DNA of 40,091 nt from Nitrososphaerota archaeon (lineage in GTDB: Archaea; Thermoproteota; Nitrososphaeria; Nitrososphaerales; Nitrosopumilaceae): positions 1 to 40,091 of the forward strand of contig JAJPKL010000005.1 of assembly GCA_021323705.1 (NCBI GenBank), read 5' to 3'. A model generated the notes under the pieces. The model was not told where the DNA came from, made no database searches, and was given only the letters and a program-made list of their open reading frames with translations. The translations under genes and the position numbers were made by a program. Shown in pieces: positions 1 to 40,091 of the stretch; position 1 is the first letter of the stretch, and every line of letters begins with the position of its first letter.

Positions 1-11
1 ACAAGTCTGTT

Positions 12-85
12 GCCGCCCTAGCTCAGCGTGGTAGAGCAGCTGACTGTTAATCAGCGGGTCGTCAGTTCAAGTCTGACGGGCGGCG
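12..85 (+). tRNA. tRNA-Asn (GUU)
   Basis: A full class I cloverleaf can be folded. The acceptor stem GCCGCCC (12-18) pairs with GGGCGGC (78-84). The D stem is GCTC/GAGC. The anticodon stem GCTGA (39-43) pairs with TCAGC (51-55) around loop CTGTTAA, giving anticodon GTT at 46-48. The T arm is GTCAG-TTCAAGT-CTGAC, and the discriminator base at 85 is G. No intron is present and CCA is not encoded. The promoter would lie upstream of the window. Confidence 0.96.
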
Positions 86-89
86 CTTT

Positions 90-121
90 TGATATTTCTA
101 AATTCGAGTTGTGAAACATTA
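90..121. repeat. Palindromic repeat, copy 1
   Basis: The most degenerate of three copies of an imperfect palindrome centred on TTCGA. The left arm contains ATTTCTAAATTC and the right arm contains GTGAAACATT. It lies just 3' of tRNA-Asn and about 80 bp before copy 2. It could be an operator or a small non-coding repeat. The sequence does not show which. Confidence 0.6.
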
Positions 122-171
122 TTTTTCTAACCTTCTGATCCAAACCCACTGATTTGCTACATCGGTAAACC

Positions 172-201
172 AATATTTCTAAATTCGAATTATGAAATAT
201 T
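172..201. repeat. Palindromic repeat, copy 2
   Basis: A 30-bp near-perfect palindrome. The arms AATATTTCTAAATTC and GAATTATGAAATATT match at 13 of 15 positions, with the centre AATTCGAATT perfectly symmetric. It shares the core TTTCTAAATTCGA with copies at 90-121 and 3821-3864. It lies about 90 bp upstream of the zinc-ribbon gene. Confidence 0.75.
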
Positions 202-288
202 GTAGTACGATCACATTTTAGTTCATTCTATTAGACTGCATAGATCTAATACTGATCGCTACATAACCACATATGCAGGAGGTCCGCA

Positions 289-546
289 TTGGCCAGAACA
301 AGACGCGCAAATAGATATTGCGTGGACTGTGGGGGAAGATTAGTTTACTACCCCCGCCTTTCGAACCCAAAAGCTCCCAATGAATACAGGGTTCTGGTTT
401 ATGCATGTCCCGACTGCACTAAAGATTTTGATAAACCCAAGATGTTTTCAATCCGAAGGAATGTAGTCGAGGAACCAATAGAGACGGTAGAAATAGAGAT
501 AGTTCAGGCAAGAGAAAAGATTCCAGAAACTATCAAATCCGCCTAA
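289..546 (+). CDS. Small zinc-ribbon protein
   Basis: An 85-residue basic protein with two CxxC knuckles (C11/C14 and C40/C43) that should bind one zinc ion. The spacing of 25 residues between knuckles fits a small zinc ribbon. The C-terminal third is acidic and lacks Cys. The TTG start is supported by a strong Shine-Dalgarno AGGAGGT at 277-283, five bases ahead. The ATG at 273 is in another frame. The next gene starts 48 bp downstream, so the two may be cotranscribed. The function is not recognised. Zinc ribbons of this size often bind nucleic acids or proteins, but nothing here decides that. Confidence 0.8.
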   Translation: MARTRRANRYCVDCGGRLVYYPRLSNPKAPNEYRVLVYACPDCTKDFDKPKMFSIRRNVVEEPIETVEIEIVQAREKIPETIKSA

Positions 547-594
547 AGTCTGCTTAACAAAAAATACAAGTACGACTGGCCAAAATACACGAAT

Positions 595-903
595 GTGCGA
601 GTTTTCTACACCCCAAAACTTGAGAACATCCTGGAAAAGATAGAGTTAACAGACTGGCGCCAAAAGCTGCGGGAACCACTGACCCATAACGAACAGTCCT
701 TGTCTGATAACTGGAAATATTGCGCACTTGGAGAGAGGATAAAAAGGGAAGGCCGAGATCTTGACAAGGTAAAGGATTTGAACCCAGAAGCAATCAAACT
801 AGGGTTTGCTTTTGCTACTGCAGTTAAACGGAGGGATAGCACTGCGGCCTTGGAGATTTTAGAACAAATCGAAAAACTACCCTCCGTATGGCGTAATACT
901 TAG
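595..903 (+). CDS. Hypothetical 102-aa protein
   Basis: No family recognised. The protein is soluble, charged and mostly helical in appearance, with no signal peptide, membrane segment or Cys motif. The start is GTG at 595. An overlapping ATG at 593 is in a different frame. No clear Shine-Dalgarno precedes it. An AT-rich stretch near 553-567 could be a TATA box, or the gene may be read through from the zinc-ribbon gene. A short hairpin follows the stop codon. Confidence 0.65.
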   Translation: MRVFYTPKLENILEKIELTDWRQKLREPLTHNEQSLSDNWKYCALGERIKREGRDLDKVKDLNPEAIKLGFAFATAVKRRDSTAALEILEQIEKLPSVWRNT

Positions 904-911
904 AACGGGCC

Positions 912-933
912 ATTTTTTCACAACTTTTTGTGA
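912..933 (+). terminator. Possible T-rich terminator/hairpin
   Basis: The run TTTTTT (913-918) is followed by a perfect 6-bp stem TCACAA (918-923)/TTGTGA (928-933) with a T-rich loop, just after the 595-903 gene. Archaeal termination depends mainly on T-runs, so this is a plausible end of transcription, but it is weakly supported. Confidence 0.3.
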
Positions 934-1373
934 CTGGAGAAAGGAGGGAACTATTGCCAAATAAATGAAAAACCATCTTTCAAGAAAACTGGTTAAAATC
1001 CAAAAAAGCGGAAACGGAGCAATTTTTCACGCAAAATATGGCCAAAAAGCCAGGGGTTTAGCTTTTATTCGTAGCCAATAGGGAATCAGAAACTCTTACC
1101 AGGTAATGGGGGTGTTTTGACCCTTGGCTGCCATATGCACGCACAAGTGTTAAACCCCCCCTAAAAATCGCATTTTTTGAAAAAATCACACTCTTCGTGA
1201 TATCCAAAAAATATCTGGGGGTTTAACCTTTGAGCGTCTGTATGCAAAAAAGGAGTTTTTTCTAAAAAGACCATTTTAGACCATTTTCTGAGCTAAAAAG
1301 ACATTGATCTGGCAAGTTTTGTTGCAAATAGGGGGGTAAAAATAACCCAAAAAGTACCAAAGAATGGATACCT
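934..1373. other. Non-coding stretch with G-tract inverted repeat
   Basis: No convincing gene is seen here. The stretch holds a perfect 10-bp inverted repeat, TTAAACCCCC at 1150-1159 and GGGGGTTTAA at 1217-1226, and a further GGGGTTTA at 1053-1060. Between the arms there is a small internal hairpin (TCAC...GTGA near 1186-1200) and A/T runs. The direct repeat GACCATTTT occurs twice near 1269-1286. It may hold a structured RNA or decayed mobile DNA. Neither can be shown. Confidence 0.35.
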
Positions 1374-1475
1374 ATGGTACTTTGCCACAAATGTTCTGAT
1401 GAAAAACATGGGGAATGCATGGGAAAAGCTGGCATGTTTGACTGCGATTGTGAGTCCTGCAAGTCAGGCAATTAG
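1374..1475 (+). CDS. 33-aa Cys-rich microprotein
   Basis: A short open frame starting at ATG 1374 and ending at TAG 1473-1475. It encodes 33 residues of which six are Cys (C4, C7, C15, C24, C26, C29) and two are His (H5, H12). The layout is CHxC near the start and CxCxxC near the end, which looks like a metal-binding miniprotein rather than chance. It is hydrophilic with no membrane segment. A longer minus-strand frame covering the same bases looks like its antisense shadow. No homologue is recognised. No Shine-Dalgarno is obvious, and the in-frame region upstream lacks another clear start. Confidence 0.6.
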   Translation: MVLCHKCSDEKHGECMGKAGMFDCDCESCKSGN

Positions 1476-1626
1476 GAAAACCCGATTTTTAGTATTTTAG
1501 ATATTAGATATATTGGAATATGGTCCTGCTAAGATATTGAGGTTTGTACTTGATTTTTTGCTCAAAGTTTTAGGTTTACAGAACAATCCTACCTAAGAGA
1601 TTTTAGAATGCGGTAACTGCTGATTC

Positions 1627-2061
1627 TTGGGAAATAATACGAATAGAAAAATTCTGAATATAGCAACCATAGGACTACTTTCAATAGGTGTAGGGAGTGC
1701 TTTGACATTTCTTTACACTTACCTCGAAAACCCTCATTTGATTTCAAGAAATCAAATATCCTCAGATGCTCTAAAATTTAGTGGTCTAAACGAATCGCAA
1801 TCTGCAAATATAACAACGCAAATGACATTATTGCAAATTAAGAACAATGGTAAGGCACTTGTGTTAAACGATAAAACATTAAAAAATACTTGTTGTGCTG
1901 CTGAGGCACCGGTTGGAACTATTGATGAATACGTTTGGCATGTAAATGTTGTAGAAAAATTAAACAAATATCATGGAAATGAATGGGATTATTACATAGA
2001 TGCATCTAATGGGACATTACTTCGAAGTTCCCATGTTGATGCTATTTTTCCAAGAAACTAG
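1627..2061 (+). CDS. Membrane-anchored PepSY-like protein
   Basis: A 144-residue protein with one N-terminal hydrophobic segment (about residues 11-31) that would act as a membrane anchor or uncleaved signal, then an extracytoplasmic domain. The C-terminal pattern YVWHVNVVE...YYIDASNGTLL resembles the end of a PepSY domain, where a strand is followed by a D-x-x-x-G turn. A CC pair occurs in the middle (near residue 90). TTG at 1627 is the only start that keeps the membrane segment. No Shine-Dalgarno is clear. The PepSY call is by eye. Confidence 0.6.
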   Translation: MGNNTNRKILNIATIGLLSIGVGSALTFLYTYLENPHLISRNQISSDALKFSGLNESQSANITTQMTLLQIKNNGKALVLNDKTLKNTCCAAEAPVGTIDEYVWHVNVVEKLNKYHGNEWDYYIDASNGTLLRSSHVDAIFPRN

Positions 2062-2085
2062 AATGGGACGCAGCATCAATGACTA

Positions 2086-2291
2086 CTAAACACATCTATT
2101 GGTTTTGGATGCTAATTTGATTAAATTCTCAATCTTGTTTTGACCTAAATCTAACTTAATTCCTGCTTGTTCTGCTGGCGTTTTCTCGATGTTTCCATGT
2201 TCTCTAATAAAAATGTAGAATCCTAAAGATATCTACGACTTTGCCTAATTCTTACTTTTGTTCCATGTAGTTTTTCTACCTCTGACTGTTT
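2086..2291 (-). pseudogene. Decayed C-terminal end of a DDE transposase
   Basis: On the minus strand, the frame ending at TAG (2086-2088) reads FIREHGNIEKTPAEQAGI followed by a leucine/lysine-rich tail with LGQNK. This closely resembles the C-terminal end of archaeal IS6-like DDE transposases (NFIRxH...TPAExAGI...LGxNK). Just upstream, in a frame shifted by one base, VEKLHGTKVRIRQ (V codon at 2277-2279) matches the usual VERLHGT motif of the same family. The two parts are separated by a frameshift or deletion and a stop, and no N-terminal catalytic domain is visible. This is a dead remnant. Terminal inverted repeats were not found. Confidence 0.7.
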
Positions 2292-2354
2292 ACCAACTTC
2301 TCACATCAACTAGGTAAATTTCGATTCACTAAAGCAAGAAAAAATGATTCTTGA

Positions 2355-2364
2355 CTTTAAATAA
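2355..2364 (+). promoter_or_regulatory. TATA box of the 2388 gene
   Basis: CTTTAAATAA is centred about 29 bp before ATG 2388, which implies a leaderless transcript and supports that start. Confidence 0.55.
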
Positions 2365-2387
2365 AGCGACACCAATATAGAATCTCT

Positions 2388-2642
2388 ATGACTCGGCAAG
2401 AAGAAGGTAACGTGCCTACAAGCGCAGAAGTGAAGAAGATAGTATCAGACGAGGTAAGGCCGCTTCTTGAGAAACTAACCGAGCTTGTAGACAAGATGGA
2501 GCGCTACCACCGACATGATATAGAGTTCCAGCAGAAACTGCTTCTTTTGCTATCTCAGATGGTCAAAAACCAGGAAATATCTATGGAAGGATTTGACAAA
2601 CTAGATTCTTTCTTGCGAAAAGAGTTTTTCTGGGGAAAATAA
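2388..2642 (+). CDS. Small coiled-coil protein
   Basis: An 84-residue, highly charged helical protein. Heptad-like spacing of Leu/Ile/Val/Met runs from about residue 15 to 75 (VKKIVSDEVRPLLEKLTELV onward), so a coiled coil or helical bundle is likely. No signal peptide or metal motif. A TATA box 29 bp upstream supports the ATG start. Its function is not recognised. Confidence 0.65.
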   Translation: MTRQEEGNVPTSAEVKKIVSDEVRPLLEKLTELVDKMERYHRHDIEFQQKLLLLLSQMVKNQEISMEGFDKLDSFLRKEFFWGK

Positions 2643-2708
2643 TGAACGACTGTATTCAAAAACCAGGTCAAAATTTTTAGCCGTTGTGTAGATGAGTTGA
2701 TCCCCACA

Positions 2709-2716
2709 TTAAATAG
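2709..2716 (+). promoter_or_regulatory. TATA box of the 2739 gene
   Basis: TTAAATAG is centred about 27 bp before ATG 2739, consistent with leaderless transcription from the start codon. Confidence 0.45.
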
Positions 2717-2738
2717 ATGGATCTTTTAAAAATTTAAC

Positions 2739-3080
2739 ATGGAAAAGTTTGAGCTCAAGATTCCGGTATCAAAAAAGCCGACTGACACACAAATCAAAAA
2801 ACTCCACGATTACTTTGCCGAGATGCCAATGGAGGAAATTCTTGGAGGGCTATACTTTGCTAAAAACAGGTGGAAAGCAAAAGACGCAGGCGTTCTCAAA
2901 GTGGGCAGAAAAAGCATCATAAAAAAAGAGGTACACTCGATAACATCCGAGCAGGCGCAGTGGAGGCTCAAAAACTGGAAGATGATGATTGCAAACTATC
3001 GAAGACTTGGATACAGCTATCCTACAATATCTAGAATCAAGAAACTCTTAATCGATCTAAGCAAAAAGAAATCTAGATAG
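2739..3080 (+). CDS. Hypothetical basic 113-aa protein
   Basis: A lysine/arginine-rich protein, soluble, with no Cys and no membrane segment. The C-terminal half (around WRLKNWKMMIANYRRLGYSY) is rich in aromatic and basic residues and could contact nucleic acid, but no named domain is recognised. A TATA-like TTAAAT lies 27 bp before ATG 2739. The last 8 bp overlap the tail-to-tail end of the ESCRT-III-like gene. Confidence 0.65.
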   Translation: MEKFELKIPVSKKPTDTQIKKLHDYFAEMPMEEILGGLYFAKNRWKAKDAGVLKVGRKSIIKKEVHSITSEQAQWRLKNWKMMIANYRRLGYSYPTISRIKKLLIDLSKKKSR

Positions 3081-3711
3081 TCTCTTGCCTTTTTACAGTT
3101 GATGGCAAAGTTGAGGGAAGGTCTGGTATTGACTGTCTTACCTGCCCTTCTAGTACCGCATGTGCCTCTTCTAGTATCTGGTTTGTTTCTACATTTGTGG
3201 TATCTATAGTAAACGTATTTTCTGAGTTCATGGATGCTCCAGCCATGATGTCTCCAAGTATGTTTGACAAGTCCTGCATTGAAGAGTTTGCTTCTGGCAT
3301 AAGGCCGCTCAAGCCAGAGCCCAATCCCTTTATGATTGACATGCATGGACTCAATGTCACTACGACGTCTCCAAGCTCTGATATGGTATTTAGTCTGAGC
3401 TGAATCTGTTCCATGGCTAACTTGGCCCCAACTACCATGTTAGTCATCTTCCTAATCTCGTGTAGCTCAGTTGCGTAGGCTTGGGAATACGCTTTGTTGT
3501 GGCTTTTTACTGCCTCTACTACTTTTCTGAAGATATATTCGTCTTTTTCTTTTAGTTTTCTTGAGATTGAATCAAGCTTTGCGATTTGAAGCTGCAATCT
3601 CTTTTGGGCTTCGTCAATCTTTGGCCTAAGTGGCGCGTCTGGTTTTACCTTGTCGATTACCTTCTGTGATATGCTGTCCTTTTGTATGTTCCACTTGGCT
3701 GCAAAGTTCAT
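3073..3711 (-). CDS. ESCRT-III-like cell division protein (CdvB paralogue)
   Basis: A 212-residue helical protein resembling CdvB/Snf7 family proteins, which polymerise on membranes and constrict the division neck in archaea. The core (about residues 30-135) has the usual pattern: a basic first helix (RLQLQIAKLDSISRKLKEKD), then FRKVVEAVKSHN, YATELHEIRKM and an amphipathic LAMEQIQLRLNTISELGDVV. The proline-rich tail IPDLPSTLP (195-203) looks like a MIM2-type motif that would bind the Vps4-like ATPase CdvC. No C-terminal winged helix is present, so it fits the shorter CdvB paralogues rather than CdvB itself. A TATA-like GTTTTAAAC (near 3740-3750) and a 20-bp palindrome lie upstream. No other cdv genes are in the window. 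Confidence 0.8.
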   Translation of the reverse strand: MNFAAKWNIQKDSISQKVIDKVKPDAPLRPKIDEAQKRLQLQIAKLDSISRKLKEKDEYIFRKVVEAVKSHNKAYSQAYATELHEIRKMTNMVVGAKLAMEQIQLRLNTISELGDVVVTLSPCMSIIKGLGSGLSGLMPEANSSMQDLSNILGDIMAGASMNSENTFTIDTTNVETNQILEEAHAVLEGQVRQSIPDLPSTLPSTVKRQETI

Positions 3712-3766
3712 GATTGACTAAGCCATGATCATAATTGGTGTTTTAAACACTCATGTTCTGCAATTG

Positions 3767-3786
3767 CATGTAACTGCAGTAACATG
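3767..3786. promoter_or_regulatory. Palindromic operator candidate upstream of the cdvB-like gene
   Basis: CATGTAACTG/CAGTAACATG is a 20-bp palindrome matching at 9 of 10 positions around CTGCAG. It lies directly upstream of the TATA-like sequence of the ESCRT-III-like gene, about 55-75 bp from its start. This position suits a regulator binding site. The regulator is unknown. Confidence 0.4.
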
Positions 3787-3820
3787 TGTCTGCGGTGACA
3801 GTCTTTGGTTTTACATTTTT

Positions 3821-3864
3821 GATAAGTGATGTTTCTAAATTCGAATTTTGAAACATTATTTATC
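3821..3864. repeat. Palindromic repeat, copy 3 (longest)
   Basis: A 44-bp palindrome with 22-bp arms matching at 19 of 22 positions, running from GATAAGTGATG to CATTATTTATC around the shared core TTTCTAAATTCGAATT. It lies between the start of the ESCRT-III-like gene and the stop of the thioredoxin gene, both on minus. It shares its core with copies at 90-121 and 172-201. As RNA it would form a long hairpin, so a role as terminator or RNA element is as possible as an operator. Confidence 0.75.
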
Positions 3865-3872
3865 GCTCATGG

Positions 3873-4988
3873 CTAGCCAAACGTAAGGGTGTATATCTGA
3901 AATCCCGGCTTTGCCACAAGCGTAAGCGTGTGCAAGCCTGCCTGCTGGGATGAAATTACATTGTACAGCCTATTTTCTGATACGTGGACTGTACTGTTTT
4001 GGGTATCGTATCCGGCATCGCTGCTGCCTACCGGTTTTCCATCAAGTAAGACCTGTATATCCACTCCGGGACCTGTGGCCACAATGTGTACATCCTTTGC
4101 ATAGTATGGCAGTACAATTTTTCCGCCGTCTGATGACAGCTTCATGCTGTCTGACAAATTCTGCCAGTTGCCGTCAAGATAGAAATGGTCAGGTTGGAGG
4201 TTTGACGGAAGTGTATATGTCACTGTTAGATTTGGATGAAATCCCTCCTGGTTTCCAAGATAGTTCCTGCCTGCCGCAAAGTCATATCCAAAATAAAGTT
4301 CCGGAGTTTGTTGGTCTGAAAATTCATGCGGCTGTAAATTTACCAAAGACATGTTGGCATTTATGTCAAGCCCAAGAGCTTGTGCGCGCTGGTCCAAGAG
4401 TGCTTGGATTGTTTTTTCTGTCTGATCATAGTCACCCTCTCCAAAGTGCACATGTCGTATGTGACCAAGATAATCTGTCATGTATTCTGCAGGCCAGTAT
4501 CTGTTGCCAAATGCATTCCATGTTGCATGATCGCTGTCTAGAACAACAGGATATGTTATGTTGTATTTTTGAACTGCCATCTTTACATTGTCAATGTTTT
4601 TTTCAAACTCAAACTCAGGAGAGTGTATCCCTATTATGAGCAAACCCTTGTCTGCATATTTTGCATTCCAGTCTTCCAAATACGGAAGTGTGCGCAAACA
4701 GTTGATGCAGCTGTACGTCCAAAAGTCATAAAGCACTACCTTGTTTTTCATTTCGTTTTTGAGTGCATCTGGTGCAGTGTTGACATAGCCTGATATTCCT
4801 ACCAAATCTGGTGCTACAGGATACTTGCTTTCATCAGATACGGTAGTATTTGCAGAAACTGACTGCGTCAAAACCGAGTTGTCTGTTGCTCCGGGTTTGT
4901 CAAGTGACATAAAGTATATGGCAACGCCAGTTATTGCTATTGCCACCACAACTCCTGCCATGATTGCATTTTTGATCTCTTTTTTCAT
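3873..4988 (-). CDS. DipZ-type membrane-anchored thioredoxin with C-terminal binding domain
   Basis: A 371-residue TlpA/DipZ-like oxidoreductase. An N-terminal membrane anchor (about residues 8-27) places the rest outside the membrane. The thioredoxin domain (about 58-200) carries active site C94-I-N-C97 in WTYSCINCLRTLP, the typical DipZ signature. A C-terminal domain (about 215-371) rich in beta strands resembles the carbohydrate-binding-like end of DipZ. It should take electrons from CcdA and reduce or rearrange disulfides outside the cell. It starts 6 bp after ccdA stops, so the two form one operon. In mycobacterial DipZ the same two parts are fused. Confidence 0.88.
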   Translation of the reverse strand: MKKEIKNAIMAGVVVAIAITGVAIYFMSLDKPGATDNSVLTQSVSANTTVSDESKYPVAPDLVGISGYVNTAPDALKNEMKNKVVLYDFWTYSCINCLRTLPYLEDWNAKYADKGLLIIGIHSPEFEFEKNIDNVKMAVQKYNITYPVVLDSDHATWNAFGNRYWPAEYMTDYLGHIRHVHFGEGDYDQTEKTIQALLDQRAQALGLDINANMSLVNLQPHEFSDQQTPELYFGYDFAAGRNYLGNQEGFHPNLTVTYTLPSNLQPDHFYLDGNWQNLSDSMKLSSDGGKIVLPYYAKDVHIVATGPGVDIQVLLDGKPVGSSDAGYDTQNSTVHVSENRLYNVISSQQAGLHTLTLVAKPGFQIYTLTFG

Positions 4989-4994
4989 GACATG

Positions 4995-5726
4995 TCACCC
5001 TAATAATGCGTTATTTAGCAGAGGAAAACTCGCTATTGCGGCAAGCTGGTTTGTATAAACCAAAACGCCAAGTGTTATGATTAATGTACCCATGACAATG
5101 GAATAGTACTTGAGATGCTTGCTCATTGACCTGATGAACCTTGTAAACCTTGAGAAAAAGACTCCCATTAGTATGAAAGGTATCCCTAGACCTAAAGAGT
5201 AGCTGAGCAGTAAAATAAATGCGTGACCTGGAGATGTTGCAGCAAGAGTCAAGATGCTTCCCAAGATTGGACCAATACATGGGGTCCATCCTGTAGCAAA
5301 TGCTAGTCCGAACACAAACGAGAGTGGATAGCTCGCATTTGTCCTGTTTGGAATTATTTTCTTTTCAAAGTTTAATCTTGAAATCTTTGATGACAACAAC
5401 ATGAAAACGCCAAACGCTATAATTATGATACCGCCTACATGGTTGAAATCTGCAAATATCTTTCCTGTTGTAGATGACAAGACGCTGTTGAGCACTACGC
5501 CAAGTATTGAAAAAACAACAGTAAATCCTACTACAAAAAATACGGTATTAAGTAAAATGTTTAGCCTGCTTGCAACCAAATTTACAGTACCGTTGTTTTT
5601 CTGAAGCTCGGTAAGTGTGGTTCCAGAAATGTATGCAAGAAAGGCAGGAATCATGGGCAGTATGCAAGGTGCAAGAAAAGAGCCAAGTCCTGCCACTGCT
5701 GCAATGCCTACACTTAGCTCAACCAT
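4995..5726 (-). CDS. ccdA: CcdA-type thiol-electron transporter
   Basis: A 243-residue membrane protein with about six hydrophobic segments and the two paired cysteines of the CcdA/DsbD family, in FLAPCILPMIPAF near the N terminus and GWTPCIGPILGS past the middle. It carries electrons from cytosolic thioredoxin across the membrane to the DipZ-like protein encoded 6 bp downstream. The open frame extends upstream to a TTG at 5777, but ATG at 5726 is preferred. A TATA-like ATTAATAAAAA lies about 26 bp before it, and the extra 17 residues are basic and unlike the family. Confidence 0.88.
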   Translation of the reverse strand: MVELSVGIAAVAGLGSFLAPCILPMIPAFLAYISGTTLTELQKNNGTVNLVASRLNILLNTVFFVVGFTVVFSILGVVLNSVLSSTTGKIFADFNHVGGIIIIAFGVFMLLSSKISRLNFEKKIIPNRTNASYPLSFVFGLAFATGWTPCIGPILGSILTLAATSPGHAFILLLSYSLGLGIPFILMGVFFSRFTRFIRSMSKHLKYYSIVMGTLIITLGVLVYTNQLAAIASFPLLNNALLG

Positions 5727-5825
5727 GAATACATGACGTACTTTTTTTATTAATACGTTGTTCCAAATTGTATCCAATTGTTAGATTGGATCTTGGGTTT
5801 AATTTTGAGATAAATTCAATTCAAG

Positions 5826-5834
5826 TTTTTATAG
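5826..5834 (+). promoter_or_regulatory. TATA box of the class II tRNA
   Basis: TTTTTATAG is centred 25 bp before the 5' end of the tRNA at 5855. This is the expected spacing for an archaeal promoter and suggests the tRNA gene is expressed. Confidence 0.55.
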
Positions 5835-5854
5835 AAATTTTGTATAGGTGACCT

Positions 5855-5943
5855 GTCAGGGTCGCACAGTTAGGCAGTGCGGGCGTCTGAAAAACGTCTA
5901 TCCGTTACCCTCGGATGCATGGGTTCAAATCCCATCCCTGACG
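5855..5943 (+). tRNA. Class II (serine-type) tRNA with GAA anticodon
   Basis: An 89-nt cloverleaf. The acceptor stem GTCAGGG (5855-5861) pairs with CCCTGAC (5936-5942), with discriminator G at 5943. The D stem is GCAC/GTGC. The T arm is ATGGG-TTCAAAT-CCCAT. A long variable arm ATCCG (5900-5904)/CGGAT (5912-5916) with a 7-nt loop marks a class II tRNA (Ser or Leu in archaea). G73 favours Ser, because archaeal tRNA-Leu has A73. The anticodon stem GGCGT (5882-5886)/ACGTC (5894-5898) encloses loop CTGAAAA, so the anticodon is GAA (5889-5891), which reads Phe codons. One base (GGA to GAA) separates it from tRNA-Ser(GGA). It may be a variant tRNA-Ser, a base error or a pseudo-tRNA. Confidence 0.75.
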
Positions 5944-6052
5944 GGTTTTGTAATAAAATATCACGTCGCCATACTTAACATTTTGTATTATTTGAATCTC
6001 TAGTCTTAATTCACTGCATATCTGCATGAATACTACAATCCGATCTAGGTAT

Positions 6053-7183
6053 CTATGTTATGCCGAACTTTTTTCCTGCCTTTTCAAATGTATCCAGTGA
6101 TCTTGCAATGTCATCACTTGACAGCCACGCTGTAACTGAGATTCTAATTCTTGCCGTGCCTAGCTTGACGGTAGGATACCTTATGGGCTGTGCAAAAATG
6201 CCGTTACTGAAAAGATACCTGCCAAAGTCTACTGCCTTTTTCTCATTTCCAATTATGACTGGAATTATCTGACTCTGTGAATCTATATTGTATCCAATTG
6301 ACGCAAGACCATCTCGTACTAACTTGACATTTTTCCACAGTCTTGTTCTTTTCTGCTCTCGGTTTGATGATAACTTGTCTAAGGCTGCTCTAACTAAAAA
6401 ATTTGGCAGCGCAGAGGTGTAGATAAAAGACCTTGAGGTGTTTATGGCAAGGTCGATAACCTCTCTTTTTGAGGCTATGTATCCGCCAAATGCCCCAAGA
6501 CCCTTGCTCAAACTGCTAATGTATACATCGATTTTTTTTGCAACCCCAAGATGTGCAGCAGAACCGCGTCCGTCAGGACCTGCAACAAAATCACCATGCG
6601 CGTCATCTAAGAGTATTATGGCGTTGTATTTTTTGCATAGCTCTGTAATCTCTTTTAATCTTGAAAAATCACCATTCATGGAAAATATTCCTTCAGTAAT
6701 TACAAATTTACGTCGGCTCTTTTTTTTCAGTTTATTTTCTAAATCGTATACATCGTTGTGTTTGTATACGATTTTTTTGGCATATGACAACCTGCAAGAG
6801 TCTATTATGCTTGCATGGTTGAGCTCATCGCTTAGTATCAAATCTCCCTTTTGTGGCAGAATTGAAATTATGCCCATGTTTGCCATATATCCAGTTGGGA
6901 ATACAAGCGAGGCTTCTTGGAATTTATGGCGTGCAAGTCTTGACTCGAGTTTACTAAATATCGTATCATTTCCTGCAACAAGTCTTGAACTTGATTGGGC
7001 TTGAGCTTGCAAGTTTTTAGTTGCACCCAGTCCGAGATAGTCATTAGAAGAGAGGTTGACAAGTTTTCTTTTTCCAACAATGATGTACGGACCTGAAACT
7101 TTGTTTTCAAGCAAACGGCGATACAGGTCTGCTTTTTTAATATCGCGTAACCTGGAGGATATGAAACTGAATTTAGGCTTCAA
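6053..7183 (-). CDS. bioF: 8-amino-7-oxononanoate synthase (BioF)
   Basis: A 376-residue PLP enzyme of the alpha-oxoamine synthase family. In biotin synthesis it condenses pimeloyl-CoA (or pimeloyl-ACP) with alanine. Visible motifs are SSNDYLGLG (45-53), FPTGYMAN (95-102), SDELNHASIID (118-128), LLDDAHGDF (191-199) and the PLP lysine K227 in SSLSKGLGAFGGY. The usual glycine-rich stretch before SRL is replaced by AQAQSSSRLVAGN. Its start overlaps the end of bioB by 11 bp, so bioB-bioF is one transcript. Glycine C-acetyltransferase is a close relative, but the biotin neighbours settle the call. Confidence 0.93.
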   Translation of the reverse strand: MKPKFSFISSRLRDIKKADLYRRLLENKVSGPYIIVGKRKLVNLSSNDYLGLGATKNLQAQAQSSSRLVAGNDTIFSKLESRLARHKFQEASLVFPTGYMANMGIISILPQKGDLILSDELNHASIIDSCRLSYAKKIVYKHNDVYDLENKLKKKSRRKFVITEGIFSMNGDFSRLKEITELCKKYNAIILLDDAHGDFVAGPDGRGSAAHLGVAKKIDVYISSLSKGLGAFGGYIASKREVIDLAINTSRSFIYTSALPNFLVRAALDKLSSNREQKRTRLWKNVKLVRDGLASIGYNIDSQSQIIPVIIGNEKKAVDFGRYLFSNGIFAQPIRYPTVKLGTARIRISVTAWLSSDDIARSLDTFEKAGKKFGIT

Positions 7184-8153
7184 GGCCTATCTTTGATATC
7201 ATTTCGAAATCTCGGGCAGGGGAATTTCCACCTATTGTGAGATATCCGCCTGTAATGATACCATTTGCACCTCCAAGTAGTGCCTTTTCTTGTTCGCTTG
7301 AGAGATAAACTTCACGACCGCCAGCTATCTTTAAGATAGTTTTTGGCATAAGAAACCTAAAGACAGCTATTGTACGCAGGATCTCAGATAAAGAAAGCCT
7401 TGACTGCATTTCAAGCGGTGTTCCTTTTTGTGGCACAAGTATGTTGATTGGACATTCTTCGGGGCTGAGTTTTGCCAAATCAAGTCCAAGCTCTAGTCTT
7501 TGCATTCTTGTCTCACCCATGCCGATGATTCCACCACAGCACAGTTCTAAACCTGCATTTTTTACTATGATATTTGTGTTCATTCTCTCATCATATGTGT
7601 GCGTGGTACATATCTTAGAAAAGAAGCTGCGCGATGCTTCAAGGTTGTGATTGTATCTTTTTACTCCGAGCTCCTTGAGTTGGCAAGCCATCGTTTCATC
7701 AATGAAACCAAGTGAGCAATTTACCTCGATGCCTACTTTGTCATTTATCTCTTTGATTATGTTGCAGATTTGCTCAAAATCACTCTTTGTTGGACCTCGC
7801 CATGCGCAAACAAGACAAAAGCTCTTGACGCCGTCTTGCTTTGAGGCCAGTGCATTTTGTACAATGACTTCGGGTGGCAACAGCTTGTATGTGTCAATAC
7901 CGCTCTTGTAAAAGGCAGACTGTGAACAAAATGAACAATCTTCTTGGCATTTTCCTTTTTTTGCATTGATTAGTGACTCTACATCAACCATGTTGCCGCT
8001 AATCTCTCGGGTTATCTCGTTTGCCGCATCTGATAAAAACTGTAAAGATTCTTCTGGTACATTGATGAGTCTTTCAGCCTCTTGTGCAGTTATGGTATCT
8101 CCTGCTAACACCTTGTTTTTGCACAATATGATAAACTCGTGCTCTGAATTCAC
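7173..8153 (-). CDS. bioB: Biotin synthase (BioB)
   Basis: A 326-residue radical SAM enzyme that inserts sulfur into dethiobiotin. The [4Fe-4S] cluster motif is C69-x3-C73-x2-C76 in GKCQEDCSFCSQS. Further family motifs are FCLVCAWRGP, the NHNLEASRSFF segment followed by THTYDERM, and GGIIGMGET. Start is GTG at 8153, supported by an AT-rich TATA sequence centred 28 bp upstream, so the message should be leaderless. A BirA-type operator abuts that TATA box, so expression is likely repressed when biotin is plentiful. It overlaps bioF by 11 bp. Confidence 0.96.
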   Translation of the reverse strand: MNSEHEFIILCKNKVLAGDTITAQEAERLINVPEESLQFLSDAANEITREISGNMVDVESLINAKKGKCQEDCSFCSQSAFYKSGIDTYKLLPPEVIVQNALASKQDGVKSFCLVCAWRGPTKSDFEQICNIIKEINDKVGIEVNCSLGFIDETMACQLKELGVKRYNHNLEASRSFFSKICTTHTYDERMNTNIIVKNAGLELCCGGIIGMGETRMQRLELGLDLAKLSPEECPINILVPQKGTPLEMQSRLSLSEILRTIAVFRFLMPKTILKIAGGREVYLSSEQEKALLGGANGIITGGYLTIGGNSPARDFEMISKIGLEA

Positions 8154-8174
8154 AATCTGTTTTCAAATTACTCC

Positions 8175-8187
8175 ATTAATTAATATT
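8175..8187 (-). promoter_or_regulatory. bioB TATA box
   Basis: An AT-only stretch (AATATTAATTAAT on minus) centred about 28 bp before the bioB GTG start. It lies immediately downstream of the BirA-type operator. Confidence 0.55.
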
Positions 8188-8191
8188 GTTG

Positions 8192-8223
8192 TGGTAAACC
8201 GTGATTATCAAATAGGTTTACCA
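8192..8223. promoter_or_regulatory. BirA-type biotin operator
   Basis: A perfect 9-bp inverted repeat with a 14-bp spacer: TGGTAAACC (8192-8200), then 14 bases, then GGTTTACCA (8215-8223). The known BirA consensus is close to TTGTAAACC-N14/16-GGTTTACAA and has been reported in both bacteria and archaea. The site lies between bioA and bioB, directly upstream of the bioB TATA box, where a bound repressor would block TBP/TFB. No birA gene is in the window. No second copy was seen before bioA or bioD. Confidence 0.85.
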
Positions 8224-8243
8224 TTCTGAGAATGTTTTGCAAA

Positions 8244-9560
8244 TCATGAAATTTGCTGTGCGACTTTGTTGATTGTATCAATGGTTCCGTCAACTAGAAA
8301 CTCTAGTTCCTGCTTTGATATTGCAAGTGGGGGAACCAGCATTACTATGTGCCCCAAAGTTCTCAAGTAAATTTTATGTTTTTTTGCCTCTTTGAAAATC
8401 CTTTGGTGTATGCGTTTTTCAGGTGTAATTGGAGATTTTTTTGCCTTGTTGCTGACTAGTTCTATTCCCATCAGCATTCCCTTATGCCTTACGTCTCCAA
8501 CAAGTCCAAGTCTGCTCATCTCGTCTACTCTACTTTGAAGATACGAAGAACTCTTTCCAATTTTTGATATGATGTTGTATTTTTTATACAAGGCAAGATT
8601 TGCAAGGGCAGTTGCGCATGCCAAGGGATTGCCAGTAAATGTATGTCCGTGGAAGAAATGCTTCATTTCCTTGTGCTGGCCCAAAAATGAATCATAGATT
8701 CTCTTGTTTGCCAGTGTTACTGCAAGCGGAATATATCCTGCTGTTAACATCTTGCCATAAGAGACAATGTCTGGCATGCTTTTCTGGTTCTGGTACTCTA
8801 TCATGGAGCCAAGCCTGCCTAAACCTGTGGCAATCTCATCTAATATGAATAATACATCGTACTTTTTGCAAAGCTTGCTAATCTTACTTTGAAAACTGTC
8901 TGGATATATGGTAACCCCCCCAGCTATCTGGGCTCCACTTTCCATCACAAAGGCTGCTATGTTGTTATTTTTTGAAAGCGTATATTCAATTTTATCAAGA
9001 CAGTGATTCTGATAGTCTTCAAAAGTAAATCCATTTGGAATGCGGTATCTATTTGGAACAGGCAATCTAACTGCAGAAAACAAGACGGATTTGTATCTTG
9101 AAAAAAACTCAGGAACGTATCCTAGTGACATTGTTCCTATGGTATCTCCGTGGTATCCGTTTTCAAGTGTGGCAAACTTTGTCTTTTTCTTTTCGCCCTT
9201 GTTGTACCAATATTGTAGTGCCATCTTTGCAGAAACTTCCATTGCAGTAGACCCATCATCTGAATAAAACACCCTGTGCATGTCTGGAGCAAGTCTTACC
9301 ATCTTTTCTGCAAGTTCTTCTGCCTTGTCATTTGTGAGGTTAAAAAGAGACGAATGTTGTAATTTTTGTATCTGAGCTATCATTGCTCTTACCAGTTCGT
9401 CTTTGGAGTGCCCCCACACATTGCACCACATGCTTGCAACTCCATCCAACAGACGTTCGCCTTTTGCATTGTAAAGCCACATTCCTTTTCCTTTAACTAT
9501 GACATCAAAACTATTCCAATCTTTCATTTGGGTATAAGGGTGCCATACTCGGCTTTGCAT
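8244..9560 (-). CDS. bioA: Adenosylmethionine-8-amino-7-oxononanoate aminotransferase (BioA)
   Basis: A 438-residue class III aminotransferase that uses SAM as amino donor to make 7,8-diaminopelargonate. The N-terminal WHPYTQM (residues 6-12) is a BioA signature. The PLP-binding aspartate is D241 in FILDEIATG and the Schiff-base lysine is K270 in VSYGKMLTAG. HGHTFTGNPLACA follows. Length is normal. A TATA box 28 bp before ATG 9560 supports the start. It precedes bioB with a 90-bp gap holding the operator and bioB promoter, so bioBF can be controlled separately. Confidence 0.95.
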   Translation of the reverse strand: MQSRVWHPYTQMKDWNSFDVIVKGKGMWLYNAKGERLLDGVASMWCNVWGHSKDELVRAMIAQIQKLQHSSLFNLTNDKAEELAEKMVRLAPDMHRVFYSDDGSTAMEVSAKMALQYWYNKGEKKKTKFATLENGYHGDTIGTMSLGYVPEFFSRYKSVLFSAVRLPVPNRYRIPNGFTFEDYQNHCLDKIEYTLSKNNNIAAFVMESGAQIAGGVTIYPDSFQSKISKLCKKYDVLFILDEIATGLGRLGSMIEYQNQKSMPDIVSYGKMLTAGYIPLAVTLANKRIYDSFLGQHKEMKHFFHGHTFTGNPLACATALANLALYKKYNIISKIGKSSSYLQSRVDEMSRLGLVGDVRHKGMLMGIELVSNKAKKSPITPEKRIHQRIFKEAKKHKIYLRTLGHIVMLVPPLAISKQELEFLVDGTIDTINKVAQQIS

Positions 9561-9582
9561 ACATGACCCTTTTCACCAGTCG

Positions 9583-9592
9583 CATTAAAAAT
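9583..9592 (-). promoter_or_regulatory. bioA TATA box
   Basis: ATTTTTAATG on minus, centred 28 bp before the bioA ATG. The hexamer TTGTAC occurs at 9601-9606 and again at 9623-9628 just upstream and could be a regulator site, but this is weak. Confidence 0.5.
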
Positions 9593-9666
9593 TGTGTTGT
9601 TTGTACTTTAGATGTATATTACTTGTACAGACAAACGCCTATCAATTTACATATAGATATCAAAAC

Positions 9667-9837
9667 ATGGAGCGTGATAATACTGAGGCAAAATCAATCG
9701 AAGATATGTGGAAGGTGATCGAAAGCTTTGGCATCAAGCGCGAAATTTATGAGTTACACAATCCAGGATACCATGAAGTGCATAATCTGTATCTTGCTAT
9801 AAAAGAGAAACAAAAATCTACCAGAAATCAAAAGTAA
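9667..9837 (+). CDS. Small hypothetical protein (56 aa)
   Basis: A 56-residue acidic/basic helical protein starting at ATG 9667. The frame extends upstream to 9592, but that part is Cys/Tyr-rich and covers the bioA promoter region, so it was not used. A TATA-like TTTACATATA lies about 20 bp before ATG 9667. No domain is recognised. It sits tail-to-tail with a TrmB-like regulator. Confidence 0.5.
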   Translation: MERDNTEAKSIEDMWKVIESFGIKREIYELHNPGYHEVHNLYLAIKEKQKSTRNQK

Positions 9838-9890
9838 TTCTGTTTTGTAGATTGTTTCTCAAATGAACTAGTACGGCAGAGATCCTTATC

Positions 9891-10751
9891 CTAATAGCAT
9901 GGCTGGGAGCTTTCCCAAGAGTACTCAAATAACTTGCTGAGGGGCTCGTTCAAAGATTTTGAATTCGACCACATTGCAAACACACTGTGTGATGGGTGTG
10001 TCGCATTCCTCAAAAACAACATGATCTCATCATTGTCTTTTATTACAAAGCACTGGTTGCTATTCTCCTCACTTGGTATCAACCTAATTCTTTTCTTGTC
10101 AAACTCGTTTAGAAAATCTGGAAGCTGCAGAGCAGGCGAGATAATTAACCTCGAATCAGCCATAGAATTGAACATCATCTCAATTATCTCTGAATGATAA
10201 AATCTCGACACGTCCTTTTCACTTCCAAATATGACTAGCTGCTCCTTTGCAGTTCTTATCATATCTTTTATCTTGGAATAGATCTGCCCCGTTCCCTCCA
10301 TTGTTTGAAGCTTGTCTTGTTTTATCTCAGTTGTTTCTACTGCAAAAGTGGGCACCTCTTTCCACATCTCTGTTATGTTCTTTTCTTGGCTTGCAAGAAT
10401 GTTCAGGTTTTCTTTTTCGGTATTGATTAGAGTGTATATGGCCTGTTCAATTGGAATTGCCATATACCTAGTCGGTGAAGAAAACTCTGCAGTTACAATT
10501 CCCTTGTTTTGTAGTGTGTTAAGAATAAAGTATGTCTCAGTTCTGGGCATGCCAAGTGACTTGACTACTTCGGGAGCAGTCTTTGGACCGTATTTCCCCA
10601 AGTAAATGTATATCTTGGCTTGGTTATGGGTTAACCCGAACTTGACAAGCTCATTTTTTATTTTTTCTAATTTTACCTTGTAATCGTAGAGGTTCGAATC
10701 CTCGCCTGCGGCAAAAATGCCGACCTGAAATTCAGTATCTGCCTGCTTCAT
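9891..10751 (-). CDS. TrmB-family transcriptional regulator, paralogue 1
   Basis: A 286-residue regulator. Residues about 34-105 form a winged helix-turn-helix of TrmB type: FGLTHNQAKIYIYLGKYGPK, then a recognition helix region with MPRTETYFILNTLQNKGIV. The C-terminal half (about 145-286) is a TrmB-like effector domain with EGTGQIYSKIKDMI, a short FGSEKD motif and FVIKDNDEIMLFL. It faces away from bioD across a 140-bp divergent promoter region with several short repeats, so control of bioD or of itself is possible. Two paralogues of the same length lie at 12220 and 27769. Confidence 0.87.
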   Translation of the reverse strand: MKQADTEFQVGIFAAGEDSNLYDYKVKLEKIKNELVKFGLTHNQAKIYIYLGKYGPKTAPEVVKSLGMPRTETYFILNTLQNKGIVTAEFSSPTRYMAIPIEQAIYTLINTEKENLNILASQEKNITEMWKEVPTFAVETTEIKQDKLQTMEGTGQIYSKIKDMIRTAKEQLVIFGSEKDVSRFYHSEIIEMMFNSMADSRLIISPALQLPDFLNEFDKKRIRLIPSEENSNQCFVIKDNDEIMLFLRNATHPSHSVFAMWSNSKSLNEPLSKLFEYSWESSQPCY

Positions 10752-10799
10752 TCTCCCAACCCTGATGGGTACTAGATCCTAACCAAGTTATTATCAGTT

Positions 10800-10828
10800 T
10801 TGACACAAACTGCGTCAAGTAGCGTCAA
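10800..10828. promoter_or_regulatory. Operator candidate between trmB1 and bioD
   Basis: TTGAC (10800-10804) faces GTCAA (10814-10818), and GCGTCAA is repeated directly at 10812-10818 and 10822-10828, one helical turn apart. A second small inverted repeat CGTGA-CATC-TCACG follows at 10844-10857, just before the bioD TATA box. None resembles the BirA operator. A role in TrmB-type control is inferred from position. Confidence 0.35.
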
Positions 10829-10863
10829 CTTTTCCTTTTTACGCGTGACATCTCACGTTGGAT

Positions 10864-10873
10864 TCTTAAATAC
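10864..10873 (+). promoter_or_regulatory. bioD TATA box
   Basis: TTCTTAAATA is centred about 24 bp before ATG 10892 and supports that start over the TTG at 10883. Confidence 0.5.
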
Positions 10874-10891
10874 CACTTCTGATTGTTCTAC

Positions 10892-11584
10892 ATGAAATCA
10901 TACTTTGTCACAGGTACGGATACTGGAGTAGGAAAGACTACAATAACTGCAGCAATTGCCGCCTTGCTTAGAAAACATGGCATAGATGTTGGCGTGATGA
11001 AGCCAATTGCAACGGGTGTAACGCAAAAGAATGGATTCAGGTCAGAGGATGTGGCATTGTTACATGCGGCTGCTCAGGTAAAAGATGATGAAAAAACAGT
11101 AAACCCTGTATTTTTGCCCCTGCCTACTTCTCCATATGACGCCTCAAAAATATTGAATGTAAAAATCGACATGTCACCAGTGTTTGAGAGATATGAATAC
11201 CTTGCAAAGTCTCACCAAATGGTACTAGTGGAGGGAATCGGGGGCATAATGACTCCAATTACAAAGGATTTCTTTGTTGCAGACATGATAAAGCAAATGA
11301 AACTTGAAACGATTATAGTAACACGCTCTACTCTTGGGACGATAAACCATACTGTCATGACAATTGAGATGTGTAGGAAATACCAGATTCCTGTCAAGGG
11401 TTTGGTAATCAATTATTTTGATGAAAATGGAACACATGCAGAAAGAAATGCTCCATCTACGTTACATGAAATTACAGGATTGCCAATTCTAGGTACAATT
11501 CCCTTTGTAAAAGATTACCAGAAACCAGAAGTGATGGTAGATATTGTAGAAAAAAATATTGATTTGAACGCCCTTATATCCTAA
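10892..11584 (+). CDS. bioD: Dethiobiotin synthetase (BioD)
   Basis: A 230-residue P-loop enzyme that closes the ureido ring of dethiobiotin from diaminopelargonate, CO2 and ATP. The N-terminal Walker A GTDTGVGKTT (residues 8-17 from this start) is diagnostic. KPIATGV, the ALLHAAAQ region and VEGIGGIMTPI follow as in the family. The frame extends three codons upstream to TTG 10883, but ATG 10892 fits both the TATA spacing and the family N terminus. It is separated from bioA by trmB1 and transcribed in the opposite direction. It overlaps the 11574 gene tail-to-tail by 11 bp. Confidence 0.94.
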   Translation: MKSYFVTGTDTGVGKTTITAAIAALLRKHGIDVGVMKPIATGVTQKNGFRSEDVALLHAAAQVKDDEKTVNPVFLPLPTSPYDASKILNVKIDMSPVFERYEYLAKSHQMVLVEGIGGIMTPITKDFFVADMIKQMKLETIIVTRSTLGTINHTVMTIEMCRKYQIPVKGLVINYFDENGTHAERNAPSTLHEITGLPILGTIPFVKDYQKPEVMVDIVEKNIDLNALIS

Positions 11585-12116
11585 AGATCTTAAGTTTTGA
11601 CTGTTTCTTGCCTGCTGTAAAGCTTATCAGGTCGTTTATTATCTTTGCAAAACTGAACTGCTCTTTATCAAGTGTGTATACTCTTGCATTTACTGGAATT
11701 GGCCTGTCTGCTACAAGCCATATGTTATCTGATTTTGGCTGTATCTTCTTTAGCTTGTCTACATTTTCTTTTATCGTATCCAATTCGTTAGTCTTTGAGA
11801 AATATATGACGACTACATCATCTGGATTTATAGAAAGTGTTCTGGCATCAGGTATTGCAACATCGATATCAACTGACTGGAACGAGGTCTTTCTCTGGCT
11901 TGGAATCATTGCTAAAGTTAGTAAATAATGAGTGAGACCTTCCGCTAGCGCGCCAAGCGTAGATTGCTTGTTTCCTTCTTCCTTGTCTAGATTAGATAGG
12001 CAGTGGTTGAAGATTGTGCTTATTGCCTCAGTACTCTCGCCTTGGGCAATGTCTGAGAGTATTCTTTTTTCCTGGTATTCGGAAATTGCATTGTACAAAA
12101 TGTCTTTAATTTCCAA
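11574..12116 (-). CDS. Unknown conserved-looking protein beside bioD
   Basis: A 180-residue soluble protein. The N-terminal half is helical (ILYNAISEYQEKRILSDIA). The C-terminal half alternates strands and charged turns: DIDVAIPD, DDVVVIYFSK, NIWLVADRPI. The D-x-D...D and later K pattern recalls nuclease-like or Rossmann-like cores, but no family can be named. A TATA-like TTTTAATTA lies about 26 bp before ATG 12116, so it has its own promoter. Its end overlaps bioD by 11 bp and its start follows trmB2, so it sits inside the biotin/regulator block. Confidence 0.7.
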   Translation of the reverse strand: MEIKDILYNAISEYQEKRILSDIAQGESTEAISTIFNHCLSNLDKEEGNKQSTLGALAEGLTHYLLTLAMIPSQRKTSFQSVDIDVAIPDARTLSINPDDVVVIYFSKTNELDTIKENVDKLKKIQPKSDNIWLVADRPIPVNARVYTLDKEQFSFAKIINDLISFTAGKKQSKLKIFRI

Positions 12117-12219
12117 TGTTTTTGCTTGCTTTTGTGGATAATTAAAACTAGTCGCATAAAACCATTTTTCAATTAAAACCAGTTCTTTGTGACTGTACTA
12201 TCTCAGCACAGAAATGGAA

Positions 12220-13071
12220 TCAGTACATTCTTTCGGAATTTATCCAACATAGCTCAAACAACATGCGGAGGGAGGAAACAAGCGGTGGTGAATCTGCCCA
12301 CATGGCAAAAACATTGTGTGATGGATGGTCAGAATTCCTAAGGAAGAACAGAACTTCATCAGAATCTCGAATCAGAAAACACAGGTTTCCCCATTTGCTT
12401 CCTGGAATTATCTTTATCTTGTCCTTGTCCATCTGCTTGGCGTGTTCTGGCATTCTCTGTGTTGGTGAAATTATTATCTTATAGTCTGAGTTTGAACTAG
12501 ATAGCAATTCTAGAAAATCTGCATAGTAAAATCTTGACAGGTCCTTTTCAGTGCAGAAAATAAAGATCTCTTCTTTTGTTTGATTTATCATATTTTTGAT
12601 TTTGCTGTTTATTTGCGGTGTACCCTGAAGCATCTGCATTTTTTCTTTTTTTGTCTCGCTTGTCTCTACTATGAAAGCAGGAATGTCATTCCACAATTCT
12701 GTCAATTCTTGCTCTTGGCTTGCCAAGATCTTTACCTTTTCTTGCTCAGATTTTACAAGTGTGACAATTGCCTCATTAATTGGTAATGTAGAATATTTTA
12801 TTGGCGTTGAAAATTCCGCAGTTACAATTCCCTTGTTTTGCAATGTATTAATGATAAAATATGTCTCAGTCCGTGGTATCTCTAACGCTTTTGAAACCTC
12901 TGGTGCGCTCTTTGGCCCATATTTTCCAAGGTAGATGAACACCTTGGCTTGATTTTGGCTTAGGCCAAATTTTAGAAGCTCTGTTTTTACTTGTTCCATC
13001 TTTACTTTGTATGGATATAATTTGGATTCCGAATCGGAGAGAAACACTGATGCGATCTCTTGGTCTTGCAA
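12220..13071 (-). CDS. TrmB-family transcriptional regulator, paralogue 2
   Basis: A 283-residue regulator, clearly related along its full length to the one at 9891 (FGLSQNQAKVFIYLGKYGPK, PRTETYFIINTLQNKGIVTA and the C-terminal FFLRNSDHPSHNVFAMW). The winged helix lies at about 33-105 and the effector domain follows. Start is TTG at 13071, with a TATA-like TTATATGATA about 30 bp upstream. No later Met keeps the N terminus. The tandem layout around bioD suggests duplication, with divergence mainly in the C-terminal half. Confidence 0.85.
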   Translation of the reverse strand: MQDQEIASVFLSDSESKLYPYKVKMEQVKTELLKFGLSQNQAKVFIYLGKYGPKSAPEVSKALEIPRTETYFIINTLQNKGIVTAEFSTPIKYSTLPINEAIVTLVKSEQEKVKILASQEQELTELWNDIPAFIVETSETKKEKMQMLQGTPQINSKIKNMINQTKEEIFIFCTEKDLSRFYYADFLELLSSSNSDYKIIISPTQRMPEHAKQMDKDKIKIIPGSKWGNLCFLIRDSDEVLFFLRNSDHPSHNVFAMWADSPPLVSSLRMLFELCWINSERMY

Positions 13072-13251
13072 CTAAACCACTTGTAGAGTAACTGTAATGA
13101 TATCATATAACTAACGAGATGGATTTATCAGTAAGATTTCTTAGAAAATTATAAATTCAATAAAAAATATGTTTCGTTACATCTATACTTTTGAACTACA
13201 CATAAGATGAATGTCGCATACGATTTATGCTCACTGGAATTTTGTACTTGA

Positions 13252-13476
13252 TTAATTTGGTGAGCGGTTGACTCTTTCAGCCAGCGCTAGCTTTGCATTT
13301 GCAATATCCCACAAGGTGTTTTCAATTCGGGCCAAGTGTTCATTTATTCCTTTGATGTCGTTTTTTAGGGAACGCAACTTGATTGCCTCAACTTCTAGTG
13401 TGATGTCGGATAGATACTCTGTAAATACCTCTGAAAAGGAGATGCCTTTTTGATTGAGGGCGATTTCTCGGACCAT
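13252..13476 (-). CDS. Small helical protein (74 aa)
   Basis: The frame is open to 13557, but ATG 13476 is preferred because a TATAAAAA-type box (13506-13513, minus orientation) lies about 30 bp before it. The protein has helical, heptad-like repeats (LEVEAIKLRSLKNDIKGINE) and likely forms a coiled coil. No family is recognised. It is the outermost minus-strand gene of the pilus region and may not belong to it. Confidence 0.55.
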   Translation of the reverse strand: MVREIALNQKGISFSEVFTEYLSDITLEVEAIKLRSLKNDIKGINEHLARIENTLWDIANAKLALAERVNRSPN

Positions 13477-13626
13477 TTCTCTGTTGTTAAATAGAATCGG
13501 TGAAGTATAAAAATACCATCTGCCACTAGTGGAAATGAGAATTTTATTTTGCCACATTTTTGTGATGAATTCTCCTTTTTTGGGAAATGGTCTGATATTT
13601 GATTATCTATAATTTTTCTGAATTGA

Positions 13627-14394
13627 TCAATCTAAGAATCTTCTAAAACTATCGTACTCATCTTGAGTAAGATCACTTTTGCCTTTTGAATCCAAAACTT
13701 TTTTCATCTTTTCAAATTTTTCTGCAAGCAAAGAGAGGTCTATTGGCTGTCCACTGTCTTCGTTTTTCAGTCCGACGTAATATTTTACTCTCTCTTCAAA
13801 TCTGTCTGGAGTGATTTCTTTTATCAAAACTTCGCCAGTGGCAATGATTTTTGCCATGCGCTCTCTTTCTTTTTGCTCAAGGGTTCGCTTTTCTTCTTCG
13901 ATTGTCTGTCGGTGATTTTCATAACCTGTCTTGATGTCTTTTAATTCGGATTCTAATTTTGAGAGAACGTTGTTTACTACATCAAACGATACCTGCTCAC
14001 TACCTGAATTTGTTTGCGTATTTTTTACGTGCAAATTATTTTGTGGCGAGTTTGAACGGGATTCTTCGAAATGGTTGTCTGCGACTAGTTTGACAGGTAT
14101 TGGTTTCACCTGTTTTTTTGACACAAATCCATATGCTACAAAACCAATTCCAGCCCATGCCAGTCCTAACAACATGTATTGTACGATGGGTATCACCGTA
14201 CTGAGAGGGGGATACCCCATCTGGCGCAGCATTGACGCTCCACCCAAGGTGTTTCCTCCCATCATCGAAGATACAAAGGAATGCACTGTCTGAGACAGAA
14301 GATGTGGAGCAAAGTAATACAATGGAATTGAAACCATGGTAAGTACTGCCCCACCAATTACCGGTACGATCCTCATACTTGATCGATGAATCAA
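13627..14394 (-). CDS. Membrane protein with coiled coil and SHOCT-like tail
   Basis: A 255-residue protein. Two hydrophobic segments (about 8-30 and 65-90) form an N-terminal membrane hairpin. A charged cytoplasmic part with a coiled coil (about 140-190, with EEEKRTLEQKERERM) follows. The last 30 residues, ending SKGKSDLTQDEYDSFRRFLD, resemble a SHOCT short C-terminal domain. Start is TTG 14394, with a TATA-like TATTTTATTA 27 bp upstream; ATG 14376 is the alternative. It may be a membrane partner of the neighbouring pilus genes. This is inferred from location only. Confidence 0.65.
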   Translation of the reverse strand: MIHRSSMRIVPVIGGAVLTMVSIPLYYFAPHLLSQTVHSFVSSMMGGNTLGGASMLRQMGYPPLSTVIPIVQYMLLGLAWAGIGFVAYGFVSKKQVKPIPVKLVADNHFEESRSNSPQNNLHVKNTQTNSGSEQVSFDVVNNVLSKLESELKDIKTGYENHRQTIEEEKRTLEQKERERMAKIIATGEVLIKEITPDRFEERVKYYVGLKNEDSGQPIDLSLLAEKFEKMKKVLDSKGKSDLTQDEYDSFRRFLD

Positions 14395-14564
14395 AAACTA
14401 ATATCGACTTGTTTGTAATAAAATATGACACATTGTTCTAGTAGACGATTCCTAGTGACTAGATTGGCGGTTATTTGCCTCAAGAATGTAAAATTACACT
14501 ACGTCGTTTACTTGCTGGCAAATAGGCAGATTACGATATCATTTAAACAGAAATGAAAAAATTG

Positions 14565-15101
14565 TCAAACCATAATTTCGGTAGGGCGCTCTGCATCGAC
14601 CTTGAATGTAGACTTGAATGAGAACTTGGTCTGGGTTGAAGATGATTTTGTAAACGCCATGTCAAGTAAAAAGTCGCGGCCAAGAAAAGATGTGCATCCG
14701 AGGTCTTTTTTGACACCTCTTGAAACAAGGCCGTCAACTGACTCTTTTATCTTTTGTAACTTTTCTATTCGTGATTTTACGTCTTCCAAAGCCTTGAAGC
14801 AAATCTCAAGTTCGCCCTTTAGACCAATTCCATCATAGATGAAGACTCCTCCCATGTCGTGCCAGTTGCCTTTTTGGTCTTTCTTCTTGACTGGTTTTTT
14901 CTTTTTTGGGTCGCTAGGTTCTGCAATTTTTTCTCGAAGGTCTGAGAGGTCTGCCTCATTTGTTGTATCGTTTGCCCTGAGTTTTTCTCCTATTGTCTTT
15001 GAATATTCCTCTGATCTTCGTTTTAGATCTTCAAGGTCTTTTTCCAGTGCAGATTTGAAGGCCATGACATTTCGAAATGACATTATTTTTCCTTCTTCCA
15101 T
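14565..15101 (-). CDS. Unknown coiled-coil protein, pilus region
   Basis: A 178-residue protein. The N terminus is a long charged helix (FKSALEKDLEDLKRRSEEYS), followed by a lysine-rich patch (PKKKKPVKKKDQKG), then a second helical part and a C terminus rich in Ser/Thr/Phe. It starts 3 bp after the 15105 gene ends, so the two are translated from one message. ATG 15083 is a possible alternative start because AGAAGGA precedes it. No family is recognised. An assembly or scaffold role for the pilus cluster is only a guess. Confidence 0.65.
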   Translation of the reverse strand: MEEGKIMSFRNVMAFKSALEKDLEDLKRRSEEYSKTIGEKLRANDTTNEADLSDLREKIAEPSDPKKKKPVKKKDQKGNWHDMGGVFIYDGIGLKGELEICFKALEDVKSRIEKLQKIKESVDGLVSRGVKKDLGCTSFLGRDFLLDMAFTKSSSTQTKFSFKSTFKVDAERPTEIMV

Positions 15102-15104
15102 ATT

Positions 15105-15599
15105 TTAGCTACCTGCCTTCTCAAAGTGAAGTGACTCGTTTCCTATTATCATCTCTTCCGCGTTAGTTCCTGGAAGCCGCTTTAGTGCCTTGGTGCTTTC
15201 TCGCAAAAATGATAACTTTTTGCTCTTTGAAATTCTGTCTGATCTTGCCAAACTGATTACCTGTGGAATGGCATACTGCAAAACTTTGGACGCTTCATCT
15301 AAGGTAAGTTGGTCAAATCTTTTTTGCTCTGATTTGTAATCTGGCTTTATTATAATTATATCCAAAACTGGTGTCAGCGTAGCTCTAGAGTTTTCTGGAA
15401 GATTTAGGAGACGAGGATCCAAATCGATAGAAAAGCCAAGGTAAGCAGTGATTATTTTTAGTGAATTGTACAGGTCGTCTGTGACATTTGCTTTTTCTTT
15501 TTCTAGTTCGTAGACTTGGACTGCCTCGTCGACTAGCTCTTCCATAGACCTTACTGCAGTGGCTAGTTCATCGTCGCCTACGTTAGCTTCCGCTGACAT
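15105..15599 (-). CDS. Unknown protein, partner of the 14565 gene
   Basis: A 164-residue acidic soluble protein, helical at the N terminus (SMEELVDEAVQVYELEKEKA), with a hydrophobic strand VLDIIIIKPD in the middle and a basic helical tail. No motif is recognised. It has its own upstream AT-rich promoter-like sequence (TTTATCTAAAAAG on minus, near 15617-15630), so it and the 14565 gene may form a two-gene operon downstream of the pilin genes. Confidence 0.65.
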   Translation of the reverse strand: MSAEANVGDDELATAVRSMEELVDEAVQVYELEKEKANVTDDLYNSLKIITAYLGFSIDLDPRLLNLPENSRATLTPVLDIIIIKPDYKSEQKRFDQLTLDEASKVLQYAIPQVISLARSDRISKSKKLSFLRESTKALKRLPGTNAEEMIIGNESLHFEKAGS

Positions 15600-15732
15600 T
15601 ATATCAAAAATGGGTCTTTTTAGATAAAGAAGGTGTGTATGTAATTTGAAGTTACAATCGCTGATTCATAAAAACAGAAACAGATGATAACGTACAGACA
15701 CAGGTTGGTCTAGACTGGCTTGTCAACTTTGA

Positions 15733-17049
15733 TTAGCTTGAGAGAACTGCTACAAACGGTATGTTTTGTCCATATTGAATAGTATTTTGGGTTTGAGAGT
15801 TTACAAATTTGCCGAAAAGAAGCAGAAATCCGTCATAGCCATGTTGAGATTGTAAATTGGCCGTATTTGTTCCTCCTTTAGATACCCCGGTAGCTCCAAA
15901 GTAAACAGTAACTGTGCCTCCTCCATGAGGTATTTCTAAACAATAATCTCCACTACCACCACAATATGCGCCAAGAGTGATAGGGGTAGAAAGATTAACA
16001 GAATTTACTATGTAGAATGGTTGATTGTTGACACCATTGCCATTAGAAGTATCTTCAAGCCAAAAGAATGATTGTTTGGAGATATAAAAATCGCTAGTGG
16101 CGTTATTATTAGTTATTCTTAACGAGAACGCAATAGGATTGGTACTTGGAACCTGCCATCCTGTACTCCAACTATTGCCTTCAGTAAATTCAAATTGTGT
16201 ATAATTCATTGTTAACGTTCCAGCATACACTGCGTAGTTACTTGTGCTTAACTGTACCACTGTTACTGTTGCTGTTGCTTGTACTGTTTGCGAATATCCA
16301 TTTTGCAGTGGTTTTGTTAGCTTAAACGTACATGTGTCACCACCTGCGCCTGAGACCTTGACATTCCATGTAAAGACAGCAGTGCTTCCAGGCGCTAACA
16401 TGTTGTATTTGGGTGGACTTACTGTACTTGCTATACATTGAGCAGTACCAGATCCGGTATATGTGGGAGATGGTAAAGATGAAGGAGTAATGTTGGTTAG
16501 GGCGCCTGTACTATTGTTGGTTACTATCATGGTCAATGTTGTGTTAAATCCTCCTGCCACAGTTGCAGGAAAGAACATCAACTGAATATTTAATGGCGAT
16601 GCATTAGCTGAATTCATACTGAACTGTTGAGTATTTCCTCTAGATGTTACCAATTTGACATTATACGAATTTGCCGCATTGATGTATACTGGTATGTTTT
16701 GTCCTACATTTGTCAACACTCCACCTGTGGAAGCAAAACTATTTGTTGGCATATAGCTATTGACCCAGTCTGTTGTGCTAGTATTCTGAATCCATATCTT
16801 TGTGAATTGGATGGGAAGACTACCAGTATTTGCAACTGTAATGTTCAGTTTTCCATTTGGTATTGTTACACTTGATATCTGAAACTTTTCTTTGTCCACA
16901 TCAGTTAGTTGCTGATTTTTTGTAAGGACTGATTGGTTAAAGTTGTTTAAAATTCCCATGCTGTATGAGATGTATGTTATAGTAGTTGTTAGTGCGATTA
17001 TGGCAAACACCATTCCTACCACGCTGCTGATTGCTCTTCTAGATTTCAT
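15733..17049 (-). CDS. Large pilin-like protein with class III signal
   Basis: A 438-residue secreted protein. The N terminus MKSRRAIS has the archaeal class III signal motif R5-A6 followed by I7-S8, then a hydrophobic helix (about 7-32) as in type IV pilins, which a PibD/ArlK peptidase would process. The rest is Thr/Ser/Asn-rich and beta-like, with possible Ig-like folds and many N-x-S/T sites. The frame extends 26 codons further up, but ATG 17049 overlaps the stop of the upstream pilin gene as ATGA, which fixes the start. It is much larger than a usual pilin and may be a minor or tip subunit. Confidence 0.82.
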   Translation of the reverse strand: MKSRRAISSVVGMVFAIIALTTTITYISYSMGILNNFNQSVLTKNQQLTDVDKEKFQISSVTIPNGKLNITVANTGSLPIQFTKIWIQNTSTTDWVNSYMPTNSFASTGGVLTNVGQNIPVYINAANSYNVKLVTSRGNTQQFSMNSANASPLNIQLMFFPATVAGGFNTTLTMIVTNNSTGALTNITPSSLPSPTYTGSGTAQCIASTVSPPKYNMLAPGSTAVFTWNVKVSGAGGDTCTFKLTKPLQNGYSQTVQATATVTVVQLSTSNYAVYAGTLTMNYTQFEFTEGNSWSTGWQVPSTNPIAFSLRITNNNATSDFYISKQSFFWLEDTSNGNGVNNQPFYIVNSVNLSTPITLGAYCGGSGDYCLEIPHGGGTVTVYFGATGVSKGGTNTANLQSQHGYDGFLLLFGKFVNSQTQNTIQYGQNIPFVAVLSS

Positions 17050-17567
17050 GGTGGCGCCGCCTGTGTTGTGTATACAGAACCCCTTGCTGTAGTAACGGTA
17101 ATAGTATCTGGACTCTTGCTCTTCCACTGTGTAGTGGCAGCAAGCTGTGCTGATACAGTATAGGAAGTTTGTGGTAAAATGTTAGCAGGCAAGGTAGTGC
17201 TCTTTGCAAATTGGTTTATGGTAGTACCATTGACCTGAATCTGATTAACTGTAATACCAAGAGTTCCAGTGTTGGTTAGTGTTACATTTATGACATTATT
17301 GCCATTAGGTGAAGCACAGTTAGAACAAAATACGATATTCTCAATGACCAAGCTTTCAGAGATTTTATTTGTAGCATTAGACGCTGTAGTAGATAAACCG
17401 ATTTCAAAAACTTTGAGATTGCCGTTTGACCAAGCAACCAGTGCACTGCCAAGAACCGCAACAGTACTTAACATCAATGCAGTTGTTACAACTGTAGTTA
17501 GACCTCGTCTATCGGAAAATCCAAATTTTGTTAGACCATTTTTATTAGATCTGATGATACCAATCAT
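17046..17567 (-). CDS. Pilin-like protein with class III signal
   Basis: A 173-residue type IV pilin-like protein. The signal motif R21-G22 followed by L23-T24 precedes a hydrophobic helix (about 23-47, VVTTALMLSTVAVLGSALVAW). The mature part is short and strand-rich, with a CxxC (FCSNCAS) that could bind metal or form a disulfide. It is coupled to the 438-residue pilin by an ATGA overlap and follows the SecB-like gene by 4 bp, so the three genes form one operon. Archaellins share this N-terminal plan, but the real archaellum operon is elsewhere in the window. Confidence 0.83.
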   Translation of the reverse strand: MIGIIRSNKNGLTKFGFSDRRGLTTVVTTALMLSTVAVLGSALVAWSNGNLKVFEIGLSTTASNATNKISESLVIENIVFCSNCASPNGNNVINVTLTNTGTLGITVNQIQVNGTTINQFAKSTTLPANILPQTSYTVSAQLAATTQWKSKSPDTITVTTARGSVYTTQAAPP

Positions 17568-17571
17568 ATTG

Positions 17572-18108
17572 CTAAACCGTGTGTATTTTTTGTTCCTGAA
17601 CTAGAGATTCTGGAGTTTCAAGCTCAAAATCTGATTGTTTTTCAGCATCTGCAAGACTATCAACTGATTTTGCATCGTCGTACCTCTGCATCTCTACATG
17701 TTTCTCCTCTGGTTGTTCTAAAGAGGGAGTTGCTTCACGCTGACTAGTCTTGGCAATATCTGCTAATTTGTATGCAGGACACGGTATCTGCATAGTCTTT
17801 GATGTTATGTACAAGTATGGAAAGATCTCTTGGTACATGGCATTTACCACGCGTGGTATGTTTTTCTCATCGTTACCAAGATGGTTTGATATCTCTTGCC
17901 GATTTCCGTATACCGTGGTAAATCCATCCATGCTTATCTTTACATTGGTTGGATTTGAGAGCAGGACAAATTTGTATTTCAGCCTGACATGGTCTTCCTC
18001 ACTTTCCACCTCGTCTATTGAGGCTTCAATATCGTATTTTGTAAAGAAACTATGTTCGTCTTTTAGCTTTGTTACCGAAAATGAGTTGATCTCTACCTTC
18101 TGGTGCAT
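17572..18108 (-). CDS. SecB-like protein, first gene of the minus pilus arm
   Basis: A 178-residue cytosolic protein. Residues about 1-115 show the order of strands and helices of the SecB fold, ending in PRVVNAMYQEIFPYLYITSK...MQIPCPAYKLADI. This recalls the SecB end [25 protein letters not shown]. The tail (115-178) is acidic and low in complexity. SecB keeps secreted proteins unfolded before export. A SecB-like chaperone 4 bp from two pilin genes could hold pilins. The similarity is judged by eye, and structure prediction would be needed to settle it. Confidence 0.5.
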   Translation of the reverse strand: MHQKVEINSFSVTKLKDEHSFFTKYDIEASIDEVESEEDHVRLKYKFVLLSNPTNVKISMDGFTTVYGNRQEISNHLGNDEKNIPRVVNAMYQEIFPYLYITSKTMQIPCPAYKLADIAKTSQREATPSLEQPEEKHVEMQRYDDAKSVDSLADAEKQSDFELETPESLVQEQKIHTV

Positions 18109-18203
18109 ATCGTATATCTTAAACGACTGTCAAAACTTAACATCCTGTCTGTAGTTTGATAGTACATATCACATATGATTAGATACGGTCCAACAAACAT
18201 CTC
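18109..18203. promoter_or_regulatory. Divergent promoter region of the pilus cluster
   Basis: This 95-bp AT-rich gap separates the minus arm (SecB-like protein, pilins) from the plus arm (MoxR ATPase, VWA protein, pilin, ATPase). AT-rich stretches near 18164-18183 and 18113-18127 could hold the two promoters. No clear operator palindrome was found. Confidence 0.4.
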
Positions 18204-19214
18204 ATGAATGACATCAGTAATGGTCTAGGCTCGAATATAAAGGAGGTCAGCACGTCAAAGGTAAATAACGAGAATTTTTCACTAAACATCCAGATATCAA
18301 AACTAAAGAGAGCAAACAGCGAACTTTCAAAAAACTATGACATCAAAAAATACCTAGATCCGTACAAATTTTCCTTTTCTTCCGAGATCTCAGAGCTCAT
18401 ACCAAAAGACACACCTCCCTATCTTGATAATGGGGAGCGTTACGTGGAAAGGATTGCAAGATCACTTGCCTTTTTCAAGCAATGTGCCCTAATAGGTCCA
18501 AGCGGAACCGGTAAAACTCACATAGTTTATCTTGTGGCTGAGCTTGGCGGATTGCCATTGTGGGAGATTAATTGTGGCCTGCAGACATCTGTCTTTGACC
18601 TCTTTGGCAGATATGTTGGCCTTGGCAAGGAAAACTGGATTGACGGACTGATTACGTCCTGGTGCAGGCACGGAGGGATACTGTATCTTGATGAGGCCAA
18701 CATGATGAAGCAAGATATTGCAACCAGACTAAACCCTATACTGGACCAGCGAGGCCACATGGTCCTAACCGAAAAAGACAACGAGGTAATTCCGCGTCAC
18801 AACGATGCCTTTTTGATAATAAGCATGAACCCCGTATCATCAGAGTTTGCAGGAACAAAACCGCTCAATGCCGCCATGCGAAGAAGGATGAGTGTTTGGC
18901 TGAATTTTGATTATATGAGCGTAGGACAGAAAATTGATGAAAAAGAGATTGATCTTGTGGAAAAGAAAGGTGGCATAAGCAGAAGCGATGCTGAAAAGAT
19001 AGTAAAGATTGGTGCAGAGTTGAGGATACACTACAAATCAGGCGAGATTCCTTATGGTCCGTCAGTTGGAGATCTGGTAAACTGGGCCAAATTGATACAT
19101 GATGGCACTACACTGAAAGAAGCGGCTGAGGAGACAATAGTTGCACTCACAAGCGACGATCTTGATGTTCAAGACATGGTTCGAAAAATAATTCGTAAAG
19201 TAGCTGGGTCTTGA
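18204..19214 (+). CDS. MoxR-type AAA+ ATPase
   Basis: A 336-residue AAA+ protein of the MoxR/CbbQ/NorQ group. Walker A is GPSGTGKT (98-105), Walker B ILYLDEA (159-165), sensor 1 SMNP (207-210), and an arginine finger is likely among R226-R228 in AAMRRRMS. These ATPases work with VWA proteins to remodel or activate target proteins, as NorQ/NorD and CbbQ/CbbO do for metalloenzymes. The partner VWA gene overlaps its last 4 bp (TTGA). Here the pair stands between pilin genes, so a target in pilus assembly is inferred. Confidence 0.88.
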   Translation: MNDISNGLGSNIKEVSTSKVNNENFSLNIQISKLKRANSELSKNYDIKKYLDPYKFSFSSEISELIPKDTPPYLDNGERYVERIARSLAFFKQCALIGPSGTGKTHIVYLVAELGGLPLWEINCGLQTSVFDLFGRYVGLGKENWIDGLITSWCRHGGILYLDEANMMKQDIATRLNPILDQRGHMVLTEKDNEVIPRHNDAFLIISMNPVSSEFAGTKPLNAAMRRRMSVWLNFDYMSVGQKIDEKEIDLVEKKGGISRSDAEKIVKIGAELRIHYKSGEIPYGPSVGDLVNWAKLIHDGTTLKEAAEETIVALTSDDLDVQDMVRKIIRKVAGS

Positions 19215-20794
19215 ATCTAGAAAAAAATGATGATTTTTTTGCATACGTGTATGATTTATTCAACGAGTTTGCACAGAAAAAGCCCGATCTTACAAATCTG
19301 AAATTTTCAAGAAAGATCAACTATCCTGCCATTAACCGTTTTCCAGAGCTATCCATCACAATACCATTGCCTAGATACAAAAATGGACTGTTCTATTTTG
19401 AAGGGTTTGTGTTTGAGGATACTTCCGCGCAGAGATGTACTCTCTGGACGCTTTTTCTAGCTTCGATTTACCACCTTGCAGCTCATGCGGCAGTCTCAAG
19501 ATATTGCATATATGAAAAATGGATGAAAAATAAAACCCGTGAAATCTGTATTGCAGTAATTGATTTTATCGAAGATTTGATTGCTGAAAAATACATTTCA
19601 TCAAATCATCCTGAAATTTGGAAGACCTTGACTGGGATAAATGACAAACTTGGTAAATTAGAAAATGACGTACCCAGGACGGCCAATCGCTACAAAAAGG
19701 TAGTACCCATGCTATGTGGTGTAAAAGATAGAAACATGCTAAACAAAATAATATTATCAATAAAACAGATAGGAAATGAAGCAAATTATGAAAGAAATCT
19801 AGTAGAAATTGCAGATTTGCTTTATAAAAACCGTCATTTGTTGCCTAAAAACAGACTGCCTTTCTGTGAACATGATGACACTACAAACATCATATCTACT
19901 AGAAAAAACATCCCGGAATTTGAACTTGATGACGAATTTCGAGAAATCGTATCCAGATTGGACGAATTATGGGAAACAAGCGAGCAGTCAAGGACTAGAC
20001 TTCTTAAACGGTATGAAAAATACCTGAAAGGTCTTCATTTTGATTCTATAGTGGTATCACAAGAAGATCTCCATGAGTTTACTAAAATTAGAGAAAAAAT
20101 ACTTCCGTTACTGCGAAGAATTAAACAACAAATACGAATGATTGTGAATTTAACCGATTCTCCAAAATTAGATCAGGTTGGACATGTAGACATGCAGATG
20201 GCAATTCAGTCCATTGCATCAAGAGGAAGAGTAGTTGAGGTTTTTGAAAGGTATGAAGACAGGAGAGTAGAAGAGGCTTGGGTGATCTTGATTGATAAAA
20301 GTGCAAGCATGCATTTGCGGTTTGATCATATCAAGGAATTTGCAATATGTGTTGCAGAGGCAGCAAACGAACTTGCTGGAAGGCCCGATGCATGGGCCAT
20401 GTACAGCTTTGACAACAACTTTCAGATTCTAAAAGATTTCAACGAGAGATATAATCAACGGGTCCAAGCAAGGCTTGGAGGTATGCAAAACAGCGGGTTG
20501 TCGTTGTTGCCTGATGCAATCGAACTATCATACAAGATACTTGCCTTGGACCCGCGAGAAAAGAAATTTCTTTTTGTAATTACTGATGGGCATCCTTCTG
20601 GTTATGAAAGAATTAATGAGCAGTTTTCAAAGATTGCAAAAAAAGTGGAAATGTCAGGAATAATCCTTGTTGCGATAGGTGTCTCGAAAGCCACATCCAA
20701 GAGATTTAAAAACAGCGCAAGAGGCACAGACCTAAAACAGCTTGTAGCCAAGTTCATTACTGCGTACAGGACTGCGTCGTCTTCTGATATGTAA
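19211..20794 (+). CDS. NorD/CbbO-like VWA-domain protein
   Basis: A 527-residue protein. The C-terminal VWA domain (about 354-525) has a complete MIDAS: D362-K-S-A-S366, the SLLPDAI segment, and D459 in FVITDGHP, so metal-dependent ligand binding is likely. The N-terminal half is helical and carries IDFIEDLIAEKYI, which resembles the ED/RxE helix region of NorD and CbbO. The start is TTG, overlapping the stop of the MoxR gene as TTGA. Translation is therefore coupled, as expected for a stable AAA+/VWA complex. The cellular target is unknown. Confidence 0.85.
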   Translation: MNLEKNDDFFAYVYDLFNEFAQKKPDLTNLKFSRKINYPAINRFPELSITIPLPRYKNGLFYFEGFVFEDTSAQRCTLWTLFLASIYHLAAHAAVSRYCIYEKWMKNKTREICIAVIDFIEDLIAEKYISSNHPEIWKTLTGINDKLGKLENDVPRTANRYKKVVPMLCGVKDRNMLNKIILSIKQIGNEANYERNLVEIADLLYKNRHLLPKNRLPFCEHDDTTNIISTRKNIPEFELDDEFREIVSRLDELWETSEQSRTRLLKRYEKYLKGLHFDSIVVSQEDLHEFTKIREKILPLLRRIKQQIRMIVNLTDSPKLDQVGHVDMQMAIQSIASRGRVVEVFERYEDRRVEEAWVILIDKSASMHLRFDHIKEFAICVAEAANELAGRPDAWAMYSFDNNFQILKDFNERYNQRVQARLGGMQNSGLSLLPDAIELSYKILALDPREKKFLFVITDGHPSGYERINEQFSKIAKKVEMSGIILVAIGVSKATSKRFKNSARGTDLKQLVAKFITAYRTASSSDM

Positions 20795-20827
20795 GCAAAA
20801 AAGACATACTAGATCAGATAACCCGGT

Positions 20828-20847
20828 TGTTACCAATTCTGGTAACA
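20828..20847. promoter_or_regulatory. Inverted repeat just before a pilin start codon
   Basis: TGTTACC (20828-20834), six bases AATTCT, GGTAACA (20841-20847): a perfect 7-bp inverted repeat ending 3 bp before ATG 20851 of the pilin gene. It could be a repressor site or an RNA hairpin that hides the ribosome entry region. No Shine-Dalgarno is visible before this ATG. Confidence 0.45.
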
Positions 20848-20850
20848 GAT

Positions 20851-21513
20851 ATGTTCCTTAAAACAAAGAACAGAAAGGCGCTCAGTGCTGTGCTGACCAC
20901 ACTGATCATCTTGGTGGCGTCAGTTGTACTTGGAACAGGCGTTGTACTATTTGGTACAAGTCTCTTCCAGACCAACTCCCAAAGTTCGGGTCTTGCCGTT
21001 CAAGGTGTTCATGTGTGGGTGAATGCAACTAAGGGCATAACTACAACCTATGCTTGGGGTGCAGCGGAGATAAGGAATAGCGGAGACAAAATACTGTCTG
21101 TAGATCAGATCAGTGTACGTGGTACACAAGTGCCATTTGCAAACTGGTATGTTGACAGTAGTACAAGCGATGTTACTCCTGCAAACTACCAATCTCAGTT
21201 GAACTACACGGGAACAACGGGTTCCAACGGAATGATGAAAACATACCTTGGGGCAGGTAGTTCTAGCAATTGTGCGACTGGTTTTAACTTCGCCATTAAT
21301 GAGTATGCTGGCACCAACTCGAATGCTCCAACACTATGCTTCGCACAAGCATCTGGACCAATCTCTTTGAAGCCAGGTGACAGAGCAATCGTCTACTTCC
21401 AAGTTCCAAATGGAGTCTTGAGCACCGTTGATGGTGGTTCAAATAGCAATGTTGCCATATACTCTGGTAGCGTAGGTTCGCCACAGTCAGTCACTATACA
21501 AGCCGAATCTTAG
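20851..21513 (+). CDS. Type IV pilin/archaellin-like major subunit
   Basis: A 220-residue protein with class III signal motif K9-A10 followed by L11-S12 (NRKALSAV) and a hydrophobic helix (about 11-36). The mature domain is rich in small residues, Ser, Thr and Asn, with two cysteines (near CATGFN and LCFAQ). Start is ATG 20851; the frame also opens at TTG 20827, but that lies inside the inverted repeat. It stands directly before the secretion ATPase, followed by a T-rich stretch, an arrangement that suits a highly expressed major subunit. Confidence 0.82.
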   Translation: MFLKTKNRKALSAVLTTLIILVASVVLGTGVVLFGTSLFQTNSQSSGLAVQGVHVWVNATKGITTTYAWGAAEIRNSGDKILSVDQISVRGTQVPFANWYVDSSTSDVTPANYQSQLNYTGTTGSNGMMKTYLGAGSSSNCATGFNFAINEYAGTNSNAPTLCFAQASGPISLKPGDRAIVYFQVPNGVLSTVDGGSNSNVAIYSGSVGSPQSVTIQAES

Positions 21514-21532
21514 GAGGGCCAAAAATGCCCAA

Positions 21533-21552
21533 ACCCCTTCTTTTTTATTTTT
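21533..21552 (+). terminator. T-rich terminator after the pilin gene
   Basis: The 3' half of the gap after the pilin stop is almost pure T (CTTCTTTTTTATTTTT), typical of archaeal termination. It lies immediately before the Shine-Dalgarno GGAGG (21553-21557) of the ATPase gene, so it may let some transcripts stop after the abundant pilin and some continue. Confidence 0.5.
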
Positions 21553-21564
21553 GGAGGATAACAA

Positions 21565-23112
21565 ATGAAAGATAATAAACAAAAACAAACAAGTGAGATT
21601 GAGAATTTTCTTGCAAGCCAGGTCATTGACGAAGAACAGACCCGTATTCCTTTGGGCTATGAGATTGTAAAAAATTATCCATTGCAGCCACCTTTTAGTT
21701 ATGCCAATATATTATACAATGCAGAAAAATCATCGTACCTCTATTTTGTAGATGAATCAAAACTTAATTCAGAAGAGACAGAAATATTTCAAAAATTATA
21801 TCGTCTCATTGAAGAAAGCTTAGAATCCCCATCTGGGCTGAAGAACAACCACAACTTTGATGACCAACTAAACATGGTCCTAAAGGACAACGAGAAGGTA
21901 TTTCTGAATAAATCAAGCACAAGCATGGAGAAGGTAAAGTACTACTTAAAGCGCGATGTAAACGGATTTGGCATCATAGACCCGCTGATGCACGATATCA
22001 GCATAGAAGATATCAGCTGCAGTGGAACTGACAAGCCAATCTTTGTCTGGCACAGAAACTATGACAGCATTCCAACCAACATACGATACGTATCGCATGA
22101 TATTCTTAACGCATTTGTATCAAGAATTGTTTTCAGAGCAGGAAAACACATCAGTTCTGCATTTCCAATCTCAGACCTTGCACTGCAGGGAAACCACAGA
22201 ATCTCAGTCCTTTACCAAAAAGAAGTGACTCCAAAGGGTACAAGCTTTACTATAAGAAAGTTCAAAGAAGACCCATATACGATAATTGACCTAATCAAGT
22301 TTGGTACAATAAATCTCTCAATTGCAGCCTATCTTTGGATGCTAATAGAACATAAGATGTCATTTATCATAATAGGTGCTACAGGCAGCGGCAAGACAAC
22401 AATACTGAACGCAATCACAGGTCTTGTCCATCCAGATTACAAAATTTTCTCAGTGGAAGACGTGGCTGAAATAAACATAAACCATGAGAACTGGTTTACA
22501 CTTGTTTCAAGAAGTGGCTTTGGGTTGGGAGGTGAAGGTGAGATTGGCATGTATGACTTGATAAGAGCAGGTGTAAGGCACAGGCCCGACTATATTGTAG
22601 TAGGAGAAATTAGGGGTTCGGAGGCATATGTAATGTTTCAGGCAATGGCAACAGGACATGGAGGCCTGTGCACAATGCACGCCGACAGCCTCGAGTCTGC
22701 AATAAAGAGATTGCAGCAAAAACCAATGGACATTCCACCTGCATATATATCACTTATGAACTGCGCCGTAGTAATCAAACGAGTAAAAGAAAATTCGACA
22801 GGGCAGAGCAGCAGGAGGGCCATTACAGTATCTGAGATTGCCTCTTCTGAGTCATCGCATGCGGCATTTTCATGGAATCCAAAGACTGACTACTTTGATG
22901 ATGACCTTAAAGAAAGCATTCTTTTCAAAAGAATGGCAGAGGCAACAGGGCGTGATCTTAGAGAAATAATGGCAGAATACCAAAAGCGAATCTCAATTCT
23001 AAAATGGATGCTTGAAAATGACATTCGCAATTACAAAAAAGTAGCCGAGATTGTAGGAAAGTACTATCGCGACCCAGACTCGCTAATGCAGAAGATGGAA
23101 ATAGGAGTCTGA
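21565..23112 (+). CDS. Type IV pilus assembly ATPase (GspE/TadA/ArlI family)
   Basis: A 515-residue secretion-superfamily ATPase that powers pilin insertion. Walker A is GATGSGKTT (271-279), the Asp box SVEDVAE (296-302), Walker B IVVGEIRG (344-351), and the His box TGHGGLCTMHA (363-373). The N-terminal domain (about 125-235) binds and caps the nucleotide site. A strong Shine-Dalgarno GGAGG lies 7 bp before ATG. Compared with the archaellum ATPase at 35327 it is clearly a different paralogue. Its partner membrane protein starts 5 bp downstream. Confidence 0.92.
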   Translation: MKDNKQKQTSEIENFLASQVIDEEQTRIPLGYEIVKNYPLQPPFSYANILYNAEKSSYLYFVDESKLNSEETEIFQKLYRLIEESLESPSGLKNNHNFDDQLNMVLKDNEKVFLNKSSTSMEKVKYYLKRDVNGFGIIDPLMHDISIEDISCSGTDKPIFVWHRNYDSIPTNIRYVSHDILNAFVSRIVFRAGKHISSAFPISDLALQGNHRISVLYQKEVTPKGTSFTIRKFKEDPYTIIDLIKFGTINLSIAAYLWMLIEHKMSFIIIGATGSGKTTILNAITGLVHPDYKIFSVEDVAEININHENWFTLVSRSGFGLGGEGEIGMYDLIRAGVRHRPDYIVVGEIRGSEAYVMFQAMATGHGGLCTMHADSLESAIKRLQQKPMDIPPAYISLMNCAVVIKRVKENSTGQSSRRAITVSEIASSESSHAAFSWNPKTDYFDDDLKESILFKRMAEATGRDLREIMAEYQKRISILKWMLENDIRNYKKVAEIVGKYYRDPDSLMQKMEIGV

Positions 23113-23117
23113 CAAGG

Positions 23118-24587
23118 TTGCTTTCCTTAAAGAAACTTGACCAAGCCGAGTATGAAAAGAAGCAGAATAAAAAGATAGAACGAGAACTGCCTTATTTTAT
23201 TACAATTGTATCACTTCTTGCATCAAGTGGGTTTGGGCCTTATACGATACTACAGAAGATAAAGGATCTTAACCTATTACCTATAATTCAAACGGAAACC
23301 ATCAAGATACTAAAACGAATTGATCTGCTTGGAATAGACCCACTTACCGCACTAGGCGAAGCAAAGGACAAGCCGTCCTCGCGCGGACTGGGAGAGTTTC
23401 TTGGAGGATATGTCTCTGCCATTCAGAGTGGTGGCAACGTAATCAATTATCTAAAAAGCAAGATGTCAAGTGCATACGAAAGGCTTGAGAGCTCAGAAAA
23501 ACAATCTGTAGAAAAGCTCAGTGGCATAGTTCACGCCTGGCTTACGATGCAGATAGTCATACTTGCAGTATTTATCTTGGTTGCAGCAATTGGCTCAAAC
23601 CCACTGACAGGCTCTGGTACAACAAACAGCTCACAGCCTCCGTATCTCCTACTTGTTTTCTCACCAATAATCTCAATTGCATTTATGAAGATGGTGCAAA
23701 ACATGAATTCCTCTAATGTTCAAGAGATTAAAATGAAAAGCCTGTTGAAGTTCATGGTGCCACCATTTTTGGTAGCTCTTGTATTGATTATAGGTAATGT
23801 GTTTTCAGGCATGAACGTCAATGCCTACATCTTGGGCTGTTCTCTGGTTGTAGGCTCGATATGGCCTGCAATGAAATTCAAAAAGATCTATATGGCAAAC
23901 CTTCATGCCGAAGCGGCAACCCCGCAAATTCTCAGGGATATCACAGAGGCAAGGAAGGCTGGAATGGGTCCTGAAAAATGCATAATACATGCATGCAAGA
24001 GAAAGGACTTCAAGTCATTTAATACAGTAGCAAATACGATTGCAAACAAGCTTGAATGGGGAATTCCACTCTCTAACATTTTTGAGACATTGCAAAAAGA
24101 AGTCAAAAACTTTCAGGTACTCATAACCTTTAGGATACTATTTGAAATTATATCTGCTGGAGGCGGAAACGTCAATACGCTTGACTCGCTAGCCGATGCC
24201 AGTGAAAAGATCCACGACATTACAAAAACCAAGCGCGATATGTTGCAGCCATATGTGATGGTTGGTTTTATGTTAATTGTAATTACTGGATTTACTACAT
24301 TACTGACAATCGATTCTTTTACAGATATAGACAAAGAGAAAAACCTAGTTCACAATACAGGTGTACCACAGCCGCCTGACACCACAAGCAACCTGCTTGA
24401 TGTTGTATCTGTTGCCATAATTGCCCAAGCATGGCTTTCGGGCCTATTTATTGGAAAGATAACAAAGGGTGCATATTCTGGAGGATTCTTGTTCTCAATG
24501 TTACTTACCATAATCAGCATGGCAGCCATTGGTATGATCCAACTTCATGTGATAAACATTGGTGCCATTTTACAGCCGTCCAAATAG
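23118..24587 (+). CDS. Pilus membrane platform protein (TadC/ArlJ-like)
   Basis: A 489-residue polytopic protein of the type II secretion F (TadC/ArlJ) family. It starts with a cytoplasmic GspF-like domain (about 20-135: ELPYFITIVSLLASSGFGPY, then SRGLGEFLGGYVSAIQSGG), then membrane segments near 145-165, 180-190 and 212-245, a second cytoplasmic GspF domain (about 255-365), and three membrane segments at the C terminus. The TTG start lies 5 bp after the ATPase stop, so the two are cotranscribed. It is the platform through which the ATPase pushes pilins. Confidence 0.9.
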   Translation: MLSLKKLDQAEYEKKQNKKIERELPYFITIVSLLASSGFGPYTILQKIKDLNLLPIIQTETIKILKRIDLLGIDPLTALGEAKDKPSSRGLGEFLGGYVSAIQSGGNVINYLKSKMSSAYERLESSEKQSVEKLSGIVHAWLTMQIVILAVFILVAAIGSNPLTGSGTTNSSQPPYLLLVFSPIISIAFMKMVQNMNSSNVQEIKMKSLLKFMVPPFLVALVLIIGNVFSGMNVNAYILGCSLVVGSIWPAMKFKKIYMANLHAEAATPQILRDITEARKAGMGPEKCIIHACKRKDFKSFNTVANTIANKLEWGIPLSNIFETLQKEVKNFQVLITFRILFEIISAGGGNVNTLDSLADASEKIHDITKTKRDMLQPYVMVGFMLIVITGFTTLLTIDSFTDIDKEKNLVHNTGVPQPPDTTSNLLDVVSVAIIAQAWLSGLFIGKITKGAYSGGFLFSMLLTIISMAAIGMIQLHVINIGAILQPSK

Positions 24588-24638
24588 TATGTCACTTGCA
24601 ATGTCATACCGCCTCTTATATCGACTCTGCAATTACAT

Positions 24639-27323
24639 ATGAATAATTTGAGATATCACATCGTAACCGCACTATTTGTCATGTTGATGGTTTTCCCACA
24701 TTATGTATTTGCGGACAGTGGAAACCAGCTTGATACCACACTTGTACCAAATAAAATAATTGCAAATACTGATGGTATAATTCAGGTCTATCCAAAAGAA
24801 TTTAACAATACTATTGACAATCTAGTGGCCACCTCGTCTGATTCTTCAATAGTTCAGATTCTAGGAGTGGAAAAAGATGCTTCCCATAATGTTTTCAATG
24901 TAAAGGTCAGGGCACTAAATGCAGGCCAGGCAACAATTAACATGGCAGCATCAGGATTTGCCTCACTGGAGATACCACTCACTATTTATTCAGATTCACA
25001 CACGCCAGCAAGTCTTTTGATTAAAGCTACACCGCAGACCTTCTCTACGACAGGGCCCAACACAGGCTATGTATCTGTAGAAACGGTAAACTCTGATGGC
25101 GTTCCAACTCCAGTGTCTGCAGACACTCCAATAAAACTAAGCGTGTCAGATAGTAGTATTACAAGTCTAGCCAAGACCCAAATGGTAATAAAACAAGGTT
25201 CCTACTATGCCACAGAAAAACTGATTGCGATAAAACCAGGCACCGCCCAGATATATGCGTCCGCGCCTTCGATGCAGCCTGTATCTACTTCTGTTACTGT
25301 TAATAACAATGCAGTACAATACACACTCCAGGTTTATGCGTATCCTCCTGTAGTAAACGTCGATAAAAATTCAGTGTCCTACATAATAGTACAGTTACAT
25401 GATTCTGCAGGAAATCCTGTTTTGGCCCAAGATGACATTCCAGTATCGGTTAGAATCGTAAATAAAAACGATACATCATCGATTAATACAAGCGGTCAGA
25501 GCCCATCTGCACAGGTAAACGGCGGACTGGTTATCCAGAAAGGATCCTACTGGGGATATGTCCCTGTACAGTATACAGCGGGAGTAAATGCAACATACAA
25601 TGTAGTCATCTCAGCCAAAGGCTATGCAATCAGTACAATCCCTGCCGCCATGACAGTTACGACCAGCACCACCGCAACTACAGGCACAACAGCACCTGGC
25701 ACCTCAACTTCTGCTACTGGTACTACAACTACCACCAGTACAACATCGGCAAGCGGTACGACCACTACAACTAGTACAACGTCAACAAGCGGTACCACAA
25801 CAGCTGGTTCAACAACTGCAACAGGAACCACGACTGCAACAAGCACGTTATCTTCAATTTGTGCACTAAACCCAATTTCAACATCTTCATCCCAAGTTCA
25901 GATTGTTGCTATTGCGCAAAACTTCATCATAGATGACAAAACGCCATGCTTTTATCCACTTCCAATCCTTGCAACAGGGAATAACGAATTAATTGGCATA
26001 CTGGCATTGAAGGATTCTATGGGTCTGCCTGCACTTGCCAAGTCTGACCTTTCTTTTGAAATCGATTCTTCTGATACATCTACAGTTTCTGTACCGAATG
26101 TAAAAATGGGTTATGGAGCCCAATCTGCGCTTGTCTTTGCTAAAGTTGGCACTGCTGCAAATCCAATCACACTCAATGTTGTCTCTGGTACTCCACAACA
26201 GGTAACACCAGTTGTCGCGGCAGTTTCTCCAACAACTTCAGGTTTGGTAGCCAGTTCTCTTCTTACGACGGTTTTGCCAAATACGCAATTCCCAATGGCA
26301 GTATATACAACAAACAATGGCGCACTTGGTTCATTTAAGAATGGTTTTGAGGCCCTCATCTCACCGCAAGAATCAATCTCACCAATACAGGTGACCGTTC
26401 CAAAAGGTGAGACAGTGTTTCTTGCTAACGAGACTTTGCTAAAGAGCGGAACACAAAACGTAGCCATTACAACACCTGATTATTCATCAAGCTTCATTGT
26501 TACAGGCGCATTGTCTAAACCAAGCAGCATAATGCTTGGATATCCAGATCAAATTACTTCAAACAATTCATTGTTATTTTCAATTGAGTTATTAGATGAT
26601 AAACAACTCCCAATATTGGCTGACAAGGATATTAACATCAAACTTGTCTCAAGTGATCCAACCATACTCAGTGTTCCTGATAACGTGCAGATCAAGCAAG
26701 GCTCTTACTATGCCACGTTTGATGCCAATGCAAAGGCAGGAGGCACTGCAGAAGTAGCAGTGCTTGCCAATGAGCTTCCACTGTCAAAGTTTGATGTAAC
26801 GATAACAAGTTTCACACCAGTCGTAACCATTAATTCAAATGATTATGCTGATAACAACTCTCCTATCGCTGCTACTGCTACTGCAACATACAATAATTTG
26901 CCTCTTGTAGGACTACATGTAGACTGGCTAATCACAGGCGGAACAATACAAAATAAAGATTCTGTGACTGACAAGGATGGCAAGGCAACTCTTTCACTAA
27001 TCACAAATGATCCAAATACAGTTACAATCCAAGCAAAAGTGGGTGGAGGACCATACCAGATAGTTACTGCTAGTAAACAAGTACACATCAATGCTCCCTT
27101 AGTACCTGCCGCTTCCTCAGGACAATCTACACAAAATAGTGGCCAATCAAATGGATTTTCAATAATGGGCCTTAGCCCAATACTATTTGTGATCCCAGGC
27201 GCAGCGGCTGCAGCATTTGTAGTCTTGAAAAAGAAGAACATGCTGGAAGGAATATCTGAGCGAATCAATATTGCAGACAAGTTTGCCGGAATCAGGGGAA
27301 AAATGTCTAGCTCAGAAAGCTAG
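24639..27323 (+). CDS. Large surface-anchored Ig-like adhesin with Thr/Ser linker
   Basis: An 894-residue exported protein. A signal peptide (about 1-25, ending VFA) is followed by repeated invasin/BIg-like beta domains (SDSSIVQILGV, SSITSL, SDPTILSV and KQGSYYAT recur). A low-complexity Thr/Ser/Gly linker lies at about 337-405, probably glycosylated, then more Ig-like domains. The end has one membrane helix (about 846-863) and a basic cytosolic tail. A TATA-like CTTATATC lies about 20 bp before ATG. It follows the pilus platform gene by 51 bp, so a role in adhesion or pilus anchoring is likely. It may also be a cell-envelope protein unrelated to the pilus. Confidence 0.82.
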   Translation: MNNLRYHIVTALFVMLMVFPHYVFADSGNQLDTTLVPNKIIANTDGIIQVYPKEFNNTIDNLVATSSDSSIVQILGVEKDASHNVFNVKVRALNAGQATINMAASGFASLEIPLTIYSDSHTPASLLIKATPQTFSTTGPNTGYVSVETVNSDGVPTPVSADTPIKLSVSDSSITSLAKTQMVIKQGSYYATEKLIAIKPGTAQIYASAPSMQPVSTSVTVNNNAVQYTLQVYAYPPVVNVDKNSVSYIIVQLHDSAGNPVLAQDDIPVSVRIVNKNDTSSINTSGQSPSAQVNGGLVIQKGSYWGYVPVQYTAGVNATYNVVISAKGYAISTIPAAMTVTTSTTATTGTTAPGTSTSATGTTTTTSTTSASGTTTTTSTTSTSGTTTAGSTTATGTTTATSTLSSICALNPISTSSSQVQIVAIAQNFIIDDKTPCFYPLPILATGNNELIGILALKDSMGLPALAKSDLSFEIDSSDTSTVSVPNVKMGYGAQSALVFAKVGTAANPITLNVVSGTPQQVTPVVAAVSPTTSGLVASSLLTTVLPNTQFPMAVYTTNNGALGSFKNGFEALISPQESISPIQVTVPKGETVFLANETLLKSGTQNVAITTPDYSSSFIVTGALSKPSSIMLGYPDQITSNNSLLFSIELLDDKQLPILADKDINIKLVSSDPTILSVPDNVQIKQGSYYATFDANAKAGGTAEVAVLANELPLSKFDVTITSFTPVVTINSNDYADNNSPIAATATATYNNLPLVGLHVDWLITGGTIQNKDSVTDKDGKATLSLITNDPNTVTIQAKVGGGPYQIVTASKQVHINAPLVPAASSGQSTQNSGQSNGFSIMGLSPILFVIPGAAAAAFVVLKKKNMLEGISERINIADKFAGIRGKMSSSES
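25650..25855 (+). repeat. Thr/Ser-coding low-complexity repeat
   Basis: Imperfect tandem repeats of ACCACTACAACTAGTAC type units inside the adhesin gene, coding for a Thr/Ser/Gly-rich linker. Two units containing AGCGGTAC lie about 48 bp apart near 25750-25795. Repeats of this kind can change length by slippage and alter the reach of the adhesin. Confidence 0.7.
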
Positions 27324-27572
27324 CTAATGTCTTATGAATGCTGAAATATTTGCAAGATGTGACATGAGGGCTTTTCCGACTACCTCATTTCGGCTCAGCA
27401 TGAACAGAGAGAAAAACCCCTCAAAGAAAGTCATTGAACCTTGGAGCGGGTTTTGATGAATAATTTGCAGAGTCATGAATATTACAACTCCAGTCACAGC
27501 AACAAGAACCACAGAATAGTAAATTGCATACCTCTTACTTTTTGGATCGTGCATCGAAGAAAAAAACTTCAT
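27324..27572 (-). CDS. Small single-pass membrane protein
   Basis: An 82-residue protein with one strong hydrophobic segment (about 16-37, YYSVVLVAVTGVVIFMTLQII). The rest is short and mixed, with no Cys motif. The start ATG 27572 is supported by a TATA box (27591-27603, minus) about 25 bp upstream. Its stop codon directly abuts the adhesin stop. No family is recognised. Confidence 0.65.
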   Translation of the reverse strand: MKFFSSMHDPKSKRYAIYYSVVLVAVTGVVIFMTLQIIHQNPLQGSMTFFEGFFSLFMLSRNEVVGKALMSHLANISAFIRH

Positions 27573-27590
27573 AAAAAATTTACTGCAAGT

Positions 27591-27603
27591 CTAAAATATA
27601 AAA
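27591..27603 (-). promoter_or_regulatory. TATA box of the 27324-27572 gene
   Basis: TTTTATATTTTAG on minus is a near-consensus archaeal TATA box about 25 bp before ATG 27572. Confidence 0.6.
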
Positions 27604-27768
27604 CCTATTTTCCATTATTGGAAATGATAACCTGTAGTTATTTCTTGATGATGTGGCCATATCATGAAGGATAACTACATTTGTAACTTGTCGGGACGAA
27701 TAGATTTTCTGTATGTAATATTTAGTTACACGCTGATTGCTAAGACTGTTATCGTTTGACTGGTATTG

Positions 27769-28620
27769 ATGACAATTGACATGGCCGCATATTCAAAGAT
27801 GGACAGTTTAGAGACAACATCATATGATTATGAAATGTTAGTTGAAAAACTGCGAATTGAGTTGTCTAAATTTGGTCTCACAGCAAATCAATCAAAGGTA
27901 TTTCTATTTTTGGAAAAATCAGGACCTAACACGGCTACTCAAGTCAGTAAATCGCTTAAGATACCAAGGACTGAGACTTATCACCTTCTTACCAATTTAC
28001 AAAACAGGGGAATAGTTCTTGCCTCTTTTCAGCATCCTATAAAATTTGCAGCCTTGCCGTTAGAAAAGGCAATCAATGTTCTTATCAATGCTGAAAAAGA
28101 GAGAGTAAAGCAACTTGAAAATCAAGAGAAAAGCTTGATCGAACTCTGGAACGTGCTTCCTGGATACAACATAAAACAAGACTATGTCAAAGACGGCAAG
28201 TTCCAAATGCTGCAGGGCATAAATCAAATGACTAGCAAGATAGGCGATATGATAGATGATGCAAAAAAATCTATTCAAGTTCTTGCCTCTGAGAAGGATT
28301 TCATGAAGTTCTATCATTCTGGATTTTTGGACAGAATGGAAGATTCTAGAGTGGAATCGCAGCTCATCTCATCCTCTTCAAAAAACACCCCCTACATCTT
28401 TAAAGGGAAATTAAAAGATAGAGCAAAAAAAATGCCAAACAAGATAAAAGAGGAACTCTGCTTTATCATAAAAGATGACGACGAATTATTGCTTTTTATG
28501 ACAAGCCCAAGCAAGCCATCCCAGGACATATTTGCAATGTGGACTGATTCTTTATCGATGGTCTACACATTAAAGTTATTATTTAGCTACATATGGTCTA
28601 ACTCCAGATACTTTACTTAA
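27769..28620 (+). CDS. TrmB-family transcriptional regulator, paralogue 3
   Basis: A 283-residue regulator related to those at 9891 and 12220 (FGLTANQSKVFLFLEKSGPN, PRTETYHLLTNLQNRGIV, a central FQMLQGINQMTSKIGDMI, an ASEKD motif, and C-terminal FIMWTDS-type sequence near FAMWTDSLSM). The winged helix lies at about 36-108. It is the most divergent of the three. ATG 27769 was chosen over TTG 27766. It stands between the pilus cluster and other regulators, so it may control either. Confidence 0.84.
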   Translation: MTIDMAAYSKMDSLETTSYDYEMLVEKLRIELSKFGLTANQSKVFLFLEKSGPNTATQVSKSLKIPRTETYHLLTNLQNRGIVLASFQHPIKFAALPLEKAINVLINAEKERVKQLENQEKSLIELWNVLPGYNIKQDYVKDGKFQMLQGINQMTSKIGDMIDDAKKSIQVLASEKDFMKFYHSGFLDRMEDSRVESQLISSSSKNTPYIFKGKLKDRAKKMPNKIKEELCFIIKDDDELLLFMTSPSKPSQDIFAMWTDSLSMVYTLKLLFSYIWSNSRYFT

Positions 28621-28680
28621 GTTCAGATTCTCGACATACTGGAGTGGACCCCTGTTGTCATATTTTCTTACACGTCTCCA

Positions 28681-28689
28681 ATTTTATCC
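28681..28689 (+). promoter_or_regulatory. TATA box of the 28711 gene
   Basis: ATTTTATCC is centred 26 bp before ATG 28711, the usual spacing for leaderless archaeal messages. Confidence 0.45.
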
Positions 28690-28710
28690 ATATTGAAACT
28701 ATAGATTGCC

Positions 28711-29352
28711 ATGTCAGGACTTGATATGCTTATTGGACAGTCGTTTGAAAATGCGCTAAAAAGTGCACTAGGAGAGAGAGTGTTATCAAAAATACAAAGC
28801 ACCATACTTGAAAGGTATGGGGTGACAATTAGTGATGCAATTGAAGACTTTCAAAAATTAGATTTTGCTTTAAAGGAATTATACGGCAACAAGACTGATA
28901 CCATTGAAAAGCAGATCATCGACAAGATATTCATACTTGAAGAAAATAAACACAATGACAGAAACTGGATTACCATAGAGGACGAGAATCTGGCCAAAGT
29001 AATACTTGAATCAGTTGGCGATTATGATAAAAAAAATATCTTAAATACAGTTCTTGACGAACCGCGGGTAATTTCAGACATTCTAAGTATGAACAACATA
29101 CCACAAACGTCAGGCTATAGAAAGGTTAACACATTAATTCAATACGGCATGTTGATTCCTCAAGGTTTTATGTCTACTAATGATGGTAAGAAGGTGACAA
29201 AATACAAATCTGTTTTTGAAAACATTGTAATAACGATAGAAAAGAACAAAGTGATTGTACGGGTGTTGCCGACTGCAGAAGCTATGAAAAAAAGCACTAT
29301 CTTGCAATTAATTGGCTCAAGATTTCCTTATGGACATATTCGTTGCACGTAA
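28711..29352 (+). CDS. NitrOD5-like winged-helix regulator
   Basis: A 213-residue regulator. The N-terminal part (about 1-70: GQSFENALKSALGERVLSKIQ, then RYGVTISDAIEDF and LDFALKELYG) resembles the NitrOD5 output domain common in Thaumarchaeota. The C-terminal part (about 105-195) is a winged helix: ILNTVLDEPRVISDILSMNN, IPQTSGYRKVNTLIQYGMLI, then a KKVTKYKSVFENIVITIE wing. No receiver domain is attached, so the input signal is unknown. A TATA box 26 bp upstream supports ATG 28711. It lies between trmB3 and the PII-cyclase gene. Confidence 0.72.
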   Translation: MSGLDMLIGQSFENALKSALGERVLSKIQSTILERYGVTISDAIEDFQKLDFALKELYGNKTDTIEKQIIDKIFILEENKHNDRNWITIEDENLAKVILESVGDYDKKNILNTVLDEPRVISDILSMNNIPQTSGYRKVNTLIQYGMLIPQGFMSTNDGKKVTKYKSVFENIVITIEKNKVIVRVLPTAEAMKKSTILQLIGSRFPYGHIRCT

Positions 29353-29528
29353 AATGATTTATCTATCATACCAGAGTTTTTTTATCTGCACTACAAAACA
29401 TCTTTGCAAAGACAATGATCTTAAACACGAATTGATATCTTTCTTATAATCTGATAATGAATTAAAACGTGAGAAATTACACACTGGTTTAAATTTGGTA
29501 GGAATCGCACTTTATCTAGACTAGACTC

Positions 29529-30806
29529 ATGATACGAATTGAAGCAGAAATTCCTAGAAATGACCTAATGGGAGTAAGCGATGCTCTTAGGATAATCGAC
29601 GTATCCGTAAATATCTCCAAGGTCAAGGGTAGAGGTAAAGGAGTAGGTTCCAAAGTCCACGCTGCAAAAGGCACTGAGATGTACAGGTCAGAATTTCAGG
29701 ACAAGTATGTAGTACAGGTAACCGTTCCAGATAACATTGAAAATGACGTAGTTGAGATAATAAAATCAAACTCAAAAACAGGCAAGATTACGATTTTCCC
29801 GGTATCTAGAGTCATAGATATTGGTTCTGGCGTTGAAAATGAACAAGCGCTTGCACTCAATGAATATGACAATGTAATATTGACTGCTGCAAAGAATCAA
29901 AACACATCTTTTCCCTTTGGATTTACCACTGAAAATCTCAAGGTTGTTCCCCCACAAATCGAAGGAGAGAAGGGATACTATGACGTACTTGAGAAAAAAT
30001 TTGTTCCGTTGAATGTGCTTGAATCAGTTATCTATCACGTAAAACCAATTGAAAGATTTCAAATCCTCTCTGCTGATGATTCTGTAGTGATAGAAAGCAT
30101 GACTAGAGTAAAGAGGAACTTTTCACTATACAAAATGAAGATGTCAGACTCGTATTCGCAGGCTTTTCTAAAATATGTGGCAAGCAGATTCTTGAGTCTC
30201 TGGCCAGAGCAAGAAATCAACGTCGCAATCCTATATGTAGATATCGTGGGTTCAACAAAGCTTGCAACTTTGCTCACCTCAGAAGAGCTCTCAGGACTGA
30301 TCAAAGTGTTCTCAGAAGAAATGTCTGTGATAGCATCCAAACATGCAGGTTTTGTGCTAAAATATGCAGGAGATGCCGTGATTGCTTTCTTTCCAGAACT
30401 CAAGGAGTTTGGGAACATGGCAGAAAACGCCATACGATGTGCACATTCAATGAACATGCTGATAAAGCACTCCCTCAACCCAATCTTTGCAAGCCTTGGC
30501 CTGCCAACTATAAGTGTGCGAATTGGCATAGATGCGGGCAAGAACCGAATAGTCTTTCTTGGCTCTGACCCTGATCTTATTGGACACAGCATCACAATAG
30601 TTTCAAAAATACTGCCCCTTGCCCAGCCCAATCAGACTACAATAGGCGATGCTGCATATCAAATGCTTTCTCCAGAATTTGCAGAACAATTTACAAAGAT
30701 TAATTCTGATGACAAGAGGTGGAACTATACTCATCCTGGTACCGGCAATATCTATCCAATATACTTTTCAAGGCATCTTGTACAAATCTCTGATCTGAAG
30801 GTATAG
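29529..30806 (+). CDS. PII-like domain fused to class III nucleotidyl cyclase domain
   Basis: A 425-residue two-domain protein. Residues 1-100 look like PII (GlnB/GlnK): RIEAEIPRNDLMGVSDAL, VSVNISKVKGRGKG, KGTEMYRSEFQDKYVVQVTV, then a shortened B-loop TGKITIFPVSRVIDIG. The T-loop lacks the usual uridylylated Tyr segment. After a 110-residue linker, residues 231-415 form a class III cyclase core with metal aspartates D238 (YVDIVGST) and D282 (KYAGDAVIAFF). By eye alignment, the catalytic Asn/Arg pair (VNxAAR) reads T356/K360 (ITIVSK), so activity may be changed or lost. If active, it could turn nitrogen or ATP/ADP state into cyclic nucleotide. Confidence 0.82.
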   Translation: MIRIEAEIPRNDLMGVSDALRIIDVSVNISKVKGRGKGVGSKVHAAKGTEMYRSEFQDKYVVQVTVPDNIENDVVEIIKSNSKTGKITIFPVSRVIDIGSGVENEQALALNEYDNVILTAAKNQNTSFPFGFTTENLKVVPPQIEGEKGYYDVLEKKFVPLNVLESVIYHVKPIERFQILSADDSVVIESMTRVKRNFSLYKMKMSDSYSQAFLKYVASRFLSLWPEQEINVAILYVDIVGSTKLATLLTSEELSGLIKVFSEEMSVIASKHAGFVLKYAGDAVIAFFPELKEFGNMAENAIRCAHSMNMLIKHSLNPIFASLGLPTISVRIGIDAGKNRIVFLGSDPDLIGHSITIVSKILPLAQPNQTTIGDAAYQMLSPEFAEQFTKINSDDKRWNYTHPGTGNIYPIYFSRHLVQISDLKV

Positions 30807-30823
30807 GAAAATCTTGAGGTTTT

Positions 30824-31411
30824 TTATTTTTTAAATTTCTTACTCGTAAATCTAGTTAATCCAAGTTTTCGCAGTTCGTCTGATTCCTTAAGCACTGATT
30901 TGTGTTGTTCTTCTTTGTATTTTCTTAACTTTTTCTTCAGGTTAGAAGACTCGTTTGCAAGTATCTTGACCGCATAAAGTCCAGCGTTTGCTGCCTTGTT
31001 TACACCTACCGTCACTACTGGGGAGCCAGTAGGCATCTCTGATATTGATAAAAGTGAGTCCAATCCGCCAAATGCAGAAAACTTGAAACGGTCTGAATTA
31101 CCCTTGTCATTGTAAACCATTATTGGAACTCCTATCACCGGTATTATTGTATGAGATGCAACCATGCCTGGCAAGTGTGCAGACCCTCCAGCACCTGCAA
31201 TTATTACTTTAAACCTCTCCCTTTCGGCGTGTTTTGCATAGTCTTCAAGTCTTGTAGGGGTTCTGTGAGCAGATACTATCTGGTCTTCGTGTTTTATGCC
31301 AAACTCATCCAAGACTAGTGCTGCTGCATGCATCACTTTGCTGTCTGAGCTTGAACCCATGATGATTCCAACAACAAATTTCTTTGAATATTCCATGGGT
31401 TTATGCAACAT
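30824..31411 (-). CDS. purE: N5-carboxyaminoimidazole ribonucleotide mutase (PurE)
   Basis: A 195-residue enzyme of purine synthesis that moves the carboxyl group of N5-CAIR to C4. Family motifs are IIMGSSSDSKVM near the N terminus, VSAHRTP, and IAGAGGSAHLPGMVAS, then GVPIMVY. The last 35 residues are a lysine-rich extension beyond the usual core. ATG 31411 is used; ATG 31396 is possible. TATA-like AT-rich sequence covers 31417-31437. It works after PurK, whose gene is 0.7 kb away on the same strand but separated by an oppositely oriented membrane-protein gene. Confidence 0.94.
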   Translation of the reverse strand: MLHKPMEYSKKFVVGIIMGSSSDSKVMHAAALVLDEFGIKHEDQIVSAHRTPTRLEDYAKHAERERFKVIIAGAGGSAHLPGMVASHTIIPVIGVPIMVYNDKGNSDRFKFSAFGGLDSLLSISEMPTGSPVVTVGVNKAANAGLYAVKILANESSNLKKKLRKYKEEQHKSVLKESDELRKLGLTRFTSKKFKK

Positions 31412-31528
31412 CGAATTTTAATAAGGTTTTATAAAAAATATCTACCCGATAGATCTTATAGCCATCGCCATAGTTGGATAACAATTCAAACTTTTAAATT
31501 ATGTAAAAGAAAAATTTTATCATTCTTT

Positions 31529-32092
31529 ATGCAAGACTCGCCACTTGAGGTAAGACGTGCATTTGGACTGCTTTTCGTTGGGGTTGCAATAGCTGTTGGC
31601 TCTGCCTCCATTCTAAGTGAGATGGCGTTTGCGCACCAGAGTCCGCTTTATTATTACATAATAATATGGCTTGGAAGCTTTGCCATAACATTTGGAGTAA
31701 TCTTTGGCAAGTTCCGATACATTCTTCAGTCTATACGAGGCAGAATGAAAAATAGTGTCAAATGGTCTGGTCCGATAAAAGCAATCAACGGACTGTGCTG
31801 GGCCGCACCATTTGCAGCAATCGGAGCCTTTCCACCATTGTATCAATACCTGATATTGCTTGGAATAGGTTTGGGAAACACTTCAACCTACATATTCATG
31901 AAAAAGTACAGCGGTCTTGCAAATCACGAGCAAATAATTGTGGGTGCAATCTCTCTTGTTGCTATTCCTGTTGCTGTTTTTGTTGACACGTCATTTGTAT
32001 CAAATCAAACAATAGCAGTAATTGTATCCAGACTTATGATAGCTGCAGCGTATGGGGTTGGTGGCATATACGCCCTTGTTGCCAAGAAATAA
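31529..32092 (+). CDS. Unknown polytopic membrane protein between purE and purK
   Basis: A 187-residue protein with about five hydrophobic segments (near 11-34, 42-60, 82-100, 105-118, 130-150 and 158-183, some of them weak). It has basic connecting loops (RYILQSIRGRMKNSVK). No transporter motif is recognised. The frame opens at 31403, but that part overlaps the purE promoter and is unlike a membrane protein. ATG 31529, with a TATA-like TTTTAAATT 30-38 bp upstream, is preferred. Its stop is 4 bp from the purK stop. Confidence 0.68.
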   Translation: MQDSPLEVRRAFGLLFVGVAIAVGSASILSEMAFAHQSPLYYYIIIWLGSFAITFGVIFGKFRYILQSIRGRMKNSVKWSGPIKAINGLCWAAPFAAIGAFPPLYQYLILLGIGLGNTSTYIFMKKYSGLANHEQIIVGAISLVAIPVAVFVDTSFVSNQTIAVIVSRLMIAAAYGVGGIYALVAKK

Positions 32093-32096
32093 CCTC

Positions 32097-33248
32097 TCAG
32101 TGCAAGGGTTCAAACTTTATTGAATCTCGTATCTTCTCTGCCTTGTCTATGAGCGCATCAATATCTCTTGTATCGTCAACATCTATGACATTAATATGGC
32201 CAAGCTTGCGTTGCGGTTTTGCCTCGTTTTTGTTATACATCTTCAGATAAACTCCTTTCTGATTTTCTATTGTAATTGGCTTGTATCTGCCAGCAAAGTT
32301 TTTTGGGCCAAGTATGTTGCGCATTACTGCATAATGTTTGAGCCTTGTACTTCCAAGGGGAAGACCTAAGATTGCTCTGAGGTGCTGCTCAAACTGCGAG
32401 GTATCGCTAGACTGTAACGTATGGTGCCCTGAATTGTGTACGCGCGGGGCTATCTCGTTAATCAATACCTGATTGCCATGTGTGACAAACATCTCTATTC
32501 CAAATGCTCCCGCACCGTGCAGTACCTCCATTGTCTTTTTGGCAATATCTTCTGCATCATTTGCTATCTTAGAATCTATCCTTGCAGGCGCGATAGTAGT
32601 TTCCAGTATGTTTTCGCTATGAATGTTTTCTACTACAGGATATGTGGCAATCTCATCGTTAGTGTTGCGTGCCGCAATCACAGATACTTCCATCTTAAAA
32701 TCAACCCATTTCTCAATCATCATATGTTTGCCCTCAAAGAGCCTAAATGCAGATTCAATCTGACCTTCATTTTCTATTTTGAAATTTCCCCTGCCATCAT
32801 ATGCATCGCGTCTTGCTTTTAGAAGGATGGGGTATCCAAATGACCCCACCTTTCTTTTCAGGTCGTCAAGTGATTCTATTGGAAGAAAATCTGGTACTGC
32901 TATGCCATTTTCTTTAAGAAAAGTCTTTTGCATGAACTTGTCTTGTATTATTCTAAGAGTAGCAGGTGATGGGTTTACAGAAACAGGCGCTTTTAATGAC
33001 TCTAGTACCTCGCTATTTCCGGATTCGATCTCGTACGTTATGATGTCGGACTGGAGAGATAACTCAACTATGGCATTTTTGTCTTTGAAGTCTGCAACAA
33101 TTTGTTCTGCTCCTGCTATTGCGGCAGGACAATTCTCTGTCGGGTCTAAAACTATGACTTTAGAGATGTGCTCTGGCATGCTTTTTGCTGCTTCAACTAG
33201 CATCATACCAAGTTGTCCCCCTCCTATTATTCCAAGAATTTTTGGCAC
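32097..33248 (-). CDS. purK: N5-carboxyaminoimidazole ribonucleotide synthase (PurK)
   Basis: A 383-residue ATP-grasp enzyme that makes N5-CAIR from AIR, bicarbonate and ATP. The N-terminal IGGGQLGMML is the family signature. The ATP-grasp parts follow: DKFMQKTFLKENGI, YPILLKARRDAYDGRGN, EKWVDFKMEVSVIAARN, then NEIAPRVHNSGHHTL. Start is GTG 33248. A TATA-like TTTTTAAAAC (33268-33276, minus) lies about 24 bp upstream, so the message is likely leaderless. Length is normal for the family. Confidence 0.94.
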   Translation of the reverse strand: MPKILGIIGGGQLGMMLVEAAKSMPEHISKVIVLDPTENCPAAIAGAEQIVADFKDKNAIVELSLQSDIITYEIESGNSEVLESLKAPVSVNPSPATLRIIQDKFMQKTFLKENGIAVPDFLPIESLDDLKRKVGSFGYPILLKARRDAYDGRGNFKIENEGQIESAFRLFEGKHMMIEKWVDFKMEVSVIAARNTNDEIATYPVVENIHSENILETTIAPARIDSKIANDAEDIAKKTMEVLHGAGAFGIEMFVTHGNQVLINEIAPRVHNSGHHTLQSSDTSQFEQHLRAILGLPLGSTRLKHYAVMRNILGPKNFAGRYKPITIENQKGVYLKMYNKNEAKPQRKLGHINVIDVDDTRDIDALIDKAEKIRDSIKFEPLH

Positions 33249-33267
33249 TATGCAGATTCGTGTATAG

Positions 33268-33276
33268 TTTTAAAAA
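33268..33276 (-). promoter_or_regulatory. purK TATA box
   Basis: TTTTTAAAA on minus, about 24 bp before the purK GTG start. The response regulator promoter faces the other way about 80 bp further right. Confidence 0.5.
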
Positions 33277-33350
33277 TAGTTACCTTTTGAGGCTTATACT
33301 AGACTAAAAGTCTCTGTTTTGTTTGTTTAAAAATGACAACCTACCTAATA

Positions 33351-33375
33351 TTAGATATATAACAAGAATATCTAA
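33351..33375. promoter_or_regulatory. TATA box and inverted repeat at the response regulator promoter
   Basis: TTAGATAT (33351-33358) and ATATCTAA (33368-33375) form a perfect 8-bp inverted repeat with a 9-bp spacer. The left arm includes the TATA box TAGATATATA (33352-33361), centred about 24 bp before ATG 33379, and the right arm reaches within 3 bp of the ATG. A protein bound here would block the promoter. AT-richness makes chance symmetry possible. Confidence 0.4.
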
Positions 33376-33378
33376 AAT

Positions 33379-33795
33379 ATGCTTGATGTTGGCAAGGTGT
33401 CAAAGAAGGGTTGTACTGCCATAATCGTTGATGATGATGAGGACACAGTCAATCTTTTTGCAGAATTTCTTGAAATCTGCGACGTCAAGGTGCTAGGCAA
33501 GGCATTTGATGGCAATCAGGGCGTTGAGATGTATCAAAAGATCTTCCCCGATTTGGTATTTTCTGATGTCATGATGCCAGGATACGACGGTTTTTACGTT
33601 CTAAAAAAGATACGCCAAATCAATCCTCATGCAATACTTGTAATGATAACAGGAGATGTGAGGCCTGAGACAATAGATGGATTAAAAGAATTAAAAGCAG
33701 ACGCTATTGTCTACAAACCGTTTGATATGAAGCAGGTAATAGAAACAATTAACAAGCTACTTGCCAAGTCTGTTTACCCCACACAGATCAATTAA
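33379..33795 (+). CDS. Stand-alone response regulator (CheY-like receiver)
   Basis: A 138-residue single receiver domain. The acidic pocket is D19/D20 (IIVDDDED), the phosphorylated aspartate D63 (FSDVMMPGYDG), T91 (MITGD) and K113 (VYKPF). No output domain is attached, so it should act by binding a partner. It sits tail-to-tail with the last archaellum gene arlJ, 30 bp apart, so a role in swimming control is possible. No chemotaxis kinase or CheF-like adaptor is in the window. It may serve another two-component system. Confidence 0.9.
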   Translation: MLDVGKVSKKGCTAIIVDDDEDTVNLFAEFLEICDVKVLGKAFDGNQGVEMYQKIFPDLVFSDVMMPGYDGFYVLKKIRQINPHAILVMITGDVRPETIDGLKELKADAIVYKPFDMKQVIETINKLLAKSVYPTQIN

Positions 33796-33824
33796 ATCCA
33801 TAGCATATACACACTATTTGTAAA

Positions 33825-35330
33825 TCAGAAGAATTTCAAAAATAATATCATATGAGTGGTTGCGCCTGATATGTCAAGTATGTGGTTCTCTAGGAACTTT
33901 GATAGTGCCATGGTTGTACCATACATTGCGACACCGCCCAAAGAGCTGAGCATGGCTATGTTAAACCAGACTGTCTTGAAAAGCCCTCCTTGTCCTACTT
34001 TTATTGCCAAACCATTGATGGCAGATGTGATTATTATAACAAATGGCATCATTATGGCCATGAAATGCGGATCAATTGGGCTGAGGGTGATAGCGTTGTT
34101 TGAAATCTGTGTCCCAGTGATCATTGTGTGGAAAATCTCAATTAGCTTGTTCATCAAGCCGAAAATTGCCATGGTCAGAGCATGGAGTACCAAAACGATT
34201 GTCTCAAATGTCCTTGATGTCTGTCTTCTTTTTGCTCTAAGCTCGTTTAATTTTAGTGAGATCTCAGAAACCTTGTTTCCAACCTCATTCATGTTTGAAC
34301 CTTTTTGCATGGCATTTGCCATTATGGTGTTTCCTGACACTATGATTGATGTGCCGGCCTCTCGTGAGAAGAGCTCAAACCCAGTTTCTGGCCTTATCCT
34401 GTTCTTTATGCGATTTTTGAAGGCTACTATCTGCTTCTGAAGCGGCCCAAAATCGCTCCTCAGAACTGCGTCAAGCGTCTGACCCATTGATCCCACCATC
34501 ATGTATATCTCCCCAAAATGTCGGATAAAGGAAGGATACCATTCATCCAGAGCTTGTAGATCTGATTCCATCTTCTTTGCGTAATATCCAGGAATGAATA
34601 ACGGCGCTGTTGCAACCACTGCAACCAATGGAAGCGGAATTACATTGGTGATGGCCAGCACGATTCCAACAGAAGACCCCATTCCTATTGACATGTAGAG
34701 CAGCATTTTGAATTTCTGTGACTTTGAATAGTCTCCAACGGATATTTTGTCCCTTGGAAACAGCATGTACATGATAACTATGAATGAGCCCATGCTTACA
34801 ATCACACCTATGAACGAAATCATAAATACAGACTGGGAATCCGTACTTCCCATAAGCATTGTCATGATAGAATTTCCAGATATCATAAATACAGCTGTGG
34901 ACGAGATGGTGTAAAACATTTCAAGGAAGAGTTTCTGCGTTTCCAAGTTGCGCTCATACCTTATTGTAAAGTTGTGGATGGTGGCAGACATTTCATCTGT
35001 AAAGAATACCCTCAATTCATCTCCCAATCGTATAACCTGGGCAAGCTTTACGAGCAACTGCTTCATCGGATCAGCATTGTCTGAAAACTTTAACGCAATC
35101 ATTTCACATGATCTTGCAAGGCCGTAGCCCCATCCAACTCCTAACCTGAAAACGTCTTTGAAAGTATTGGAATATTTTCCGTATCCTGAAGACTGTGCGG
35201 TCTTTATTAGGTCGACGGAACCCACTTCTCCTGTAGACAACGCATAAAGAAACGCCATGAAATAAACAAACTCGTCGTCAGCCCTCTTGATGGACCCAAG
35301 TTTTTCTTTAAGTGTCGTCTTTTGCTTCAT
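33825..35330 (-). CDS. arlJ: Archaellum membrane platform protein ArlJ (FlaJ)
   Basis: A 501-residue polytopic membrane protein of the GspF/TadC family. The first cytoplasmic domain spans about 20-140, and membrane segments follow at about 145-165, 172-192, 210-235 and 237-250. A second cytoplasmic GspF domain (about 255-370, with MVGSMGQTLDAVLRSDFG) and three or more C-terminal membrane helices complete it. It forms the base through which archaellin is inserted and the filament turned. Its ATG overlaps the arlI stop as ATGA. It is the last gene of the operon. Confidence 0.9.
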   Translation of the reverse strand: MKQKTTLKEKLGSIKRADDEFVYFMAFLYALSTGEVGSVDLIKTAQSSGYGKYSNTFKDVFRLGVGWGYGLARSCEMIALKFSDNADPMKQLLVKLAQVIRLGDELRVFFTDEMSATIHNFTIRYERNLETQKLFLEMFYTISSTAVFMISGNSIMTMLMGSTDSQSVFMISFIGVIVSMGSFIVIMYMLFPRDKISVGDYSKSQKFKMLLYMSIGMGSSVGIVLAITNVIPLPLVAVVATAPLFIPGYYAKKMESDLQALDEWYPSFIRHFGEIYMMVGSMGQTLDAVLRSDFGPLQKQIVAFKNRIKNRIRPETGFELFSREAGTSIIVSGNTIMANAMQKGSNMNEVGNKVSEISLKLNELRAKRRQTSRTFETIVLVLHALTMAIFGLMNKLIEIFHTMITGTQISNNAITLSPIDPHFMAIMMPFVIIITSAINGLAIKVGQGGLFKTVWFNIAMLSSLGGVAMYGTTMALSKFLENHILDISGATTHMILFLKFF

Positions 35331-36997
35331 AACATGTTAAGCTCCTTCATGAATGCCTCCAACCCAATCTCCCTACAGTGAGATATGGAATCGTAGACAT
35401 CATAGAAATTGAAGATCTTTTTTTCGACCATCTTATCTAGTATGTTGGCCCTCATCGCAAGCTCTTCGTATAGTAACGTCTCATCTTTTCTTGAGAGGCC
35501 TCTCTTCTCAAGCACCTTGGAAATGAATAATGCGCTACTTCCCTTTCCCCTAAATTTCACTTCGTCCGACCCTGGGTCCCAGTTGAAAACTGGGATGAAC
35601 ATAACATTGTTTCCTTCCGGGTTGTATCCTAGGATTTCATTGATTGATAGTACCCTTCTTACCCTTTTCCCATCTGGACCAGAAACTGCAGCCTGAAACA
35701 ATGCAATGTTTAGGTTTTCTACATTGGTCTTTGGTATGTTCATGGGAGGATTGGTAATTCTCTGTATCAATGCAGTCATGTTGGCTGCGTGGAATGTACT
35801 TACCACTGGGTGACCTGTCTGCATTGCCTGAAAAGCAATGTTTGCCTCCGCCCCTCTGATTTCTCCTACAAAAATATAGTTTGGCCTCTGTCTTAGTGCA
35901 GCCTTTAACAAGTCGAACATGGTAACACTTGAGTTTTGGTTTCCCGTGTCTCTTGTAACTTCAGAAATCCAGTTTGAATGCGGAAGAGTAAGTTCAGGCG
36001 TATCCTCGATGCTTACTATCTTCCAATTGGAGGGAATAAAAGCGGTCAGGGCCATCATGGTGGTTGTTTTTCCAGATGCTGTTTCTCCGTTGATAAATAC
36101 ACTCATGCCTTCTGCCATCATCATCCACAAGTATGCCGCCTCTGTTGAATTCAGAGCCTTGCTTGGAAGTATCTGGGTTATGGACAGTGGAGTACTTGCA
36201 AACCTTCTGATCGTGGCGTTTGTTCCTTTCCTGCTTACGTCTTTGCCAAACACGATGTTAATTCTGGATCCCTCTGGCAAGGTTGCGTCAATTACTGGCT
36301 TTGCATGGGACACAGTCTTTCCAAATTGTTCCGACATTGAAATTATTAGATCATCTATCTCTTCAACCGATAGGAATACCGGACACTTTAGGGCTCCGAA
36401 CATTTTGTGAATGACATACATGTTTCCTGCTCCGACAACTGAAATGTCTTCCAGATGTGGGTCTGTCAGGAAGGGGTCAAGCAAGCCCATTCCGGCCCTT
36501 TTTCTTAGAAAATGGTACTTGAGATTGACGACATCCTTTTGGTATACGGGAAGGGTTTTCGACCTCATCACATCAATTTTAGAATAATCCACGGGGTTAC
36601 TGCTGATAGATATTGTCTTGTCTAAGTACTGGTCTATCATGTTAAAGCGTTCTGTGAGCTCAACTGGCGGATTCATTGTGCCAGCATGGAGTGCAAAAAG
36701 CCTGTCTGCTTGCTCCATCAGAGTCCTATCTGGCTCGTCTGGTTCTATAATTACATATTCCACATACCCATCGGCTGAGTTTGAGTGAGGATTTACATGT
36801 ATGTATGTAGTGTCAGAAATAGAATAGATGAGATTGGGCTCTTTGAGTTTCTTATGTTCGCCCTCTAGTTTTTCCGTGAATATCGGTATGGGGTTTCCTC
36901 GGTCTATGTAAGTTGCTATATAGTTAGCTAGGTGAGGTGATTTCTTGAGTGCTTCTGCAAACTTTCTGTCTTTTATTAGAGAGACATCAAAACCCAT
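35327..36997 (-). CDS. arlI: Archaellum motor ATPase ArlI (FlaI)
   Basis: A 556-residue secretion ATPase that drives archaellum assembly and rotation. Walker A is GETASGKTT (304-312), the Asp box SIEDTPE (329-335), Walker B YIFVGEIRG (374-382) with E379, and the His box TGHPVVSTFHA (394-404). The N-terminal domain (about 145-270) includes GLLDPFLTDPHLEDISVVG, typical of ArlI. The Shine-Dalgarno AAGGAGAG on minus (near 37005-37012) precedes ATG 36997. It overlaps arlJ by 4 bp and follows arlH by 42 bp. Confidence 0.94.
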   Translation of the reverse strand: MGFDVSLIKDRKFAEALKKSPHLANYIATYIDRGNPIPIFTEKLEGEHKKLKEPNLIYSISDTTYIHVNPHSNSADGYVEYVIIEPDEPDRTLMEQADRLFALHAGTMNPPVELTERFNMIDQYLDKTISISSNPVDYSKIDVMRSKTLPVYQKDVVNLKYHFLRKRAGMGLLDPFLTDPHLEDISVVGAGNMYVIHKMFGALKCPVFLSVEEIDDLIISMSEQFGKTVSHAKPVIDATLPEGSRINIVFGKDVSRKGTNATIRRFASTPLSITQILPSKALNSTEAAYLWMMMAEGMSVFINGETASGKTTTMMALTAFIPSNWKIVSIEDTPELTLPHSNWISEVTRDTGNQNSSVTMFDLLKAALRQRPNYIFVGEIRGAEANIAFQAMQTGHPVVSTFHAANMTALIQRITNPPMNIPKTNVENLNIALFQAAVSGPDGKRVRRVLSINEILGYNPEGNNVMFIPVFNWDPGSDEVKFRGKGSSALFISKVLEKRGLSRKDETLLYEELAMRANILDKMVEKKIFNFYDVYDSISHCREIGLEAFMKELNML

Positions 36998-37039
36998 GAC
37001 AAAACTCTCCTTGTTTTTTATGTTTCATCTTGGTTACCT

Positions 37040-37741
37040 CTAGGCGTTTGCCGTGGATATCGGAACGATCTTTATGCCAAAATTAGTATCAACCTCAAAG
37101 GCAAAGGACGACTCTGCCTGTGATGTGGAGCCTATCAGTTTTATTATCTTCATAACTTTTACTGACTTGCCTCCTATGTTGGAGGTACTGAGGGAAAAGT
37201 AAACGTCACATGCGGATTTTATCCTCAAGGCAACGTCCTCCGGAATTGAGGCTGCATGCATGGTAAGTATGATTGACATGCCTGTAGAGACTAGGTACTT
37301 GCACCTTGTCAGGAAGTCAAGAATTTGATCTGCGTCAGAATACATAGTCAAAAGTGAGACGGAATCAATTACTACAATATCACATTTCTTGGCGTTGCTG
37401 CTTATGTACCTGCCAATTATTGGTAACAGAAAGGATGATTGGCGTTCAGACCACATTGCCCCGTACACATGCAGTGGCAGTATCGAAAACTGGTTTTGCA
37501 AAAACGGCTTGGTGAAATTGAAGGTAATCGTCTTCATCTTCTCAATGTAGTCCTTTACGGTGTTTTCAGTAATGCACAAAACCTTCATGTCCAAACTCAA
37601 CATTCCCTTTATGAATTGGGCTGCAAGTGCACTCTTGCCCGTTCCGTGCTCACCTTCTATCAGCATAAGGCATGGAGTGGGTATGCCCCCTGCGAGCTGC
37701 CTGTCTACCTCTTCATTACCAGTAGGTATTGTTTTCATCAT
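37040..37741 (-). CDS. arlH: Archaellum RecA-like protein ArlH (FlaH)
   Basis: A 233-residue KaiC/RecA-fold protein that binds ATP, pairs with ArlI and forms a ring in the motor. Walker A is GEHGTGKSA (30-38). Walker B-like CDIVVIDSVSLLT lies in the middle. Catalytic residues are commonly incomplete in this family, so it may sense rather than burn ATP. The start is one of two adjacent ATG codons overlapping the arlF stop (ATGA). Confidence 0.92.
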   Translation of the reverse strand: MMKTIPTGNEEVDRQLAGGIPTPCLMLIEGEHGTGKSALAAQFIKGMLSLDMKVLCITENTVKDYIEKMKTITFNFTKPFLQNQFSILPLHVYGAMWSERQSSFLLPIIGRYISSNAKKCDIVVIDSVSLLTMYSDADQILDFLTRCKYLVSTGMSIILTMHAASIPEDVALRIKSACDVYFSLSTSNIGGKSVKVMKIIKLIGSTSQAESSFAFEVDTNFGIKIVPISTANA

Positions 37742-38262
37742 GTGATTATCACCGAGCTTGAAGTTGTGACACCATTGTCAGTCCCAAATTCCAATGCAAA
37801 AGTACCGCCACTTTGTGTAGGGTGTGATGGTTGTACATCAATTGTGGCAATCTCGCCTGTGTCAAGCATTCCAGGATGCATGTTGTCATTTTGAATGCTT
37901 GAGATGCACCACTTGCCTGTAGCTAACCCCGAACAACTATTTGCATATTTCAGAGTCTCAGTCAGCACAGGATTGCCTGTGGCGTTTTCTTGATATGTTA
38001 CAATCATATCAAAACTATTGTAATTCCATAACAGCGTGTTTCCCGTATTTGTTATTTTAAAAGTGGCAGGGCTTGTACCACCAACATCTTGCAGATTGGA
38101 TATGCTGATGTTTGTCTGCAATCTTGCAAATAGATTATTTGACATTTGTGACTGTGAAGTGCTTATCTTTGTAGAGTCATCTACGACAGTTGAAAAAGAC
38201 ATCATGGCATATACAATAGAAAAAGTCACGATGCCACCTGAAATTGCTATGCTTAATCCCAT
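37738..38262 (-). CDS. arlF: Archaellum stator protein ArlF (FlaF)
   Basis: A 174-residue protein with one N-terminal membrane helix (about 3-25, SIAISGGIVTFSIVYAMMSF) and an outer beta domain, as in ArlF, which binds the S-layer and forms the stator with ArlG. The frame opens at GTG 38307 and would overlap arlG by 29 bp. ATG 38262 is preferred because a strong Shine-Dalgarno (GGGGAGGAGG on minus) stands just before it and the arlG stop is 16 bp upstream. It ends in an ATGA overlap with arlH. Confidence 0.87.
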   Translation of the reverse strand: MGLSIAISGGIVTFSIVYAMMSFSTVVDDSTKISTSQSQMSNNLFARLQTNISISNLQDVGGTSPATFKITNTGNTLLWNYNSFDMIVTYQENATGNPVLTETLKYANSCSGLATGKWCISSIQNDNMHPGMLDTGEIATIDVQPSHPTQSGGTFALEFGTDNGVTTSSSVIIT

Positions 38263-38278
38263 TTCGCCTCCTCCCCTG

Positions 38279-38752
38279 CTAACAAAACCTTGTGTATTGC
38301 TGATCACTTACTCCGTTGGGGGTAGTCACCTGTAGCTCATAGGTGGAGCCGCATTGTATGGTTGATAAGTTTGAAATATCTATCTGCACTGTGTTAGTCT
38401 GGTTCCATACTGACAGGTTACTTGCAAACTTCCATGACAGACCTGACGTGGGATTGCTGTATGGGATTCTTTGCATTTGGTTGACCTGGCCAAAATAGAC
38501 ATCAGTATTCTGGGGATTTGTAATGGGATATGACCCAATATTTTTTACCCATGCGCTTACGCTTGTATCTGTCTCATTGGTGAGGTAGATTGCCTTGATG
38601 CTTGTAAGAACAGTCTGTTTTTGATTCTCCGTTGTCTGGGTGAATGTTGACTGGAACGATCCAACCTTTGTCATCACCACTCCTGCAAGACCGGCGGCCA
38701 CTATGACTGAAGCTACTATCAGGATAGCTTCGGTAAAAACTGCAGACGCCAT
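38279..38752 (-). CDS. arlG: Archaellum stator protein ArlG (FlaG)
   Basis: A 157-residue protein starting MASAVFTEAILIVASVIVAA, the typical ArlG membrane anchor, followed by an outer beta-sandwich domain (about 45-157) with a closing Cys. ArlG forms filaments capped by ArlF and links the motor to the S-layer. It starts immediately after the stop of the upstream ArlD/E-like gene (no gap), showing a tight operon. Confidence 0.9.
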   Translation of the reverse strand: MASAVFTEAILIVASVIVAAGLAGVVMTKVGSFQSTFTQTTENQKQTVLTSIKAIYLTNETDTSVSAWVKNIGSYPITNPQNTDVYFGQVNQMQRIPYSNPTSGLSWKFASNLSVWNQTNTVQIDISNLSTIQCGSTYELQVTTPNGVSDQQYTRFC

Positions 38753-39973
38753 CTATCCTACCTTCTTTTCCACAATGACTGCATTTTCTTGACTTTTACC
38801 GTGATTCATCATCAGTTTAGCATAAATCAAATCCGATTCTCTATCATTCATCCCCATCACTTTGCCAAACTTGTATAACATGATGAGTGTGTCGTTAACG
38901 GACAAACCAGACTTGTCCATCATATTGATTACATTGTAAACAATATGTTCATCCTCCTGGTTGAGGCCCATTAGTTTACACTGGTCAATTAGGACATCAA
39001 TGGAGTCTCTTCCAAGTGTTTGTAGTATCTCTTCCATCAATGAGATCGTCGTCATTAGCTTACCTAGGGTTAGTTTTCCGCCAAGCATTTGCTTAAACGT
39101 GAGCACTTCGTTGGAATCGTTTGCAAAGATGTCGTTACTTGCATGATCTTTCATATTCTGACCCGAAACACTCTCCTTACCCTTCGTGTTGTTTTCTTGC
39201 GCTTCCGTTCTGACCATGTCAGATTCATCTTTTTCATTAGTCGAATTTGGAACCGGTTCTGATAAAGGCAGTTGTTCCACATGCAAAGGAAGAGAAGGAT
39301 CAGACAATGACTTGATATCCATGGAATCAAAATATTTTCGCATGAAATTTAGCGGATTTGCAAGTTCGGCTTGGAATGACTTGAGGTCGGTCAATGAGGA
39401 TTCCACCGTTGAAGCCAGCGAATCCATGCTACTCTTGATTGCATTTATCTCGCTTCTTAGGTCAGTTATAGTGTCCTGCATCCTCATGTTGTCTTTTTGT
39501 ATGGGCTCCATGGCTCTTGAAACCATCTCCTGCACGGCAACCTCGTCTACAACTGGAGCCTGAATTATGTTCTGGTTCACTGGTTCAGATGCTGACATCT
39601 GGCTTTGTATTGTCCCTTGTACTGTGCCACCAGACGTGTTGTCTGGTAAAATCATGTCCTGTTCCTTTGTCTGTTCAAGCGAAATCGTCTCAACCAGAGG
39701 TTGTTGCATGTTGTCAGATGGACCTGTGTTAGCTTGTGGCGCATCTTGTATGCCCTTTGATAACATTTTTGGCACTAGCAAAAAGATTGCAACTATCACA
39801 ATTGATGGAAGTCCAAAATATAGTACTGCAAGCGTTGGAATGAAAAGATATTCTGGAAGTAATTCGTATAAAAATAAACCAAGGCATGCTATGAAACTTC
39901 CTACTATGAAAAAACGTGTATTTTTTGAAATCCTTGTTAGTAAAAAAAATGGATTTGTAGTGATCATTCCCAT
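38753..39973 (-). CDS. ArlD/E-type archaellum scaffold with membrane anchor
   Basis: A 406-residue protein. Two hydrophobic segments at the N terminus (about 20-37 and 42-68) should anchor it. A long Gln/Ser-rich and coiled-coil part follows (about 130-215). The C-terminal domain (about 295-395, KLTLGKLMTTISLMEEILQT, LGRDSIDVLIDQCKLMGLN) is the ArlD/E domain, which in Euryarchaeota is a soluble ring component that receives CheF signals. The membrane-coiled-coil front recalls crenarchaeal ArlX. A Shine-Dalgarno GGAGAAAG lies before ATG 39973. Confidence 0.82.
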   Translation of the reverse strand: MGMITTNPFFLLTRISKNTRFFIVGSFIACLGLFLYELLPEYLFIPTLAVLYFGLPSIVIVAIFLLVPKMLSKGIQDAPQANTGPSDNMQQPLVETISLEQTKEQDMILPDNTSGGTVQGTIQSQMSASEPVNQNIIQAPVVDEVAVQEMVSRAMEPIQKDNMRMQDTITDLRSEINAIKSSMDSLASTVESSLTDLKSFQAELANPLNFMRKYFDSMDIKSLSDPSLPLHVEQLPLSEPVPNSTNEKDESDMVRTEAQENNTKGKESVSGQNMKDHASNDIFANDSNEVLTFKQMLGGKLTLGKLMTTISLMEEILQTLGRDSIDVLIDQCKLMGLNQEDEHIVYNVINMMDKSGLSVNDTLIMLYKFGKVMGMNDRESDLIYAKLMMNHGKSQENAVIVEKKVG

Positions 39974-39984
39974 ATCACTTTCTC

Positions 39985-40091
39985 CTACCCTAGGTCTACA
40001 ATGTTTGTAGTAACTGAAGGCACTTGTCTTTCGACAGTCAATGCTGAACCAGTAGGTACAATGACCTCTACCTTGACGTTGTCAAGGTCTG
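39985..40091 (-). CDS. Archaellin C terminus (partial, runs off the window)
   Basis: The frame is open from the window edge to TAG at 39985-39987. It ends with DNVKVEVIVPTGSALTVERQ and then VPSVTTNIVDLG. This end (strand, P-T-G, then V-P-S and a terminal LG) looks like the C terminus of an archaellin, and position at the head of the archaellum operon fits. The class III signal that would prove it is outside the window. The next gene starts 11 bp downstream. Confidence 0.65.
   Translation of the reverse strand, partial: DLDNVKVEVIVPTGSALTVERQVPSVTTNIVDLG

Follow-up and report, generated by a model that had tools for sequence, protein, structure and literature searches.

Why should a single archaeal reading frame carry both a PII-type nitrogen regulator and a class III nucleotidyl cyclase, and what might such a protein sense and make? 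Few nitrogen regulators are as widespread as the PII proteins, which usually act by touching separate partners; a cyclase attached covalently makes one such partner explicit. The frame studied here lies in a window of 40,091 nucleotides (the whole stretch of DNA analysed) on contig JAJPKL010000005.1 of a Nitrososphaerota archaeon. Its parts are listed in Table 1.

The initial annotation had read the frame as a PII domain fused to a class III cyclase, and profile searches of both parts, with a structure prediction of the first, bear this out. The P-II profile (PF00543) matched residues 1-98 (E 3.6e-6, 27.7 bits, curated cut-off 25) and the Guanylate_cyc profile (PF00211) matched residues 229-390 (E 4.5e-9, 36.6 bits, curated cut-off 21.9). 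Sequence matches among solved structures were of the same two kinds, E. coli P-II (1pil) over residues 3-107 and CyaB (3r5g) over residues 231-380. A model of residues 1-110 (pLDDT 80) has the ferredoxin-like beta-alpha-beta-beta-alpha-beta fold of PII proteins, and its best 50 fold matches in the PDB were all PII or GlnK structures, with TM scores up to 0.83 and a probability of 1.00. The full-length model, built with 11 orthologues, was poor (pLDDT 43) and only hinted at helices at residues 182-223, ahead of the catalytic domain.

Table 1. Coordinates of the fusion gene, its promoter element and its parts within the window.
Feature	Position	Strand	Evidence or remark
TATA-box-like element TTTAAATTTGG of the fusion's own archaeal promoter	29488..29498	+	TTAAATT core conserved
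Fusion gene, 425 aa (GlnK-type PII, connector, class III cyclase)	29529..30806	+	ATG start; 22 orthologues
PII/GlnK domain, residues 1-109	29529..29855	+	PF00543, fold search, tree, end-to-end alignment with amt-linked GlnK-b
T-loop, residues 33-57, Amt-type motif HAAKGTE..xxEF.DK	29625..29699	+	Identity to GlnK-b and GlnK-a
Shortened B-loop, residues 82-88	29772..29792	+	Five canonical residues absent; G85-K86 (= G89-K90) kept
C-loop, residues 95-101	29811..29831	+	Asp97 and Gly99 replace Arg101 and Arg103
Junction linker, residues 110-125	29856..29903	+	Between GlnK-b stop position and stand-alone cyclase start
Connector, residues 126-225	29904..30203	+	Common to stand-alone cyclases; low-confidence helices 182-223
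Class III cyclase domain, residues 226-416	30204..30776	+	Pfam PF00211, PDB matches
Asp238, first metal-binding aspartate	30240..30242	+	Invariant
Lys278 (adenine-specifying) and Asp282 (second metal-binding aspartate)	30360..30374	+	Invariant
Asp349, second adenine-specifying residue	30573..30575	+	Invariant
Thr356 and Lys360 at the transition-state Asn/Arg sites	30594..30608	+	Alignment of fusions and stand-alone relatives

The fusion is a real gene that is maintained under purifying selection. Among the 37 genomes searched from one Nitrosotalea-type genus, that of the window, 22 carry a full-length copy, with 71-95% identity to the window copy, and a further genome (G404) was found by the PII search to have the same long frame. 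N. sp. TS (G401) has a frameshifted copy; the frameshifts there (L019/L093) affect neighbouring genes too and resemble sequencing errors of that assembly. Estimates of dN/dS are about 0.05-0.09 in every part of the protein, rough values because dS is near saturation, and the cyclase part is the most constrained. The TTAAATT promoter core stands about 30 to 40 bp before the ATG at all 22 loci, despite differing upstream genes, and scans for bacterial sigma-70 promoters and intrinsic terminators returned nothing above chance, as expected for an archaeon. An assembly or frameshift artefact, a possibility left open by the initial annotation, is ruled out by the 22 full-length copies, two of them in single-contig genomes (G040 and G079); the low dN/dS and the conserved TATA-like box argue the same way.

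The convergent neighbour of the fusion is purE in every locus, and in eight of the larger fusion loci a gene of about 190 aa (gene X) and bioD stand on the other side. Genomes that lack the fusion show the order purE-X-bioD, which is the empty site. In one of them (G106) a scrambled remnant of about 150 bp from the C-terminus of the fusion lies beside purE (L092 2070-2222), indicating that the fusion has been lost at least once.

Two details of the window itself concern its local gene order. The bioD and X genes are found at 10883-12116, about 18 kb from the fusion, a local rearrangement. A 213-aa protein that had no Pfam match (28711-29352) follows a TrmB-like regulator (27766-28620), and some relatives, though not all, have these two genes upstream of the fusion.

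The initial annotation proposed a search for the same architecture in other Thaumarchaeota; the 22 full-length copies all lie in the window's genus. Outside it, no fusion was found in 400 genomes of the class, in 398 genomes of the phylum or, by a peptide-pattern scan, in species-representative contigs. Viral contigs yielded no relatives, and among the plasmid matches listed all were cyclase-only and none covered 80% of the query. These searches reach close relatives best, and bacterial PII-cyclase fusions of independent origin may exist. A full-text literature search, within whose reach most subscription papers and preprints did not fall, found no report of a PII-cyclase fusion. Both domains are known; their combination and its tie to a glnK-amt cluster appear to be new.

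Both halves of the protein have close relatives that are complete proteins. Residues 1-109 align from first to last residue with GlnK-b, which is encoded next to amt, and in the PII tree the fused domains are monophyletic (99/98) and cluster with GlnKs of the amt-linked type (100/98). For residues ~122-415 the nearest relatives are stand-alone cyclases, about 300 aa long and free of any PII domain, and the remainder of the fusion begins where these begin. The origin is most simply explained by one fusion event in which two complete genes became linked end to end, with a linker of about 15 residues between them.

Directly after most of the stand-alone cyclases viewed in context, and on their strand, comes a gene for an ATPase of about 470 aa that matches GvpD and KaiC profiles. 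This pair, a class III cyclase of about 300 aa and then the two-part ATPase, is a recurrent two-gene unit of Thaumarchaeota (L043-L049, L051, L052, L054), of which we found no description in the literature examined. Close orthologues of the ATPase occur in six genomes of the genus (G106, G116, G129, G139, G393 and G403). A stand-alone cyclase is known in five of the six, the other being G403, in which, of these two genes, only the ATPase was sought. With these finds as a positive control, the KaiC/GvpD-like ATPase is absent from the window's genome.

The T-loop is the element by which PII proteins touch their partners, and in the fusion it is strongly constrained. It retains the motif HA(A/S)KGTE..xxEF, with a mean identity of 50% to GlnK-b and 45% to GlnK-a, against 20-27% to other PIIs. 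The initial annotation described a T-loop that lacks the usual modified Tyr segment; the segment is indeed altered in context and follows an insertion, but the tyrosine itself is present, Tyr52 aligning with the Tyr51 position in 21 of the 22 copies. The claim that the domain keeps the PII order of loops likewise stands for the fold and not for an intact B-loop, which is five residues short (approximately canonical residues 84-88 are deleted), and in the C-loop Arg101 and Arg103 have become Asp and Gly.

The changes in the B-loop and C-loop fall on ligand sites. In methanococcal GlnK, ATP is contacted by Thr29, Ile38, Gln39, Gly87, Lys90, Arg101 and Arg103, among others, and 2-oxoglutarate by Arg9, Gln39, Gly41 and Lys58; adding a tag at the C-terminus disturbs 2-oxoglutarate binding (PMC8395244). 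Our alignment indicates that Arg9, Gln39, Gly87/Asp88, Arg101 and Arg103 are replaced or deleted in the fusion, and that Lys58 and Lys90 have the only side-chain contacts for which equivalents are kept; an invariant arginine (R10) stands one position after the Arg9 site. The GlnK C-terminus is not free, being buried in the junction. The fusion thus has neither the full set of ATP and 2-oxoglutarate side-chain ligands nor the free C-terminus of a PII protein. Most of these losses are common to the amt-linked GlnKs of the window's own genome, and they therefore count against canonical 2-oxoglutarate sensing and not against PII ancestry. Judged by these residues, the PII part is probably not a canonical 2-oxoglutarate sensor, and the coupling to 2-oxoglutarate, ATP and ADP that had been proposed for the protein loses its footing.

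What the GlnK part might answer to instead is suggested by the genes that accompany the fusion. GlnK-type proteins normally control the ammonium transporter, and ammonia-oxidising archaea live on ammonium. All 15 near-complete genomes of the genus that have the fusion carry glnK-glnK-amt, that is, a glnK pair and a GlnK-linked Amt, while none of the four near-complete genomes without it (G097, G106, G116 and G125) has the glnK pair or the GlnK-linked Amt, a raw count that is not corrected for phylogeny. These four keep only a more distant Amt (45-47% identity), and exceptions to the co-occurrence are confined to genomes at most 84% complete. The fusion-less genomes are spread over several lineages in a weak tree of purE and PII, used because too few genomes yielded the marker gene (35327-36997) on which a species tree could have been based. 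Ammonium uptake may on this evidence be wired straight to a cyclic-nucleotide signal, although a shared niche could cause both absences.

As to the cyclase, the metal-binding aspartates D238 and D282 and the adenine-specifying pair K278/D349, which is of the adenylyl type, do not vary among the 22 fusions or the stand-alone relatives examined. The transition-state Asn/Arg pair is missing, and its sites were correctly read at the outset as Thr356 and Lys360. Position 356 is Thr in 21 of the 22 fusions and Ser in the other (L035). Across the relatives the Asn site varies: it is Thr in the stand-alone cyclases of the genus and in L046, Ser in L047-L049 and the C20-type paralogue, and Asn in L050 and the C44 paralogue. 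Position 360 is Lys in all fusions and in every thaumarchaeal relative examined. Ma1120, with Ala at the Asn site, and Rv1900c, with His, are both active (PMC4215837, PMC4886424). For Lys at the Arg site we found no characterised precedent in the literature examined, and the change from Arg to Lys may lower activity. Since the metal and adenine residues are invariant and cyclases that lack the Asn are active, an active, ATP-specific enzyme is the more likely reading. The initial annotation had drawn altered chemistry or a dead cyclase from Thr356/Lys360, a proposal that sits poorly with the invariant metal and adenine residues, the active Asn-less enzymes and a lysine that is universal among the relatives.

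With moderate confidence, and from sequence and gene context, we take the genus-specific fusion to be a cyclase specific for ATP and linked to the GlnK/Amt ammonium system, and not a canonical 2-oxoglutarate sensor. The GlnK part would assemble as a PII-like trimer, either with itself or together with free GlnK, and its role would be to dock and regulate, responding through its T-loop to the state of GlnK/Amt ammonium uptake. The connector helices would pass the movement on to the cyclase dimer, and this dimer would make cAMP from ATP. Given trimeric PII proteins and dimeric class III cyclases, a hexamer would be the simplest way to close the assembly, with three cyclase dimers bridging two PII trimers. 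This symmetry mismatch has to be solved by the protein and counts against our explanation. A bolder version, tentative at best, has GlnK replace the KaiC/GvpD-like ATPase as the cyclase's partner in an Amt-coupled cAMP switch, with binding to Amt or to GlnK trimers setting the cAMP output, the hexamer as its assembly and an effector of an unknown type downstream.

That the PII part might nevertheless bind ATP, ADP and 2-oxoglutarate in its inter-subunit clefts and gate the cyclase, so that cAMP reports nitrogen and energy status, accords with the PII fold, the two retained lysines and R10, but is unlikely given the lost ligand residues and the occupied C-terminus, the more so as a tag there is enough to disturb binding in the methanococcal protein (PMC8395244). 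A second use of the pocket would be feedback. Cyanobacterial SbtB binds several adenine nucleotides, cAMP included (PMC10117731), and a PII pocket that has lost the gamma-phosphate contacts Arg101/Arg103 and kept Lys90 might similarly bind AMP or cAMP and so sense the enzyme's own product or the energy charge. SbtB belongs to another branch, and free amt-linked GlnKs that have no cyclase show the same losses, which makes this reading highly improbable.

Other readings take function away from one of the two halves. The degraded ligand contacts would suit a PII part that is only a trimerising handle, fixing oligomeric state or solubility with no part in signalling; we consider this quite unlikely, as the T-loop is under strong constraint, with its amt-linked motif retained, and the presence of the fusion tracks the glnK-amt cluster. 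A cyclase fold that no longer catalyses and acts as a nucleotide-binding or dimerising module is also improbable. Both transition-state residues differ from Asn/Arg, and the window's genome has no CRP-type effector: the cNMP-binding profile PF00027, of the CRP/PKA type, had no match there and was positive in 10 of 14 control genomes, so that no route onward from cAMP can be seen. Against such a pseudoenzyme stand the invariance of the metal and adenine residues across the 22 fusions and their stand-alone relatives, the constraint on the cyclase, which exceeds that on the rest of the protein, and the activity of Ma1120 and Rv1900c (PMC4215837, PMC4886424). An enzyme tied to the GlnK/Amt system, our preferred reading, would give reason to look for an archaeal cAMP effector. 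The series of genomes, with the cyclase and its ATPase, with the fusion, and with the fusion missing along with amt/glnK, turns this into a testable hypothesis for archaeal ammonium signalling.

Several known systems resemble the fusion in part. The bacteriophytochrome-adenylate cyclase 6fht and the photoactivated cyclases 5x4t, both among the sequence matches of its cyclase part in the PDB, also place an N-terminal sensor and connector helices before a class III domain, but are dimeric and sense light. We know of no fusion of a sensor to a class III cyclase in which the sensor is a PII protein. The amt-linked GlnKs of the same archaea (G000 contig C24), the sister clade of the fused domains, share the PII fold, the shortened B-loop and the T-loop motif and also lack Gln39 and Arg101/Arg103; they differ in being free proteins of about 110 aa with a free C-terminus, Phe at the position of Tyr52 and no enzyme attached. 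The stand-alone thaumarchaeal cyclases (L043-L049, L051, L052) are alike in connector and catalytic domain (38-53% identity), including the Asp/Lys/Asp/Asp signature and the Lys at the Arg site, but have no PII domain and are directly followed by the ATPase gene, which is absent beside the fusion. In Ks-Amt5 of Kuenenia stuttgartiensis, an Amt-histidine kinase, ammonium-uptake machinery is likewise covalently joined to a signalling enzyme and a trimeric core bears a normally dimeric module, although the fused partners are the transporter itself and a kinase in that case, and a soluble GlnK and a cyclase in ours (PMC5764959). SbtB, too, ties a PII superfamily fold to cAMP and a transporter; it stands alone, belongs to a different branch with an R-loop, has cAMP for its ligand and controls the uptake of bicarbonate (PMC10117731). 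The Azospirillum PII network links PII to cyclic-nucleotide second messengers as well, through protein contact with c-di-GMP turnover enzymes and not by fusion, and the nucleotide is another one (PMC7646526).

The surroundings of related genes yielded further observations. The amt-linked tandem GlnKs (L005/L097 on G000:C24, L098, L100 and L052), with their B-loop five residues short and without Arg101/Arg103, probably bind nucleotide and 2-oxoglutarate in an unusual way. In G129, which also has the fusion, the stand-alone cyclase-ATPase pair adjoins glnK-glnK-amt in convergent orientation (L052 4596-9020, G129:C169); G393 and G116 have the same cyclase-ATPase neighbourhood without glnK/amt. 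The third cyclase of the window's genome, a stand-alone protein (247 aa, L099 4215-10116, G000:C44), lies between an amino-acid permease and GatD/GatE, names that are our reading of the sequences, and a PII gene ends this cluster. Together with the G129 locus, it puts cyclase genes next to PII genes at more than one site. A broken PII gene of the gatD/gatE-linked type is present in G106:C3 (L096 3205-3444).
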